From the NCBI GenBank assembly GCA_949788275.1, contig OX460916.1, forward strand, positions 1,736,001 through 1,800,000: DNA of 64,000 nt, written 5' to 3'. Shown here one piece after another: positions 1 to 64,000 of the stretch. The DNA is from Weeksellaceae bacterium. Its GTDB lineage: Bacteria; Bacteroidota; Bacteroidia; Flavobacteriales; Weeksellaceae. Every line of letters begins with the position of its first letter. Position 1 is the first letter of the stretch. Under the pieces are notes generated by a model, which was not told the origin of the DNA, ran no database searches, and saw nothing but the letters and a program-made list of their open reading frames with translations. The position numbers and the translations under genes are program-made.

Positions 1-66
1 AAGAAATTGAGCAAATTCGACTAAGTTCGACTTGTCTGAGACACTAATCAGCGCTTGTTTTTGCAT
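1..66 (-). CDS. purH: PurH, bifunctional AICAR formyltransferase / IMP cyclohydrolase (5' fragment)
   Basis: Only the first 22 codons lie in the window; the gene continues past base 1. The ATG is at 64-66 on the minus strand. The readable start, MQKQALISVSDKSNLVEFA, matches the conserved PurH amino terminus (the MGS-like IMP cyclohydrolase domain begins with ALISVSDK). PurH carries out the last two steps of IMP synthesis. It follows purN, the usual order in Flavobacteriia. A terminator-like hairpin lies between the two, so purH may have its own transcription or depend on read-through. The identification rests on a short stretch plus context. Confidence 0.8.
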   Translation of the reverse strand, partial: MQKQALISVSDKSNLVEFAQFL

Positions 67-106
67 TTTGTTTTCGTTTTTAAAGTTTATGTTTTAAAGT
101 TTTGTT

Positions 107-142
107 CAAAAAAATAACCCCTCAATTCAAGATTAAAGGGGT
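107..142 (-). terminator. Intrinsic terminator after purN
   Basis: Read on the minus strand, a 6-bp GC-rich stem (ACCCCT/AGGGGT, arms at 137-142 and 117-122) with a 14-nt loop is followed at once by TA and seven T. It sits just past the purN stop and before purH. The stem is short, so termination may be partial. Confidence 0.65.
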
Positions 143-152
143 CGTTATGGTG

Positions 153-713
153 TTAAGCTTCGCTTAATTGTTTGATTGATTGGATCAGTAACTGGCTTTC
201 GACTTCCGCTACCTTTCTTTGTAAATCTTCTACCTGATCATTATCTTCAATGGTGAAGGACGCTTGAGCTATAATTTGCCCCTCGTCTACTCCAGCCGAG
301 ACATAATGAACGGTTGCTCCAGAATGTGTTTCTTTGGCATCCAAGACCGCTTGATGGACTTTCGCTCCATACATCCCTTTTCCTCCGTATTTCGGTAGAA
401 GAGATGGATGAATATTAATCATCTTATCACCCCATTTCATTGTAAATTCAGGAGACAGAATCGTTAAAAAACCTGCTAGGACAATTAGATCAATATCTTC
501 TTCCATTAGATTGTGATTAGCATCTTCGGAAAAATTCTTTCGCTCTAAGATATAGGTTCTGATATCGCGATCCAATGAACGTTCGATGGCATAGCAATTG
601 CGATCGGCCATCACCATGGATAGTTCAACTTGGGGTAAAACACCTTCGTCAATGGCTTGGATTATATTTTGAAGATTTGATCCACCTCCGGATACAAATA
701 CGGCTATTTTCAT
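153..713 (-). CDS. purN: Phosphoribosylglycinamide formyltransferase (GAR transformylase)
   Basis: PurN transfers a formyl group from 10-formyl-THF to GAR, the third step of de novo purine synthesis, in the cytosol. The 186-aa protein has the family length. It shows the amino-terminal phosphate loop FVSGGGSNLQ (about residues 7-16), the LAGFLTILSPEF segment, and the catalytic INIHPSLLPKYGG block (about residue 100) with the conserved Asn and His, followed by H-G-A-T-V-H-Y and an Asp near residue 143. The ATG at 711-713 is the only good start and abuts a run of ten AAAC units, leaving no Shine-Dalgarno sequence. The upstream neighbour is a PIF1-like helicase on the same strand, not purM, which lies about 17.8 kb away. 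Confidence 0.95.
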   Translation of the reverse strand: MKIAVFVSGGGSNLQNIIQAIDEGVLPQVELSMVMADRNCYAIERSLDRDIRTYILERKNFSEDANHNLMEEDIDLIVLAGFLTILSPEFTMKWGDKMINIHPSLLPKYGGKGMYGAKVHQAVLDAKETHSGATVHYVSAGVDEGQIIAQASFTIEDNDQVEDLQRKVAEVESQLLIQSIKQLSEA

Positions 714-753
714 GTTTGTTTGTTTGTTTGTTTGTTTGTTTGTTTGTTTGTTT
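714..753 (-). repeat. (AAAC)10 tetranucleotide repeat abutting the purN start codon
   Basis: The plus strand reads ten perfect GTTT units, so the purN mRNA carries (AAAC)10 ending directly at AUG. The repeat occupies the whole ribosome-binding region. Simple repeats of this length can change copy number by slipped-strand mispairing, and A-rich, unstructured leaders favour initiation in Bacteroidota. A purN expression effect is inference. Confidence 0.9.
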
Positions 754-779
754 TGTGTTCCTATTAATCAAAGGCCCGT

Positions 780-2459
780 TTAATCGATAAAAAGCAACGC
801 TTTTTTAATATCTTCATAACCAATTTCCCCATTAAAATAATCGAAAATAGGTTTTAACACCCGATTCTCTTCAAATTCAACTTCACTGTAAGCTAAACGT
901 ACTTTATCGATTAATTGGTCGGCTGGTTTGAAGCGACTTAAGTCGATCGAAGGATCAGCTTCTTTGATTCGACCAATATGATCAACGATGACCGAAGAAG
1001 TTAAACCACGGCGATCGACGATTTCATCGATTGTAAGCCCTTCAACAACATAATCTTTGGTAATTTCGTAGGTCGACTTTTTGGTTGCTTTAGTCCCTGT
1101 TTTTGCTTTTTCTTTATTTTTCGCCATCTGCTTTTTATCAAATGTACCACCGACATGGCGAATAAACGGTGCCCACGAACCTTTCAATTCTTGTTCATCG
1201 AGTTGATCATCGGATAAATGAGATAATTCCTGAAAGCGTTTATCGGCTTTCATCGCCAAGGCATCAATTTGCAGAGCGGTTTCATTTAACCCATGTAAGG
1301 TTAAACTATTTAGATCGCGTAATCGCGATAAGGCTACATACCCTTGTCCTTTCTCAAAAGCTTTGGATAAATCGATAAAAGCAGCATCCAAGGTCATTCC
1401 TTGGCTTTTATGAATGGTAATCGCCCAAGCCAAACGAAGTGGAACTTGGGTAAAAGACACCAAGGCCTTTCCCGTTTCATCTTCAATGGCCCAAGTTTCA
1501 GGTTTGGCCACATGAAACTGATTGTCGAATGTTTTCACAATCGGTTCATCTTTTTCAGTATAGCCCGAAACGGTGCCTAAGGTTCCGTTGACATAGCCCA
1601 CATCGAAGTTATTTCGAACGAACATCACTTTAGCCCCAATTTTCAATTCCAAAACCTCATCGGCTAGAACCGATTTTTTCAGGACTTCGGCTAGATTAGC
1701 ATTTCCTGTGATTTTTGCCTCGAACACTTTAGCTGAAGAATCAATTTCGACTAATTTCCCTTTATTAATTCGATCGACATCCATATTATGGGTGTATAAA
1801 CGAGTTTGGGATTCCATTTCATCGGGAAAATACGCAATTCGGCTTTGCAAAGTTTCAATCAATGGTTCCGTAACGAAACCGGCACGAATAGCATTTAAAA
1901 TATCGTTTAATTCGTTATTGGTCTGACGGAACTGTTCGGTTAAGTAGCAGATATGGGCTTTGGCATTCACCCAAGCATCTGCCATAAAACAAAACTTATC
2001 CCGAGACTCTTCCCATTCTTGTCCGATGGGAGGTAGCTGAAAGAAATCACCTGAAAAAATGACCTGAATTCCACCAAAAGGTTCATCGTTGTCTTTAAAA
2101 AAACGGAGTACATGATCCACAAGATCCAATTGGTTACGGTGTAACATTGAAATTTCATCAATGATTAACACTTTCACCTTGTCCATTTTATCTCTGAAAT
2201 ATTTTTTATCTTTTAAGGATTGCATATAACGCAAAGACATATGGTCTTTGATACCGATACCAGCCCACGAATGAATGGTTTGCCCGTTCATGTGTGTAGC
2301 GGCAATTCCGGTAGAGGCTGTAATGGCCACAGGAACACCATGCGCTTTTAAATATTGGATGTATTGGTTAAGCACATAGGTTTTTCCGGCACCCGCTGAA
2401 CCAGTAAGGAAGACATTTCTTCCTGATTTTAGGATAGCGAGGGCTTTAGATTGTTTCAT
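780..2459 (-). CDS. PIF1-like superfamily 1 helicase with C-terminal helix-turn-helix domain
   Basis: The 559-aa protein begins with a PIF1/RecD-like P-loop ATPase: Walker A GSAGAGKT (about residues 20-27), ASTGIAA, Walker B-like LIIDEISML (about residue 100) and a Q-containing FSGDFFQLPP motif III. A UvrD/PIF1 C-terminal helicase domain follows, with motif VI-like WAITIHKSQGMTLD and GYVALSRLRDL near residues 350-385. The last about 130 residues (TYEITKDYVVEGLTIDEIVDRR and on) look like the HTH_40 domain often fused to Bacteroidota PIF1-like proteins. The role is probably ATP-driven DNA unwinding in repair or genome maintenance. It lies 66 bp upstream of purN on the same strand, so it could be co-transcribed, though no functional link is known. 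Confidence 0.9.
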   Translation of the reverse strand: MKQSKALAILKSGRNVFLTGSAGAGKTYVLNQYIQYLKAHGVPVAITASTGIAATHMNGQTIHSWAGIGIKDHMSLRYMQSLKDKKYFRDKMDKVKVLIIDEISMLHRNQLDLVDHVLRFFKDNDEPFGGIQVIFSGDFFQLPPIGQEWEESRDKFCFMADAWVNAKAHICYLTEQFRQTNNELNDILNAIRAGFVTEPLIETLQSRIAYFPDEMESQTRLYTHNMDVDRINKGKLVEIDSSAKVFEAKITGNANLAEVLKKSVLADEVLELKIGAKVMFVRNNFDVGYVNGTLGTVSGYTEKDEPIVKTFDNQFHVAKPETWAIEDETGKALVSFTQVPLRLAWAITIHKSQGMTLDAAFIDLSKAFEKGQGYVALSRLRDLNSLTLHGLNETALQIDALAMKADKRFQELSHLSDDQLDEQELKGSWAPFIRHVGGTFDKKQMAKNKEKAKTGTKATKKSTYEITKDYVVEGLTIDEIVDRRGLTSSVIVDHIGRIKEADPSIDLSRFKPADQLIDKVRLAYSEVEFEENRVLKPIFDYFNGEIGYEDIKKALLFID

Positions 2460-2711
2460 AAAAAATGGAATGAAAAACGTAAATCGTTCGAAACGCGAAT
2501 ATACAAATTTGACGGGAGTTTACGAAAATTTCGGAAGGGATAACGATAAAGTATTTTTAGATTGCTGTTACTATAACTTGTTATACGTATGGTTTGAATG
2601 CCTCTTAAAAAACAGATCGTTTTAAATGAGAGAGCCTAAGTTAAATCGTTCTAAATAATACTCCTTATTTACTTTCATTTTCTCTGAATATGTTGTAGTT
2701 TTAAATAACCT

Positions 2712-4493
2712 ATGACATTATTCGAATTACTTAAAAAAATAAAGCCTTTTGTACAACCCTATAATAAACTGGTTGTGGCGACTTTGGCGTTAACCGCTGT
2801 TGGATCATTTGCTGTACAAATCAATGCTCTTATTCTACGTTATACCGTTGATAACATTAGTCGAATCATGGTGAACAAAGAACCTTTGAGCACTGGATTT
2901 CACTTATTAACTTTTATAAGTGTTGTTTTACTCTCCAAAGAGATTATTTATGCTTTTATACAGTTTGGGCAGAAATACTATGGCGAGAAATTACGAATTT
3001 ATATTTCTCGCGACTTTTCGCAGGCCATTGTAGAAAAGATACTCACCTATCGCATGGCATTTTACACGTCGGAAGTTAATGAAAGCGGGAAATTACAAAC
3101 CCGCATCGACATGGGGATTAGCAGTCTTACGCGCTTAGTACAAAACTTCTTTATAGACATTATGCCATTGTTTGCCAATGCCATTGTGGCTTTGGTCTTT
3201 ATTTTTATGGCTAACATCTATATCGGTTTGGTCAGCTTAGCCATTGTACCTATCTATTTTTATGTTAGTCAGCTTCAAGCCAATAAGCTAAAAGGCTTTC
3301 GTAGGCAAATGCGTTCGTACCGAGAAAGCAAGAACAATGGATTAATTTCGTTAATCGATTCAATCACAGTGATCAAGTCGTTTGTACGCGAACCCATGGA
3401 AGCGGATAAACACCAAAAGATTCAATACGACATGACTGAGAATCAGCTTTCAACCCGAAAGACGAGTTTTTTGTTTGATGCGATTAAGAACTTCTTGGAG
3501 CAATTTGGTTTAGTGGCTGTTATTCTACTAACGGCTTACTTTGTATTGAAGGGCGATATGACTATAGGGGCCATTATGTTTCATATTTTATTGTTTAATA
3601 ATGTAACAGCACCTATTCGTCAACTTCATCGCATCTATGATGAGATCAATGACGCCATGATTTATTCGGAAAGTTTTTTCGAAATATTGGAAGCCGACGA
3701 AGAGGCTGAAACAACAGGTGCTTACATTCCTGAAAAAATTCATGGTTTAATCGAGTTAAAAGATGTTTCATTCGATTATCCCAATGGTACTAAGGCCTTA
3801 AAAAATATCAATATGACCATTCATCCTAATCAAACAACAGCTTTGGTGGGTTTAAGTGGGGCGGGAAAAAGTACGGTTATTAATTTATTAGACAAATTTT
3901 ACCAACCTACAAGAGGAACTATCTTTTTAGATGGCATTGATTTAGCGGATTACAATACGAAGGAGCTTCGTAAAAACATCGGTTTAGTCCTTCAAAAGAA
4001 TCACATTTTTAAAGGATCTATTGAAGAGAATATTCAATACGGGAATCCAGAAGCGACCCATGAAGCCATTATGGATGCAGCTAAAAAAGCCTATATTCAT
4101 GAACAAATTATGGATCTTCCCAAAGCCTATCAATCGGATGCGCGGTTGCTTTCTGGTGGCCAACAGCAACGAATTGCCATTGCTCGTTTGTTTCTGAAAG
4201 ACCCGGCCATTATTTTCTTAGATGAACCTACAGCTAGTTTAGATGCGATTGCCACCGAGCAAATTAAGAAAAGTTTAGATGCGATTAAAGAAAACAGGAC
4301 GGTAATTATTGTTTCCCACAGTATTTCTCAAATTATTGATGCAGATAGCATTGTTGTTATGGAAAAAGGGGAAGTTGTAGAAACGGGTACCCATGAAGAA
4401 TTGTATGAAAAGAAAAACACCTATTTTACGATTTTCTCCGCCATGGCCAATAGCCTTAATCTGGATAAAATTACTCAATCATTGAATTCGTAA
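2712..4493 (+). CDS. ABC transporter, fused permease and ATP-binding protein (MsbA/MdlB-like exporter half)
   Basis: The 593-aa protein has an amino-terminal transmembrane domain of about six helices (residues about 15-300). The nucleotide-binding domain follows from about residue 340: Walker [11 protein letters not shown]-loop [11 protein letters not shown], signature LSGGQQQR, Walker [13 protein letters not shown] and H-loop VSHS. This is the half-transporter layout of lipid, drug or peptide exporters, working as a dimer in the inner membrane; the substrate cannot be read from sequence. It stands alone, divergent from the PIF1-like gene, and is followed by a repeat-rich spacer with no clear terminator. 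Confidence 0.93.
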
Positions 4494-4559
4494 GAGGAGT
4501 TCATTCGTTTTTAGTTGATAGTGGTTAGTTTTTAGTAATTAGTCGTTAGTAATTGGTCA

Positions 4560-4596
4560 TTAGTAAATAATGACGAAACGAATTGTGACCTGAAAC
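4560..4596. repeat. 37-bp dispersed repeat, copy 1
   Basis: A 37-bp sequence starting TTAGTAAATAATGACG and ending GTGACCTGAAAC recurs exactly at 8756-8792. Both copies are preceded by TTAGTnn-type units. Together the copies flank the 4705-8709 surface-protein gene in direct orientation. Confidence 0.9.
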
Positions 4597-4704
4597 CGTG
4601 TTAAGATTATATCAATTGAAAAGTAACAATAACAGTGTATTTGCAGCAAATATTTAAGTTACTGCAATAAATTGATTAATTTTGATAAGAATTTCAATTT
4701 TTTT

Positions 4705-7700
4705 ATGAAAAATATACTCTACTTTTTCCTTCTTTTTATTCAGTTTCATCAATTTTGCCTAGCAAACCATAGAGGTTTCCAGCCCAATAAAGGACAAATA
4801 TTAAATCAATATTCTCAAAAAAACAAATCGGTTCTCTACTCACTTCAATTACAGAATTTCAATGTCCATTTAAAAAAGCATGGTTTTTCTTATGATTTTT
4901 ATGAACAACACAACAATGAATTAAAAACACACCGTTTAGATTTTATCTTCAAGAATTATAATAAAGACTACCAGGTAATAACACAAAAGCCAGTCGCTTA
5001 CTTTGAAAACCATATTATTGATGGTAAAGAAACTAAAATAGCGTTTTATGAGAAGGTAATTTACAAAAATTTTTATCCTGCCATTGATTTAGAATTTTAT
5101 GTTCATCCTAACAATTCTACTAAACCTTTTGAATATAATTTTGTATTGGGCCCCAAAGCCTCTATAAACGATATTCAATTTGAAATAAAAGGAGCTAAAA
5201 GCAAGTTGGATGATCATAAATTAAAGATCAATCTCCGATTCGGAGAATTGGAAGAAACGATTCCAGCCAGTTGGATTTCATCAGATAAATACGTAAATCA
5301 AACTATTGAAATTGACTATTGCCAATATTCCAATTCTACCTATGGGCTTCAGTCTAAAATCCCCTTGATGCTTTCGAATAATCAACATTTAGTGATTGAC
5401 CCTTTACCTATTCGCAAATGGGGATCATATTATGGTGCTAATCATCCTGCAGAAGTGGGAAATTCCTTAACCGTATTTTATGAAACACGCTTTGTCGATG
5501 ATAACATACTTGTACTTGGTATTACAAATCAAAACGGAATGGCGACGCAAGGAGCCTATAAAACAACGCTCGATGGTGAAAGAGATTTAATTTTGTTAAA
5601 AATGAATCAAAAAGGAGAGCGAATTTGGGCCACTTACATGGGTGGTAATTACCATGAAGAAGGTTTAAATATGGTTTTGGACTCTAAGCATAACATTTAC
5701 ATTCTAGGAAATACAACAAGCACAAATGGAATAGCGACTCCAGGCGCTTATCAAGAGCAGTATGGGGGGAATAAGGATGGATTCTTAACAAAATTTAATG
5801 TGGATGGAATGCGAATTTGGGGAACTTATTTTGGAGGGAACTTCTTAGATGATTTTACATCCATAGCGATAGATACTGAAAATAAAGCACTGTATATTGG
5901 TGGTCTGGTATATAGCACTAATTTAGTTGGAACGACAGGAACATTTAATCCTATAAAAAATAGTTATCAACAAGGAATGCTAGTACGGTTTGATCTTGAT
6001 GGACATTTTATTTGGTCTACTTTTACTTTTGGGAGCATCGAAGGTTTAGTCGTTGACAACGACAAAAATATTATTTTCAATAGTACTCAACACGAATCCC
6101 ATCAAAATTCGCCTCAATTTAATACTCGAAAAGGGTATAATAGTTTGAGTAAATTTAAACCTGACGGAACTATAATATGGACATTTAAAAATTTAGGGAA
6201 TCAATATTCAGACGTTACCCATATTTTAACTGATTCCAATAATAAAATTATTCTTACAGGAAGCACTCACTCAAAGCAAGATATTGCTTCAAGCGATGCA
6301 TACAGTCCCACATACGCATATGACAGATTTGGAGGAACGGCTGGATTCTTAAAGACTTATACGAGCGAAGGAGAGGAACTTAATGGAACATATATTGGAG
6401 AAAAAGGCCACACTTATATCTCTAAAATGATTTTAAACGAAAATGAAGAAATTATTGTTGTAGGCAATGCTTCATTCAATAATAAAATTATGTATAACGG
6501 TGATCATTTCTATAGTAATCATTTAAACAAAACTCCAACTGCAGGTGATAACTTAGGTGTAATCATGAAATTTTCTTCCCAATTACAGCCCATTTGGGGA
6601 ATTTCTTATGGAGATCGGGGGAGCACTAATCGTTTCGTTGGGGTGGATTACAACAGTACGAACCAAACAATTATCACTTCAGGCTGGACAAATTCAGGGA
6701 TAATGATGGCTACCCCTAACAGCCATCAATTTATTTCAGGTAAATATAGAAATGGAGGTAAATATTCTACAGACAATGGAATAGTGGTTTTATTTCAAGA
6801 TAAATCGAATGATTTTAAAATTAAGCAGTTAGGTTCAGAATGCGAAATGAGCTCTTTAAGCTACACTGCCTCTGGTGCAAATTCTTATATTTGGTATGAT
6901 AACGATGGAAATATTACTAGTACACAAGCAACACTTATCCCAACTAAGATTGGAGAATATATTTGTTATTTTGAAAAAGGAGATGAGAGTGGTTATATAT
7001 CTATCTATGTTAAAAACCCGAACACACTTACTGCTCCAATTCCCCAAAATCAAGACCTACCTCCGCTTGAAGAATTCTGTTTTGTTGATTTGGTTGCCCC
7101 TAAAGCAACATCGTCGTGCGGGTTAGAAATTACAGGAAGTACTCCACAGATGCATTTCGATATTCCTGGTGAATATAACATTGAATGGACTTACACAGAT
7201 GATTATGGAAATCAATTAATCCAACAACAAAAGGTGATAGTAAAAGCCATTAAAGAAATCTTGACCATTGAACCATTACTTGAAGTTTGTGAAAGTGGTG
7301 GCCATGAAGTTTATGATTTAAAAAGAACTGAGTCGCAATATAACCTTAACGAACAAGTCGATTTCTTTTATTACAAATCGATGGAAGATTTACATAACAG
7401 CCGACCAATAAAAACCCCTCGTCAATTCATCAATGATGAACAACTACCCCATATCTACGTTAAAGGATCGATAGCTAGTGGATGCTCGGGTACAACGATT
7501 ATTCATTTAGAAACACTTCCTAAACCTCTAGCTCATAATTTACAAATTGATGTTTGTGATGCTTCCAATGCAGGGACAGTATCTATTAATTTAGACGCCT
7601 ATAATTTACAGATTAATCCTGATCAGAATGCCGAGGTCCGTTATTATCTAGATGCACAGTTTTTAAATGAAATAACAACCTTGGTACCTATTTATAACCA

Positions 7701-8709
7701 CCAAAAAATCTATGCATTGGTAACACAAAATGGTTGTAAAAATTCAGCTACACTAACGTTTAAACTTACACAATTTACACTTAAAACGGCTTCACCATTT
7801 GCAGTATGTAAAGAATACGGTTCATTAGGTGAATTTGATTTATCTACAAAGAGACAAGAAATCAGTTTGTTATTAAACACAACAAACTCAAATGTTGTTT
7901 TTTATGCTACACTAAGCGACGCTCAAAACAATACGAATGCTTTGTTAAATCTGTGGATTAACAAAACAAAGCGCAACGAAATTTATGCAACATCGCTATC
8001 AGCGGATGTTTGTAAAATATTTGTAAAAATTCCTTTAGAGGAATCAACATTGCCTACCATTCGTTTAAAAACAAGTTATAATAAATGTGAATCGGACGGT
8101 ATTACAATTGATCTAAATAATTCTTATGATCATATCAGCTGGAGTACAGGGGAAAAAACCAAAAGTATCCACATAAAAAAAGCGGGTAGCTACTCTGTAA
8201 CCGTGACCAATGGTCAATGTACAAAAAAACACGATTTTGAAATAAAGGATTTTGATTCTCTTATGCTAGAATACAATTACAATGGAACAGCAGTTACATT
8301 TTCTATTACAAATGCTCAAAATGTTCAATACAGTACTGATGGAAAAACATGGATAAGCAATGCTACGTTTATTCGTTCGCCTGGAACGTACACTTTCTAT
8401 TTTAAATCGGCAAATGGATGTATAGAGCAGCAAATTTTGCATCTCTATAAAGATCTTCCTAATTTTATTTCTCCAAATGGAGATGGCAAAAATGATGTGT
8501 GGGATGTATCGTATATAAAATTATTAGAAGAAGTCTCGATATTTGATCGCAAAGGACGTTTGATATTTCACAGAACAAAAGAACAGCAACCTATAATCTG
8601 GGATGGAAAATACTTAAACCAACTTTTACCTTCAGATACATATTGGTATAAAATTCGATTATCTAATGGGAAAAAGCTTCAAGGCAATATTCTGCTAAAG
8701 AATAAATAA
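4705..8709 (+). CDS. Secreted surface protein: SBBP-type beta-propeller plus gliding-motility C-terminal domain (T9SS type B)
   Basis: The chosen ATG at 4705 opens a normal signal peptide (MKNILYFFLLFIQFHQFCLA); an in-frame TTG 33 bp upstream would put charged residues before it. The protein has about 1334 residues. After an amino-terminal region resembling the 'FQPNKGQI' domain (DUF7948-like) come SBBP-type repeats such as IWATYMGGNYHEEG and IWGTYFGGNFLDD (about residues 300-700). Ig/PKD-like and cysteine-containing modules follow. The end (NFISPNGDGKNDVWDV and on) is the gliding motility-associated C-terminal domain, which directs export through the type IX secretion system and surface attachment. 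Direct 37-bp repeats flank the gene, compatible with acquisition or recombination, but codon use is not obviously different. Confidence 0.9.
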   Translation: MKNILYFFLLFIQFHQFCLANHRGFQPNKGQILNQYSQKNKSVLYSLQLQNFNVHLKKHGFSYDFYEQHNNELKTHRLDFIFKNYNKDYQVITQKPVAYFENHIIDGKETKIAFYEKVIYKNFYPAIDLEFYVHPNNSTKPFEYNFVLGPKASINDIQFEIKGAKSKLDDHKLKINLRFGELEETIPASWISSDKYVNQTIEIDYCQYSNSTYGLQSKIPLMLSNNQHLVIDPLPIRKWGSYYGANHPAEVGNSLTVFYETRFVDDNILVLGITNQNGMATQGAYKTTLDGERDLILLKMNQKGERIWATYMGGNYHEEGLNMVLDSKHNIYILGNTTSTNGIATPGAYQEQYGGNKDGFLTKFNVDGMRIWGTYFGGNFLDDFTSIAIDTENKALYIGGLVYSTNLVGTTGTFNPIKNSYQQGMLVRFDLDGHFIWSTFTFGSIEGLVVDNDKNIIFNSTQHESHQNSPQFNTRKGYNSLSKFKPDGTIIWTFKNLGNQYSDVTHILTDSNNKIILTGSTHSKQDIASSDAYSPTYAYDRFGGTAGFLKTYTSEGEELNGTYIGEKGHTYISKMILNENEEIIVVGNASFNNKIMYNGDHFYSNHLNKTPTAGDNLGVIMKFSSQLQPIWGISYGDRGSTNRFVGVDYNSTNQTIITSGWTNSGIMMATPNSHQFISGKYRNGGKYSTDNGIVVLFQDKSNDFKIKQLGSECEMSSLSYTASGANSYIWYDNDGNITSTQATLIPTKIGEYICYFEKGDESGYISIYVKNPNTLTAPIPQNQDLPPLEEFCFVDLVAPKATSSCGLEITGSTPQMHFDIPGEYNIEWTYTDDYGNQLIQQQKVIVKAIKEILTIEPLLEVCESGGHEVYDLKRTESQYNLNEQVDFFYYKSMEDLHNSRPIKTPRQFINDEQLPHIYVKGSIASGCSGTTIIHLETLPKPLAHNLQIDVCDASNAGTVSINLDAYNLQINPDQNAEVRYYLDAQFLNEITTLVPIYNHQKIYALVTQNGCKNSATLTFKLTQFTLKTASPFAVCKEYGSLGEFDLSTKRQEISLLLNTTNSNVVFYATLSDAQNNTNALLNLWINKTKRNEIYATSLSADVCKIFVKIPLEESTLPTIRLKTSYNKCESDGITIDLNNSYDHISWSTGEKTKSIHIKKAGSYSVTVTNGQCTKKHDFEIKDFDSLMLEYNYNGTAVTFSITNAQNVQYSTDGKTWISNATFIRSPGTYTFYFKSANGCIEQQILHLYKDLPNFISPNGDGKNDVWDVSYIKLLEEVSIFDRKGRLIFHRTKEQQPIIWDGKYLNQLLPSDTYWYKIRLSNGKKLQGNILLKNK

Positions 8710-8755
8710 GGATTATTTTCTTTTATAATACACTTATTTTAAACGTATTTAGTCG

Positions 8756-8792
8756 TTAGTAAATAATGACGAAACGAATTGTGACCTGAAAC
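8756..8792. repeat. 37-bp dispersed repeat, copy 2
   Basis: Exact second copy of the sequence at 4560-4596. Here it runs directly into the ACTAAATTAAACC unit that also ends the 17-bp tandem array near 18270, and then into structured element A1. The copy therefore marks a junction of three repeat types. Confidence 0.9.
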
Positions 8793-8801
8793 TAAATTAA
8801 A

Positions 8802-8957
8802 CCTCGTTCATATTCTATGTTCTAAAAGAACATAGAATATGAACGAGGTTGTGGCAAGGATAGCAGCGGCATCCTTTGCTGCCACCTTTACTTCCCATAG
8901 ACCGAGATGCTCTTGCAGCAAAGATAGAGCGGATAGCGTGGCGCGGAGCGGCCACCC
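8802..8957 (+). repeat. Structured intergenic element, type A copy 1 (A1)
   Basis: The element opens with a perfect 22-bp inverted repeat with a 3-nt loop (8802-8848). A structured core follows: an outer stem GTGGC (8851-8855) with GCCAC (8951-8955), a GGATAGCAGCGGCATCC segment, an inner stem CTTTGCTGC with GCAGCAAAG, and an AGAGCGGATAGC segment. A2 (18272-18427) is nearly identical and A3 (62701-62857) shares the core. It separates two convergent genes. From memory it resembles short structured RNA motifs scattered through Flavobacteriia, such as the flavo-1 motif; that link is unverified. It may be a REP-like repeat, an RNA, or part of a terminator. Confidence 0.8.
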
Positions 8958-8995
8958 AAAAAAAATGCTGAATAAGATGAATTCTTATCCAGCAT
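8958..8995 (-). terminator. Intrinsic terminator of the 168-aa secreted protein gene
   Basis: On the minus strand a 12-bp stem (ATGCTGGATAAG with CTTATTCAGCAT, one G-U pair) is followed by eight T. It lies just past the stop at 9021 and touches the 3' end of element A1. A2 has the same arrangement next to purM. Confidence 0.85.
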
Positions 8996-9020
8996 GGATT
9001 GTTATACAAAAGCTTTTAAG

Positions 9021-9527
9021 TTATGGTTTCCAAAAGCTCCAGACCGTACCATTGTAAACGGCAAGCTGATGACTTATCGTATCATAGACGATCATTCCTG
9101 CACTGGGATTAATAATATTTAAATGGGGGTTTTCGACTTTTGGAAGAATCATGGCTTTATCATGATCTTCCAAAACAAGAATACCATCTGTTGTGGTTGG
9201 ATTCCCTACGCCTACTTTACTGGTTTGATGGTCAACTTTACCCGTTTGAATGGATAGATCGACTTTTCCGGTATCATCGACACTGAGGTCGAACCAATTC
9301 TTATCTTTAAAATATTTAATTTTTTTATCCGTCGCATCGAAAATAAGGGTTCCATTTTCGGTGATATCTGCTTTATTTTCAACATAAGGAAGCAGTAGTC
9401 CTTTATTTTCTGTGGTGGAAAAATCGAGCGAAACGGATGCATTGCTCACCTTATCTTTTCCTATACTCACTTGTGCTTGTACGAGAGCAGAAAGAACGAA
9501 AACGAGTGGTAATACTATATTTTTCAT
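9021..9527 (-). CDS. Small secreted protein with two repeats of the 'LPxVENP...YDxxxxxxxxYNGxxW' module
   Basis: The 168-aa protein has a clear signal peptide (MKNIVLPLVFVLSALVQAQ). The rest looks like two copies of one module: KGLLLPYVENK...GTLIFDATDKKIKYFKDKNWF, then KAMILPKVENPH...GMIVYDTISHQLAVYNGTVW. This is the repeated end-module of many Flavobacteriia surface proteins whose amino terminus reads VGINT or VSIGKD. The same module ends the giant GEVEDY protein just upstream and the beta-helix proteins at 27-34 kb, pointing to a shared surface role. No enzyme motif is visible. It lies 96 bp downstream of the GEVEDY gene on the same strand. Confidence 0.8.
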   Translation of the reverse strand: MKNIVLPLVFVLSALVQAQVSIGKDKVSNASVSLDFSTTENKGLLLPYVENKADITENGTLIFDATDKKIKYFKDKNWFDLSVDDTGKVDLSIQTGKVDHQTSKVGVGNPTTTDGILVLEDHDKAMILPKVENPHLNIINPSAGMIVYDTISHQLAVYNGTVWSFWKP

Positions 9528-9570
9528 CGTTATTTTTTGAGTTAAAATTATTGGTTATCGGTTTAATAAA

Positions 9571-9605
9571 TGTTCTTCTGTCTACCGTAAGTAGACAAAA
9601 GAACA
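9571..9605 (-). terminator. Hairpin, likely terminator after the GEVEDY gene
   Basis: A 15-bp inverted repeat with one mismatch (TGTTCTTCTGTCTAC / GTAGACAAAAGAACA) and a 5-nt loop lies between the stop of the giant gene and the 168-aa gene. On the minus strand it is followed by TTTATT, a weak U-tract, so partial termination is plausible. Confidence 0.5.
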
Positions 9606-9623
9606 AAACAAAAATTAAATCCA

Positions 9624-12600
9624 TTAATCAGGACACGCTTGATTTTCAAAACATTTCCATTCGAACGTGGCCCCTTCATCTGTTGTGGTATAAATCTTCA
9701 TACAATTATTTGTTGTATCGTAAACCGTCATACCTTCCACAAAATCAGTCACTGGAATCCCTATGGGTTTATCATCTGCATTAAAAGGAACACGGTTTAA
9801 GACAAAACCTTTGTTAGCCGATTCGAGCACTAACCAGGCTCCTTTGCGCACCATAGGCCAATTATCTTGGTTATCTATACTAGAACGATCTATACTGGTA
9901 ATACCAGTGATACTGTTTAAGGTTGTACCATTGGTAATTCCTGGTTTATAGCAGTACGCAAAAGGACAAGTCCAATCGATATAATAATCTTCTACCTCTC
10001 CATCTTGAGCGGCTAAGAAACTACGTTCATCCATTAAGGTAGATTCATCGTCGTTTAGAACAGACGTCGTTAAACGTAGGCGAACAAAGCTGCGTATAGG
10101 TTCATTATCACACCCTGCGATTGTTCCAACGTCATTCCATGTTACAGGAATAATTTGTTGAGTATCTGAGGGCGGTACAGCGATGACTTTCGTTTCAGAA
10201 GCTTCAAATCGACCATTGGCATTCCAATCGATAAAGGCATATACATAAGCGGTTTGACCTGTATTGTTGGTTAAAGGGATCTCTAATCTATAGGAGTTCC
10301 CTGCAATTTTAGCAGGCAATTGTCCACTGACAAAAGCATCTTCATCAATTAGCCCACCTTTTCCATCTAAATCATCACCATCGGCATTATTTGCGCTTCC
10401 AGAAATTGAAAACTGAGGTTCATCATCACTATCTGCTGCGTTGGCACCTAATTTTAATGGATTACCAGTTTGCGCATAGCGAATTTGGTGGCTAGCTTTG
10501 TCGCCTAGGTTATAGCGATCGTCGAGATCGCCATAATCAAAGGCATCATTTCCACAGACCGGACCGGTAGATGGTGGGTTTTTGAAATCAAATTCTTTAG
10601 GCCAATTTGTACACCCATTGCATCCGTCACTTCCTTCGATGGTATGCCCTACGTATCCATAACGGTCACTACCTTGTTTAATTAAGATGGAAATATGTCC
10701 ACCTGATTCTACATTCACCATCTTGCCTTTTAGAATTTTAGCACCACCGCCTTCTGTAACAGCGGTTAGAACACTTCTATCTATTCTATCGCCTGGAACA
10801 CCTGATTTATTACCAGAATCCTCCCCAGTAGAATAAGCTCTCTGTTGGTCTGTAATGACAAAGAATAATGGTGCAACAGCATCGTGATTATTGGCCGATA
10901 TCCAGTTTACTTTTCCTATTTTCTTTCTAATATTCGTTTGAACACCAGCGGCTTCTGGTTGTTCGTAAATATGGGTAATCTGCGTCCAAGAAGTCATTGA
11001 CATTCTATTGCCTAGTCCTAATTGACCAGATGCATTATCCCCTAACACAAATACATTTCCTTGCGCATCTCTTACATAATAGGAAGTGTAATCTATATTA
11101 TTAATATCTAATTGTTTAACAGGAAGTGAAACCCCTTGAGGAAGACTCATTTTGGTTGCATAACTTCTATTGGTTGCCATCTGACCATTTCCTAAAGAGA
11201 CATTGTTTCCCCATGTATAAAAATTATGGCCATCGGTTGCCATGATTGCACCACCACTTGTGCGCACATCTTTCATCCCTGTTAAAGGGGTTTCTGAATT
11301 CAGCATGACTTGATGCCAACCTTCGGCATTTCGGTTCCCATTCCCTTGTACAGTACTTCCTTGAACACTTGAATAAACCCATACTTCACCCGTTTTGGTA
11401 AGAATGGCAAGAGAGCCTATGGTTGCATTGCGGCCAGCATCGATTAATTGAATACTTGAAGGACTCACACCTGTAGGTAATCCGACTTGCGTCATGGCAG
11501 GTGAAGGATTGGTAATTACAGCTGATTTCCCCCAAACATATAAGCCCGAAGAGCTTAGTAAAAAATACTGATGATACGTTTGGGTTGACGATGCACCAGT
11601 TACCATTAGAGGCGTCCCAGCGAAATTGAAGCCGTTATACCCTGATTCAACTTTTGCGGGGGTTCCTTGATGGCTAGCCCCATCTCCATGGGCTGAATTC
11701 CCAAATACAAGCCAATCACCGTTGGCCGTTTTAATAATACTGGCATGGAATAAGGCTTGAGTAGGATCCATTAACCCTAAACGCTCATCGGTTGGATCAC
11801 AACCTGGAGCAACGGCAACTGTTGTATCTATTGGAAGTGTATAATCTTCGACTTCACCGTTGATTGGATAAGGACCATAAAGACCTGATGCTAAACCATC
11901 ACCTATAGAACGTTCGTCGATATCTTTGGTTAGCGCATTATCGGTTAATGGAGCAGAGGTAAGTCGAACTCGCATATAAGTCGATTCTGCTGTACCTGAA
12001 TAATGCGTCGTATACCAATACAATTTAGCCGTTTGACTACCTGAATTTGGAGACAAGGTTACAGAAGTATATTCATCTGAACTAAAATGGCCATCGCCAT
12101 TCATATCGATCCAAGCATGTAGTATAGCTGATGTTGTAAGATTATTTGTCACTTTAACAAGGGTACTGTATTCATTTCCAGGCATCAATTTCGGAAGAGG
12201 AATTACAATGCCATCTTCATCTAAACCATCGCCATTAATTCCATTGTTATCTGCTCCATCAGCCACATTTTGAGCTTGTGGTTCAGTATCTATGGTATCA
12301 CCAATTAGAAGACTAGCGTCTGGGATATGACGGGCAGGAACAAAATCACCTAATGTATTGTGATCATAAGACACGGGTGCATCACCATAATCTAGATCTG
12401 ACCCTACAGGGATGGTGTGATCTTCTATCTCTCCGACATTAAACACATTGGCGTATTGCCCTGTGCTTAATCCGTCACCAATAGATCTTTCATCAACCAA
12501 AAGTCCTGCAGCTCCTGTTAGATCTGATAAAGCTGCGTCTGACAAACGAAGGCGCATGTAGAGTTGACTCGGATTTCCCGTGATAACTGTTCTAGCCGCA

Positions 12601-15600
12601 AGCCATTTAAGCGTTACGATGGCTTTATCTGAATTCGTAGGTACAGGTGTCTGGACATATTCTAAGGCTTCAAAACGTCCATTATTATTAAAGTCGATCC
12701 AACCATAAAGAACTTTTGCAGCACCTGTTTTATTGGTTACTTTCACATTCAGTGAATATTCACGACCACCACCGGTGTACATGTGCGGAATAAGCAAACC
12801 GCCTTCATCATTTATACCTGAGTGATCATCACCTAGTGCAGTGCCTAGTTCGATTTGCTTCGCATTTTCTGTATCAGGAGGCGTATCACCAATAAACAAA
12901 GCATCACTCAATGCTTGTCTAGCTGTAATCAATACATCATTCGTGTTCATATCATAACTGTCTGGTGCGTCACCATAATCATAGGCACTACTCACCGTTA
13001 ATTGATAATCTTCAATTTCTCCTATACCTGGCACACCATATAGGCCTGTATTAAGACCATCACCTATAGAACGCTCATCGAACAATGTACCTGTAAGATC
13101 TGTTAAAGTTCCGTCGGAAATACGTAGACGCATGTACAACTTATCTATCCCCTCTGGAATTTTATTCGTATTGACGGCAGTCCAAGCTAAATTAACTGTT
13201 TGTTGACTATCGCTTGAAACGACATTTGCGGAAATCATTTCAGTGGCTTCAAAAACACCATTATTGTTCAGGTCAATCCATCCATATAATATTTTTGTGG
13301 CTCCCGTATTGTTAAATACACTTATCTGGGTTCTATAAATTGATCCTTTATAAAGAGGCATCAGTGCTGTAACACCATCTTCATCTAACCCATCGCCATT
13401 CTCTCCGTTGTTATCAGCTCCAGGTGCAACAGTATGTGGATTCTCTTCAATATCGATTGTTTCTCCGAGTCTTAATAAAGGAGAAAAAACTTGTCTTGGA
13501 GGAACACTGCTACCTGCATTATTTATTGAATATTCTTCAGGCGCATCACCGTAATCATAGAAATTGCTGACCAAAAACTGATAATCTTCGACTTCTCCAC
13601 TAAAGTTACTACTTCCGTAACTACGGGTATCCACCAATGTTTTATCGGCATCGTTCTGATTGATTAAATTTCCAGCAGAAGCTCTTAACCGAACATAGGT
13701 TTTCCCAGCAGCTAAAACAGAAGAAGAAATAGTAGCTGTGGTAGTTGCGGGCCAAGTAAAGGTAAATACATGAGACAATGTTGTACCAGTAACCGATCCT
13801 AAAACAACTTCATTTCCATTAAAAAGACCATCACCATTTAAATCGATCCAAGCATATAAATATTTATTGGCCGAAGTTGCGATGGAATTAATGGGTATTT
13901 TTAATGTAAAGGGTGATCCTATGGTAATGGTTTGAGGAGTAACAATTCCGTCCTCATCTAAACCATCGCCATTCTCCCCATTATTATCTGCCCCTGATGC
14001 GACAGGATTATTCATCAGTTCGTAATCGATTGTATTTCCTATCCTAAGTTCAGGTATTAAACCATTCGTATGTGAAGCAGGATCAGCGTTTTCGTAACTT
14101 ACAGGAACATCTCCAAAATCTCGTAAAACGGTTAATTGATAATCTTCAACCTCACCATAGGATATGATGCCATATTGACCCGTGATTAGTCCATCACCTA
14201 TGGCGCGTTCATCAACGACAAGGGGATTAATACCTGAGGCAAGCACATAATCTTCAATTTTAACACCTTGATCTGGTTTTATTAAACGAAGTCTCATGTA
14301 TAACTTATTCACATTTATAGCCATTAAAGCTGACTGAGCAGAAGTAAAAGATAATTTCACGGTATTTATTCCTGAAGCAACTGGCGTTATTATAACTTCT
14401 GAAGCTTCAAATCGACCGTTATTATTGAAATCGATCCATGCGTATAAAGTAGCGGCTTCTCCCGTACTATTATGAAGCGATACATTGTATGAATTTATTC
14501 CGTTGGCCTTAATAAAAAGCTGATTACTAGAAATTCCATCATCTGAAATCCCATCACCATTGGCTTCATTATTATTGTCACCAGGGTTAACCGACGACGG
14601 CTCTTCTTCCAACGTAAAAGTTTCCCCTAAATAAATAGAAGATGTAGGAAGATTACGAGCAGGGACAAAATTAATCGGGTCAGTTCCATCTTTGTCCATT
14701 TCATAACTGATGGGCGCATCGCCAAAATCGACTAATTTTTTTCCAATTTCAAAGCGATAATCCTCCACTTCACCGATGCTTGGAAGCGTATAAACTCCGG
14801 TTGTTCCACCATCACCTATAGAACGCTCATCGACATCTGTTGCATTATTATTTACGCCAGGGGTTTCAGTAAGTCTAATCCTTGCATATACATGTTTTAC
14901 ATCGTCTGGAATTAAAGAAGACTGCTCACCTCTGAAATAAAAAGTAACTTCTGATGTACCTAGCTCTGTCGATTTATACCCTTTGAGATTCCCTACGGCT
15001 TGCGTATAGGCTACTTCGGTCTCTTCAAATATTCCATTGTTATTAAAATCGATCCAAGCAATCATATTCGCCTTTTTTTCAGTCGTCACAGTCGTTAAAA
15101 AACTAAATGGAGTTCCTTTGATAATAACAGGTAAGTTGATTAAACCATCTTCCTCTAAACCATCTCCATTTGTTCCATTGTTGTCTGTACCTAAAGCAAC
15201 ACTATTGGCTACTTTTTCAGCTTCCACCGTTTTTCCGATATGATAAGAGGGATTAGCTATTTGTCGAGCGGGATATGAATCACCTGCCCCGTTATTTTCA
15301 TACACCAAAGGAGCATCACCAAAATCATATAAATTGACAGACAACTGATAATCCTCCACTTCTCCGTAGGGTACAACAAGCGAATGCGTTGCATCAGTTG
15401 TTGATTTAACACCATTTCCAATGCTTCGCTCGTCGATTAAACTACCACCATTGGCAGCCGATGTAAAATCATATAAGGGTATATTGGATAAGCGGAGCCT
15501 TAAATAAATCTTTTCCGTATCATTGGTTATAATCTTGGTTTGAAGTGCTGACCAAGAAAGATTTAAATAATTATCACCGGTTAAACTTGTCGTAGCAAAA

Positions 15601-17318
15601 GTATATTCATCTAATTGAAACTTTCCATCGCCATTCAAATCTAACCAAGCATATAAATATTTCGTTCCAGTTAATGTTTCGGGAATATTTATAGGAACAG
15701 TTATGGTGTAAGGTACACCAGGAGTAACACTTATAAAATCCGTTATTCCATCTTCATCAGCAACGCCTACGGCATTATCACCTACTGTATTATTCTCATT
15801 GGGTGAAATAACCGATGCGGGTTTGGTTTCGATATCGATTAGCTGACCAATTGTAAAACCTTCTAGATACGCATTACGAGCAGGTAAAGGATTACCATCT
15901 TTATCATTCTCAAAACTAGCAGGCGCATCTCCATAATCAAACGTATTGATTACCTCTATTTGATAATCTTCGACTTCTCCTTTCCCTATTAAAGCATGAT
16001 CATTCGCATTAGCTGTCGTCATGGCGCCATTACCAATACTTCTTTCGTCGATTAAAGCACCACCATTGGCAGCAGTTGTAAAATCGACCAATAAACGATC
16101 CGATAAACGCAATCGCATATACAGTTTTGTAGCATCATCAGCAATAAGGCCTGTTTTATCACCCGACCAAGTAAGGGTTTGAACTGTTTTACCAACCGTT
16201 GTGACATTCACGATCACATCTGCTACTTCATTGGCTTGAAACTTTCCATCGTTATTAAAATCAATCCAACCATATAAATACTTCGAAGTTACTGTTGGGT
16301 TTTTTACGGGAACAGTAATCGAATAAGGAACCCCTTTTCTAATGGAATGTTCATTGGATATGGAAAGCGCATCCTCATCTAAACCATCGCCATTCTCGCC
16401 ATTATTATCGGCCCCAGGAATAACGCTCTGAGGGGTTAATTCAACATCCGGCAAAACATTTCCTAGCAGTAAGCCTTCTAGCGGATAATGAACCGCTGGA
16501 CTGTAGACATTGTCTTTACTAAATTCATAGGATTTAGGCGCATCTCCATAATCGTATCTCGCTGAGGAAACACTATTCCAAGTGGAACCAACATGAATAG
16601 CATCGACTTCTAATGTAGGCGCATCCGCTAAGGTACCTTGTACAAGTGCAACAATGTTTAAACTTGCCACATCTGCACCTGCAGTAGCTGAATATTCTAC
16701 ATCAGCGGTGGTTGGTTCGCCAAATTCAGGATTAACATACAATTTAACAATATCATTATTGACTCCATCGACCACTTGATATTTTAATACCAACCTGAAC
16801 GTTGTGTTAAAAGGTCTGACCACTGTTTCATACACAGGAGTTCCTGAAATCGCTCCTCTGAGCACCCCAAAGCTGAATCCTTCGGCATTACTTCGAATAA
16901 ATATTTTAGGACCATAAGCCCCCATAGGGTTTCCTGTATACCCTAGCGAATAAAAGAAATCTCCTTTAGGGGTAGCGGCCGATACATTGACATGCAAAGA
17001 CGAATAAACCTCATCTTTAATCGTTGTAAATGTACGCTGTACATCTTGTCCGTTAGGAACCAATGCGACTTTATTTCCAAAACCATTGGCTATGGTATTC
17101 TGATAATTCAGGTTCCCTTGTGTAACTTTGATTGGATTTGTTGCTACAGTCCCAACTATTGTCCAATTGGCTGTAGTTAAAGTGGTTTCGGGAGGGTAAT
17201 TAAAACTTTCAGAAAGTTGAATTTGCCCAAATAAATTGGAGAGGGGGTTAAAAGCAATTAACACAATTGCCATTAAGCGGAAAAAATACTCCTTCAGATT
17301 GTAAAGTATTAATTTCAT
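9624..17318 (-). CDS. Giant secreted protein with nine GEVEDY domains, RCC1-like repeats and a cysteine-bearing C-terminal module
   Basis: The ATG at 17318 begins MKLILYNLKEYFFRL and a hydrophobic signal segment; an in-frame ATG at 17336 is possible. About 2565 residues. A beta-rich, lectin-like domain (about 30-250) comes first. Eight units of about 200 residues follow (about 255-1850), each running from YDYGDAPxSYE through an Asp/Asn/Gly-rich likely Ca-binding loop (DNNGxNGDGLDEDG), a YAWIDFNNNGxFExxE block and LYMRLRLSD, to DERSIGDG and GEVEDYxLxV. RCC1-like repeats (WGNN, LGDNASGQLGLGN; about 1855-2240) and a ninth GEVEDY unit follow. The last about 90 residues carry the YDTxxxCxKIY...WKCFENQAC module shared with the beta-helix proteins. 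No standard T9SS type-A tail is seen. Probably a calcium-stabilised adhesin or surface-layer protein. Confidence 0.9.
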   Translation of the reverse strand: MKLILYNLKEYFFRLMAIVLIAFNPLSNLFGQIQLSESFNYPPETTLTTANWTIVGTVATNPIKVTQGNLNYQNTIANGFGNKVALVPNGQDVQRTFTTIKDEVYSSLHVNVSAATPKGDFFYSLGYTGNPMGAYGPKIFIRSNAEGFSFGVLRGAISGTPVYETVVRPFNTTFRLVLKYQVVDGVNNDIVKLYVNPEFGEPTTADVEYSATAGADVASLNIVALVQGTLADAPTLEVDAIHVGSTWNSVSSARYDYGDAPKSYEFSKDNVYSPAVHYPLEGLLLGNVLPDVELTPQSVIPGADNNGENGDGLDEDALSISNEHSIRKGVPYSITVPVKNPTVTSKYLYGWIDFNNDGKFQANEVADVIVNVTTVGKTVQTLTWSGDKTGLIADDATKLYMRLRLSDRLLVDFTTAANGGALIDERSIGNGAMTTANANDHALIGKGEVEDYQIEVINTFDYGDAPASFENDKDGNPLPARNAYLEGFTIGQLIDIETKPASVISPNENNTVGDNAVGVADEDGITDFISVTPGVPYTITVPINIPETLTGTKYLYAWLDLNGDGKFQLDEYTFATTSLTGDNYLNLSWSALQTKIITNDTEKIYLRLRLSNIPLYDFTSAANGGSLIDERSIGNGVKSTTDATHSLVVPYGEVEDYQLSVNLYDFGDAPLVYENNGAGDSYPARQIANPSYHIGKTVEAEKVANSVALGTDNNGTNGDGLEEDGLINLPVIIKGTPFSFLTTVTTEKKANMIAWIDFNNNGIFEETEVAYTQAVGNLKGYKSTELGTSEVTFYFRGEQSSLIPDDVKHVYARIRLTETPGVNNNATDVDERSIGDGGTTGVYTLPSIGEVEDYRFEIGKKLVDFGDAPISYEMDKDGTDPINFVPARNLPTSSIYLGETFTLEEEPSSVNPGDNNNEANGDGISDDGISSNQLFIKANGINSYNVSLHNSTGEAATLYAWIDFNNNGRFEASEVIITPVASGINTVKLSFTSAQSALMAINVNKLYMRLRLIKPDQGVKIEDYVLASGINPLVVDERAIGDGLITGQYGIISYGEVEDYQLTVLRDFGDVPVSYENADPASHTNGLIPELRIGNTIDYELMNNPVASGADNNGENGDGLDEDGIVTPQTITIGSPFTLKIPINSIATSANKYLYAWIDLNGDGLFNGNEVVLGSVTGTTLSHVFTFTWPATTTATISSSVLAAGKTYVRLRASAGNLINQNDADKTLVDTRSYGSSNFSGEVEDYQFLVSNFYDYGDAPEEYSINNAGSSVPPRQVFSPLLRLGETIDIEENPHTVAPGADNNGENGDGLDEDGVTALMPLYKGSIYRTQISVFNNTGATKILYGWIDLNNNGVFEATEMISANVVSSDSQQTVNLAWTAVNTNKIPEGIDKLYMRLRISDGTLTDLTGTLFDERSIGDGLNTGLYGVPGIGEIEDYQLTVSSAYDYGDAPDSYDMNTNDVLITARQALSDALFIGDTPPDTENAKQIELGTALGDDHSGINDEGGLLIPHMYTGGGREYSLNVKVTNKTGAAKVLYGWIDFNNNGRFEALEYVQTPVPTNSDKAIVTLKWLAARTVITGNPSQLYMRLRLSDAALSDLTGAAGLLVDERSIGDGLSTGQYANVFNVGEIEDHTIPVGSDLDYGDAPVSYDHNTLGDFVPARHIPDASLLIGDTIDTEPQAQNVADGADNNGINGDGLDEDGIVIPLPKLMPGNEYSTLVKVTNNLTTSAILHAWIDMNGDGHFSSDEYTSVTLSPNSGSQTAKLYWYTTHYSGTAESTYMRVRLTSAPLTDNALTKDIDERSIGDGLASGLYGPYPINGEVEDYTLPIDTTVAVAPGCDPTDERLGLMDPTQALFHASIIKTANGDWLVFGNSAHGDGASHQGTPAKVESGYNGFNFAGTPLMVTGASSTQTYHQYFLLSSSGLYVWGKSAVITNPSPAMTQVGLPTGVSPSSIQLIDAGRNATIGSLAILTKTGEVWVYSSVQGSTVQGNGNRNAEGWHQVMLNSETPLTGMKDVRTSGGAIMATDGHNFYTWGNNVSLGNGQMATNRSYATKMSLPQGVSLPVKQLDINNIDYTSYYVRDAQGNVFVLGDNASGQLGLGNRMSMTSWTQITHIYEQPEAAGVQTNIRKKIGKVNWISANNHDAVAPLFFVITDQQRAYSTGEDSGNKSGVPGDRIDRSVLTAVTEGGGAKILKGKMVNVESGGHISILIKQGSDRYGYVGHTIEGSDGCNGCTNWPKEFDFKNPPSTGPVCGNDAFDYGDLDDRYNLGDKASHQIRYAQTGNPLKLGANAADSDDEPQFSISGSANNADGDDLDGKGGLIDEDAFVSGQLPAKIAGNSYRLEIPLTNNTGQTAYVYAFIDWNANGRFEASETKVIAVPPSDTQQIIPVTWNDVGTIAGCDNEPIRSFVRLRLTTSVLNDDESTLMDERSFLAAQDGEVEDYYIDWTCPFAYCYKPGITNGTTLNSITGITSIDRSSIDNQDNWPMVRKGAWLVLESANKGFVLNRVPFNADDKPIGIPVTDFVEGMTVYDTTNNCMKIYTTTDEGATFEWKCFENQACPD

Positions 17319-17546
17319 AAATAAATAAATTTGCATTACTGAGACAAGGTTATCATCAGTAACAGGTTATAGGAATCGGTTAAAAAAACAATACTACTTA
17401 TAACATAAAATAGTATTTATAAGTGTTCAAAATTATTTCAGTAAAACTGCAACGTCAAAAAGAATATTCAAGAAAAAGAATGCTCTTTTTAATGCTCTAA
17501 AATAAATTTTACTTATTCTTCAAATATAACAACACAATATTTAATT

Positions 17547-17571
17547 CACTATAGTCTAGGTGACTATAGTG
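17547..17571. promoter_or_regulatory. Perfect 10-bp palindrome upstream of the GEVEDY gene
   Basis: CACTATAGTC and GACTATAGTG flank a 5-nt spacer, about 230 bp upstream of the giant gene. The symmetry would suit a dimeric regulator or a hairpin; no protein can be assigned. Confidence 0.5.
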
Positions 17572-17717
17572 ATTAATACATTAGTCAGTATAGGTTACTT
17601 CAAGTAATACAATAATACTTATATGTGTAATAACAATATAAATAACTCATTTATGAAAGAGCCGTATTGGCATAGAATACAAAGAGATTTTTTTTATAAT
17701 AACCAGAATGATTTTTC

Positions 17718-17750
17718 TATAATTCAAGGATGAGTACCCCATGAATTATA
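17718..17750. repeat. Inverted repeat (TATAATTCA / TGAATTATA)
   Basis: Nine-base arms separated by 15 nt in the AT-rich spacer between the GEVEDY gene and the tandem-repeat tract. It could form a hairpin; no T-run follows on either strand. Function unknown. Confidence 0.4.
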
Positions 17751-17872
17751 CTATAAAAATGGATGAATTTTAATAGAAAAAAAGCTGCTAAATTTTAAAA
17801 AAAGCGAAAAACGAGTAGATAATAGTATTTTGAAATACTGAAATTTGATTCAGTTTAGAAATTTCCCTAGAA

Positions 17873-17990
17873 GTTAGTGGTTAGTTTTTAGTCGTTAGTG
17901 GTTAGTGGTGAGTAGTTAGATGTTAGTGGTTAGTGGTTAGTGGTTAGTGGTTAGTGGTTAGTAATTAGTAGTTAGATGTTAGTAGTTAGA
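17873..17990. repeat. TTAGTGG-type degenerate heptamer tract
   Basis: About 118 bp made of GTTAGTG, GTTAGTA and GTTAGAT units of 6-7 bp, most regular at 17925-17960. Short runs of the same unit occur at 4511-4564 and 8750-8760. It resembles simple TTAGTnn tracts of flavobacterial spacers rather than a coding or regulatory element. Confidence 0.85.
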
Positions 17991-18000
17991 TTTAGAAAAT

Positions 18001-18271
18001 TAAACCTTAAACTAAATTAAACTTTAAACTTATTAAACTTTAAACTTATTAAACCTTAAACTAAATAAACCCTAAACTAAATTAAACCTTAAACTAAATA
18101 AACCTTAAACTAAATAAACCCTAAACTAAATTAAACCTTAAACTAAATTAAACCTTAAACTAAATTAAACCTTAAACTAAATTAAACCTTAAACTAAATT
18201 AAACCTTAAACTAAATTAAACCTTAAACTAAATTAAACCTTAAACTAAATTAAACCTTAAACTAAATTAAA
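18001..18271. repeat. 17-bp tandem repeat array, about 16 units
   Basis: The unit TAAACCTTAAACTAAAT is repeated head to tail. The distal units (18001-18060) are degenerate and those nearest element A2 are perfect, a gradient typical of arrays that expand from one end. A single partial unit (ACTAAATTAAACC) precedes element A1 at 8791-8803. There are no spacers, so this is not a CRISPR. Confidence 0.92.
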
Positions 18272-18427
18272 CCTCGTTCATATTATATGTTCTAAAAGAA
18301 CATATAATATGAACGAGGTTGTGGCAAGGATAGAAGCGGCATCCTTTGCTGCCACCTTTACTTTCCATAGACCGAGATGCTCTTGCAGCAAAGATAGAGC
18401 GGATAGCCTGGCGCGGAGCGGCCACCC
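18272..18427 (+). repeat. Structured intergenic element, type A copy 2 (A2)
   Basis: Nearly identical to A1, with the same 22-bp hairpin arms (18272-18318) and core. One base change in the left hairpin arm relative to A1 (TTCTATG to TTATATG) is matched by the compensating change in the right arm, so pairing is kept. The outer GTGGC/GCCAC stem is also kept. It lies directly downstream of the purM terminator hairpin. Confidence 0.82.
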
Positions 18428-18464
18428 AAAAAAAATGCTGAATAAGACGAATCCTACCCAGCAT
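18428..18464 (-). terminator. Intrinsic terminator after purM
   Basis: On the minus strand a 12-bp stem (ATGCTGGGTAGG with CTTATTCAGCAT, three G-U pairs) is followed by eight T. The A1 copy of this hairpin differs by bases that keep pairing through G-U. It would end the purC-purF-purM transcript here and separate it from purN. Confidence 0.85.
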
Positions 18465-18484
18465 TAATAATCATGTGTAAACTT

Positions 18485-19474
18485 TTATTTTAAAACGATT
18501 TCATCGTCACCTGTTGTAATTTCGCCGATTAGCGCACTGCCTTCGACGGCTTTTAAAACGGCTTCTACGTTTGATTGTTCAACAACAACGATCATTCCGA
18601 CACCCATATTGAAGGTACCGAACATTTCGTGTTCTGCGATGTTACCACGTTTAGCTAATTCTTGCATAACGGTTGGAACTTGAATCGCAGCTTTATGAAT
18701 AACCGCCATTAATCCTTTTGGTAAAATACGGGGAACATTTTCGATTAATCCACCCCCAGTAATGTGGGCGATTCCAGAGACATCGGCAACAGCCTGGATG
18801 GCTTCAATATCTTTCTGGTATAGTTTTGTTGGCACCAATAAGGTTTCAAACAAAGGTTTTCCTTCAAATTCTTCTTGAAAATCGGTGAAGATACTGCGAA
18901 CCAAAGAGAATCCATTGCTATGAAAACCGCTTGAAGGTAAGGCGACAATGGCCTGACCCGCTTTGATTTTCGATCCATCGATAATTTCATCCCGTTCAAC
19001 AACGCCTACACAAAATCCGGCAACATCATAATCGCCTACTTTGTACATTCCTGGCATTTCGGCTGTTTCGCCTCCGATAAGAGCCGTACCCGTTTCTTTA
19101 CATGCTTTCGCAATTCCAGAAACGATTTCAGCAGCGACATTCGAGTCTAATTTTCCACAGGCTAAGTAATCTAAGAAGAACAAAGGTTTTGCACCATGGC
19201 ATAAGATATCGTTTGCACACATGGCAAAACAATCTATACCTACGGTATCATATACTTTTGCGTCTAAGGCAATACGAAGCTTAGTCCCTACACCATCGGT
19301 TCCCGATACCAATACGGGGTTTTTATAGCCGCTTAATTGGTAAAAAGCACCAAAACTACCCAGTCCATTTAAGACATTGTCGTTGTGTGTTTCGGCAACG
19401 GCTTGTTTTATTTTTGACACCGTTTGGTAACCTTCTTCCTTATCTACGCCAGCTTTTTTATATGTGTTGCTCAT
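18485..19474 (-). CDS. purM: Phosphoribosylformylglycinamidine cyclo-ligase (AIR synthetase)
   Basis: PurM closes the imidazole ring of FGAM to AIR using ATP. The 329-aa protein starts MSNTYKKAGVDKEEGY, has the GTDGVGTKL ATP-site segment (about residue 60), the DCFAMCANDIL block, the LIGGETAEMPGMY motif (about residues 136-148) and GGGLIENVPR near residue 240, all as in the family. It is the last gene of the purC-purF-purM run, 61 bp after purF, and is followed by a strong terminator at 18428-18464. Confidence 0.97.
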   Translation of the reverse strand: MSNTYKKAGVDKEEGYQTVSKIKQAVAETHNDNVLNGLGSFGAFYQLSGYKNPVLVSGTDGVGTKLRIALDAKVYDTVGIDCFAMCANDILCHGAKPLFFLDYLACGKLDSNVAAEIVSGIAKACKETGTALIGGETAEMPGMYKVGDYDVAGFCVGVVERDEIIDGSKIKAGQAIVALPSSGFHSNGFSLVRSIFTDFQEEFEGKPLFETLLVPTKLYQKDIEAIQAVADVSGIAHITGGGLIENVPRILPKGLMAVIHKAAIQVPTVMQELAKRGNIAEHEMFGTFNMGVGMIVVVEQSNVEAVLKAVEGSALIGEITTGDDEIVLK

Positions 19475-19535
19475 TTTAAGTATAAATTTGTTTGAATACA
19501 GATGGATAAATGGTTATCATCTTATTCTTAGGTGA

Positions 19536-21026
19536 TTAAATAATGACTTCTGGTATTTTTTGCGTATAATTTACAGGATATTCTTCTGTAAAACATCCAA
19601 AGCAATGGTTTTTAGACCCTAATAAATCGGTTAAACTATCGACTGATAAGAAATCTAAACTATCGACATCGAGGTATTTTTCGAGTTCTTTAATCGACAT
19701 ATTTCCGGAGATTAAATCGTCTTTACTCGGCATATCGATTCCAAGATAACATGGAGCGATAATGGGCGGCGATGCGCTACGGAAATGAATTTCTTTGGCA
19801 CCCGCTTCTTTCAAGATTTTAATCAGCAGTTTACTGGTGGTTCCACGAACAATGGAATCGTCTAAAATAACCAATCTCTTCCCTTTAATGCGGTTAGCAA
19901 TCGGGTTGAGTTTAAGGTTCACAATGCGCTCTCTCATTTCTTGAGAAGGTACAATAAACGAACGGCTCATATAACGGTTTTTTACCAAAATGGGTTCAAA
20001 AGGAATACCTGATGCTTCTGAATAGCCAATAGCCGAAGGCACCCCAGAATCGGGAACACCAATCACTAAATCGGCTTCTACAGGCGATTGTTCGTATAAT
20101 TTCTTACCGCTTTCTACGCGTAAGTCGTAGATTTCTTTTCCTTCGATGCGTGAATCGGGACGGGCAAAGTAAATGTACTCAAAAGCACAAATGCGACGCT
20201 CGGCCGTTTCTAATAACGAATACGAATGAAGTCCATCTTTATCGGCGACTAAGATTTCACCCGGTTTTACATCGCGGATAAATTTAGCACCAACCGCATC
20301 TAATGCACAGGTTTCTGAACAGAAAACATAAGAACCATCATCTAATTGACCTAAACACAATGGGCGGATTCCGTGAGGATCGCGAAAAGCAGCCAATGAA
20401 TCTTTGGTTAATACAAGAACAGAAAATGCGCCTTTAATTCGCTTAGTTCCTTGTTGAATGGCTTCGTGTAGAGGTAAATCACAAAATTTTTGAATAGAAC
20501 GAAGCATAACTTCAGAATCGGATGTCGCTAAAAAAGGTAGACCTTCTTCTTCCAATTCTTTTCTTAAATCGTCAATTTCGATCAGATTCCCATTATGGGC
20601 TAACGAAAAATGAGGTTTTCCATAGTAATTAACGGCATAGAGCGGTTGAATATTACGTCGGCTTCCCCCTCCGGCTGTTGTATAGCGCGTATGCCCTATA
20701 GCCGCATTCCCTTGAAAATCTTCAATATGCTCGATGCCTTTAAACACATCGAGCACTAAACCAGAGCTTTTAATGGTTTTAATAGTCCCATTTTTTGCTA
20801 CTGAAACACCACAAGCCTCTTGACCGCGGTGCTGCAAAGCAAATAAGCCAAATTGTGCAATGGAATAGGTCGCGATATTATGCGGCGCATACACGCCAAA
20901 AATACCACATTCTTCATTCACTGAATCGACCATATCTTTCTCTGCTTTCTTCAACACATTGCGTTGGTAAAACTCGGTTAGATACTGTGCCTTTAATTGG
21001 CTTTTAATACGTTGATGGTTAATCAT
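19536..21026 (-). CDS. purF: Amidophosphoribosyltransferase
   Basis: PurF commits PRPP to purine synthesis by making phosphoribosylamine from glutamine. The Ntn glutaminase Cys is in EECGIFGVY, followed by FALQHRGQEACG; the PRPP loop is VILDDSIVRGTTS (about residue 370); the ending keeps GCFTEEYP. The start is uncertain. The first ATG (21026) lies 17 bp after purC, which suits coupling, but puts the nucleophile at Cys39. A second ATG at 20933 (MVDSVNEECGIF) places it 7 residues after Met, closer to the short propeptide of other PurF proteins. Cleavage before Cys is expected. Feedback by nucleotides is known for the family. Confidence 0.95.
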   Translation of the reverse strand: MINHQRIKSQLKAQYLTEFYQRNVLKKAEKDMVDSVNEECGIFGVYAPHNIATYSIAQFGLFALQHRGQEACGVSVAKNGTIKTIKSSGLVLDVFKGIEHIEDFQGNAAIGHTRYTTAGGGSRRNIQPLYAVNYYGKPHFSLAHNGNLIEIDDLRKELEEEGLPFLATSDSEVMLRSIQKFCDLPLHEAIQQGTKRIKGAFSVLVLTKDSLAAFRDPHGIRPLCLGQLDDGSYVFCSETCALDAVGAKFIRDVKPGEILVADKDGLHSYSLLETAERRICAFEYIYFARPDSRIEGKEIYDLRVESGKKLYEQSPVEADLVIGVPDSGVPSAIGYSEASGIPFEPILVKNRYMSRSFIVPSQEMRERIVNLKLNPIANRIKGKRLVILDDSIVRGTTSKLLIKILKEAGAKEIHFRSASPPIIAPCYLGIDMPSKDDLISGNMSIKELEKYLDVDSLDFLSVDSLTDLLGSKNHCFGCFTEEYPVNYTQKIPEVII

Positions 21027-21043
21027 TTTTTTGATTAATCGGG

Positions 21044-21766
21044 TTACTTAAGTACTTCTTTTAAACGATTGTAAACTTCGTGGTAAGCTTCTGAAACTCC
21101 CCCTAAGTCGCGACGGAAACGGTCTTTATCCAATTTCTCCCCCGTTTCTTTGTCCCAAAGGCGACATGTATCGGGTGAAATTTCATCGGCTAAGATGATA
21201 TTCCCATCGACATCTTTCCCGAATTCGATTTTAAAATCGGCCAGGATTAAGTTCGCTTTTAAGAACAATTCTTTTAAAGCTTCGTTAATGGTGTCGGTCA
21301 TGGCGTACACTTCTTTCAACTCGTCATAGGTAGCGGCTCCTAAAAGCACTGCGTGATGATCGTTGATCAAAGGATCACCTAAACCATCGTGTTTATAACA
21401 TAAGTCGAAAATAGTAACCGGACATTTCCCTCCTTCTTCTAAACCTAAACGTTGCGCCATACTCCCAGCGACATAGTTTCTTACAACCACTTCTAAAGGT
21501 AAGATACTGACCTTTTTCACCAATTGTTCGCGTTCGTTTAAGGTTTCGATGTAATGTGTTGGAATTCCTTTTTGAATTAGATATTCAAAAATCAACGTCG
21601 AAATTTTGTTGTTCATTTCGCCTTTGTCTTCCACCGTTCCACGTTTTTGAGCGTTAAAAGCGGTTGCATCGTCTTTGTAGTAGACGATAACTTTGTCAGC
21701 TTCTTCAGTTGAATAAACCTGTTTTGCCTTCCCTTCGTAAATGAAGTCTTTTTTTGTTAAGCTCAT
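21044..21766 (-). CDS. purC: SAICAR synthetase (phosphoribosylaminoimidazole-succinocarboxamide synthase)
   Basis: PurC joins aspartate to CAIR with ATP. The 240-aa sequence has the family start [20 protein letters not shown], the DDATAFNA loop, the [20 protein letters not shown] block (about residues 85-104) and the signature [15 protein letters not shown] near residue 190. It is the first gene of the purC-purF-purM run. Its upstream spacer (21767-21990) is strikingly rich in TTTG/TTTGT words (AAAC on the coding strand), as at purN. No clear riboswitch is visible here. Confidence 0.97.
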
Positions 21767-21990
21767 CGTTGATGTTTGTTTGTGTGTTGATGTTTGTGTT
21801 GCTTTGTTTTTTTGTTTGTTTTGTTTGAAATGAAAACGTCATTTCGATGTTTGTTTTTGTTGTGTGTAATAGGTTGAGCCTTTCAATGTAAACATTTTTA
21901 GTACTCCAGTCTGTTTCGTAAAGATAAGGCAACGGGTTCATTCATTGGTCCTCATCCATAAAACATTCTGTATGCGTATTTCGGATAAAA

Positions 21991-22017
21991 GCTTTACCCA
22001 AACGAATTGGGTAAAGG
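21991..22017 (-). terminator. Hairpin, likely terminator after purL
   Basis: A 10-bp stem (CTTTACCCAA / TTGGGTAAAG) with a short loop lies between the purL stop and purC. On the minus strand it is followed by CTTTTAT, a short U-tract. It suggests that purL and purC are at least partly separate transcription units. Confidence 0.65.
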
Positions 22018-22050
22018 CCTTCGTGTTTGTTTCAAATGAATAGGTTATCC

Positions 22051-25000
22051 CTATTTAAAATAATTAACGGCATTTTTAAAGATGTTCATATAGCTTGCGT
22101 CAGGAATATTCTTAAACAAACCTTCTTCAAAACGCTCTGGGTGCCCCATGCGTCCGTACACTTTCCCACAAGGGCTAACAATTCCTTCAACGGCCCATGT
22201 TGAACCATTGGGATTGTAAGGCATCTTACCGGCTAACTGCCCTTCTAAATCGACATATTGGGTAGCGATTTGTCCTTTCTGAATAAGATTATCCAATTCG
22301 TCTTGGTTGGCCACAAAACGGCCTTCACCATGCGAAAATGGCAACCAATATTCTTGCCCCTCCATCCCCGCTAACCAAGGAGAATGAGATTTGTTCACGC
22401 GAACTTTACACAATTGTGTAATATGACGACCAATCTCATTAAAAGTCAATGTCGGCGTGAATTCGTTTAATTCTTGAATGCGTCCATAAGGCAGTAAACC
22501 CGATTTAATTAAGGCTTGGAATCCATTACAAATTCCCAAAACCAAACCATCGCGTTTTAATAAATTATGAATGGCATCTTTTATTTTTTCGTTTCTTAAA
22601 ACCGTGGCAATAAATTTCCCCGAACCATCTGGCTCATCGGCTGCAGAGAATCCACCTGGAATAAACAAGATATTAGCTTGGTTAACGGCTTCTGCGAAGG
22701 CATCGACCGACTCTTCAACATCTTGGGTCGTTAGGTTTCTAAACGGAATTGTTTTCACAATAGCGCCTTCTCTGCGAAAAGCTTTAGCCGAATCGTATTC
22801 CGAGTTTGTTCCTGGAAAAATAGGAATAAACACTTTCGGCATGGTTGTTTTATGTTCCACAAAAGGATAACACACCTGGTCCACACTTAAAGTCTTGTCT
22901 TCAACAACAGTTTCAGTGGTCGATTGATAAGGGAATAAGTTGTTAAACGTTGCTTTCCATTGGCGTTTTAATTCGTTGGCGTCGATTTCAATTCCATTGA
23001 AATTGAACACATTGTTTTCAGTGGTTTGTCCAATAAGGTGGAAATTCGCTTGAATGGCTGCAGGCACAACTAAATCACCAGTATAACTCATCACGATAGC
23101 CCCAGGATAGTATTTCGCTAAATCGAGTTCCGTCGCTAACGACACCCCTATTTCATTACCAAAAGCCATATTTGCAACCGTTTCAGCAATTCCACCAAAT
23201 TTAACAGTCATCATGGCCTCTATATGTTCGCGGTTAAGACCTTCAATAAAATGAAAGATCGCTTTCACATTGGTTTCATCCAATAAATAATCCGGTGCTT
23301 GGTTGGGAATAAAAACAGCCAATTGGGTGTTTGCTTTTGGGAATGTACCCGCCACTACACGATCGATATGCGATGGTGCAACAGCAAAGGAGATTAATGT
23401 AGGTGGCACATCGATATCTTGGTAAGAACCACTCATGGAATCTTTACCTCCAATGGCTGGAATACCAAATTGGCGTTGCGCCTCAATCGTACCTAAGATC
23501 GCAGCAAAAGGTTTTCCCCATCGTTGAGCTTCATCTCTTAGTTTTTCAAAATACTCTTGAAAAGTCAAGCGAATATCGGCGTAATTTCCACCAGCAGCCA
23601 CAATTTTTGTCATTGAATCGATTACTGCAAAGTAACCACCGTGGTAATTCGACCAGCGAGAAACAATGGGGTTGTAACCAAAAGAAGCCATTGAAACAGC
23701 ATGGGTAAAACCATCGGTTGGAAATTTCTGTACCGAGACATCTTCAGGAGAATCCATTGTTTTTCCGCCAAAAGCGTTTAAAACCGTGCTTCTTCCTACA
23801 TTATTATCAAATAATTCGACCATCCCTTTTTGAGAGGCATGGTTCAAAGATTGCATCATTTCAATAAACGCTTCTTTAGTGAAGGCTTTATTTTCGAAAG
23901 GATTGCTATATTTTTCGGTGACCACCTCCACTTTCGCAGATTTGCTCACTCCATTGGTATCTAAAAAAGAGCGATCTAATTCAACAATCTTAGTCCCTTT
24001 CCAGGTTAAGATCATTTTTTCATCCGCTGTTACATCGGCCACGCAAGAAGCCAATAAATTTTCGGCTTTCGCCAATTCTATAAATCGTTCTACATCCTTC
24101 GCGTCAACGGCAACTGCCATACGTTCTTGAGATTCAGAAATAGCCAATTCAGTACCATTCAATCCGGCATATTTCAACGGTACTTTATCCAAGTCGATGT
24201 TAATTCCTCGGGCAATTTCACCAATAGCAACAGAAACCCCTCCTGCTCCAAAATCGTTACACTTTTTAATTAAAGCCAAGACTTCTGGGTTACGGAAAAG
24301 GCGTTGAATTTTACGTTCAACAATCGCATTCCCTTTTTGCACTTCAGCCGAAAGATCGTCTAATTTCAAACCGTCATGGGTTTTCGATGAGCCCGATGCT
24401 CCACCAACACCATCACGCCCAGTAGCACCACCCAATAAAATAATTTTATCGCCAGCTTGGGGTTCTTCTCGGCGTACGTAAGCTCTTTTAACCGCTCCAG
24501 CCACAAAACCCACTTCCATGCGTTTCGCTTTATAGCCTTCATCGTAAATTTCTTTCACCAAGGTTGTCGCTAACCCAATTTGGTTACCGTAAGAGCTATA
24601 GCCATTTGCAGCCTCTCTTGTAATCTTACGTTGAGGCAATTTACCAGGCAACGTATCTTCAATTTTCTCTAACGGATTAGCCGCACCCGTAACGCGCATG
24701 GCTTGAAAAACATAGGCACGTCCACTCAAAGGGTCACGGATAGCTCCACCCACACAGGTAGAAGCTCCACCAAAAGGTTCCACTTCCGTTGGATGATTAT
24801 GGGTTTCGTTTTTAAACTGCAACAACCATTCTTCTTCCACACCATCTACATCAATGGGAACAACAATCGAACACGCATTAATTTCCTCCGATACGTCAAT
24901 ATTGGTTACTTTACCTGTTCTCGACAAGTATTTCCCCATAATCGTTGCCATATCCATTAGGCGAATCGGTTTTTTAATGCCCAATTCTTCACGAATACGA

Positions 25001-25767
25001 AGGTAGTAATCAAATGTTTTCTGAAGCGTAGCCTTAAAATCGGCATTGAATTGGATATCGGTAATTTCAGTTTCGAAGGTGGTATGTCGGCAGTGATCCG
25101 ACCAGTAAGTATCCAACACCTTTAGTTCGGTATCGGTTGGATTGCGGTGAACCGATTTAAAGTATTCTTGAATAAACAATAAATCGTCCATTTCCATCGA
25201 CAACCCATAGGTTTTAAAGATCTCAGTTAGTTCAGCTTCATTAGCAGTTACAAACCCTTCGATAATAGGCACTTCAGTAGCCGTCGGATTAGTTCCAATT
25301 TCTAATTGCGCTAAATCTTTTTCTCTCGATTCGATGGGGTTAATTAAATACGCCTTTACTTTGTTTAGCTCTTCGGCCGAAATTTCATTAAAGACATACA
25401 ACAAGCCCGATTTTACTGTGACATCTTCCACATTCATTAACACCAAACATTGCTCGGCCGAATCATCGCGTTGATTGTATTGTCCTGGTAAATATTCCGA
25501 TGCAAAAAATACGGTAGTTGCTTTATCGCTTTCAGAAAAAGCCCCCGCTAAAGCCTCGTCTAAATTCGCATACACGATATCGGTAACAGGATCCGCAAAG
25601 ACCTTATTTTGTGTGTATTGCAATTGTTCGTCGGCACAATTAAAAAGGTCATAAATAACAAAAACCTTGCACACAATTGTAGGTACAAGGTTTTGTAATT
25701 CTATCGTAGTCTTCTGACTGATAACGTCAAAATTTGATTTCTTCTGAATAAAAAGTCTGTGGTTCAT
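22051..25767 (-). CDS. purL: Phosphoribosylformylglycinamidine synthase, single-chain (FGAM synthetase)
   Basis: PurL converts FGAR to FGAM using glutamine and ATP. The 1238-aa chain is the large single-chain type. An amino-terminal substrate-channel domain is followed by the AIR-synthase-like ATP domains (SDHCRHTTFETEI near residue 220, KNETHNHPTEVEPFGGASTCVGG near 320, GGATGRDGVGGASGSS near 445). The C-terminal class-I glutaminase has FIPGGFSAADE, the nucleophile in LGICNGFQAL and its His in GHPERFEEG. The ATG at 25767 (MNHRLFIQKK) is preferred; the longer in-frame start is a TTG inside the leader hairpin. The gene has its own promoter and a purine-aptamer-like leader, so repression by guanine or hypoxanthine is likely. 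Confidence 0.97.
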   Translation of the reverse strand: MNHRLFIQKKSNFDVISQKTTIELQNLVPTIVCKVFVIYDLFNCADEQLQYTQNKVFADPVTDIVYANLDEALAGAFSESDKATTVFFASEYLPGQYNQRDDSAEQCLVLMNVEDVTVKSGLLYVFNEISAEELNKVKAYLINPIESREKDLAQLEIGTNPTATEVPIIEGFVTANEAELTEIFKTYGLSMEMDDLLFIQEYFKSVHRNPTDTELKVLDTYWSDHCRHTTFETEITDIQFNADFKATLQKTFDYYLRIREELGIKKPIRLMDMATIMGKYLSRTGKVTNIDVSEEINACSIVVPIDVDGVEEEWLLQFKNETHNHPTEVEPFGGASTCVGGAIRDPLSGRAYVFQAMRVTGAANPLEKIEDTLPGKLPQRKITREAANGYSSYGNQIGLATTLVKEIYDEGYKAKRMEVGFVAGAVKRAYVRREEPQAGDKIILLGGATGRDGVGGASGSSKTHDGLKLDDLSAEVQKGNAIVERKIQRLFRNPEVLALIKKCNDFGAGGVSVAIGEIARGINIDLDKVPLKYAGLNGTELAISESQERMAVAVDAKDVERFIELAKAENLLASCVADVTADEKMILTWKGTKIVELDRSFLDTNGVSKSAKVEVVTEKYSNPFENKAFTKEAFIEMMQSLNHASQKGMVELFDNNVGRSTVLNAFGGKTMDSPEDVSVQKFPTDGFTHAVSMASFGYNPIVSRWSNYHGGYFAVIDSMTKIVAAGGNYADIRLTFQEYFEKLRDEAQRWGKPFAAILGTIEAQRQFGIPAIGGKDSMSGSYQDIDVPPTLISFAVAPSHIDRVVAGTFPKANTQLAVFIPNQAPDYLLDETNVKAIFHFIEGLNREHIEAMMTVKFGGIAETVANMAFGNEIGVSLATELDLAKYYPGAIVMSYTGDLVVPAAIQANFHLIGQTTENNVFNFNGIEIDANELKRQWKATFNNLFPYQSTTETVVEDKTLSVDQVCYPFVEHKTTMPKVFIPIFPGTNSEYDSAKAFRREGAIVKTIPFRNLTTQDVEESVDAFAEAVNQANILFIPGGFSAADEPDGSGKFIATVLRNEKIKDAIHNLLKRDGLVLGICNGFQALIKSGLLPYGRIQELNEFTPTLTFNEIGRHITQLCKVRVNKSHSPWLAGMEGQEYWLPFSHGEGRFVANQDELDNLIQKGQIATQYVDLEGQLAGKMPYNPNGSTWAVEGIVSPCGKVYGRMGHPERFEEGLFKNIPDASYMNIFKNAVNYFK

Positions 25768-25784
25768 TGCGTTTCTTTGTTCAT

Positions 25785-25806
25785 TATAAAAATACAAAAT
25801 TTGTAT
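25785..25806 (-). terminator. AU-rich hairpin plus U-run in the purL leader (candidate expression platform)
   Basis: On the minus strand ATACAAA / TTTGTAT forms a small hairpin followed by a run of five T (TTTTTATAA). Its 5' arm (ATACAAAT) can pair over 8 bases with the P1 5' strand of the aptamer (ATTTGTAT), so P1 formation would free this arm to make the hairpin. That fits a ligand-induced OFF switch. The stem is all A-U apart from one C-G pair, hence weak. Confidence 0.5.
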
Positions 25807-25871
25807 GGACTCTCAACAAAGAAATTTGCTTCCTCATGGAACAACAAGGCACATGAAAAAGGAAAAAACTT

Positions 25872-25938
25872 CATTTGTAGAGGCAAATTTAGGGGCTGCC
25901 GTAGAGACGCTCAACCGTATTATGAGCATATACAAATG
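25872..25938 (-). promoter_or_regulatory. Purine riboswitch aptamer (guanine-type by C74)
   Basis: The 67-nt minus-strand sequence folds as a purine aptamer. P1 is a perfect 8-bp stem (CATTTGTA / TACAAATG). P2 is GCTCA/TGAGC with loop TAATACGGT, keeping the GG of L2. J2/3 is GTCTCTAC, keeping the UCUAC core that holds U47 and U51. P3 is GGCA/TGCC with loop containing CCCTAAA, keeping the CC that pairs with L2. The base before the P1 3' strand is C (position 74), which specifies guanine or hypoxanthine. Differences from the B. subtilis xpt aptamer are a junction one or two bases shorter at P2 and U at position 73. The purL leader location, 104 nt before ATG, strongly supports the call. Confidence 0.85.
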
Positions 25939-25981
25939 TTGTAAACTTTAAAAACTAAATCACTCTTTTACAAGTGAAGTG

Positions 25982-25989
25982 CAAAGGTA
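25982..25989 (-). promoter_or_regulatory. Promoter -7 element of purL (TACCTTTG)
   Basis: A perfect match to the Bacteroidota -7 consensus TAnnTTTG lies 43 nt upstream of the aptamer, giving an expected transcript start near 25974. The -33 position has only TTC, with 21-nt spacing. The leader would be about 200 nt. Confidence 0.6.
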
Positions 25990-26226
25990 AGTATCTTTCT
26001 TTAATTTCCCGAATGAATGCTAAATAATTATTAAGTTTTTTACCTACTAAAATTCTAAAAAAAACAATCCTAAGCAAACCCTCTGTTTATCAGTAGTAGA
26101 AACGAGTTTAAACCCCTGTTAAATCTTGTTTTTTTATTTCAATGAACCCCCACTAACCCTTCATTTGATTCCGTAAAGCCAAAAATGCGTTAAAAAAGGA
26201 ATTCCTACACCTATAAAATTAATGGG
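25990..26226. other. Spacer between the purL promoter and element B1
   Basis: AT-rich, no open frame with coding character, no RNA gene recognised. It contains the -33 region of the purL promoter. Confidence 0.6.
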
Positions 26227-26316
26227 GCGTTCCCTTCGGGCGGGCTTTCCGCACTCGCTTTTCGGTTGCGTTACCCTCCACCAAAAAGCTCAAACAGATG
26301 CTTCAATCCCTAACGC
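26227..26316 (-). repeat. Structured intergenic element, type B copy 1 (B1)
   Basis: Read on the minus strand: outer stem GCGTT/AACGC, GGGATTGAAGC, inner stem GCTTTTTGGT with ACCGAAAAGC, then GTGCGGAAAGCCCG. This is the same order of elements as type A. B2 at 48161-48277 is nearly identical, but where B2 has a 17-bp hairpin, B1 has only CCCGAAGGG. It lies just downstream of the 222-aa gene at 26360-27028. Confidence 0.8.
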
Positions 26317-26359
26317 AAATTTATTTTGCAATTTCATAATAGACGACACTAAAGAACAA

Positions 26360-27028
26360 CTAAGGTAACTGATTAAAATAATCATCATCCACAATAATGG
26401 GAGCCATTTCAACTCCTGCACTCCATAAATGCCATTGTCCACCACCTGTCTGAGGCGTTCCTCCTCCATACACCCACAAAAACGATTTCGGGGGTTTTGT
26501 GGTTGGAAAAAGGCCATTCTCAATTTCAGAAAATCCAATAGTGCCGATATAAGGATGTTTAACATATTTAAAAGGGGGGAATTCGACCGTACCTAAAAGT
26601 GGTAAAATAAATGTTTTTTCTTGATGACTCAACTCCAAAACGCCCATAGGCGTATCATTCACCAAGGAGTTTGCAATCAACACTCCTTTTCCCATGCTGG
26701 TTGTCAGGTTGTCAGAGGGAAGAATAACAGAGGTCGGTAATCCAGGAGTCAACGCCACATATTTAGCCATACCCAAATCGTCGGCTTCGGTCCACATTTT
26801 AACCTGCCTACCCGAGCGACTTGTGAAAATCACGCCACCCTTCTGATGGTTATTTTCCGTGGATGCATCTTTTATAATCGGTAAGATTACCCCCATATTT
26901 TCAGAAGTAAATGATAGAATTGCCTTTTCATGCTCTTTCGACGAATCAGCATCAGGTCCTACAATCAATTGAGCGTTTAAAATTCCACTCAACATAAAAA
27001 AACTAAATAAGCCGTGTATATATTTCAT
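26360..27028 (-). CDS. Secreted 222-aa protein paired with beta-helix protein (copy 1)
   Basis: A signal peptide (MKYIHGLFSFFMLSGILNAQ) is followed by two copies of the LLP module: AILSFTSENMGVILPII...GVIFTSRSGRQVKMWTE, then GVLELSHQEKTFILPLL...GTIGFSEIE...WVYGGGTP...WHLWS. The paralogue at 31286-31954 has the same length and about half its residues in common. Each lies 3-7 bp after a beta-helix gene, so the two products are probably made together and may act together at the cell surface. There is no known enzyme motif and no cysteine pattern. Function unknown. Confidence 0.8.
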   Translation of the reverse strand: MKYIHGLFSFFMLSGILNAQLIVGPDADSSKEHEKAILSFTSENMGVILPIIKDASTENNHQKGGVIFTSRSGRQVKMWTEADDLGMAKYVALTPGLPTSVILPSDNLTTSMGKGVLIANSLVNDTPMGVLELSHQEKTFILPLLGTVEFPPFKYVKHPYIGTIGFSEIENGLFPTTKPPKSFLWVYGGGTPQTGGGQWHLWSAGVEMAPIIVDDDYFNQLP

Positions 27029-27035
27029 TTCAATT

Positions 27036-28877
27036 TTATTTTTTAATATTTTCTAAAATATCGTAAAGAGAAACATCACAACCTTTGGTCAGACAATCCC
27101 ATTTTTCACCATTAAAAAGCATCAAACATTTCCGGGCAGTATCATAGGCCAACGCTCCTTTCAACGAAGGGTCTAAGCCTAAGGTCTTAGCAGGATTATT
27201 AACACGTGTCACCATAAATGGTTTCGAGTTAGACTCGAGAACCATTGCGCCATTGTTTATAGAATTACCATCATTGTCCACAGAAGGCCATCCTTCAGCT
27301 TGTTTTTTAAACGTAGAAATCCCCATTTTGGAAATTTTAGCCACGGCTTGTTCACTGTCATCCACTTTAAAACATCCGACCCCACCTGAATAACAATCGA
27401 TAACAAGATCACCTGGCTTTAGCCCCATCACGTCATTTTCAGAACTGTTAAACGTATTTCCTTGTCCTGTACTAATTTTTGATGCAATTAAGGAATTCCC
27501 ACTATAGGCAGCTGCATTAGGAAGTTGGAACGTATTCTCTGTAATGGATTCTATATTGTTACCATTTGTAACTTTCAGTTCAATGTAGGGGTCAAGGGCA
27601 TCATTTCCATTTTTATTACCATAAAAAACATTTTTCGAAAGATTCCTTATATTATTCCCTCTCGTTTGTATAACAGCCAATTGCCCTGTACGCGTTTCGT
27701 TATAAGCAAAAACATTCCCAATGATATCATATTTATTTGCAGAAATACTTGAAGCACCTGCACTAAAAGAAATAGCACTACCACCAGACCCAGTTGTATT
27801 CACTTTATTTTCGTAAAAGTAGTTCCCTTTAATATGGTTTGTTGTTAATATACTTCCAACACCAACTGTTCCTTCGATAGCGATGGCTCCTCCAGCCCCA
27901 ACTCCTGTGTTAACAGTACTATTTTGTATAAAAAAATTATCTTCAATTTGAATACCTCTTGCTGCTGTAGCAAAAATGGCACCTCCATAATTTTTACCCT
28001 GAACGCCTAAAAACACATTGTTCCGAATTAAGGTATTCCCGGCGGTTGTTAAATAAATACCGCCCGTTGTTGAGCCCGCTGTTCCACAAGAAAAAATATT
28101 ACCAATGATATAAAATCTCGCCCCACTTGTAGTAGAACTCCCAGCCGTTGTTGCATAAAACCCTGTACCATCCAAAGAAGAGCCTTCTCCAAATAAATTA
28201 TTACTAATTAAAACTTTCACATCACCATTAACCGTTGTATATTCAAACCCTCCCGTAGCACCCATGGTATTTCTATAAAATTTATTGTTATGCATCCAAT
28301 GCGTTACTTTACCTGAATTAGCAGTTGCTAAGCGGATCATTGCAGAACCACTACGGGAATCATGAAAGACACAATCCTCAATTTTTAATTGGATGTATTT
28401 AGCCGATGTACCTTGTTGATTTATTACATTACCAGAGACTGTAAGAGTGCCTGTACTTTTAAAATACAGTCCCTTGACGGTTAGTTTATTGTTATCAAAA
28501 TCATTGGAAGTTGTGGTGATTTGAACAAATCGTTTGTTCGCTGGTTTTACGATTCTGGTAATATACATCTCTGGATTGTATTGAGATAAGTCCGTACCCG
28601 TTGATGTTTCCGAAAAACCTCCTTGAATGAGCACTTCATTTCCAGTATAACCATAGGTTGTACTAAAATTATAATCGCCCTCAGCAATGTAAATGCGTAC
28701 ATTATTTAAAACGCGAGTATCTTCTAGAGCGTCAACAGAAAAAGCAGTTGGTAAATCTGGTAAAGCATTATCCCAAGAAGATCCATTACCTGTAGCCCCT
28801 TTTTTTATATAAAAGGTTGTTTGCCCACTAAGGAAAGTAACAAAACATAAAAATAAAATGAGTTGAATTTTACGCAT
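27036..28877 (-). CDS. Secreted right-handed parallel beta-helix protein (copy 1)
   Basis: The 613-aa protein has signal peptide MRKIQLILFLCFVTFLSGQ. The mature start is FYIKKGATGNGSSWDNAL, the usual opening of Bacteroidota surface beta-helix proteins. Residues about 40-450 contain repeated coils with N-x-F/Y turns (IRNNVFLGVQGKNYGGAIFAT, IEDNFFIQNS, IIGNVFAYNE). A conserved DCYSGGVGC loop and the C-terminal module MVLESNSKPFMVTRVNNP...YDTARKCLMLFNGEKWDCLTKGCD follow. Beta-helices of this type bind or cut polysaccharides, but no catalytic site is recognisable, so adhesion is equally possible. It is co-oriented with, and 7 bp before, the 222-aa partner. Confidence 0.88.
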   Translation of the reverse strand: MRKIQLILFLCFVTFLSGQTTFYIKKGATGNGSSWDNALPDLPTAFSVDALEDTRVLNNVRIYIAEGDYNFSTTYGYTGNEVLIQGGFSETSTGTDLSQYNPEMYITRIVKPANKRFVQITTTSNDFDNNKLTVKGLYFKSTGTLTVSGNVINQQGTSAKYIQLKIEDCVFHDSRSGSAMIRLATANSGKVTHWMHNNKFYRNTMGATGGFEYTTVNGDVKVLISNNLFGEGSSLDGTGFYATTAGSSTTSGARFYIIGNIFSCGTAGSTTGGIYLTTAGNTLIRNNVFLGVQGKNYGGAIFATAARGIQIEDNFFIQNSTVNTGVGAGGAIAIEGTVGVGSILTTNHIKGNYFYENKVNTTGSGGSAISFSAGASSISANKYDIIGNVFAYNETRTGQLAVIQTRGNNIRNLSKNVFYGNKNGNDALDPYIELKVTNGNNIESITENTFQLPNAAAYSGNSLIASKISTGQGNTFNSSENDVMGLKPGDLVIDCYSGGVGCFKVDDSEQAVAKISKMGISTFKKQAEGWPSVDNDGNSINNGAMVLESNSKPFMVTRVNNPAKTLGLDPSLKGALAYDTARKCLMLFNGEKWDCLTKGCDVSLYDILENIKK

Positions 28878-29023
28878 AACATCGTTTATTTAGATTAATC
28901 TTTACCACTCTCAATGAATTCAATTACGCTATTTTTAAAAAATAACACACTTAAAACCTAATAGAGTTTGTTGATTTATAAATATACAATTTGTTTTCAA
29001 TTCATTTTCAAATAATTACAATA

Positions 29024-29056
29024 GGGATTAAGGAAAATTAAATTTTCCTTAATCCC
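29024..29056. terminator. Perfect 16-bp hairpin between two beta-helix genes
   Basis: GGGATTAAGGAAAATT and its exact complement flank a single base. It lies 93 bp past the stop of the 29149-30978 gene, at the place where the other two beta-helix genes have a 222-aa partner. A long U-tract is missing on the minus strand, so it may be a processing or stabilising stem rather than a classic terminator. Confidence 0.55.
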
Positions 29057-29083
29057 CATTACCAGTGATCTCGTTACGAGAAA

Positions 29084-29103
29084 GTGTGTGTGTGTGTGTG
29101 TGT
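29084..29103. repeat. (GT)10 dinucleotide microsatellite
   Basis: Ten GT units lie in the 3' spacer 45 bp after the middle beta-helix gene. Dinucleotide runs of this length are uncommon in bacteria and prone to slippage. No frame is affected here. Confidence 0.9.
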
Positions 29104-29148
29104 ATTAACTTCCTAATTGTTTTTATTCATTTCTTTTATGTAGAAATT

Positions 29149-30978
29149 TTATTGGCGAATACCATCTAAACGATCAAGAATAGATGCTTCACAACTACTC
29201 ATTAAACAATCCCATCGAACCCCATCAAAAAAGGCTAAACAATTTTTAGACGTGTTATAAACGAGTGAACCTTTTAGCTTAGCGTCGGTTCCTAAAACTT
29301 TTTCAGGATTATCTACCCGAATCACAATCAACGATTTTTCATTGACCTCAACAATCATTATGCCTTGGTGACTGGAATTATTCAACAGATTTTTGGAAGG
29401 CCAATTTTCTTCTGTATTTCCAAAAGTAGAAATACCAATAGCAGAATATTCCGATGTGTTGCTCATCTTTTTATTCATCTGAATACAACCGAGGTCTAAT
29501 TTGTGACAATCTAGTGTAAAAGCGTCTGATTTAAGCTCCTTTAAATCTTTTATTGAACTACCGAAATCATTCCCTTTGGCTATTTTATAGCCTAAATTAC
29601 TCGCTTGATAATCTTCTGCTTTCCCCAACTGAAACTGGTTATTCTTCATCTCGTGAATATTCGTAGAAGAATAAGCACGAACCTCACTATAAACATCTAA
29701 AGTTCCTTTATCATTCGCATTTCCAAAAAACAGATTATCATTTAATTTATCGATATTATTTCCGCGGGTTTGAATGGACGCTTGACGCTCTGTCTTCGAA
29801 TTGTTATAAGCAAATACATTGCCGATAATATCATATTTATGGGCTGCATTAATGGGCGCAATTTCACTCATTGAAATGGCACTCCCACCATTGCGGGTCG
29901 TCTGTAAACTATTTTCATAAAAATAATTATTTTTAATATAATTCGATGTCAATAAACTACCACCATTCACATTACCAGCAATTGCAATGGCCCCACCGCC
30001 ACCTATTCCGAGATTAGTCGTGGTATTTTGTATAAAGTAATTATTCTCTATTTGAAGTCCACGGACATCATTGGCAAAAATTGCACCCCCATAGTTCTTC
30101 CCTTTAACACCTAAAAACTGATTGCTTTGTATACGAACATTTCCGGCAGCATTTAAATGAATTCCTCCTGTAGATCCACTGGCACTGCTACAAGAAAACA
30201 AGTTACCAATCAGGTAGAAATGGGTTTTACTCGATGTTGAGTTTCCTGCATTTGATGCATAGAAACCTGCTCCGTTCACCGCCCGACTCTCTTTAAAGAG
30301 ATTATTACTTATCAGTACTTTTACATCACCATTAAAAGAAGAATAATCGAAAATACCTGTTTCACCTAACTTATTGCCATAAAACTGATTGTTATGGATC
30401 CAATGGGTTACTTTTCCTAAATTAGCCTGTGTTAAACGAATCATTCCAGCACCACTTGCAGACTCATAGAATACACAATCCTCAATTTTAAGTTGAATAT
30501 ATTTGGCCGATGAACCTTCGTGATTGACGATGTTCCCAGAAACAGTTAGGTTTCCTGTACTTTTAAAGTAAAGCCCTTTAATTGTTAGCTGATTAATTTG
30601 AAATGTATTCACGGTAGAATATATATCGACAAACCGCATATTGGCTGGTTTTATAATTCTAGTAATATGGCGATTCGGATTATAACCTGATAGATCTTTT
30701 CCCTTTACCGTTTTAGGAAATCCCCCTTGAATTAAAACTTGATTCCCGAGATAGGCATAGGTTGAATTAAAATCATAATCCCCTTCTGCAATATAGAGAT
30801 GAACATTATCCAATGGTCTTGCCGTATTCGAACCTCCAAATAAAGCGGTGGGTATTTCACCCAATGCATTATCCCATGATGAACCATCTCCACTACCTCC
30901 TTTTTTAATAAAGTAATTGGTTTTTGCTGATACGAGCATTGAAAATAATAGTAGAAAAAGTAGAGCTATTTTTTTCAT
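29149..30978 (-). CDS. Secreted right-handed parallel beta-helix protein (copy 2, without partner)
   Basis: The 609-aa paralogue has signal peptide MKKIALLFLLLFSMLVSA. It shares the NYFIKKGGSGDGSSWDNAL start, beta-helix coils across residues about 40-450, the DCHKLDLGC loop and the C-terminal VIRVDNPEK...YNTSKNCLAFFDGVRWDCLMSSCE module with its three cysteines. It is the most diverged of the three and the only one with no 222-aa partner after it; that spot holds a hairpin and a (GT)10 run. A TATTTTTG promoter element lies about 98 bp upstream. No catalytic residues recognised. Confidence 0.88.
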   Translation of the reverse strand: MKKIALLFLLLFSMLVSAKTNYFIKKGGSGDGSSWDNALGEIPTALFGGSNTARPLDNVHLYIAEGDYDFNSTYAYLGNQVLIQGGFPKTVKGKDLSGYNPNRHITRIIKPANMRFVDIYSTVNTFQINQLTIKGLYFKSTGNLTVSGNIVNHEGSSAKYIQLKIEDCVFYESASGAGMIRLTQANLGKVTHWIHNNQFYGNKLGETGIFDYSSFNGDVKVLISNNLFKESRAVNGAGFYASNAGNSTSSKTHFYLIGNLFSCSSASGSTGGIHLNAAGNVRIQSNQFLGVKGKNYGGAIFANDVRGLQIENNYFIQNTTTNLGIGGGGAIAIAGNVNGGSLLTSNYIKNNYFYENSLQTTRNGGSAISMSEIAPINAAHKYDIIGNVFAYNNSKTERQASIQTRGNNIDKLNDNLFFGNANDKGTLDVYSEVRAYSSTNIHEMKNNQFQLGKAEDYQASNLGYKIAKGNDFGSSIKDLKELKSDAFTLDCHKLDLGCIQMNKKMSNTSEYSAIGISTFGNTEENWPSKNLLNNSSHQGIMIVEVNEKSLIVIRVDNPEKVLGTDAKLKGSLVYNTSKNCLAFFDGVRWDCLMSSCEASILDRLDGIRQ

Positions 30979-31075
30979 AATTCATAGATTGAGTTAAACT
31001 TTTTTTATTTCTGTTTGGAATACAACACTCCAAACCTTTCTTTGATCAATGACTAAATAGTCATTCACCAAAGTG

Positions 31076-31083
31076 CAAAAATA
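31076..31083 (-). promoter_or_regulatory. Candidate -7 element (TATTTTTG) of beta-helix copy 2
   Basis: A match to TAnnTTTG about 98 bp before the ATG at 30978, with TTA 20 bp further upstream as a weak -33. An AATGACTA/TAGTCATT palindrome lies in the leader just downstream. Copy 3 has the same octamer at a similar distance. Confidence 0.4.
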
Positions 31084-31285
31084 AAAGATGTGCTTAGGAT
31101 ATATAACCATCAACACTACTCAATACTACTCAAAATCATCAGGTTATTGGAAATTCATAGCAAAATTATTACCAAAAATATTTTGACAAGTTAAAAAGTA
31201 GAAAAAAGCACTGTTATTCCATAATTAATCAATAATCCATTGACCTAATAGATACCTAAATCTATTGTATCAATACCATTTATTT

Positions 31286-31954
31286 CTAGGGTAAATTATT
31301 AAAATAAGAATCATCGATAACCAAGGGGGGCATATCGACCTCTACACTCCACAGATGCCATTGTCCTCCTTTATTATCTCCTGTTCCACCACCAAAGACC
31401 CAAAAAAATTGTTTCGCTGGTTTCGAGTCTGGAAAAAATGGATTTTTAATTTCTGAAAATCCAATGGTCCCTATGGTAGGGTTCTTAACATATTTATGGG
31501 GTGGTCTATCCACATCACCAAGCCTAGGTAGAATTAACGTTTTCTGAGGATTGTTCAATTCTAAAACACCTTTGGATTGACTGCCTTCTACTGAAGTTCC
31601 TAACAACACACCTTTTCCAAGATCTCGCGATGGATTGGCTACAGGAAAGGGTGCAGTATATGGAAGTGAACTCGTTAATGAAATAAAACCAGCATTTCCT
31701 TCTCCATTGCCTTCAATCCACATTTTCACTTGTCTATCGGCTCTACTTGTGAATAATGCTCCAGGAATTTTTAAATTATCTTCCAATGCATGTGAATGGA
31801 TAATGGGCAAAATAATTCCCATACCTTGAGAAGTAAAGGACAAAAGTGCTTTTTCATTTTTTATTTCCAAAATAGAATCATCGCCAATAACAACTTGACT
31901 AAGTAGAAAGTTGGGTATTAAGCTTATTGTGATTCTTATAAGTAGCTTTTTCAT
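31286..31954 (-). CDS. Secreted 222-aa protein paired with beta-helix protein (copy 2)
   Basis: A signal peptide (MKKLLIRITISLIPNFLLSQ) precedes VVIGDDSILEIKNEKALLSFTSQGMGIILPI, the RADRQVKMWIE segment, LELNNPQKTLILPRLGDVDRPPHKYVKNP and a WHLWSVEVDMPP ending. It aligns end to end with the protein at 26360-27028 and starts 3 bp after the stop of the beta-helix gene upstream. The tight spacing and repeated pairing point to a joint function at the cell surface; none is known. Confidence 0.8.
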   Translation of the reverse strand: MKKLLIRITISLIPNFLLSQVVIGDDSILEIKNEKALLSFTSQGMGIILPIIHSHALEDNLKIPGALFTSRADRQVKMWIEGNGEGNAGFISLTSSLPYTAPFPVANPSRDLGKGVLLGTSVEGSQSKGVLELNNPQKTLILPRLGDVDRPPHKYVKNPTIGTIGFSEIKNPFFPDSKPAKQFFWVFGGGTGDNKGGQWHLWSVEVDMPPLVIDDSYFNNLP

Positions 31955-31957
31955 CGA

Positions 31958-33793
31958 TTATGGTTTAAGATTTATATTTTTTATTATATCAAAGATTGAA
32001 TAATCACATCCTTTTACTAAACAACCCCATTTTTCTCCATCGAAAAGCATTAAGCACCCTCTGGATGTATCATAAGCTAAAGCTCCTTTTAAATCAGGCG
32101 ATACTCCTAATGATTCTTCGGGATTATTTACACGGGTTACAATAAATGGTTTAGAACTAGATTCTAATACGATTATCCCATTATTAATTGATGTATGATC
32201 AAAATTTTCACTTGGCCAATTATTCGCTTGTTTCTCGAAAGTTGAAATTCCAATTTTTGAACTTTGAGCAACTCCTTCAATCCCACCCTCAATTGTTTTA
32301 GTACAACCAAGACTCGCTGATTCACAATCAAATAAAATATCACCTTCTTTTAACCCCATAATGGCATCTATCGAAGTATTAAAAACATTACCAGGCCCTT
32401 GTGCGATTTTACCGCCAAGATTATTTGATGAATAGGCTGATGCATTAGGCAGTTGGAATTTGTTATGGATAATAGCCTCTATATTGGAAGAAGAACTCGC
32501 TTTAATTTCACTGTGTGGATCAAGTACACCAAATTCATTTCTATTCCCGTAAAAAATATTATCCCTCAACATTCCAATATTATTGCCCCGTGTTTGAATC
32601 GCTGCTAGTTGACCATTATTGGACTTACTGTAGGCAAAAATATTTCCGATGATGTCAAATTTATTCGACGTTGTCGTAGCGCTAAACGAAATCGAAGCAC
32701 CTCCATACGTCCGGGTATTGATGGAATTTTCATAAAAAAAATTATTCTTAATCCAATTATTTTTAATGATACTACCGTTCTTAATGCCTCCTTCTACAGC
32801 AATTGCACCTCCAGCACCTGCAGCTGTATTTGAGGTGGAATTTTGAATAAAAAAATTATCTTCAATTTGAATTCCTCGGCTAGCGGTAAGGAAAATAGCA
32901 CCACCATAATTTTTTCCTTGGACTCCTTGAAAAATATTATTTTTTATCAAAGCATTTCCAGCAGTGGTAAAATAAATTCCTCCAGAGGTAGAGCCTGCAG
33001 TTGCACAAGAGAACACATTTCCAATGATATAAAACCGGGTTTGACTATTAGCTGAATTCCCTGCCGTCGTGGCATAAAAGCCAGTTCCATCTGTCGCATG
33101 GCTTCTTCCAAATAGGTTATTACTAATTAAGACCTTGACATCGCCATTCACGGTTGTATATTCAAATCCACCTGTGGCACCCATTTGATTACCATAAAAT
33201 TTATTTTTATGCATCCAATGGGTTACCTTTCCAGAATTACTCGAAGCTAATCGAATCATCGCAGATCCACTTCTCGAATCATGAAAGACGCAATCTTCTA
33301 CTTTCAACTGAATATACTTATCTGCACCTTGTTGATTAATGACATTGCCTGGTACAGTTGAACTCCCCGTACTCTTAAAGTGTAGCCCTTTTATCGTAAA
33401 CTTATTCAAATCAAAGGTTGGAGAAGTTGCTGTGGTTATGTTAATAAACCGTTTATTGGAGTTTTTCAGGATACGCGAAATAAATATTTCCGGGTTATAA
33501 TTCGACAAATCTTGTCCCGTCGAATGATTCGAAAAACCGCCTTGAATGACTACTTCATTCCCCGTATACCCATAAGTGGCGTTAAAATTATAGTCACCTT
33601 CTGCTATGTATATACGTACATTATTTAAAGGACGGGATGAATTACTCCCCCCAAAAACAGCGGTAGGAAGCTCGGATAAAGCATTATCCCAAGAAGTGCC
33701 TGTTCCAGTACCTCCTTTTTTTACAAAATAAATAGATTGCGAAAAAAGGAGAGAAGAGAGGAAGATTGAAAAAATTAAATAGAACTGTTTCAT
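31958..33793 (-). CDS. Secreted right-handed parallel beta-helix protein (copy 3)
   Basis: The ATG at 33793 (MKQFYLIFSIFLSSLLFSQ) gives a proper signal peptide; an 18-codon upstream extension is possible but has no secretory character. The 611-aa protein shares with copies 1 and 2 the YFVKKGGTGTGTSWDNAL start, beta-helix coils, the DCESASLGC loop and the YDTSRGCLMLFDGEKWGCLVKGCD ending. Copies 1 and 3 are closer to each other than to copy 2. The 222-aa partner follows 3 bp later. A candidate promoter is at 33904-33911. Confidence 0.88.
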   Translation of the reverse strand: MKQFYLIFSIFLSSLLFSQSIYFVKKGGTGTGTSWDNALSELPTAVFGGSNSSRPLNNVRIYIAEGDYNFNATYGYTGNEVVIQGGFSNHSTGQDLSNYNPEIFISRILKNSNKRFINITTATSPTFDLNKFTIKGLHFKSTGSSTVPGNVINQQGADKYIQLKVEDCVFHDSRSGSAMIRLASSNSGKVTHWMHKNKFYGNQMGATGGFEYTTVNGDVKVLISNNLFGRSHATDGTGFYATTAGNSANSQTRFYIIGNVFSCATAGSTSGGIYFTTAGNALIKNNIFQGVQGKNYGGAIFLTASRGIQIEDNFFIQNSTSNTAAGAGGAIAVEGGIKNGSIIKNNWIKNNFFYENSINTRTYGGASISFSATTTSNKFDIIGNIFAYSKSNNGQLAAIQTRGNNIGMLRDNIFYGNRNEFGVLDPHSEIKASSSSNIEAIIHNKFQLPNASAYSSNNLGGKIAQGPGNVFNTSIDAIMGLKEGDILFDCESASLGCTKTIEGGIEGVAQSSKIGISTFEKQANNWPSENFDHTSINNGIIVLESSSKPFIVTRVNNPEESLGVSPDLKGALAYDTSRGCLMLFDGEKWGCLVKGCDYSIFDIIKNINLKP

Positions 33794-33903
33794 CGTAAAT
33801 TTATTTTCAGTTGGTAGATTCATTTCATTTAACATAGGACAGAACATTCAAGGAGTCAATTATTCAATAATCACTACCTCAAGCTCTTACGTGTTTTCTA
33901 TCA

Positions 33904-33911
33904 CAAAAATA
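33904..33911 (-). promoter_or_regulatory. Candidate -7 element (TATTTTTG) of beta-helix copy 3
   Basis: A match to TAnnTTTG about 110 bp before the ATG at 33793. No clear -33 TTG is seen. The same octamer precedes copy 2, and a one-mismatch form (TATTTTTT) lies near 28937 before copy 1. Confidence 0.4.
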
Positions 33912-34299
33912 AATTCTACTCCCCTAAGCTAGGTCAGTTATAATTACTCAATTTTTCTTAAAAACATTTAGCCTTTTTTCGAGTATAAAACACACTACTT
34001 TCCTCTTATATCAAATCGGATTCACCAATTCTTTAAATGGTTTATTACAAGTTCAGTTAATTGAAAAACAGAAACTTAACAGTTTTATAGGAAAATTAGA
34101 CTATCTCAATAAAATTCTGCCTACCGATAAAAAATTCGCAACGAATATCAACACTCTCTTATTCTTGAAAATTCATTTAAAAAAATGATTCTTATCTGTT
34201 TCAATCGAAAGTGATTGTTTGTAATTTTTATTTATTCTAAATTAGCACAACGGATTATTTGACATTAATCTAACTTTTTAAGTATAAAAAACATATATT
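33912..34299. other. Divergent spacer between the beta-helix cluster and the HugZ-like gene
   Basis: AT-rich with stop codons in all frames. It should contain the promoter of the gene at 34300, but no good TAnnTTTG with TTG was found. Nothing else recognised. Confidence 0.5.
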
Positions 34300-34839
34300 A
34301 TGAGTACACACACACACGGAAAAGATGGGGCAACAATAAAACCTAAAGCGCCTAAAGTGCAAGAATTAATTGACGAATGTCAATCGTTAATGATTGCCAC
34401 TTTAGATGAAGACGGAAGCCCATGCGTAAGTTATGCACCGTTTGTACAGCTAGATGGTGGATTTCAAATTTTTGTTTCTTTTATGGCTCGCCATACCAGA
34501 AACTTGAAAAATCAAAAGAAAACATCGTTTATGTTTATAGAAGATGAGTCAACATCGAAACAAATCTACGCTAGGCATCGATTAACCATGGATACCGATG
34601 CTGAAGAAGTTGAAAAAGAAAATCCACTCTGGGATAAAGCGATGACAGCTCTAAAAGAAAAACACGGAAAAGTGGTCGAAGTACTAGAAGGCATGGACGA
34701 TTTTATCATGTTTAACCTAAAACCAATCAAAGGATCCTACGTAAATGGTTTCGGTAGTGCTTATTTCGTTGCACCCGATCTTAGCATTGAAACGCATCGT
34801 CAAGGTGCACACGGAACACGGGAAGATAAAGATCAATAG
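34300..34839 (+). CDS. HugZ/HutZ-like heme-utilisation protein, pyridoxamine phosphate oxidase fold
   Basis: The 179-aa cytosolic protein has the split-barrel flavin-binding fold of the PNPOx family: SLMIATLDEDGSPCVSYAPF (about residues 30-50), HTRNLKNQKKTSFMFIED, and the ending NLKPIKGSYVNGFGSAYFV typical of HugZ/HutZ heme-degrading or heme-storage proteins. These help use heme iron. The first codons lie in a short (AC)n run that encodes STHTHG, a possible metal- or heme-binding start but also a slippage-prone tract. It is a single gene ending in a bidirectional terminator. The heme role is a family inference. Confidence 0.8.
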   Translation: MSTHTHGKDGATIKPKAPKVQELIDECQSLMIATLDEDGSPCVSYAPFVQLDGGFQIFVSFMARHTRNLKNQKKTSFMFIEDESTSKQIYARHRLTMDTDAEEVEKENPLWDKAMTALKEKHGKVVEVLEGMDDFIMFNLKPIKGSYVNGFGSAYFVAPDLSIETHRQGAHGTREDKDQ

Positions 34840-34857
34840 TTTTATTCTGTAAACATC

Positions 34858-34887
34858 AAAAAAGCTTTCTTAGAGAAAGCTTTTTTT
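34858..34887. terminator. Bidirectional intrinsic terminator
   Basis: AAAAAAGCTTTCT and AGAAAGCTTTTTTT form a stem flanked by A- and T-runs, between two convergent genes (plus, ending 34839; minus, ending 34911). Confidence 0.9.
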
Positions 34888-34910
34888 GTTTTACCTTTTG
34901 TTTTATTTTT

Positions 34911-36089
34911 TTATGGAATGTCTTGGGATTGGGTGCATAATTTCATTTTCTCAAGAGCATTTACATTTTCTGGGTTTATACTCAACGATTTTTTATAATT
35001 TTTAATGGAATTACTACAATCGTTATTCATCAGATAGGCTTCTCCTAAACTATCGTATAAATCGTCATTATTAGGCATTAATCGAGTCCCATACTCCAAT
35101 ATTTTAATGGCTGCTTGTGGATTTTTTCTCGATTTCATCCAATCATAACCTATTTGATTGAGATCATCGGCGAATTCTAGTGCATGGAGTTCCTGTTCTG
35201 TTTTATGAGAAGCACCTGTAATCTCTTCGATGTATAAGGTTGGATTTTCGGGATCGTTGTATTTTAAATAATGTTGATAACCAATAGATTCTTTTGGAAA
35301 CAAATCGGCTATCATCGTTTTATGAAGGCCTTTCTCTAATTCTTTCTTTAGGTCAATTTCAACAAATTGAGTGAAATCATGAAAAAGATAGACTCTTAGT
35401 TTAAGGGCATTTAAATCATAAATTGTTGAATATTGGGTTGCTGATGTAAGGCTATTTTGAGCAAAATGACTCATAGCCTGAGCGCAGTATTGGAGTGTTG
35501 ATTGACTCTTTGATGATTGAAGGAACTTTTGTCCTTTTTGAAAATGAGCTACATTAACTTGATCTAAGGACTTGGTTTGTGAGTAATAGAAATTGGAAAA
35601 TGCTTTTTCTGATTCATGACCAATAAATAATTCATCCCCTTCCACAACAAGATAAGTACCTGTTTGATCTACAAACACAAGCATACTATTTGTTAATGTT
35701 GACAAATTAATGGTTTCTAGGAAGACTTTAACCTCTTCTACGGTATGCATAGATTGCATGATGTGCTTTATCGCCTGACCGATAGGTATTTTCGTTTTAC
35801 CTTCCGTGTGGTTGATGGCTAAAAAAGAAACGGAAAAACCATCGAACATTAATCCTTTTTCATTCATTGCTCCTTGGGCAAAATTATCCAATTGGCCCAT
35901 ATACATTACGCCAAACTTAGTTAATTCGGCTGGTTCAAACCAGAACTGATTATTTGGATTAAACCAATCTTCATTATTTCCAACAATGGTTTTGCCATTT
36001 TCTGTGATTTTATACATAGAACAAGCGCTTACACAGGTTGGTAAGAAGGATAAAACAATCATAAATAGAAGGGATAGTATCTTGTTCAT
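34911..36089 (-). CDS. Choloylglycine hydrolase-like Ntn amidohydrolase with C-terminal TPRs
   Basis: The 392-aa protein has a signal peptide ending at about residue 22 (MNKILSLLFMIVLSFLPTCVSA), then CSMYKI, so cleavage would expose Cys as the amino-terminal nucleophile expected of the CBAH/linear amide hydrolase family. GNNEDWF and GAMNEKGLMFDGFSV are the family's active-site loops. About 130 C-terminal residues carry two TPRs (AIKILEYGTRLMPNNDDLYDSLGEAYL and the next repeat). The substrate is unknown; relatives cleave bile salts, penicillin or acyl amides. The export signal suggests the periplasm or surface. The TPR fusion may serve binding to a partner. Confidence 0.8.
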   Translation of the reverse strand: MNKILSLLFMIVLSFLPTCVSACSMYKITENGKTIVGNNEDWFNPNNQFWFEPAELTKFGVMYMGQLDNFAQGAMNEKGLMFDGFSVSFLAINHTEGKTKIPIGQAIKHIMQSMHTVEEVKVFLETINLSTLTNSMLVFVDQTGTYLVVEGDELFIGHESEKAFSNFYYSQTKSLDQVNVAHFQKGQKFLQSSKSQSTLQYCAQAMSHFAQNSLTSATQYSTIYDLNALKLRVYLFHDFTQFVEIDLKKELEKGLHKTMIADLFPKESIGYQHYLKYNDPENPTLYIEEITGASHKTEQELHALEFADDLNQIGYDWMKSRKNPQAAIKILEYGTRLMPNNDDLYDSLGEAYLMNNDCSNSIKNYKKSLSINPENVNALEKMKLCTQSQDIP

Positions 36090-36236
36090 TAAAGGGGCTG
36101 TTTTTTACTTGAAACTTCTGTACTCTATAAATAAGACTCAACAAATCTTAAATGGTTACAAAAAAAAATCAAATTACTTCATGTGGGTTCTAACCCTATA
36201 ACGGATACTTTCGTTTTATATTCAGTTAGAAATCCA

Positions 36237-37139
36237 TTACTCGAGAATCCATTGAATCAAACTTTCAGGTTCGACGATATTCCAAGAATGAGGATGACGT
36301 GAACCGTTTGCGCGATAGCCTAAGTTTTCAGTTTTGATAAATTCAGCTTTTGTACTTCCTAAACCAATCAGTGCTTCATGCATTTTTTCTAATTTATAGG
36401 CATTTAAATCGAGATAGGTTCTCTTTTTCTTCTCGCTTTGCCATTTAAGATCAGGCTCTGTATAGAGCCTTACTTTAATCGTTTTCAGAAACTGAATGTT
36501 TGTCACTGAATTACCTTGAATGAGATAGGGTGAGTATTTTTGATAATCGACGCTGTTTTGATCAGGATTCCCTAATTTTTCATTGAATAATTGGACTAGA
36601 AAACGACCTTCATCGACGGCGTCTTGGTCTGCGTTCTGTTGTATATCATTTTTAGCTGTTCGATACAATTCTTCTAAATCAACAGGCGCATCGACAATAA
36701 ATATTCCTTTTGGCTGCGTCGTATTGTTTGTTTTTATTAAATGATTTGCCAGCAGTGTGGTCACATTACCTCCACCTGAAAAACCACCTATAAATAGGGC
36801 TTTTTCAGGTAGTCCGTGTTTTTTAATAATCGTATTCAACTGCTTGGTTAATTTTTTTTTATCTTTTTTCGTTAAAAACAATTTTTGATTATAATTGAGC
36901 AAAACGGTCGAGATTCCGTTTTGAGAAGTATACTTCAAAAAATGGGCTTCAGCTTTGGTGTTTTCTTTATCACATGGAAAACAAGGGAATAAAAATAAAA
37001 CAGCCTTTTGATTTTCTGCGATAGTGAGGCTATACTGTTTTGTATCTATTGTTTGGGCATTTATAAAAACGCCGTTAACAAATAAAACCATGAATGTGAT
37101 TACGACGAGCATGGTATTCGGTATTTTATGTATAGACAT
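36237..37139 (-). CDS. Secreted alpha/beta-hydrolase-like protein
   Basis: The ATG at 37139 (MSIHKIPNTMLVVITF) opens a signal peptide ending near FINAQ; GTG and TTG codons just upstream are less likely. The 300-aa protein has the nucleophile elbow FIGGFSGGGNVT (about residue 120), fitting the G-x-S-x-G of alpha/beta hydrolases, an FIVDAPVDLEELY strand-helix unit and a late His in SRHPHSWNIVEP as the likely catalytic base. An FPCFPCD motif near residue 50 could form a disulfide. Substrate unknown, probably an ester or peptide. Confidence 0.7.
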   Translation of the reverse strand: MSIHKIPNTMLVVITFMVLFVNGVFINAQTIDTKQYSLTIAENQKAVLFLFPCFPCDKENTKAEAHFLKYTSQNGISTVLLNYNQKLFLTKKDKKKLTKQLNTIIKKHGLPEKALFIGGFSGGGNVTTLLANHLIKTNNTTQPKGIFIVDAPVDLEELYRTAKNDIQQNADQDAVDEGRFLVQLFNEKLGNPDQNSVDYQKYSPYLIQGNSVTNIQFLKTIKVRLYTEPDLKWQSEKKKRTYLDLNAYKLEKMHEALIGLGSTKAEFIKTENLGYRANGSRHPHSWNIVEPESLIQWILE

Positions 37140-37196
37140 CAACACGTGTTTTTTTTTAAAGTTTAATTATGTATAGTTAAGCGATTAATTATTCAA

Positions 37197-37892
37197 TTAG
37201 CTATATTCAAAAGAAGTTTCCATTTTATCGAAGGGAATCACATTATCAATAATTTCAGCCAATTCGACATCCGTTAAAAGGCCTCGGCAGCTCTCTTTAC
37301 GGCCATTAGCAAATTCGATTTCATAATCCTTGATTTCCCTTAAAGCGACTGTGCGAAGAATATTTTGTTGTTCTTGAGTTAAATATCGCGCATGGGTTTT
37401 TAAACTATACTGAAGGTGCTCTATAAATTCTTGATCACTGACTTCGTTATAGGTATCTTGTTCTGCCATATCGGTTAAAAGAACTTTAAACATATAATCG
37501 TTTAAGTTTTTAGCGAGGTAAACCACTTCGTTCATATCGTGCCACACAAAGACAATAGGAATGTCCTCGCCTTTTTGTTCAGAAACAAAAAAACAATAAT
37601 GATCTCCGGCTCCACTTTGACCGAAGGGTATAAACTTAAATTCCGTTTTTATTTGTCGGTAGTTTTCAGGATCAGCTAAATCCTCAATGGCTTCCTTTAC
37701 GGCTTGTAGATTGAGTAATTCAAAATCGTAGGTATGTAAAAAAAGCGTCGGATTATCTTTCAGCTTAGGAAATATAGTTGAGTACCAATTTGGACCATAT
37801 TCACCTACATTCAACATTCCATCTGCCCCTAAAATGTGGTAAAGTGGAGGGAACTGAAAATTAAATTCAGTTTCTAGATCGTTTAGCTTCAT
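37197..37892 (-). CDS. SMI1/KNR4 family protein
   Basis: The 231-aa cytosolic protein has the SMI1/KNR4 fold signature: LETEFNFQFPPLYHILGADGMLNVG at the start, FIPFGQSGAGDHYCFF (about residue 95) and IVFVWHDMNEVVYLAKNLNDYM. Bacterial members of this superfamily are often immunity proteins for contact-dependent or polymorphic toxins. Here no toxin gene lies nearby, so it may be an orphan immunity gene or have another role. It is flanked by the secreted hydrolase and the LytTR system on the same strand. Confidence 0.82.
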   Translation of the reverse strand: MKLNDLETEFNFQFPPLYHILGADGMLNVGEYGPNWYSTIFPKLKDNPTLFLHTYDFELLNLQAVKEAIEDLADPENYRQIKTEFKFIPFGQSGAGDHYCFFVSEQKGEDIPIVFVWHDMNEVVYLAKNLNDYMFKVLLTDMAEQDTYNEVSDQEFIEHLQYSLKTHARYLTQEQQNILRTVALREIKDYEIEFANGRKESCRGLLTDVELAEIIDNVIPFDKMETSFEYS

Positions 37893-37936
37893 TTTTATGA
37901 TTTAAATAATCCAAACGAATTTAGGTAAAAAAACAA

Positions 37937-38653
37937 TTACTTTAAACGTTGCATCCATTGATGAAATTGTTCTTTATAGGTATCGCCTACGGGAATAATT
38001 TTATCGCCCATAAAAATACGGTTTCGTTCAATGGTTTCAATTTGATCGAGGCGAACGATATAGGATTTATGGACTCGCATAAAATGAGTTGGATCTAACT
38101 TTTGTTCAAAATCCTTGAGCGTTTCTAAAATTATAAGTCGTTCATTGATTAGATGCAGCATTAAATAGTCTTTCATTCCCTCGACAAACTGTAAGTCGTT
38201 CAAGACAATACGAACAAATCGTCCATCGGTTTTAACGAATAAAAAAGGATCATTTTGGTCGACAACAGCAAGATCAGCTACTGGGATAATCGGCTGAATA
38301 AGATCTTTTGCTTTCAAAACGCTTTTATAAAAACGTTCAAAAGAAATGGGTTTCATTAGGTAATCAATGACATTGTACTCATAACCTTTCAAAGCGTACT
38401 GATTATAAGCAGAAGTAATAATAAACTTGCTTTTATTGCCCAACATTTCCATGATTTGTAAACCCGTTAAATCGGGCATTTGAATGTCGATAAACACTAA
38501 ATCAACAGTCAAGTGATGCAATTGCTCTAAGGCTTCAATGGAAGATGTTGTGGCTCCTACCAATTCTAATGAGGGCATTTTTTCAACATAATCTTTCAGC
38601 AACGCTACAGCTAAAGGCTCATCGTCTAAAATAAAGCATTTCATATTTTTCAC
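37937..38653 (-). CDS. LytTR-family response regulator
   Basis: The 238-aa protein has a receiver domain (residues about 5-120: acidic pair in FILDDEPLAV, phospho-acceptor Asp in LVFIDIQMPDLTG, Lys in LMKPISF) and a LytTR DNA-binding domain (residues about 140-238: FVKTDGRFVRI, FMRVHKSYIV). It is the output partner of the histidine kinase upstream, with which it overlaps by 4 bp (ATGA), so they are translationally coupled. A likely target is the divergent outer-membrane barrel gene at 39843, but this is inference from position. Confidence 0.93.
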   Translation of the reverse strand: MKNMKCFILDDEPLAVALLKDYVEKMPSLELVGATTSSIEALEQLHHLTVDLVFIDIQMPDLTGLQIMEMLGNKSKFIITSAYNQYALKGYEYNVIDYLMKPISFERFYKSVLKAKDLIQPIIPVADLAVVDQNDPFLFVKTDGRFVRIVLNDLQFVEGMKDYLMLHLINERLIILETLKDFEQKLDPTHFMRVHKSYIVRLDQIETIERNRIFMGDKIIPVGDTYKEQFHQWMQRLK

Positions 38654-39672
38654 AATTCAATGGTTAAATGACAACTAAAAAGGTCGTTATTATTTTGTAT
38701 TTTTAATTGGTGTTTATCAGGATAGTATAACTCTAACCGGCGTTTAATATTTTCAATACCAACCCCCCCTTGTTCATCTTTGTGATGATGATTAATTTTA
38801 TTTTGAATAAAAAGACGCATTTCCTTTTCATTTTGATGGAGTTCAATAATTAATGGTTGATCAGGATCTGTGAGTATTCCATGTTTAAAACCATTTTCAA
38901 TAAAAGGAATAAGTAATAAAGGTGGAATTTGAACACACCTATCTTGGAGGGTATGCTTGAAGGATATTTGTGGAATACCCGAAATCCGCATACTCTCCAA
39001 TTCTATAAAATCGTGAATATATTGTACTTCATCTTGAATAGCAATAAGATCATTTTTACTTTCATAGGTGACATAGCGCATTAATGAACTTAATTTTTCA
39101 ATTGCTGCTAAGGATTTATCCGATTTTTGATACACTAAATAATAGATGTTATTCAAGGTATTAAATATAAAATGAGGATTGACTTGAGATTTTAGAAAAT
39201 TTATTTCAGCTTCTTTACGCTCTTCAATCAAGGCTATTTTTTCTTGCTGACTGTTGGAGAAATTAACCAATAACCAAATAATGGTAGAAGCAAAAATAGG
39301 TTTAGCCCCATAGAATAAATTATCGTAGATATAGAAATGAAAGGGCAAGGTCAGATCGTAATTGGCCTCACCAAAGAGGCTTAAAAAAAGGATTTGTTCA
39401 ACAGAATAGCGCAATAAAATAAACACCGTATAGGAAATTACAATCGATCCTAAAACTCTTAATCCAGCTGTTTTCTTATAAAAGTGAGGTAAAACGAATA
39501 AATAATTGAAGTAAAAAACGATGACGTTAAGTACTGGGAAAAACCAATACGATTTGTAATACGATGGAAGTAATTCAAACTGCAATACATCATAATTAAA
39601 GTTGATCAAGGGTGTTCCGAAAAAATAACCCCAAAACAACAGGTGTAACATCCAAACATAGTTCTTTTTCAT
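38650..39672 (-). CDS. LytS-type sensor histidine kinase (HisKA_5 class)
   Basis: The 340-aa protein has about four membrane helices in the first 140 residues without a separate sensor domain. The catalytic core follows: LKSQVNPHFIFNTLNNIYYLVY with the phospho-acceptor His, then N-box IPFIENGFKHGI and the GGVGIENIKRRLELYYP G-box. This is the architecture paired with LytTR regulators in Bacteroidota. The signal is unknown; the membrane helices may sense it directly. Divergent from the TonB-like barrel at 39843. Confidence 0.93.
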   Translation of the reverse strand: MKKNYVWMLHLLFWGYFFGTPLINFNYDVLQFELLPSYYKSYWFFPVLNVIVFYFNYLFVLPHFYKKTAGLRVLGSIVISYTVFILLRYSVEQILFLSLFGEANYDLTLPFHFYIYDNLFYGAKPIFASTIIWLLVNFSNSQQEKIALIEERKEAEINFLKSQVNPHFIFNTLNNIYYLVYQKSDKSLAAIEKLSSLMRYVTYESKNDLIAIQDEVQYIHDFIELESMRISGIPQISFKHTLQDRCVQIPPLLLIPFIENGFKHGILTDPDQPLIIELHQNEKEMRLFIQNKINHHHKDEQGGVGIENIKRRLELYYPDKHQLKIQNNNDLFSCHLTIEL

Positions 39673-39842
39673 AATTCGTATTCTGGTTCTAAAAGTAACT
39701 CAATTTTTAAAAGTGAATTGGATTTTTCGACGAAAAGCGATGATTATCCGATGAACTGGTTGGTCGGAAAAAAGAGGTTATGGGTCGAAAAAAAAGTATT
39801 TCGAAAAACACGAGGTTCATCTTTGTTTAAAATTGAACAACT

Positions 39843-42227
39843 ATGAAACTGAACTCACTACTACTCTATTTACTTCTCTTGCTATTTAGTAGCGGTCTAC
39901 AAGGCCAAGAATATACTTTACGGGCCACAATTTTGGAAGACAATCTTCCTGCACAATTCGTCGACTTGCTTTTCGTTTCGGAAACATCAGTCGAATTTAA
40001 TGCCACGACCGATGAATTAGGGACTTTTAAAATTGAACTTCCAAAAGGAACCTATCAATTTCAAATTTATACTTTAGGCACCTTAATTCATCAACAAGAA
40101 ATTCTTTTAGAAAACCCGCTGGATTTAGGAAGCATTCCACTTACCTCAACGATTGCCTTGAAAGAAGTACTTATTGATCCCAAGAAAAAATTATTGGAAA
40201 GAAAGGCCGATCGATTGGTTTTTAATGTCGAGAACTCCACTTCGGCTTCTGGAGGAACAGCGATAGATGCATTGCGTGTAACTCCTGGTGTACAAATTAA
40301 AGAAGATGCAATTCGTATTTCAGGAAAGAGCACTGTTTTGGTGTTGATTGACGATCGACCAACCTACTTAACAGGCGATGAATTAACCCGCTATTTGGAA
40401 AACATTCAGGCCAATGATATCAAAAGCATTGAAGTGATTACCACTCCACCTGCCCGCTATGAGGCTGAAGGAAATAGCGGCATTATCAATATTGTCACTA
40501 AAAAAACCAGAAAAGATAGTTGGAATGCCAATTTTGGAGCCAACTATATTCGAGGTCAACGCAATACTCAACGTTATAATACGGGTTACAATATAAATAA
40601 AGGCCCATGGACGTTTCAATCGTCCTTTAATTACAACAACACACGCTATCTACGAAATTGGAATAGCGATTTAACCTATCCCAATGAATTATGGCAAAAT
40701 AGAGGTTTCAGTGATATGAATGGAAATTCAGGTGGCGGGCGAATTTTATTGGAATATGCTGTTCATAAAAAATGGGATTTAGGGATGCGTTACAACTACA
40801 ATACGAACAGTTATGCGATTGACGGTTGGGGTACAACCCGTATTTTACCACCCAATAAAGTGACTTCCCTGGCCAGCATTGGAAATAATTCAGACGAAAA
40901 TTTTCGTTCAAATACGCATTTATGGGGTTTATATAGTATTCATCGTTTGGATACGCTGGGGAAGAAATTAACCATTGATGTCGATTACTACACCAGTCAT
41001 ACATCGAATGATCGCCTTTACGAAAGCCGATCTTTTACATCATCGCAGCTGGCATTGCCCGATAGTTTTGTTGGGGGAGGTAATTTTAATAAAAATCAGA
41101 AAGAAAACTTTTCATCTAAAATTGGGGTCGACTTACCTCTTGAATGGATTACCCTCGATTTCGGAGCAAAGGCTTCGATTTCAAAAAGCCGTAATCAATT
41201 AGCTGCTTATAGCGCTACTGAAGAAGGGGAAAGTTTTCATAATCCCCAACTCTCCAATCAATTCGATTTTACGGAATACAACCAAGCCCTTTATATTTCG
41301 GGAAACAAAGAATGGAATGATCATTGGGAAATGCAGATAGGTCTTCGAGGTGAAGCCACACAGACCAAAGGGTATTCACTGGAGATGAATCAAAAAACCA
41401 CCAAAGAGTATATGAAACTATTTCCTACAGCGTATGTGGTCTATAGTTTCAATGATGATCATAGTTTGGGTTTAAACTATGCACGTCGTATCCAACGTCC
41501 TTGGTTTGAAAGCTTAAATCCTTTTCGAATGATTAACAACGCCTATAGTTACAATGAAGGAAATCCTTTTTTAGAGCCTTCCTTTACACATAATGTAGAA
41601 TTAACCTATACGTATAAGGAGATGGATACCCGCTTATATTTTTCAAGTATGAAAAACGGAATTAGCCAATCGTCACAAATAGACCCTGTCACACAACACA
41701 ACAACTATATCTGGATGAACCATATCGATTCAGATGCCATTGGAATTAGTCACAGCATGGTCCTTTCTCCTACCAAATGGTGGACGAGCAGCAATGAAGT
41801 TGATGTATATTATACGAAATCGACCACAAAATTGGATCCTGATCACCCGGTAAAAGGAACATCAGCTGATTTTTCAAGTGAAAATGAATTCACTTTAAAT
41901 GCCAAAAAAACACTTTCATTGAGCTTTAACTATTTTCAATTCTTTGGTGGAGTGTATCAAAATTATCGATTTGATCCATACAGTAAGGTTTCAGCTTCTG
42001 TGAAGTATCAATTACTGGATAAAAAATTAGCTTTAAGCCTGCATGGTACCGATATGTTCAAGGGAAGAGAGTACTACCATCAGTACTTTAATGGTGTAAA
42101 ACAAGAATTTAAAAACATTTGGGACATGCAAAGCATTCGGTTTTCAGCCGTTTACCGATTCGGAAATCAAGGCATTAAGTTAAAAGACCGAAAAGCAGGA
42201 AATCAAGAGGAGATTAATCGTATGTGA
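39843..42227 (+). CDS. TonB-dependent receptor-like outer-membrane beta-barrel protein
   Basis: The 794-aa protein has signal peptide MKLNSLLLYLLLLLFSSGLQGQ, a carboxypeptidase-regulatory-like domain (residues about 25-105), a plug (IDALRVTPGVQIKEDAIRISGKS, IDDRPTYLTGDEL, IEVITTPPARYEAEGNSGIINI; about 140-225), and a beta-barrel of the OMP_b-brl_3 type ending in aromatic-rich strands. Such proteins take up peptides, metals or glycans, or act as membrane sensors. No SusD partner is present, so glycan uptake is unlikely. The neighbouring LytTR pair could control it. Confidence 0.9.
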   Translation: MKLNSLLLYLLLLLFSSGLQGQEYTLRATILEDNLPAQFVDLLFVSETSVEFNATTDELGTFKIELPKGTYQFQIYTLGTLIHQQEILLENPLDLGSIPLTSTIALKEVLIDPKKKLLERKADRLVFNVENSTSASGGTAIDALRVTPGVQIKEDAIRISGKSTVLVLIDDRPTYLTGDELTRYLENIQANDIKSIEVITTPPARYEAEGNSGIINIVTKKTRKDSWNANFGANYIRGQRNTQRYNTGYNINKGPWTFQSSFNYNNTRYLRNWNSDLTYPNELWQNRGFSDMNGNSGGGRILLEYAVHKKWDLGMRYNYNTNSYAIDGWGTTRILPPNKVTSLASIGNNSDENFRSNTHLWGLYSIHRLDTLGKKLTIDVDYYTSHTSNDRLYESRSFTSSQLALPDSFVGGGNFNKNQKENFSSKIGVDLPLEWITLDFGAKASISKSRNQLAAYSATEEGESFHNPQLSNQFDFTEYNQALYISGNKEWNDHWEMQIGLRGEATQTKGYSLEMNQKTTKEYMKLFPTAYVVYSFNDDHSLGLNYARRIQRPWFESLNPFRMINNAYSYNEGNPFLEPSFTHNVELTYTYKEMDTRLYFSSMKNGISQSSQIDPVTQHNNYIWMNHIDSDAIGISHSMVLSPTKWWTSSNEVDVYYTKSTTKLDPDHPVKGTSADFSSENEFTLNAKKTLSLSFNYFQFFGGVYQNYRFDPYSKVSASVKYQLLDKKLALSLHGTDMFKGREYYHQYFNGVKQEFKNIWDMQSIRFSAVYRFGNQGIKLKDRKAGNQEEINRM

Positions 42228-42228
42228 T

Positions 42229-42798
42229 CTATTTAATCCGACCGCGAATTCGACTAAGAGAAATCGCTGAAATACCAATGTAGCTAGCAATTTCTTTTAG
42301 AGGAACACGATTAAATAACGCTTTGTCGACACGCATTAACTTTACATAACGTTCTTCTGGTGTTAGAAATAACAAATCCAGAAGGCGTTTTTCGGTTTTA
42401 ATGGCTTCTATTTCGGTGATCACCCGTGACCAATTGCAAATCTCGAGATTGGAGCCATAGAGCTGTTTCATTTTTTGTAAATTGATTTGATACAGAGTCG
42501 TATCTTCAAGTAATTGAAAATTTTCGTAACTCTTCTCCTTGGATAGATAGCCTAAGCTTGCGGTAATGATATCACCTTCGCGTGAAAACCCAAATGTAAT
42601 TTCTTTCTCCTCTTTATAAGCGAATGAACGAATCATTCCCTGACGGATGATGTAAGCATTTTCAAAAACAGCATCCATATGCATTAATAGATAACTTTTA
42701 GGGAAAGTTACAACCGATAGACAATCCTTAATCAAGTCAATGGCATAATCCGACAATAGGTGTTCTTGAGGCACATGGCTCCGTTTAAATTTATCCAT
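42229..42798 (-). CDS. Crp/Fnr-family transcriptional regulator
   Basis: The 189-aa protein has a cyclic-nucleotide-binding-like beta-roll (residues about 20-110: FENAYIIRQGMIRSFAY, EITFGFSREGDI), a dimer helix, and a short HTH (VPLKEIASYIGISAISLSRIRGRIK) at the very end. The family activates transcription, but this ligand pocket lacks the classic cAMP arginine motif, as in most Bacteroidota members. Ends 1 bp from the receptor gene (convergent) and lies 7 bp after the GNAT gene, suggesting an operon with it. Confidence 0.9.
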   Translation of the reverse strand: MDKFKRSHVPQEHLLSDYAIDLIKDCLSVVTFPKSYLLMHMDAVFENAYIIRQGMIRSFAYKEEKEITFGFSREGDIITASLGYLSKEKSYENFQLLEDTTLYQINLQKMKQLYGSNLEICNWSRVITEIEAIKTEKRLLDLLFLTPEERYVKLMRVDKALFNRVPLKEIASYIGISAISLSRIRGRIK

Positions 42799-42805
42799 TT
42801 TTTAA

Positions 42806-43231
42806 TCAACAATATTGCATGGTTAATTCCACTTCATGGGTATGTTCATCTGTTTTAGATTCGATTATTCGAAAACCTTGTTTTTTATAAAAATGAACTG
42901 CTGGATCATTCTTTTGGTAAACACTTAACGTCAGTGTATTTCTCTCGTGCTTTGCGAATGCCATTAATTTTTGACCAAATCCTTTCCCTTGTTGATGGGT
43001 GTCAACAAAAATGGCTGCAATATGATTTTCGATTAGGGATAAAAACCCAACTACCTGATGATCATCCTCTAAAACATAGGTAACGCTTGAAGGGATATAG
43101 AGCGTCTTCATAGCCTGAAGATTATCTTTCCAGTAGGAAGTGGGGATAAAATGATGGGCTTTGATAGAAGCTTCTAACCAGATGGTTAAAACTGTATCCA
43201 TATCTTTTTCTTGAATTAAACGTATCATCAT
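42806..43231 (-). CDS. GNAT family N-acetyltransferase
   Basis: The 141-aa protein has the acetyl-CoA loop FVDTHQQGKGFGQKLM (QxxGxG/A) near residue 75 and the C-terminal LSVYQKNDPAVHFYKKQGFRI strand-helix of GNAT enzymes. Its start, MIRLIQEKDMDTVLTIWLEA, resembles the PhnO/YjaB type. Substrate unknown. It lies 7 bp before the Crp/Fnr gene in the same direction. Confidence 0.88.
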   Translation of the reverse strand: MMIRLIQEKDMDTVLTIWLEASIKAHHFIPTSYWKDNLQAMKTLYIPSSVTYVLEDDHQVVGFLSLIENHIAAIFVDTHQQGKGFGQKLMAFAKHERNTLTLSVYQKNDPAVHFYKKQGFRIIESKTDEHTHEVELTMQYC

Positions 43232-43321
43232 AAGGCGTACTTAGATGACAAAAGTAATGACTATTGCCTTATCCCTGCTTTACTTAAGTTAATAAATGCT
43301 TGTATAGCTATTTTTAACGAA

Positions 43322-43346
43322 GAAGGCCGTCGAAAATCGACGGCCT
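43322..43346. terminator. Strong GC-rich hairpin terminator
   Basis: An 11-bp stem (AAGGCCGTCGA / TCGACGGCCTT) with a 3-nt loop just past the stop of the S41 protease gene. The minus strand continues CTTCGTT, a poor U-tract, but the stem is strong. Confidence 0.75.
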
Positions 43347-43368
43347 TGTACATTAGAACATGTTTTGA

Positions 43369-46300
43369 TTATTTTTTTAAGTCGTTCAAAATTTCTTGAA
43401 CCGCTCGTTCGAGCTGAGGGTCGTTGTTCCTTAAACGATCCATGAATGTATTTTTGATATAAATATCGGGAGCAACTCCGGTTTTTTCGAGATTCTGACC
43501 ATCTAAGGTATAGGTTCCCCACGCAGGAAGTCGATAAGAAGAACCATCGACTAAGCCTTTCGCTGATGTAAAAATAATCCAACGATAGGTTTCTTGTCCG
43601 ATGATTTTACCTAATTTAAGGGCTTTAAAACCAGCGGCTGTCATTTCAGCATCACTTAAAGAATATTCATTGATTAATAAGACAATGGGTTTACCAGCAG
43701 GCGCAAAATTGCTTTGAACGGTCATTTTCCCATCTCTGTATTTCCATTTTAAGTAAGGGCGTTGGGATAAGAAGTTCAGGACCTTATCGTGTACATTTCC
43801 GCCTGTATTAAAACGTAAATCGAGAATAACACCGTCTTTTCTATTTTCTTGTTCCACCATATCCAGTAAGAAAACATCTAATTGCTGGGTCGACATATTC
43901 TTCATATAGGAATAAGCGATTCGATGGTCACTTAGTTGATTCACTCTTTGTTTATTTTCGAAGATCCATTCATCGTATAACAAATCTTTGAATTGATGAT
44001 TGGCAATAGGATGTAATTTTGTTTGAATGGTCTTACCACCTCGTTGAAATTCAAGCGCTATTTCGTCGATTTTTTTAGGCGTCGTAAAATAAATTTCTCT
44101 GTTTAATTTCGTGTCGACTATTTGCTCATTGACTTTGGTTAATACATCACCAGGTTGAACATCGATATTCTTATAGAAAGCGGGTGATTTACGAACAATG
44201 CGCTCCACGACAAACGGTTGGTCTTCTTTAAAAATAATCCCTGTTTCATTGGTGAAATAATTGAGAAATCGCTCTTCCTCTTTACCCGTAGAGTTGAAGC
44301 CTAGGTGAGACGAATTCAATTCACCCAAAAGATCGTTTAAGAGTATACGTAAATCGTTGCGGTTATTTACATAAGGGAGATAGGCTTCGTATTGTTTCTT
44401 TTTCATGTCCCAATCGATTCCATGAAAAGAACCATCGTAGAAATTTTCTTCCACTCCGGCCCAAGTTTCCGCATACATTTGATGAAACTCGGCGGCTAAA
44501 TTTTTACTAAACGAATAATCCATTTTTATAGGCTCAAGAGTCGAAGCACTCATGGTGAATTTATAAATCGACTTATTCGAAAGCGCAAATAGATTTTTAT
44601 TGTTACTGATGATATAGTCGACTCCTTTATCAAACACCTTTTCCGTTTTCACTTTCTCAAAGTCGGAAAAAGTATTTCGGTACAATTGAAATTTACCATT
44701 TTCTTGGTTGGTGTTGTAAAATAGATAATTTTTTTTATCATCTGAAAAAATAAACGGGTTGGTCTGATAACCAAAACGATCGGTTACCATTTCTATTCGT
44801 TCTAGAATTCCATCTGGATTAACGGCAATCGATTTTAAAGCTTTTTTCTCTTCCTTTTTCTCTTCCTTTTCTAACTTTTTCTCTTCAACGAATAAATCGT
44901 TGAATTTTTCTGATTTGAAAGGCTCATCAAACCAATCCAATGCCAGTCGAAAGATGTTCGATTTTTGCATTCCCAATGGGTAAGACGGGTTGGTGCGATC
45001 ACTGGCGAAATAGATATAACGCCCATCTGGTGACCAGGTAGGCGACTCTTCTGTGACTCCCGTATTGGTTAAATTAATGGTTTCGCTTTTCTTGATGTGA
45101 TGGACAAAAATATCCAATTCGAAATTACGTTTGGCTGAAAATAGGACATATTCATCGTTGGGAGAAAATGAAGGCGTCGAATTTTGGAATGCCCATAGTT
45201 CATCTTTGACGATGGTTGATGATTTGAACGACTTAAGATCAATTAACCTAACCTCATCTCTACCGCTTAAATAAACAGCTTGAGTACGATTGTTATTCAG
45301 AGTAATATCCCTGTTGTTACGTAAATCGTTCGTTAATTGTTTGGGTTGATTTTTACGTTCAGCACTCATGGTATACCAATTCTGATAGCCTTGATGTGTT
45401 TGGTTAAAAATAATGTTCTTATTGTCTTTTAACCATTTGACTTCCATTACGCGTTCATGTCCTTCTGTAATGGGTTGAACAAATTTCCCTTCCATATCGG
45501 AAACAAAGATAATTCCACGACTTACAAAGACCATTTTCTTTCCATCGGGCGATACATCGAAGTTGGTGATTTGATTTTCAATTGAAAAGCTTTGTTCTTT
45601 CGTGATTGATTTATTGGTGTTGGCTGAAATCTTTAGAGGCCCTGTCGTTTGTGATTGGGTATTAAAAACAAATAATTGGTAATCTTTTTCAAAAATAACT
45701 TTTGAACCATCGGCAGAGACAAACGGTTTTTTAATCGACGTTTCAAATTTTGTAAGGGCTGTTTTTAGTCCATTTTCAATTTTATAAAGGTTGTATTGCC
45801 CATTATTTTCATCGGAAATAAAGTAGATAATCCCCTTTTTATCGACTGTCGCATTAAAATCCTTTCCATTATAATCGGTGTATTGTTTGAATGTTTTGGT
45901 CTGGGGTTGATACGCCAAGAGGTCGGGGTTATTTTCTCCTTTATAGCGTTTACGGGTAACTTGGTTGGCACTTTCAGAAGAATTGGTGAAGATGAGTTCA
46001 CCATTCGGCGCCTCTACTAAACCATTGGTGGTATTAAAATAATGGGAGAATAAAGAAGAGGGGGTTCCTCCTTTTACATCCACTTTATAGCTCGCAAAGT
46101 TTTTATCTCTGTTCGATGTAAAATAGATCGTTTTACTATCCCAACTCCAACTCTCCATTTCATCTTTTCCTTGATGAAAAGTCAACTGTTTAATCTCACC
46201 GCCTTGAGTCGGCATAACAAACACATCGTAATTTCCATATTGGTTTGAGCTAAATGCGAGCCATTGCCCATCGGGAGAAACCCGTGGATTAATTTCTTCC

Positions 46301-46491
46301 CCTTCTAGGGCCGTCATTCTGGATGCGTTTCCACCCGAAGACGGTACACGCCATATATCGCCGTCATAACTAAAATAGGCTACTTGCCCATCAGGGCTTA
46401 AAGAGGGTGTAGAAGCAAAAAAGATGTTTTCTTGTGCATCGAGCTGTGATAAAGCAAAAACCGTTAATAGTGAGTAATAGATTTTTCTCAT
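43369..46491 (-). CDS. Tricorn-like S41 family peptidase
   Basis: The ATG at 46491 (MRKIYYSLLTVFALSQLDAQ) gives a signal peptide; ten residues upstream are not needed. The 1040-aa mature layout is a WD40/PD40-type beta-propeller (TPSLSPDGQVAYFSYDGDIW and several more, residues about 25-520), a helical core domain, a PDZ domain (VRKSPAFYKNIDVQPGDVLTKV, about 770) and the S41 catalytic domain with DLRFNTGG and LINEYSLSDAEM, the latter holding the nucleophile Ser. Tricorn-type enzymes trim peptides; here it should work in the periplasm. A single gene with its own terminator. Confidence 0.93.
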   Translation of the reverse strand: MRKIYYSLLTVFALSQLDAQENIFFASTPSLSPDGQVAYFSYDGDIWRVPSSGGNASRMTALEGEEINPRVSPDGQWLAFSSNQYGNYDVFVMPTQGGEIKQLTFHQGKDEMESWSWDSKTIYFTSNRDKNFASYKVDVKGGTPSSLFSHYFNTTNGLVEAPNGELIFTNSSESANQVTRKRYKGENNPDLLAYQPQTKTFKQYTDYNGKDFNATVDKKGIIYFISDENNGQYNLYKIENGLKTALTKFETSIKKPFVSADGSKVIFEKDYQLFVFNTQSQTTGPLKISANTNKSITKEQSFSIENQITNFDVSPDGKKMVFVSRGIIFVSDMEGKFVQPITEGHERVMEVKWLKDNKNIIFNQTHQGYQNWYTMSAERKNQPKQLTNDLRNNRDITLNNNRTQAVYLSGRDEVRLIDLKSFKSSTIVKDELWAFQNSTPSFSPNDEYVLFSAKRNFELDIFVHHIKKSETINLTNTGVTEESPTWSPDGRYIYFASDRTNPSYPLGMQKSNIFRLALDWFDEPFKSEKFNDLFVEEKKLEKEEKKEEKKALKSIAVNPDGILERIEMVTDRFGYQTNPFIFSDDKKNYLFYNTNQENGKFQLYRNTFSDFEKVKTEKVFDKGVDYIISNNKNLFALSNKSIYKFTMSASTLEPIKMDYSFSKNLAAEFHQMYAETWAGVEENFYDGSFHGIDWDMKKKQYEAYLPYVNNRNDLRILLNDLLGELNSSHLGFNSTGKEEERFLNYFTNETGIIFKEDQPFVVERIVRKSPAFYKNIDVQPGDVLTKVNEQIVDTKLNREIYFTTPKKIDEIALEFQRGGKTIQTKLHPIANHQFKDLLYDEWIFENKQRVNQLSDHRIAYSYMKNMSTQQLDVFLLDMVEQENRKDGVILDLRFNTGGNVHDKVLNFLSQRPYLKWKYRDGKMTVQSNFAPAGKPIVLLINEYSLSDAEMTAAGFKALKLGKIIGQETYRWIIFTSAKGLVDGSSYRLPAWGTYTLDGQNLEKTGVAPDIYIKNTFMDRLRNNDPQLERAVQEILNDLKK

Positions 46492-46740
46492 TTCGTGTAT
46501 AATTTTACCGAAGTTAATCAAATCTTCAAAAGCAGGTAACTATTTCGCTTTAGAAAGTGGGGGATTTAAACAGATAAAAAAATGGGGGATTCACTTTTAT
46601 GAATTCCTGAAAAAAAAATCTATTATACAGACTTTATCACAAAGAGCTCCAAAAACACTCTTCGTTATTTGCTAAATCCAATAATAAATGTATATTGATT
46701 GTTATTCATCTAATCTATTTATACAATTCCTTACTTCTCT

Positions 46741-48105
46741 ATGAAATCGTTTTTTTTTGCTTTTTTATCCCTCGTCCTGACCCTGAACTGTAATCCTATT
46801 CAATCTTACGATTTAATTATTTACAATGCCTCCCTGTTTAATGTTCACACAGGTCAGGTACACGATGGGCAAACCCTTTTAATTAACGACGGAATCATTG
46901 TGGGCATCGTCCAAGATAAAGCGTTTAACCAAGGAGAACAGGAAATTGATGCAAAAGGGCAACTCGTGACACCCGGAATGATTGATACCCATATTCATCC
47001 AACCGATGTTTGGGGCGATTATGATGAAGCACCAGAATTTTTAGCGCGTCATGATTTAGCGAATTACCGACGGTCGTTATCCGAGCAGTATTTACCTTAT
47101 GGAGTGACGACCGCTTTAATGATGGGTCATCCCGATAAATGGTTAAGCGACATCCTATCTTGGGGATTAAAAGACCCGCATTACACCGATTTTTTAACTT
47201 CAGGTGGGGCATTGATATCACCTGAACTTCGGCTACCCTATATTGGACACTTGCGATTGGATACACCGGAAATGGCCAAGGAAGTGGTTAAACGCTATCA
47301 TGATCAAGGGGTTCGTCATTTAAAAGTGTATTACCGTTTGAACGAACCGGAATTCTCGGTGGTCATGAAAACAGCTGCTGAGCTTAATATGCGTGTTTAC
47401 GGTCATATTGGTGATGCGGACACGACCCGTTTAAGCATTAATCAGACGCTTGATAAGGGGCTATTAAATTATGAACACCTTGTTAGTTTGCCCTACAGCG
47501 TGATTCAAACGGCCGAAGAGTGGGCCGCATTTGATGCCTTATTTTTGGAACATTTTGGCGAAGCCGACACTGTACAAAAAGTCTTGATGAAGTTTTTAGA
47601 AGCCTTTCGCTATATGGATGAACATAAGCAAGAGGAAGCTTATGCCCTGATGGATCAATTAGCAGCCAAGCATGCGACCTTCTCTACAACCATTGGTTAC
47701 ATCCATCAACAACTCGACCCCACATCACCAGAAAATACCTTAACGAAAAAGCAATTAAAACGAAGCAAAGAAAATTTTGGTATAATGATGTGCTATTTAG
47801 ATCAAGTGGCGAGAAAGGGAATTAAACTTCGAATAGCGACTGACACCAAGCATGGTGGAAAAGTTCTATGGGACGAACTCTATCTGTTGTCCACCTATGG
47901 TTTTTCAAGTGCAGAAGCTTTACAGATAGCCACCATAAATGGTGCAAAAGCCTTACATATTGATGCCAACGTTGGGAGCATCGATATTCATAAACAAGCC
48001 AACTTGGTGATTTGGAAAAAGAATCCACTGGAGAACCCTGAAAATTTTTTAGCCGGTGTACGGGTGATTAAAAATGGAAAAGAAGTTGGGAAAGATAGAT
48101 ATTAG
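46741..48105 (+). CDS. Amidohydrolase family protein, probable lipoprotein
   Basis: The 454-aa protein starts MKSFFFAFLSLVLTLNCNPIQS; Cys17 is a possible lipidation site, though the LTLNC box is imperfect. The TIM-barrel amidohydrolase marks are TPGMIDTHIHP (metal His pair, about residue 80), HLKVYYRL, VYGHIGDAD, NYEHL and LRIATDTKHGG (metal Asp), with the end strand GSIDIHKQANLVIWKKNPLENP. This resembles imidazolonepropionase or secreted prolidase-like enzymes; the substrate is not clear. Divergent from the S41 peptidase. Confidence 0.87.
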   Translation: MKSFFFAFLSLVLTLNCNPIQSYDLIIYNASLFNVHTGQVHDGQTLLINDGIIVGIVQDKAFNQGEQEIDAKGQLVTPGMIDTHIHPTDVWGDYDEAPEFLARHDLANYRRSLSEQYLPYGVTTALMMGHPDKWLSDILSWGLKDPHYTDFLTSGGALISPELRLPYIGHLRLDTPEMAKEVVKRYHDQGVRHLKVYYRLNEPEFSVVMKTAAELNMRVYGHIGDADTTRLSINQTLDKGLLNYEHLVSLPYSVIQTAEEWAAFDALFLEHFGEADTVQKVLMKFLEAFRYMDEHKQEEAYALMDQLAAKHATFSTTIGYIHQQLDPTSPENTLTKKQLKRSKENFGIMMCYLDQVARKGIKLRIATDTKHGGKVLWDELYLLSTYGFSSAEALQIATINGAKALHIDANVGSIDIHKQANLVIWKKNPLENPENFLAGVRVIKNGKEVGKDRY

Positions 48106-48160
48106 ATGATAGACTTTCTTGATGAGCAATAATTACTAAGTAATTAAAAACATGGGATTT

Positions 48161-48277
48161 GCGTTAGGGATTGAAGCATTGTTTGAGCTTTTTGGTGAAG
48201 TGAAACGGAACCGAAAAGCGAGTGCGGAAAGCCCGCCTTTTAGGTGTTGTTCTTTGAACAACACCTAAAAGGAACGC
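48161..48277 (+). repeat. Structured intergenic element, type B copy 2 (B2)
   Basis: Outer stem GCGTT (48161-48165) with AACGC (48273-48277), GGGATTGAAGC, inner stem GCTTTTTGGT/ACCGAAAAGC, then GTGCGGAAAGCCCG. A perfect 17-bp hairpin (48236-48252 with 48256-48272) is inserted just inside the 3' outer stem; B1 lacks it. In type A the comparable hairpin is outside the 5' end. Confidence 0.82.
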
Positions 48278-48286
48278 CCAAAAACA

Positions 48287-48316
48287 AAAAAGACTTCTAC
48301 GCCTAGAAGTCTTTTT
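48287..48316. terminator. Bidirectional intrinsic terminator
   Basis: AAAAAGACTTCTA and TAGAAGTCTTTTT, with a CGCC loop, lie between the convergent amidohydrolase (plus) and mpl (minus) genes. The A- and T-runs let it act both ways. Confidence 0.92.
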
Positions 48317-48341
48317 AAGTTATGCGATGTTTTTTAAGGGA

Positions 48342-49694
48342 TTATCCTTTGAATACGTGGTTAAGATCCATTCCGCCAAAGCTTCCTGAGCTCATCATAA
48401 GGAATACTTTATTGTGCTTATCGATGGCCTCTAAATACGTTTTTAAATCGGCAGAAGAGGTAAAGACTTGAATGCTTTGATCTCCGAAAGCATTTTTAAT
48501 GTCTTCGGGTGAAATCATATCCATACGCTTAATTTTTAAAGCTTCGGGATCGTAATGAACAATTTTGATATCGGCTTTATCCAACGCACCTTTGTATTGA
48601 ACTAGGAATTCGGGATTTAAGCTAGAATAGGTATGAATTTCTAGACAGGCAACCACTTCTTTATCTTGGTATTGGTCTTTGACCGCATGGGTAACCGACG
48701 TCACTTTACTGGGTGCGTGTGCAAAGTCTTTATAAGCAACAAAATCGCTGGTACGATTAATTAACTCGAGACGTTTTGAGGCGCCTTTGAACGATTGGAT
48801 GGCTTCGTAGAAATCATCTTCCATGACGTTGAGTTGTTTACAAATCTCTAATGCACCTTGTAAGTTCATCAGGTTATGATTTCCGAAAACTTCTAAAGGA
48901 ATTGGTCCTTCTTCGGTTTCTAAATATGTGATTCCTTCTTCGATGTATGAAGCGGGTAGCTGGTAAGGGAATACCTTTAATGCCCGTTCGGCTTGTTCAA
49001 CGACTTGAACCACTTCGGGATCGGTTTCGTTGTAGATTAATGCACCACCATCGACAATGCAGTCGACAAATGATTTAAATTGTTGGGTATAATCGGCAAA
49101 AGTTGGAAATACATTGATATGATCCCAAGCGATTCCGCTAATTAGAGCAATATTGGGTTGATACAATAAGAATTTAGAACGGCGATCTAAGGCTGAAGAG
49201 AGGTATTCGTCCCCTTCCATAATGATAAAGTCGTTATGGTTGGTTAGTTTGACCATAATATCAAAGCCGTCTAATTGTGCGCCCACCATGTAATCGACAT
49301 CGATTCCGTGGTAATCGAGCACGTGAAGAATCATGGATGTGATGGTGGTCTTTCCATGAGATCCCCCAATAACGACGCGGGTTTTATCTTTTGATTGTTC
49401 GTATAAAAATTCGGGGTAAGAATAGATTTTTAATCCCAATTCTTGAGCTTTCAACATTTCGGGATTGTCTGCATGGGCATGCATTCCTAAAATTACAGCG
49501 TCTAAATCGGGTGTGATATGATCGGTAGACCATCCCATTCGCTCTGGTAATAAACCTTTGTTAGCAAGGCGCGTTTTAGAAGGTTCGAAAATTGCATCAT
49601 CGGATCCAGTAACGATGTATCCTTTAGCTTGCAAAGCTAAAGCGAGATTATGCATGGCACTACCGCCAATAGCAATGAAATGAACTTTTTTCAT
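48342..49694 (-). CDS. mpl: UDP-N-acetylmuramate:L-Ala-gamma-D-Glu-meso-DAP ligase (peptidoglycan recycling)
   Basis: Mpl re-attaches recycled murein tripeptide to UDP-MurNAc. The 450-aa protein starts MKKVHFIAIGGSAMHNLALAL, a Mur-ligase nucleotide fold, with the P-loop VIGGSHGKTTITSM (about residue 110), the metal/substrate segment EGDEYLSSALDRRSKFL and the C-terminal Rossmann domain (ACLEIHTYSSLNPEF, HYDPEAL). These distinguish it from MurC and place it with Mpl. It lies downstream of the acyltransferase and NUDIX genes on the same strand, 20 bp apart, probably one operon. Confidence 0.93.
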   Translation of the reverse strand: MKKVHFIAIGGSAMHNLALALQAKGYIVTGSDDAIFEPSKTRLANKGLLPERMGWSTDHITPDLDAVILGMHAHADNPEMLKAQELGLKIYSYPEFLYEQSKDKTRVVIGGSHGKTTITSMILHVLDYHGIDVDYMVGAQLDGFDIMVKLTNHNDFIIMEGDEYLSSALDRRSKFLLYQPNIALISGIAWDHINVFPTFADYTQQFKSFVDCIVDGGALIYNETDPEVVQVVEQAERALKVFPYQLPASYIEEGITYLETEEGPIPLEVFGNHNLMNLQGALEICKQLNVMEDDFYEAIQSFKGASKRLELINRTSDFVAYKDFAHAPSKVTSVTHAVKDQYQDKEVVACLEIHTYSSLNPEFLVQYKGALDKADIKIVHYDPEALKIKRMDMISPEDIKNAFGDQSIQVFTSSADLKTYLEAIDKHNKVFLMMSSGSFGGMDLNHVFKG

Positions 49695-49714
49695 TTTATG
49701 ATCTATATCTATTC

Positions 49715-50599
49715 TTAATTTTTTGGGTTGTCTTCTGAACTAAAAATGGGGTTACCATCTTCGTCCAAATCTTCGTCTTCGCTTAAATAATCGTCGAGGG
49801 ATTTATTTTTGTTTTCTTCTAAGATCTCGGCAATTGGGCGAACTTTATTGAATTCAGGTGATTGCTCGATACCATCCATGATTTTTTTCATGATGTCGTC
49901 GAACGAATCGTTATCGTAGTCAATATCCAAAGGCGCCTTAAAGGTCATGGTCGCTTTGATGCCTCGCTTCTTAATCTTTAACCCTTTTTTGTCGAAGGCA
50001 CGACGGAAACCATCGATAACCACCGGGATAACAATTGGTTTGTTCTTTTTTACTAAAAGCGCTGTACCACGGCGTCCCGGAGCGAAAGCCGTTGTTGTTC
50101 CTTGCGGAAAGGTAACTACCCAACCACTGTTTAAGGCTTTATCGATATTGGATACTTCTCCAAAGTCGACCCGGCGATTCACATTTTCACCTTTGGCTCT
50201 CCATGTCCGTTTTACCGTTACGGCGCCTGTGTAGGCAAATAATTTGGTAAGCACACTGTCTTTCATGGTTTCTTCGGCAGCTACATAGTAGAAGTCGATC
50301 TTGGGATTTAATAAATACACCGGATTTTTAATGGTATCGATAAATCCGTTTTTTACGCTACAAAACACGTGATACATCGCGAAAACATCGGCGAAGTAAG
50401 TCTGGTGATTGGAAACGAATAGAACGTTTTGCGAAGGCAGGTCGACCATATGTTTAGTCCCTGAAACGCTTAACTTATTAAATCCATTGTATCGGTTATA
50501 GGTAAATGAACCCAAGAGAAAGATCAGCGAACGTTTGATAAAGTACAAATGTCCGAATGCATCTCTGTAAATATTTTTCTTTTTTGCTTTCTGTGCCAC
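49715..50599 (-). CDS. 1-acyl-sn-glycerol-3-phosphate acyltransferase family protein (PlsC-like)
   Basis: The 294-aa protein has the acyltransferase box SNHQTYFADV (NHx4D, about residue 64) and a second motif FPQGTTT near residue 165. The standard form is FPEGTRS, so the motif-III Glu and Arg are both changed (to Gln and Thr), though the spacing is kept. A conserved VIPVVIDGFRRAF segment follows. The C-terminus is highly acidic (SEDEDLDEDGNP). The role is probably acyl transfer to a lipid at the inner membrane. Same strand as mpl and the NUDIX gene. Confidence 0.85.
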   Translation of the reverse strand: MAQKAKKKNIYRDAFGHLYFIKRSLIFLLGSFTYNRYNGFNKLSVSGTKHMVDLPSQNVLFVSNHQTYFADVFAMYHVFCSVKNGFIDTIKNPVYLLNPKIDFYYVAAEETMKDSVLTKLFAYTGAVTVKRTWRAKGENVNRRVDFGEVSNIDKALNSGWVVTFPQGTTTAFAPGRRGTALLVKKNKPIVIPVVIDGFRRAFDKKGLKIKKRGIKATMTFKAPLDIDYDNDSFDDIMKKIMDGIEQSPEFNKVRPIAEILEENKNKSLDDYLSEDEDLDEDGNPIFSSEDNPKN

Positions 50600-50620
50600 G
50601 TTAATTGTGTTTGATAGAAC

Positions 50621-51271
50621 TTACAAAGTTAAGATGATTTTCAAATAATCTTTAAATTCTTCTAAAATCATTGCTGTTGCCCCCCAAATAAATTCCTCAT
50701 CACCAATATTGTAACCAGGAATATCGACCATTTGCCCAGAGAATTCGCGTTGAAAAACCTCAAAATCAGCATTTAAGAATGCTTCTAGGTCGAGTGGTAC
50801 AATGTATTCCACTTCGGTTTCATCGGGTGTAAAATACGGTTCACCTTGGTAAATTCCGATAAAAGGATAGACTAAAAAGTTACTTGGTGGAATATAGAGT
50901 TCGGTTAACTGCTTTACAATTTCAATATTTTCGTAATCAACGCCCAATTCTTCGACTGTTTCACGAATAGCTGTTTCATCTAAAGAAACATCGAGTTCTT
51001 CAAATTGGCCACCTGGAAGAGAGAATTGGCTGGCATGTGTACCATCATAAGCAACGCGCATAGTCACGGGGAATTCAATTTCACCGAATTGATTTTCATA
51101 CAGAAGAATCATCACTGAAGCAATCTTAGGATTGGTTCGTTTGATGAATTCTAAGTCGTATTTTTCACGGTAAGGTAAAGAAAGTTTTTGGTGAGACTCC
51201 CAACCAGGAGCAGCTTCTACATTTTCCGATAAGATATATTTAAGTTCGTCTAACGAAATATTTTCTAACAT
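50621..51271 (-). CDS. NUDIX hydrolase, CoA pyrophosphatase-like
   Basis: The ATG at 51271 (MLENISLDELKYIL) is preferred; a 14-residue extension lies in spacer-like sequence. The 216-aa protein has a full NUDIX box from GGQFEELDVSLDETA to REtVEELGV (about residues 104-128) that binds the metal. The start KLSLPYREKY and the position of the box fit the NudL/CoA pyrophosphatase branch, which trims CoA to phosphopantetheine and 3',5'-ADP; that substrate is an inference. First of the minus-strand operon with the acyltransferase and mpl. Confidence 0.87.
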   Translation of the reverse strand: MLENISLDELKYILSENVEAAPGWESHQKLSLPYREKYDLEFIKRTNPKIASVMILLYENQFGEIEFPVTMRVAYDGTHASQFSLPGGQFEELDVSLDETAIRETVEELGVDYENIEIVKQLTELYIPPSNFLVYPFIGIYQGEPYFTPDETEVEYIVPLDLEAFLNADFEVFQREFSGQMVDIPGYNIGDEEFIWGATAMILEEFKDYLKIILTL

Positions 51272-51464
51272 AAGTAAGGTTATTTTAACAGGCGTGAAAA
51301 AGATGAATTTCACTGTTCAAAGGTAGGTAATTTTACGGTTTCTTAGATGGATTATCGACTGTGAAAGATCATAAAAGCGAACAAACGCTTGATTTTGTCG
51401 ACTTATTTGTCAATGGATAAATGATAATCGAGAAAAAATATTAATTTAGAGAAAAAATTAACAC

Positions 51465-53576
51465 ATGTTGAAGAAAAAATTATTTTTTGGAATGATGATA
51501 GGATCCGTTTTAATAACCACTTCATGTAACAAGAGTGGCGGGAGTACGAGCTGGGATTCTGGAAATTACTTCTATGCGGCCAGTGAATTACCCTACGGTA
51601 CGGCCGATTTTAGTAAAATTAAAACCCAGGATTTTAAACCTGCCTTATTGGAAGGAATGAAACAGCAATTAGAGGAGATTAAAAAAATAACCGATAATAA
51701 AGAAGCGCCAACGTTTGAAAACACGTTGATTGAATTGGAGAAAACAGGACAGTTGCTAAGTCGTGTAAGCAATGTTTTTGGTTTACTGACTGGAGCTGAC
51801 ACCAATGAAGAACTACAAGCCATTGAAGAAGAATTGTCGCCAAAATTTGCAGCACATAGCGATGCGATTTACTTAAACGAAGCATTGTTTGCCCGTATAA
51901 AAGTGATTAACGAGCAAAAGGCATCGATGGACATGGATGGTGAAAGTTTACGGTTATTGAACCATTACTACCAAGCCTTTGAATTAGCTGGTGCTAACTT
52001 AGCCAAAGAAGAGCAAGAAAAGTTAAAGCAATTAAATGGTGAAATAGCCTCGTTGAATACGAAATTTTCAAATCAATTATTAGCAGCGACTAAAGCCGGA
52101 GGAGTAACCTTTACCAAGGAAGAATTGGTTGGTTTACCTGACAATGAATTAGAAGGCTATAAACAAGAAGATGGAAGTTATTTAATCAGCTTATTAAACA
52201 CGACTCAACAACCCGAATTGCAAAGCTTGACCAACAAGGAATCGCGTGCAAAATTATTTACAGCCTCTTGGACGAGGGCTGAAAAGAAAGATGCCAATGA
52301 CACCCGCGCAACCATTTTGGAATTGGTAAAAAAGCGTGCTGAAAAAGCGGCTATTTTAGGATTTGATAATTATGCTGCTTGGTCTTTGCAAGATCAAATG
52401 GCGAAAACCCCTGCGGCCGTTGATCATTTACTCAACCAAATGGTACCAGCAGCAACCGCCAATGCCAAACAAGAAGCAGCCGATATTCAGGCGTTGATTA
52501 ATAAAGAAGCTGAACCGTTTGAATTAACGGCAGCCGATTGGAATTTTTATGCTGAAAAAATTCGAAAAGAAAAATTCGATTTAGACGAAAATGAGGTAAA
52601 GCCTTATTTTGAAGTCAACACTGTCCTAGAGAAAGGGGTGTTTTACATGGCTGAACAACTGTATGGAATTACATTTAAAGCCCGTACAGACATTCCTGTA
52701 TGGCATGAGGACGTGAAAGTGTATGAATTATTTAACGAAGATGGTTCAGCATTAGGATTATTCTATGGTGACTTCTTCAAACGAGATTCAAAACAAGGAG
52801 GTGCATGGATGAGTAACATCGTAGAACAATCGACACTGTTTAATACAAAACCGGTGATTTACAATGTTTCTAACTTTAATAAACCAGCCAAGGGTCAGCC
52901 CGCCTTAATTAGTTTTGATGATGTGACGACGATGTTCCACGAATTTGGCCATGCATTACATGGGTTCTTTGCGTCCCAGAAATACCCTACACTATCGGGA
53001 ACCAATGTCTCAAGAGATTTTGTAGAATTCCCTTCTCAATTCCATGAGCATTTTGCAACTGTGCCTGCTATTTTAAAAAACTATGCTAAACACTACAAAA
53101 CGGGAGAAACAATGCCTGATGCCTTAGTCACTAAAATGCTAAACGCGATGACTTTTAACAAAGGCTATGGCATGACTGAAATGTTGGCAGCAGCTTCTTT
53201 GGACCAAGCATGGCATACGGTGGGAAAAGATGCGAACATCAACGATGTAGATCAATTTGAGAAAGAAGCTTTGGTTCAACACCAAGTCGCTTTAGCCCAA
53301 GTTCCACCCCGTTACCGCTCGTCTTTCTTTAGCCATATTTTTGCTGGTGGATATGCTTCAGGTTACTACGCCTATTTATGGGCAGAAATGCTAGATCATG
53401 ATGCTTATAGCTGGATGCAAGAGCATGGTGGAATGACCAGAGAGAACGGACAAACCTTGCGCGACCAAGTGTTTTCAAAAGGAAACTCAGAAGACTTGGG
53501 CGAACTATATAAAAAATTTAGAGGACAAGAGCCATCGATTCAACCGATGTTGAAAGCGAGAGGCTTAGTGAACTAA
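51465..53576 (+). CDS. M3 family metallopeptidase (peptidyl-dipeptidase Dcp-like), lipoprotein
   Basis: The 703-aa protein begins with a lipoprotein signal (MLKKKLFFGMMIGSVLITTSCNKSGG; Cys as the lipid site). The zinc site MFHEFGHALHGFFA (HExxH, about residue 490) and the glutamate-bearing segment (VEFPSQFHEHF) are those of the M3 oligopeptidase family. The FSHIFAGGYASGYYAYLWAEMLDHDAY ending is also characteristic. It cuts short peptides, probably at the membrane surface. A clear terminator follows. Confidence 0.93.
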   Translation: MLKKKLFFGMMIGSVLITTSCNKSGGSTSWDSGNYFYAASELPYGTADFSKIKTQDFKPALLEGMKQQLEEIKKITDNKEAPTFENTLIELEKTGQLLSRVSNVFGLLTGADTNEELQAIEEELSPKFAAHSDAIYLNEALFARIKVINEQKASMDMDGESLRLLNHYYQAFELAGANLAKEEQEKLKQLNGEIASLNTKFSNQLLAATKAGGVTFTKEELVGLPDNELEGYKQEDGSYLISLLNTTQQPELQSLTNKESRAKLFTASWTRAEKKDANDTRATILELVKKRAEKAAILGFDNYAAWSLQDQMAKTPAAVDHLLNQMVPAATANAKQEAADIQALINKEAEPFELTAADWNFYAEKIRKEKFDLDENEVKPYFEVNTVLEKGVFYMAEQLYGITFKARTDIPVWHEDVKVYELFNEDGSALGLFYGDFFKRDSKQGGAWMSNIVEQSTLFNTKPVIYNVSNFNKPAKGQPALISFDDVTTMFHEFGHALHGFFASQKYPTLSGTNVSRDFVEFPSQFHEHFATVPAILKNYAKHYKTGETMPDALVTKMLNAMTFNKGYGMTEMLAAASLDQAWHTVGKDANINDVDQFEKEALVQHQVALAQVPPRYRSSFFSHIFAGGYASGYYAYLWAEMLDHDAYSWMQEHGGMTRENGQTLRDQVFSKGNSEDLGELYKKFRGQEPSIQPMLKARGLVN

Positions 53577-53584
53577 ACCCATTC

Positions 53585-53615
53585 AACCCCTGAACAGAAA
53601 ATTCGGGGGTTTTTT
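53585..53615 (+). terminator. Intrinsic terminator after the M3 peptidase gene
   Basis: AACCCCTGAA / TTCGGGGGTT stem with a 7-nt loop and one T-G pair, followed by a run of T. Confidence 0.9.
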
Positions 53616-53643
53616 CTATTCAGAAGTATAAATGCATAAATGA

Positions 53644-53674
53644 TTGTATTTATAGCCTGAAATCAATAAATTTG
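53644..53674 (+). promoter_or_regulatory. Bacteroidota promoter of the YebC-family gene
   Basis: TTG at 53644-53646, a 20-nt spacer and TAAATTTG at 53667-53674 fit the TTG-N19-21-TAnnTTTG consensus. The ATG is 21 bp beyond the -7 element, giving a short leader. Confidence 0.75.
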
Positions 53675-53695
53675 CAGAATTAAATTATACTATCA

Positions 53696-54430
53696 ATGGG
53701 AAGAGCTTTTGAATTCAGAAAAGGGCGCAAACTGAAAAGATGGGCAGCAATGTCTAAAGCGTTCACAAAAATCGGGAAAGAAATCGTAATGGCAGTCAAA
53801 GAAGGCGGTCCTGACCCATCGGTAAATTCGAGGTTACGTGCAGTTATAGCCAATGCGAAAGCGGTTAACATGCCAAAAGACAATATAGAACGAGCGATAA
53901 AGAAAGCTTCGGATAAAAATACAGAAAACTACAAAGAAGTTCTTTTTGAAGGCTATGGCCCTCATGGGATTGCTATTTTAGTGGAAACATCAACCAATAA
54001 CAACAATCGTACAGTGGCTAGTGTGCGATCATATTTCAGTAAATGCCACGGTGCTTTAGGCACACAGGGATCGGTTGAATTTATGTTCGATCATGTTTGT
54101 CACTTTCGTGTTGCAAAACCAGAAGGAGCCGATTTAGAGGAACTGGAATTTGAATTCATCGACTATGGTGTTGAAGAAATTTTTGAAGAAGAGGGTGATT
54201 TAGTTCTTTATGCTCCCTTTGAAAACTACGGGACTATTTTCAAAACATTGGAAGAAAATGGTTACGAGATTTTATCTTCTGAATTTGAACGAATTCCTCA
54301 ATTAACAAAAGAGTTAACGGCAGAACAAACCGCTGATATCGAAAAATTATTAGAGAAGTTTGATGATGATGAAGATGTGAATCATGTTTATCACACAATG
54401 CAAGAAGATCCAGAAGAAGAAGCTGAATAA
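53696..54430 (+). CDS. YebC/PmpR-family protein
   Basis: The 244-aa protein begins MGRAFEFRKGRKLKRWAAMSKAFTKIGKEI, with VNMPKDNIERAIKKA (about residues 58-72), YEGYGPHG-like FEGYGPHGIAILVETSTNNNNRT and the acidic C-terminal domain. YebC proteins are DNA-binding regulators or, as more recent work shows, ribosome-associated factors that relieve stalling at proline runs; which holds here is unknown. Single gene with its own promoter and terminator. Confidence 0.94.
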   Translation: MGRAFEFRKGRKLKRWAAMSKAFTKIGKEIVMAVKEGGPDPSVNSRLRAVIANAKAVNMPKDNIERAIKKASDKNTENYKEVLFEGYGPHGIAILVETSTNNNNRTVASVRSYFSKCHGALGTQGSVEFMFDHVCHFRVAKPEGADLEELEFEFIDYGVEEIFEEEGDLVLYAPFENYGTIFKTLEENGYEILSSEFERIPQLTKELTAEQTADIEKLLEKFDDDEDVNHVYHTMQEDPEEEAE

Positions 54431-54452
54431 GCATCGCATTAAAAAAAGATAT

Positions 54453-54477
54453 AACCCCAATTTATTGGGGTTTTTTT
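54453..54477 (+). terminator. Intrinsic terminator after the YebC-family gene
   Basis: AACCCCAA / TTGGGGTT stem with a 4-nt loop followed by a run of T, 22 bp past the stop codon. Confidence 0.93.
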
Positions 54478-54865
54478 ATGTTCTGCGAAGAGGTACATCC
54501 GTATAGCACCATTCAGTGTAAAACAATAAACACTCTACACTAACAAAATAAATGTTTAGACGCAATTGACTCTATTTAAAAAGAGGAATCCTTTCCGCTG
54601 ATTGATTATAATAACCACTTCCACCTACGTAATCCATTAACCATTCCAGCCCAGCTTAAAAGTGATTAAAATGACTTTAGAAAGCCCTTCTGTCATTTCA
54701 GCTATTCAAAATAGCAAAGGTATTCTTTATAAAAAACCAAACTGGCTGGATATAGTAAAAGCAAGTAATATTTAGTCATATTAAGTAAAGACATTCCATT
54801 TATCACCCCACAAACTGGTTAACCTATTGCAAGCGATAAAAAACACCTGTTTCAAACTCTTTACG
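54478..54865. other. Gene-free spacer
   Basis: 388 bp between the YebC-family terminator and the stop of the membrane regulator on the minus strand. No frame, repeat, RNA gene or terminator was recognised. Confidence 0.5.
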
Positions 54866-55837
54866 TTATAAATTGTTCACATAATGGTCGAACTTTTCAC
54901 CATTAGGAATATTTAATTTTTTTCGAATGCGGTATTTTTTATTATCCACAGAGCGAACAGAACAGTTATAAAACTGGGCTATACCTTTGGTATCCAATCT
55001 TAATTTAGTGAGCGCACAAATTTCAATTTCGCTGATATTTAGCTCATGGAGCTGTTCCACAAAACTGGGGAAATAAGTTTTAAATTTTGGCATAAAAAGC
55101 AAATTCTTATTTTCAATTAGACTTCTTAACTCGACTAAATGCTCTTCTTTTAAAGTTGAATTATAAACTAAACCTTGTAATTTCTCATTATGATCGAGCA
55201 ATTGATCGATCTTTTTACGTTTATTTTTTTTACGGAGTTCAATAAAATGAATTTGATTTTGTGTATTTATAACACTAATGATGTAATAAATTGACAACAA
55301 GATGCCCCATAAAAAATTTTCAAAAAACAGAATATTCGTTGTTCTTTCGTTTAACTTATTCGTAACTAACTGTTCATCAATATCAAAAACATCAAAAAGA
55401 TTACAATAAAAACTACTTATAAATAGTAGTGAAATAAAGAATAGATAGAAGAAAAACCGTTTTTCTTCTGTTTTAAAATTTACAACATAGGGAAGTACCA
55501 GCAGTACATAAAAAAAATAGAGAAAGAAGCCTGTTTGTTTGCTGTACAAAAGTCCATAAAAAGCAGTAATAAGTGTTACTACGATGATGGTGAAATCTCT
55601 AGACAGGCTTATAAAAACTCGATTAAACTTATACAAACTAATACTAAAGCCTAGTATGAGAAACGCCACGGATAAACCAAGAAATATAGTGTTAAAGTTC
55701 TTTAACAGTACTAAATCTAAAAAAAAATTACTAAAATAGATAACAGCTAAAAAAATATTAAAGCGAAAAAGCTGAATTCTATAAGAAGATACGTTAGTAC
55801 TAATAAATCGGTAAAGTAGATATTTTTTATCTCTCAT
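54866..55837 (-). CDS. Membrane-anchored LuxR-like HTH transcriptional regulator
   Basis: The 323-aa protein has six to seven hydrophobic helices in residues about 20-205 (for example FNIFLAVIYFSNFFLDLVLL, FLYFFYVLLVLPYVV, FLWGILLSIYYIISVI). A basic, coiled linker (ELRKKNKRKKIDQLLDHNEKL) and a soluble end follow: LNISEIEICALTKLRLDTKGIAQFYNCSVRSVDNKKYRIRKKL is a GerE/LuxR-type helix-turn-helix. The layout, membrane sensor plus DNA-binding domain without a kinase, is a one-component system seen in Bacteroidota. It is divergent from three VGINT-type secreted proteins and is their likely regulator. Confidence 0.82.
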   Translation of the reverse strand: MRDKKYLLYRFISTNVSSYRIQLFRFNIFLAVIYFSNFFLDLVLLKNFNTIFLGLSVAFLILGFSISLYKFNRVFISLSRDFTIIVVTLITAFYGLLYSKQTGFFLYFFYVLLVLPYVVNFKTEEKRFFFYLFFISLLFISSFYCNLFDVFDIDEQLVTNKLNERTTNILFFENFLWGILLSIYYIISVINTQNQIHFIELRKKNKRKKIDQLLDHNEKLQGLVYNSTLKEEHLVELRSLIENKNLLFMPKFKTYFPSFVEQLHELNISEIEICALTKLRLDTKGIAQFYNCSVRSVDNKKYRIRKKLNIPNGEKFDHYVNNL

Positions 55838-56286
55838 ATAATAATTTTAAACTTATAAAAGTAGTCAACAAAAATCTTACTAAATCTGTTTTTTAAAAAA
55901 ATAATTATTACTCAATATTACTTTTGACTGCAACAACAAATGCATTTGCTATCAAAAAAAAAGATTATATAAAGTCTCTAAAACTTCTGTTCGCACAGTA
56001 TCTAAGCAAATACTTTAAAAATAATCGTTTTGAATTTAAAGAACATTTCAGTGGTATGATTATATCAAATTTTAATCCATAAATGCAATAAAACCACATT
56101 GTTAGCAATTTAAGTATTTCTACTTTAATAAATCGATTAATGATATTTTTTTAAATTATATTAGGTTAGTAATAATAAGTAGTTGTAAATTTGATTAATT
56201 TTTTAAATAACCAGTATTTAAAAAAAAATAAGTGGTAAAAGTTAATCACTTATGTATTTTTTATATGCAACAAATACACTTAAACT
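55838..56286. promoter_or_regulatory. Divergent regulatory spacer of the membrane regulator and the VGINT genes
   Basis: 449 bp, very AT-rich. TAAATTTG (56186-56193) is a consensus -7 box for the plus-strand genes, leaving a leader of about 90 nt. No symmetric operator stands out, and no clear promoter for the minus-strand regulator was found. Confidence 0.45.
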
Positions 56287-56946
56287 ATGAAAATGAAAAT
56301 TTTACCAATTCAGTTGATGCTAATGCTTGGAAGCATTTCTTATGCACAAGTTGGTATTGGAACATTAACACCACAAAGAACACTCCATGTAGAAGGAAAT
56401 GCACAAGTCAGAGATCTAAAGGATAAACTTGCAGACAGAACGTACACGAAAGTATTAGTTGTTAACAATGAAGGTGATATAGACTATTCGACGATTGATC
56501 AACTACTTCCTCCTGTCGTTCCTGGAAATGACACCAAAAAAGCCGTTAATAATTATTACGCAAAACCAGGTAAACAACCTATTGACTCCAATACAGTAGG
56601 CTGTGGTAAATTTGAGTTCGCCTATATAACTAACGGCACACTAGGCAATGTTCGATTTCGGTTAAAGCAGGCACCTACGGAAAATGTAGAAGTATATACA
56701 ACATTTGAACAAAACTATAGCCCAAATGGCTTTCAATTTGAAGCAGATCCTTCACCTCGTACTTTGACCCCTGCCAACGAATTTATTGATTTACCTGCAT
56801 CAAGTACAGAAGCACGAATTGTGAGTGGAGAATACAATGAATTGTATATATCCTATCCGAAAGATTCTGAATTCTACCGTGTTTCCTTTTATGTCATAGA
56901 ACAAGATGGTTTAACGCGATGGATAACAACTTGTGAAAACTTCTAA
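56287..56946 (+). CDS. Secreted VGINT-type protein, copy 1 of three
   Basis: The 219-aa protein has signal peptide MKMKILPIQLMLMLGSISYAQ, then VGIGTLTPQRTLHVEGNAQVRDL, the amino-terminal signature of many Flavobacteriia surface proteins. Residues about 100-219 form a beta-rich domain bounded by CGKFEFAY and a final TCENF; the same cysteine pair is in the next two proteins and could form a disulfide. No catalytic motif. First gene of a plus-strand operon facing the membrane regulator. Confidence 0.82.
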   Translation: MKMKILPIQLMLMLGSISYAQVGIGTLTPQRTLHVEGNAQVRDLKDKLADRTYTKVLVVNNEGDIDYSTIDQLLPPVVPGNDTKKAVNNYYAKPGKQPIDSNTVGCGKFEFAYITNGTLGNVRFRLKQAPTENVEVYTTFEQNYSPNGFQFEADPSPRTLTPANEFIDLPASSTEARIVSGEYNELYISYPKDSEFYRVSFYVIEQDGLTRWITTCENF

Positions 56947-56956
56947 TACTCTTTTT

Positions 56957-57685
56957 ATGAAAAATATTATTACCTTAATTATAGGCCTATCGGGTGCAAT
57001 GATTTTTGCACAGGACAAAATGGTTGGAATCGAAACCAATGCCCCGGAAAGAACACTAGATGTAAACGGAAATCTTCGTATTACCATACAAGAAGACAAA
57101 CCGATTGATCCTCATTATACCGATGTATTAATCGCTGAACAAAGTGGAAATGTGGATCGTCGTTCGAAAATGTCATTGGCATTAACTGATGAGCAACAGA
57201 TTGAGACTATAAAAAACATATATTATAGCCCTAAAGGAGGCATTATTGAGAGATCAGTTCGATGTGGTAAATATGAAATTACCCTTAATGCAGAAAATGT
57301 TGCCTTAATTCGTTCAACACAACCCATCAGTGACAAAATTACGATTAATTATGGGCTAAGAAGGTTGGAACGACGAGTAAATTTAACGGGTAGCACAGAA
57401 AATACTGGTACTGGAGATTATTACGATAAAAAATTTGAAATTACTTTTACAAAAGACAATTGGAATACCTACCAACAAATCTACGGAGATTCTAAGAAAG
57501 CTATGATTAACAATGATGCTTACCGACTTCATGTAGTTGATTCTGAGACAGGTGATTTTTATAAAATCGATTTAACACGCATTATTAACCGTGATGAAGA
57601 TTGGTCACCAACAGATACTAGAAACACTAAAGCAAGCGGAATACGCGCTATCATCTGTGAAAGACATTTTAACATTAACAACTAA
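56957..57685 (+). CDS. Secreted VGINT-type protein, copy 2 of three
   Basis: The ATG at 56957 (MKNIITLIIGLSGAMIFAQ) gives a clean signal peptide and lies 10 bp after the previous stop; a start at 56933 would overlap it. The 242-aa protein carries VGIETNAPERTLDVNGNLRI and then a diverged C-terminal domain from CGKYEITL to ICERHFNINN, keeping both cysteines. It has a longer middle segment than its neighbours. Function unknown. Confidence 0.82.
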   Translation: MKNIITLIIGLSGAMIFAQDKMVGIETNAPERTLDVNGNLRITIQEDKPIDPHYTDVLIAEQSGNVDRRSKMSLALTDEQQIETIKNIYYSPKGGIIERSVRCGKYEITLNAENVALIRSTQPISDKITINYGLRRLERRVNLTGSTENTGTGDYYDKKFEITFTKDNWNTYQQIYGDSKKAMINNDAYRLHVVDSETGDFYKIDLTRIINRDEDWSPTDTRNTKASGIRAIICERHFNINN

Positions 57686-57697
57686 ACCTTAGTCCTT

Positions 57698-58366
57698 ATG
57701 AAATTTATTGCTAAAAAATATTTAACTTACGTTCTTTTATTTTTGCTTACAAACACGGCCTTTTCACAACTCGGTATCAATACTGAAACACCAAATAGGA
57801 CCTTGGATGTCAATGGAAACATGAAGGTGCGTACACTGACAGATCAATCGAATAATGCTGCCTATGACCGGGTACTTGTGACGAATTCAACAGGTGAAGT
57901 GGATGCTATAAAGATTAGTGAATTAAAAGATGAAATTCTAGGTAATGCTGCAGAAAATAAAAGTCTTTATTATACTGCTCTTGTACCCGATGATACCAAA
58001 ACTTTACAATGTGGAAAATTTAATTTTTCATATGGTACTCCTTCTGTTCCAGAGAAAAACTTAGATATTCAAATGAGTCTATTGGAAACCCCTAGCTCTA
58101 AAGTCAATGTATATTATACTTTATTTAGAAAATGGGGAAATAAAGAGTCAAAGTACTACAAATCGTATTTTCTCCCATTTACTTCAGCAAATTACAATAT
58201 ACCACAACCTCTATCCTCTGGTTTAGATAAAAATGAATTTGGTGAAATCTATGTAACTTATCCAGGTGAAAAAAATTATTACAGGGTATCTTTTATAGCC
58301 CGACAGAATTATATAGAAACAGGAACCACGTATAATTCGTATACGATAGTTTGTGAAAAATTCTAG
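57698..58366 (+). CDS. Secreted VGINT-type protein, copy 3 of three
   Basis: The 222-aa protein has signal peptide MKFIAKKYLTYVLLFLLTNTAFSQ and then LGINTETPNRTLDVNGNMKVRTL. The C-terminal domain runs from CGKFNFSY to VCEKF, with the VSF and Tyr-rich strands of copy 1, to which it is more similar than to copy 2. The gene starts 12 bp after copy 2 and is followed by a strong terminator, so the three genes form one operon. Confidence 0.82.
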   Translation: MKFIAKKYLTYVLLFLLTNTAFSQLGINTETPNRTLDVNGNMKVRTLTDQSNNAAYDRVLVTNSTGEVDAIKISELKDEILGNAAENKSLYYTALVPDDTKTLQCGKFNFSYGTPSVPEKNLDIQMSLLETPSSKVNVYYTLFRKWGNKESKYYKSYFLPFTSANYNIPQPLSSGLDKNEFGEIYVTYPGEKNYYRVSFIARQNYIETGTTYNSYTIVCEKF

Positions 58367-58380
58367 AAAAAAACTTTTAA

Positions 58381-58417
58381 AAAAAGCCAGTAATTAAATA
58401 ATTACTGGCTTTTTTTA
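58381..58417 (+). terminator. Intrinsic terminator of the VGINT operon
   Basis: AAAAAGCCAGTAATT / AATTACTGGCTTTTT, a 15-bp perfect stem with a 4-nt loop and T-run. Confidence 0.95.
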
Positions 58418-58677
58418 TGGCTTCCTTTTGGGAATTAATCAACTGAAGGGCTTCTTATTGTATACTCATTTTTTCTTATTTACTTCAACAAGTATTTTCG
58501 AGTGTAATAATACTTTTTTTTTATTGCATAACGAAATACTTTTGTCTTGTTCTGTTCTCAATTAGGTCAACCACTGTAGGAGGTTATTTAAGAACGTTGT
58601 ATTCTAACCAAGCGTATAACTTTTTAAATTGATACCTGATTGACTAGATATTAATCGGCCGAATACAAACCTTTTAT
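58418..58677. other. Spacer before the 84-aa ORF
   Basis: AT-rich, no coding character. It should hold the promoter of the following ORF; only poor matches to TAnnTTTG were seen. Confidence 0.4.
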
Positions 58678-58932
58678 ATGGTACAAGTAAAGTTACAAAT
58701 TTCAGGAGACAAATTAAATTATTCCCCATTTAAAGATGGAGATGTACTAAGTTGTGAAATCTCTAATGAAGCATTAAGAACAGTTAAGTACGCGGAGACA
58801 CCAAATGATATTTGGTATTTTATAATAGGTATTAACTGTGCGCTTTACGAAGAAGACTCCATGCAACAGTCACCATTAAAAAGGACGAGCCGCATTAAGA
58901 CAATACGAAAAATAATGGCATTTTTTTTATAA
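58678..58932 (+). CDS. Small orphan protein, 84 aa
   Basis: No family recognised. The sequence MVQVKLQISGDKLNYSPFKDG starts as a beta strand, has one Trp (DIWYFIIGIN) and a basic tail (KRTSRIKTIRKIMAFFL). No signal peptide or cysteine pattern. A terminator (59021-59056) lies 89 bp downstream and nothing else in the interval could use it, which supports transcription. Amino-acid composition looks coding, but a non-coding transcript remains possible. Confidence 0.5.
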   Translation: MVQVKLQISGDKLNYSPFKDGDVLSCEISNEALRTVKYAETPNDIWYFIIGINCALYEEDSMQQSPLKRTSRIKTIRKIMAFFL

Positions 58933-59020
58933 CAAAAACAATCCCTATTTATCAATTATTTAATTATTCATGTCGTGTTAATGTACTAAATATAAGAGAT
59001 AATATCTGTTAAATTTAGGT

Positions 59021-59056
59021 AATCCTTTATCTAAAACTAGGTAAAGGATTTTTTTA
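59021..59056 (+). terminator. Intrinsic terminator downstream of the 84-aa ORF
   Basis: AATCCTTTA / TAAAGGATT stem with a 12-nt loop followed by a T-run. Confidence 0.82.
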
Positions 59057-59094
59057 AATAACACCCTATTTATTAAAAAAAATTCGAGCTAGCG

Positions 59095-59523
59095 ATGTAT
59101 AAATACAAAGAAATTCACCTAGGTAATCTCATTCAAGAGCGTGTAGAAGAACTCGATATGCCCATAGCGCGCATAGTTAGTTTCCTGAACATCGAAGAAG
59201 AAGAAATACAAGCCACCTATACCCTTGAAAGCATAGACACCGTTTCCTTGTTAAAATGGTGTAAATTGTTAGATTACGATTTTTTCCGAATTTACACCCA
59301 ACATTTAATTATCTACGCCCCTTCGTCGTCGCATAGTCAAAAACCGGGGCAATCTTCAAAACTTCCTCAGTTTCGGAAAAATATTTATACCCGAGAAATT
59401 ATTGAATTTATTTTAGAGTTAATTCACTCGGAAACGAAGACTCCACAACAAGTTATTAAAGAATACAGGATTCCTAAAACGACCCTGTATAAATGGATTA
59501 TGAAATATAAAAAGAACGTATGA
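59095..59523 (+). CDS. Small HTH protein, transposase-OrfA-like (first of a coupled pair)
   Basis: The 142-aa protein has an amino-terminal segment (IHLGNLIQERVEELDMPIARIVSFLNIEEEEI) resembling a short lambda-repressor-like fold, a WCKLLDYDFFRIYTQHLIIYAP middle, and a C-terminal resolvase/transposase-type HTH (TREIIEFILELIHSETKTPQQVIKEYRIPKTTLYKWIMKY). Similar small proteins are annotated as 'transposase' or HTH proteins in Chryseobacterium-type genomes. There is no DDE catalytic part and no inverted repeats, so it looks domesticated rather than mobile. Its stop overlaps the next start by 4 bp (ATGA). Confidence 0.75.
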   Translation: MYKYKEIHLGNLIQERVEELDMPIARIVSFLNIEEEEIQATYTLESIDTVSLLKWCKLLDYDFFRIYTQHLIIYAPSSSHSQKPGQSSKLPQFRKNIYTREIIEFILELIHSETKTPQQVIKEYRIPKTTLYKWIMKYKKNV

Positions 59524-59837
59524 ACCGACCAGATTATAAAAAAATTTACCAAGATCTTATTCGGGATAAACATCCTGATAAAGAAGAACGTTGCAGCATG
59601 ATTTTGGCAAAGGATACCCTTTCCGTCTTGGATGTACTTCGTTTGAATGAACTTCTTTTTAAGCATACCGCTAAAAAGAACTTATCGTTTAATCAACAAC
59701 ATAAAGCGTATGATATAGCGACTATAAAGCAGATATTAAATTACCAACAAGAATATCAGCTAAACAATACCGAGTTGGCAACTCAATTTAAATTAAGCCG
59801 TAACACCATTATGAAATGGCGTAAAAACTTTGCGTAA
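59520..59837 (+). CDS. Small HTH protein (second of a coupled pair)
   Basis: The 105-aa protein starts MNRPDYKKIYQDLIRDKHPDKEERC and ends in an HTH much like that of its partner: IKQILNYQQEYQLNNTELATQFKLSRNTIMKWRKNF. Overlap by 4 bp with the upstream gene implies translational coupling and perhaps a heterodimer. No catalytic domain. An 18-bp perfect terminator follows about 105 bp later. Possibly a regulator; target unknown. Confidence 0.75.
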   Translation: MNRPDYKKIYQDLIRDKHPDKEERCSMILAKDTLSVLDVLRLNELLFKHTAKKNLSFNQQHKAYDIATIKQILNYQQEYQLNNTELATQFKLSRNTIMKWRKNFA

Positions 59838-59942
59838 TTTCTAAAAAGACAGCAGAACCTGCCTACTAATTTGATGAGAGCTTACGTATACTCGTTTTTA
59901 GTTCCTTTGCCTCCGTTTCTAAAAGCACAATCTCTTATCAAG

Positions 59943-59980
59943 AAAAAGGACTTCCAATGTACATTGGAAGTCCTTTTTCT
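59943..59980. terminator. Bidirectional 18-bp perfect terminator hairpin
   Basis: GAAAAAGGACTTCCAATG and its exact complement flank a 2-nt centre, with A- and T-runs on either side, between the convergent HTH pair (plus) and DUF6048 gene (minus). Confidence 0.95.
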
Positions 59981-59999
59981 TTCATCTATTTTGTCTCTA

Positions 60000-60677
60000 C
60001 TAAAACAATTGGTAACTAATTCCCCAAAAAATAGGTAGGTTAAATGGCCCACTATTTTTTCCATATCCTGGAATAATTAACGGATCGATACCGTCGTCTT
60101 TTTTACTGCCGATCAGTACGGAAGGATGCAACGATAAATCACCATAGAACTTTTTATACAACTGCACGCGCGCACCGACAACAAATTCGGCCCAATAAGA
60201 GCTTACTGTAGCTTTTGGACGTTCACCGTAACCAATAATGGTATTGCTATTGATATCACGTATAGCATACTGGTTAATGGTCTGGTTATAGGAAGCATAA
60301 GCTAAACGGAACCCCGCATAAAATCCATTGGATGGATTGGTGGCGTCATTGGCTAAGTAATAGTTAGCGCCCACTTTGGCGTAAATTCCATCGACATCGA
60401 CTTTCCAATTGATTTCATCAAATTTATTTTTCTCAAATCCTACTTCAACAACTGCATGCCATTGATGATTTAATTGATATGAAACCATGGCTTGGGCACC
60501 TTGACGATCGGTGAAAGCTGCCATGACAGGATTGAATAAATCGACTCCCACAAACAAATGATGAGGAGCAGGAAGGATGCTGTCTTTTACAACAGTTGTA
60601 TTTGGTTGCTTCTCTTGCGCAAAGCCCAAGCTAGAAGCGAGGATCAGTGTACACAATAAGGTTCGTTGTAGAGCCAT
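60000..60677 (-). CDS. DUF6048 family outer-membrane beta-barrel-like protein
   Basis: The 225-aa protein has signal peptide MALQRTLLCTLILASSLGFAQ and then repeated amphipathic strands, YQLNHQWHAVVEVGFEKN, YAKVGANYYLAND, GFYAGFRLAYASYN, ending in a C-terminal aromatic (GISYQLF), typical of a small outer-membrane barrel. The gene order rlmD, DUF6452, DUF6048 is conserved across Bacteroidota as far as I recall. Its start overlaps the DUF6452 gene by 47 bp. Role unknown. Confidence 0.85.
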   Translation of the reverse strand: MALQRTLLCTLILASSLGFAQEKQPNTTVVKDSILPAPHHLFVGVDLFNPVMAAFTDRQGAQAMVSYQLNHQWHAVVEVGFEKNKFDEINWKVDVDGIYAKVGANYYLANDATNPSNGFYAGFRLAYASYNQTINQYAIRDINSNTIIGYGERPKATVSSYWAEFVVGARVQLYKKFYGDLSLHPSVLIGSKKDDGIDPLIIPGYGKNSGPFNLPIFWGISYQLF

Positions 60678-61185
60678 CTGTAATGTCTTTGGTTACTGTT
60701 TCTGATGATTTAATCCAATTATTGGTGGTGGTGATTCCTATTTCTTGAAAGTAGATTCCAAAACCACATGCTTTTGATGTATATCGGTTCCCCGTTGATT
60801 GATACGTCAGGGTGATATCGTCCGTTTTGGCCTTAATGGTTTCTACAACCGTAGGGACACCGTTAATCACTTCTTTTATCTGAACATCATTTCCATAACG
60901 GACTCTAAATTTCATTTGTTTTTCTTCGTTTAACACGACCGGCATACTAAAACTAGAAACATTCGAAAAAGTAGCCGAATCAGGATGAAATGTTCCATCG
61001 GCTTGGTAACGTCGAAAGCTAATGGTATCCAATAATTCGGTTGTTGAATCGGGGTAACGTAATTGCACTGTTAACTTAGGCGAATCACCATCGTCTATAC
61101 AAACGTCATCGGCATCACAGCCAACGGCAGTGATTAAGATTCCCGTAAACAGTGCTTGTGCACACATTCTTTTTATTATCCTCAT
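60631..61185 (-). CDS. DUF6452 family lipoprotein
   Basis: The ATG at 61185 (MRIIKRMCAQALFTGIL) is chosen over an upstream TTG. ITAVGCDADDVCIDDG has a lipobox Cys at about residue 23. The 184-aa protein is otherwise beta-rich (TVQLRYPDSTTELLDTISFRRYQ, VNEEKQMKFRVRYGN-like segment) and ends GIYFQEIGITT...NLIVYTDPRF. The acidic motif after the lipid site is compatible with a surface-exposure signal in this phylum. It starts 12 bp after rlmD and overlaps the next gene by 47 bp, so the three are one operon. Function unknown. Confidence 0.82.
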   Translation of the reverse strand: MRIIKRMCAQALFTGILITAVGCDADDVCIDDGDSPKLTVQLRYPDSTTELLDTISFRRYQADGTFHPDSATFSNVSSFSMPVVLNEEKQMKFRVRYGNDVQIKEVINGVPTVVETIKAKTDDITLTYQSTGNRYTSKACGFGIYFQEIGITTTNNWIKSSETVTKDITDGSTTNLIVYTDPRF

Positions 61186-61197
61186 TGAGCCATCCAA

Positions 61198-62607
61198 TTA
61201 AATTCGCTCTAAAAGTACGATATTTTCTACATGATGTGTTTGTGGAAACATATCGACTGGTTGAACTTTAACAATTTTATAGTGTTCTTTCATCAATTCT
61301 AAATCTCTTGCTTGAGTAGCTGAGTTACACGACACATAAACGATGCGTTTTGGATTCATAAACAAAATGTTCTCCACTACTTTTTTATGCATTCCATCGC
61401 GGGGAGGATCGGTAATTAAAACATCGGGAATCCCATGAAGATTAATGAATTCTTGGTTTAAGACATCTTTCATATCGCCACAAAAGAACTCACAATTGGT
61501 AATTCCATTGTGTTCAGCTGCTGCAATGGCTGCGTCAATGGCTTCTTGAACCGACTCGACACCAACGACTTTACCTGCTTTTTTCGAAACGAATTGCGCA
61601 ATTGTTCCCGTACCCGTATATAAATCGTACACTAACTCACTCCCCGTTAAACCAGCGAAATCACGTGTAATTTTATACAATTCATACGCTTGTTCAGGGT
61701 TGGTTTGGTAAAATGATTTAGGACCAATTTTGAAATTCAAATCCTCCATTTTTTCCATAATGTGATCATCCCCTGCAAAAACCTCAACATCTAAATCGTA
61801 GACAGAATCGTTTTGTTTAGGGTTAATCGCATATAATAACGACGTAATTTCCGGAAATTTATCGGCCAAATTCTGTAAGAAAGCTTCTCTGTTTTCTTTT
61901 TCTTCGCGGTAGAACTGAACCAATACCATGATTTGTCCATTTTGAGACGTACGAATCATTAAGGTTCTTAAAAATCCTCCTTGTTTGTATAAGTCGAAAA
62001 ATTCTAACTGATGTTCAACAGCAAAACGTCGCGCTTCTAAACGGATGGCATTGGATGGATCGCGTTGTAGATGACATTTATTAATATCCAACACTTTCGA
62101 CCACGCACCCGGGATATGAAAACCTAAGGCGTCTTTATCTTCGTATTCAAATCCTGAATTGATTTCCTCTAACGTTAACCAACGCGCATCTGAAAAAGTA
62201 TATTCTAATTTATTTCTGTAAAAATATTGTTCTTTTGATCCTAAGATATAATCGGCTTCTAAATCGGTAAAACCACCAATTCTGACCAAATTATTAATGA
62301 CTTCGTCGTGTTTAAATTTCAACTGAGCATCGTAGCTCATATCTTGCCATTTACAACCACCACAAACACCAAAATGTTCACACACTGCTTCAACGCGGTA
62401 CGGTGAGCTTTGGTGGATCGCAATCGCCTTTCCTTCTAGGTAGCTGCTTTTCTTTTTAGTTACCTGTACATCAACGACATCACCAGGAATTGCTCCTTTG
62501 ATTAAGATGGTTTTTCCTTCTTCTGTATGGCCTACTGATACCCCTTTAGCACCAGCACGTAAAACCTCTATATTATTTAAGATCGTTGTTTGTTTCTTTC
62601 TCATCAT
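61198..62607 (-). CDS. rlmD: 23S rRNA (uracil-C5)-methyltransferase, RlmD/RumA-like
   Basis: The enzyme methylates U1939 of 23S rRNA (E. coli numbering) using SAM. The 469-aa protein has an amino-terminal TRAM domain (KGVSVGHTEEGKTILIKGAIPGDVVDVQVTKKKSSYLEGKA), an iron-sulfur Cys set (CEHFGVCGGCKW plus a later Cys, about residues 77-88), the SAM domain (VYDLYTGTGTIAQFVS near residue 310) and the catalytic Cys in RIVYVSCNSATQARDL. RlmD and RlmC cannot be separated with certainty by eye. It is the first gene of the unit with DUF6452 and DUF6048. Confidence 0.9.
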   Translation of the reverse strand: MMRKKQTTILNNIEVLRAGAKGVSVGHTEEGKTILIKGAIPGDVVDVQVTKKKSSYLEGKAIAIHQSSPYRVEAVCEHFGVCGGCKWQDMSYDAQLKFKHDEVINNLVRIGGFTDLEADYILGSKEQYFYRNKLEYTFSDARWLTLEEINSGFEYEDKDALGFHIPGAWSKVLDINKCHLQRDPSNAIRLEARRFAVEHQLEFFDLYKQGGFLRTLMIRTSQNGQIMVLVQFYREEKENREAFLQNLADKFPEITSLLYAINPKQNDSVYDLDVEVFAGDDHIMEKMEDLNFKIGPKSFYQTNPEQAYELYKITRDFAGLTGSELVYDLYTGTGTIAQFVSKKAGKVVGVESVQEAIDAAIAAAEHNGITNCEFFCGDMKDVLNQEFINLHGIPDVLITDPPRDGMHKKVVENILFMNPKRIVYVSCNSATQARDLELMKEHYKIVKVQPVDMFPQTHHVENIVLLERI

Positions 62608-62700
62608 TTTGCAAAGGTAAACATGTAATTGTAATTATCAATTCTTTTGAGATTTTAGATCTAAAAAGTGAAAAATAATGTGAACGAATAACCACAAACA

Positions 62701-62857
62701 CCCAGCCTTTAAAAGTGTTCGTCATCGAACATTTTTAAAGGCTGGGTTCTGCGGCAGGGATAGAAGCGGCATCCTTTGCTGCCCCCTTCATTTGCATTGA
62801 ACCGAGATGTTCTTGCAGCAAAGATATAGCGAGATAGCCCGGCGCGTTAGCGGCCGC
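62701..62857 (+). repeat. Structured intergenic element, type A copy 3 (A3)
   Basis: It opens with a 21-bp inverted repeat with one mismatch (62701-62746). That hairpin is unrelated in sequence to those of A1/A2. The core outer stem is GCGGC (62751-62755) with GCCGC (62853-62857), a compensatory A-to-G and T-to-C pair relative to GTGGC/GCCAC. The inner CTTTGCTGC/GCAGCAAAG stem and the AGAAGCGGCATCC and GCGAGATAGCC segments are kept. It lies downstream of the 62881-63828 gene and upstream of rlmD. Confidence 0.82.
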
Positions 62858-62880
62858 CCAAAAGAACATTCAGTGGTGTA

Positions 62881-63828
62881 TTACAAGGCGTAATTTAGAA
62901 ATACTCCCATTTTATTTTTCATAACAATTTCGTCTGCATTTAAATTAGAAGCCAGGGGTTGGTAATATTCCATGCCAAAACTAAATTTGCTATAAGCCCC
63001 TTCAATTCCGAATTTAAGTAATTGCAAATCGCCCTTGGTCTTGGGTAAGCGTTCATTAAACTCTTGATTGCTGTAGAATAATTCGTTTTGAAATCCGACT
63101 TTCCCTAGGAGGATCATCGCTTCATTTTTAACCAAAAAGGCTTGTACTTGGACAATTTGGTTCCATTGATCACCAAATTTATACTCTTTTTTATTTTCAC
63201 CTTTTAGGGTATAATCCGTTCCGACTTGAACCGCTAATTTTCGATAGCCGAGTTGGTAATTTAAAGCGAACTGCGTATCCCAACTGCCCGTTCCCAGCTG
63301 AAAACTAGGGTTGGCGGTTCCGGTTGAAGTTTGGTCGAATTTAGCCAACGGGATTTTAACCCCTAATCCGGCTGACAATTGATGTTTTACCATTTTTTCA
63401 ACCGAAGCATTGGGTAGGATCAATTTATAAATACCCATTAGGTTCATATCCCCTACTCCATTGATTTTTGTTTCATTTTTCCCTTTCTTCTGATGCGAAT
63501 GATAAGGAAGACTACCAAAAACTTCAATTTGTTTGCTTATAGGAACACGAGCCCATAGTTGGACTGTGTTGAAGGTTTGTTTTTCGTTGAGATCTTTGGC
63601 AAAGAGGTTTTCTTGAGCACGGTAATATTGGTGGACGTATTTTACACCGATGTAATTGGCGTATAATAGGTTTTCTAAGCTGCTGCTTCCACTGGAAACA
63701 CTGCACCCGCAGGTATCACAATCGAGTTCGTATTCGGCCGGTTTTAGGCTTAGGATAGAATCGTTTTCGTTGGCCCAAAGTGGTGCACTAAGCAGTGTAC
63801 AGATCAGGTATGTGTATATATTTTTCAT
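62881..63828 (-). CDS. Outer-membrane beta-barrel-like protein with a CDTCGC motif
   Basis: The 315-aa protein has signal peptide MKNIYTYLICTLLSAPLWA. Early in the mature part is LDCDTCGCSVSSGSSS (Cys at about residues 36, 39 and 41), a possible metal or heme site. The rest is beta strands (YIGVKYVHQYYRAQENLF, WARVPISKQIEVFGSLPYH, FKFGIEGAYSKFSFGMEYYQPL and so on) ending in FLNYAL, as in transporter-type barrels. It lies 33 bp after a probable di-heme cytochrome c peroxidase gene, suggesting metal- or redox-linked function. Confidence 0.75.
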   Translation of the reverse strand: MKNIYTYLICTLLSAPLWANENDSILSLKPAEYELDCDTCGCSVSSGSSSLENLLYANYIGVKYVHQYYRAQENLFAKDLNEKQTFNTVQLWARVPISKQIEVFGSLPYHSHQKKGKNETKINGVGDMNLMGIYKLILPNASVEKMVKHQLSAGLGVKIPLAKFDQTSTGTANPSFQLGTGSWDTQFALNYQLGYRKLAVQVGTDYTLKGENKKEYKFGDQWNQIVQVQAFLVKNEAMILLGKVGFQNELFYSNQEFNERLPKTKGDLQLLKFGIEGAYSKFSFGMEYYQPLASNLNADEIVMKNKMGVFLNYAL

Positions 63829-63861
63829 TGTTCGTTCTATTTTGGTAATTATTAAAGGACA

Positions 63862-64000
63862 TTAAAAAGGCTCTGCCAACGCTGGGCGAGAGATAAAGTC
63901 GTTGTCTGTAAGGGTTTTTAAAAAGGCGATAATGGCCTTTTGTTCATCGGTATTCAATCGTAAGCCAATTGAACCATCTGCATTTTTAAAAGCCGGATCC
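63862..64000 (-). CDS. Cytochrome c peroxidase / MauG-like protein (3' fragment)
   Basis: Only the last 45 codons are present; the gene runs past base 64000. The readable end, DPAFKNADGSIGLRLNTDEQKAIIAFLKTLTDNDFISRPALAEPF, matches the C-terminus of di-heme cytochrome c peroxidases and MauG-type proteins (LTDxEKxDLIAFLKTLTD and 'F'). These periplasmic enzymes reduce H2O2 or oxidise partners through two c-type hemes; no heme motif lies in this fragment. It overlaps nothing and is upstream of the CDTCGC barrel gene in the same direction. Confidence 0.72.
   Translation of the reverse strand, partial: DPAFKNADGSIGLRLNTDEQKAIIAFLKTLTDNDFISRPALAEPF

Follow-up and report, generated by a model that had tools for sequence, protein, structure and literature searches.

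Upstream of purL in a bacterium of the family Weeksellaceae lies an element that a first-pass annotation read as a purine riboswitch ending transcription when its ligand binds. The locus raises the question of whether this element truly belongs to the purine riboswitch class, which ligand it would recognize and at which step it would control its target. We addressed this question in the window, i.e., the whole stretch of 64,000 nucleotides that was analysed, and in samples of related genomes. The riboswitch adjoins genes of purine metabolism, purL being followed on the minus strand by purC, purF and purM. The features of the locus are:

25982..25989, minus strand: -7 promoter element TACCTTTG, read from the sequence and conserved in the genus alignment
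25960..25977, minus strand: small stem-loop at the presumed 5' end of the leader, taken from the aptamer-enforced MFE structure
25872..25938, minus strand: core of the purine (guanine-type) aptamer, RF00167 (the model match spans 25955-25858)
22051..25767, minus strand: purL (FGAM synthase, long form), TIGR01857 with 1634.7 bits (cut-off 1057)
21044..21766, minus strand: purC, TIGR00081 above the NCBIfam cut-off
19536..21026, minus strand: purF, TIGR01134 above the NCBIfam cut-off
18485..19474, minus strand: purM, TIGR00878 above the NCBIfam cut-off

We placed the start of purL at the ATG at 25767, since the resulting N-terminus, MN.R.FIQKK, is conserved among members of the genus. Relatives of this PurL with 80-81% identity are found in Chishuiella changwenlii, Empedobacter stercoris and two Faecalibacter species; Empedobacter is a member of the Weeksellaceae, Flavobacteriales. 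The promoter-like TACCTTTG that the first-pass annotation had pointed out at 25989-25982 is indeed present, and we take it to be a -7 element of the Bacteroidota type (motif TAnnTTTG). The corresponding stretch of the genus alignment reads TAATTTCG in leader L026. A stem at the position of the small stem-loop is also predicted in some relatives, with partly different letters.

Other features of the window lie on both sides of these genes. A direct repeat of 214 nt occurs at 8772-8985 and 18242-18455 (94% alike), and two Flavo-1 RNA matches are located inside its copies (8849-8947 and 18319-18417). The 9.5 kb enclosed by the repeats include a reading frame of 2570 aa and lie between purM and, at 153-713, a gene that resembles purN by eye. 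At 17997-18308 we observed a tandem array of 15 overlapping in-register copies of a unit of ~17 nt (AATTAAACCTTAAACTA). Upstream of purL, on the minus strand at 26360-33847, similar gene pairs encoding proteins of 222 aa and about 610-630 aa are repeated.

It is nearly certain that the aptamer at 25872-25938 is a genuine purine riboswitch of the guanine type and a new member of this known class. The covariance search that had been proposed as a check on the predicted fold returned RF00167 at 25955-25858 of the window (cmscan, minus strand) with a score of 57.7 bits, above the gathering threshold of 37 (E = 2.5e-7). This is the single match to RF00167 in the whole genome, a single contig of 3,342,924 bases (E up to 0.001). 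The 8-bp P1 (25938-25931 with 25879-25872), the GG of L2, the CC of L3, the UCUAC of J2/3 and C74 were all found where the first-pass annotation had placed them. The junctions had been described as shorter than those of xpt, but they are canonical: in the covariance-model alignment J1/2 (UAU) has 3 nt and J2/3 (GUCUCUAC) has 8 nt, and both unpaired positions of J3/1 align as in the RF00167 model. The 3 nt of J1/2 set the window aptamer apart from the other 11 members of its genus in the alignment, which have 2 nt. P3 of the window aptamer is made of five pairs and a C-U mismatch. U24 and U73, the latter already recognized earlier, depart from the consensus of the model.

Conservation of the helices in relatives had been named as a further check. 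We aligned 31 aptamers, comprising 29 of the 33 matches found in the family (L016, L023 and the purL-proximal copies of G049 and G064 were omitted), one fusobacterial sequence and one from Erysipelotrichaceae. P1, P2 and P3 covary across these rows. Covariation over P1, P2, P3 and the loop contact reached 0.381, relative to 0.169 +/- 0.012 for shuffled data, and none of 500 shuffles attained the observed value; when the pairing partner was slid, covariation was 0.106 at most. Changes on both sides were observed for 16 of the 21 aptamer pairs, with 93.7% of the cells paired. The contact between L2 and L3 consists of two G-C pairs in all 30 distinct rows and, being invariant, does not covary.

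Excerpts of PMC9295807 describe U22, U51 and C74 as contacting the ligand guanine. All three pocket residues are intact in the window aptamer, and guanine or hypoxanthine is therefore the expected ligand, in line with the earlier prediction of a C74 aptamer of the guanine/hypoxanthine type before purL. Position 51 is a U in 31 of 31 rows and position 74 a C in 29 of 31, the window aptamer included in both. A changed specificity, such as that of a 2'-deoxyguanosine or xanthine riboswitch, had also been considered, and the departures of U24 and U73 from the model consensus would be consistent with it. However, U22, U47, U51 and C74 are kept, and a variant specificity is unsupported since the junctions are canonical and U73 is present in 10 of 31 rows, that of the window among them. 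According to excerpts of PMC9295807, the xanthine-II class carries U51G with insertions in J2/3 and J3/1, and the guanine-II class an insertion in J2/3. These marks are absent from the window aptamer, where U51 is kept and J2/3 has 8 nt as in RF00167. The adenine type has U74 where the window aptamer has C74, and RF00167, rather than the 2'-dG-II family RF03165, is both the best model and the family reported at the locus. We give a changed specificity hardly any weight.

The strands of the leader that are predicted to exchange partners around P1, one of them overlapping a small hairpin, are:

25930..25946, minus strand: strand A, the conserved 5' flank and the 5' strand of P1 (GUUUACAACAUUUGUAU), predicted to pair with strand C
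25866..25878, minus strand: strand A', the 3' strand of P1 and the following bases (ACAAAUGAAGUUU), predicted to pair with strand B
25815..25824, minus strand: strand B, the U-rich switching strand (UUUCUUUGUU), predicted to pair with A' through 25827-25816
25793..25806, minus strand: strand C, resembling the 3' strand of P1 (AUACAAAUUUUGUA), predicted to pair with A when P1 is open
25772..25781, minus strand: strand D, A-rich and upstream of the purL AUG (AACAAAGAAA), predicted to be sequestered by strand B
25785..25806, minus strand: hairpin AUACAAA/UUUGUAU with U-run, earlier read as a terminator (-1.8 kcal/mol)

Strand A is identical in 12 of 12 rows of the genus alignment, and strand D sits 5-14 bases before the purL AUG. 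The A'-B pairing appears when P1 is disfavoured and also in the unconstrained MFE structure of a slightly shorter piece of the window leader, which folds into the open state. When the window leader was changed from P1 disfavoured to aptamer enforced, the expected number of A'-B pairs fell from 9.2 to 0.5 and that of B-D pairs rose from 0.7 to 7.5. B and D form a 10-bp helix in a fold of -11.4 kcal/mol. The A-C duplex of this leader has an energy of -10.2 kcal/mol, and none of 200 shuffles was as good.

Duplex energies were then compared with 200 rounds of shuffling in 15 leaders (12 distinct leaders of the genus and three of a related genus). The mean for A-C was -11.73 kcal/mol, as against -6.06 +/- 0.49 for shuffled sequences (best round -7.59), which bears out the earlier suggestion that a downstream strand competes for P1. 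Means for B-D (-10.53 kcal/mol vs -6.58 +/- 0.47, best round -7.83) and A'-B (-6.15 kcal/mol vs -3.56 +/- 0.37, best round -5.35) likewise lay below every shuffled round. Taken singly, 13, 10 and 7 of the 15 leaders passed the 5% level for A-C, B-D and A'-B, respectively. B-D alone did little or no better than chance in L025, L026 and L027 (76, 70 and 38 of 200 shuffles) and was weak in G049b (29 of 200). A pair in the middle of B-D reads C-G in the window leader and G-C in the 14 others, three columns nearer the ends show a second pair type with both sides changed (in one, one and two leaders), and three columns alternate between U-A and U-G; because the 15 leaders are related, these changes represent few independent events. 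The mutually exclusive pairings are conserved in silico, and the modelled strand exchange, ending in a helix before the purL AUG, is common to the 12 leaders of the genus and the three of the related genus.

We estimated the accessibility of the purL start as the predicted unpaired fraction from -20 to +3, with the aptamer enforced or with P1 disfavoured. Enforcing the aptamer lowered this fraction in all 12 distinct leaders of the genus (duplicates L016 and L023 omitted), by 0.12 to 0.51 with a mean of 0.242, counts that are not independent because the sequences of the genus are closely related. With shuffled inter-regions the mean drop was -0.017 (sd 0.015, maximum 0.009, 25 rounds), and for each leader singly the observed drop was reached by 0 or 1 of 25 shuffles. 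Measured against the unconstrained ensemble, the loss of accessibility ranged from 0.09 to 0.50 and was seen in each of 13 leaders. In the related genus, L005b, the copy nearer to purL in a tandem pair, presented a drop of 0.35 (0 of 25 shuffles). Among 11 leaders from two further carrier genera, the drop exceeded 0.1 in L002, L004 and L009 only, the scored region being 3 bases longer in this test than in that of the genus. The remaining 8 showed no such drop, and a platform common to the whole family was not found.

The unconstrained MFE structure has P1 closed in 5 of 13 leaders, that of the window included, and open in 8; B-D is also formed in the five closed structures. The closed and open states, mutually exclusive in the model, are nearly isoenergetic; the model therefore does not give the state preferred by the free RNA, and its ligand-free state is not clearly ON. 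Neither the loop-loop contact nor cotranscriptional folding enters into these secondary-structure energies.

These models suggest that the guanine-type riboswitch probably represses translation of purL through an exchange among P1, B and D when guanine or hypoxanthine is plentiful. Ligand binding would keep P1 closed and leave strand B (25824-25815) available for pairing with the A-rich strand D (25781-25772); the resulting helix just before the start codon would block initiation. In the ligand-free RNA, B would take up the 3' strand of P1 together with the adjoining downstream bases, strand C (25806-25793) would capture the 5' strand of P1 and its flank, and strand D would be open, allowing purL to be translated. 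The genes purC-purF-purM behind purL would probably be repressed as well. An OFF response of purL to the ligand, as the first-pass annotation had also expected, is what the pairing logic and the usual behavior of the class point to; excerpts of PMC9295807 state that guanine riboswitches commonly lower the expression of purine genes when guanine is plentiful. As for the controlled step, excerpts of PMC6847099 report that, in Flavobacterium johnsoniae, the structure of the mRNA and adenines preceding the start codon modulate initiation, and that its phylum is without Shine-Dalgarno sequences. Control of this kind would be expected at a helix over the A-rich 25781-25772. Translational repression without a Shine-Dalgarno sequence appears likely, on these folding models, for the genus of the window and for one related genus. 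More tentatively, and with a little less than an even chance of being right, the full reading would be that of a native guanine riboswitch of Weeksellaceae acting on translation in a phylum that lacks Shine-Dalgarno sequences; in the free state both strands of P1 would be captured by two adjacent downstream strands, and a strand freed by the ligand would hide the A-rich start region needed by flavobacterial ribosomes.

Repression could instead be transcriptional, with a ligand-closed P1 freeing the hairpin and U-run at 25806-25785 as an intrinsic terminator. AUACAAA/UUUGUAU and the U-run are present as first described, the hairpin's 5' arm is able to pair with P1's 5' strand, and purine riboswitches of Firmicutes usually act by intrinsic termination. 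However, this hairpin has a single G-C pair and an energy of -1.8 kcal/mol, a scan of 25700-26100 requiring 3 G-C pairs returned no terminator-like site, and five consecutive U downstream of strand B and before the AUG occur in the window leader alone, being absent from 14 of the 15 leaders. We consider termination at this hairpin unlikely. A ligand-stabilized terminator might also be formed by the aptamer itself together with the U-run directly after P1, which is found in 12 of 12 rows of the genus alignment. This is quite improbable: P1 is rich in A-U, and in most of the 12 leaders the run pairs within the A'-B hairpin, which would explain its conservation. Finally, the riboswitch might act on the translation of a leader peptide that terminates over the purL AUG, since the window has a frame ending in TGA over this AUG that is open from the aptamer onward. 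The peptide is not conserved, however, and stops interrupt the frame in at least L014, L021, L025, L026 and L027 among the 13 leaders examined; we judge a leader peptide very improbable. Repression of purL translation by strand exchange is the reading that we retain as the most likely.

RF00167 was detected in all 14 genomes of the genus, upstream of purL in each of them. It is carried by 30 of the 246 genomes sampled from the family, which belong to 5 of the 33 genera in this sample. Larger samples, searched with stricter filters by which weak matches are lost, yielded RF00167 in 1 of 296 genomes of the order, which is the genome of the window itself, and in 5 of 395 genomes of the phylum, namely the same genome and four from one other family. 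That other family of Bacteroidota presents five loci, one of them reported as 2dG-II and four as RF00167 with 37.5-46.1 bits. PurL of the TIGR01857 type was identified in 241 of the 246 genomes of the family sample, compared to 30 with the riboswitch, and the presence of this purL therefore does not mark the carriers. A joint horizontal arrival of the riboswitch with a foreign purL was rejected on these counts. In a PurL tree of 43 rows, which included 7 of the 28 non-carrier genera, lacked genus g12 and had its outgroups on flagged long branches, carrier genus g17 clusters with non-carriers. A single ancestral riboswitch followed by losses is therefore as simple an explanation as repeated gain.

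Several other purine aptamers were observed in these samples. Two with U74 (adenine-type) both belong to genus g12 (L030 1501-1598, minus strand, and L024 1501-1598); in genome G011 of this genus, the next gene downstream of a U74 aptamer looks by eye like an EamA-type transporter (L081 4231-3242). RF00167 aptamers also occur as pairs before purL (L005 1284-1381 and 1501-1598; L077 3446-3545 and 7889-7987), spaced by 217 bases in G028, 4.4 kb in G049 and 5.2 kb in G064. The two aptamers of G049 are separated by opposite-strand reading frames, as if a tandem pair had been split. In the other family of Bacteroidota, the aptamers L031-L035 are related to 2'-dG-II, L032 matching RF03165 at 63 bits, and some of the downstream reading frames look by eye secreted- or nuclease-like.

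The window riboswitch shares with the guanine-I class (RF00167; xpt of Bacillus subtilis) the three-way junction, the GG/CC loop contact and the residues U22, U51 and C74. It differs in its flavobacterial host, in U24 and U73, in a P3 of five pairs with a C-U mismatch, and in a predicted platform that looks translational without a Shine-Dalgarno sequence. A partial literature search returned no report of a guanine-type riboswitch in Bacteroidetes, Flavobacteria or Weeksellaceae. A long-form purL is also preceded by RF00167 in Fusobacterium gastrosuis (L044 1095-1193, PurL of the TIGR01857 type) and in an Erysipelotrichaceae MAG (L046 569-670), whose PurL proteins are 49% and 48% identical, respectively, to that of the window over the best segment. 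The 2'-dG-II class (RF03165) is in the same clan as RF00167 and is matched by L032 of the same phylum. Excerpts of PMC8872408 place this class in Bacteroidetes and describe its J3/1 as carrying an insertion and its P1 as topped by a G-C pair, whereas the window aptamer matches RF00167.

The add adenine riboswitch of Vibrio vulnificus carries U74 and is an ON switch that controls translation initiation by occlusion of the Shine-Dalgarno sequence. The window riboswitch has in common with it a purine aptamer and, as predicted here, control at the initiation of translation, but it carries C74, is predicted to be OFF and would act on an A-rich start region. If this platform is true, it would constitute a natural, ligand-controlled test of structure-gated initiation where Shine-Dalgarno pairing is unused.
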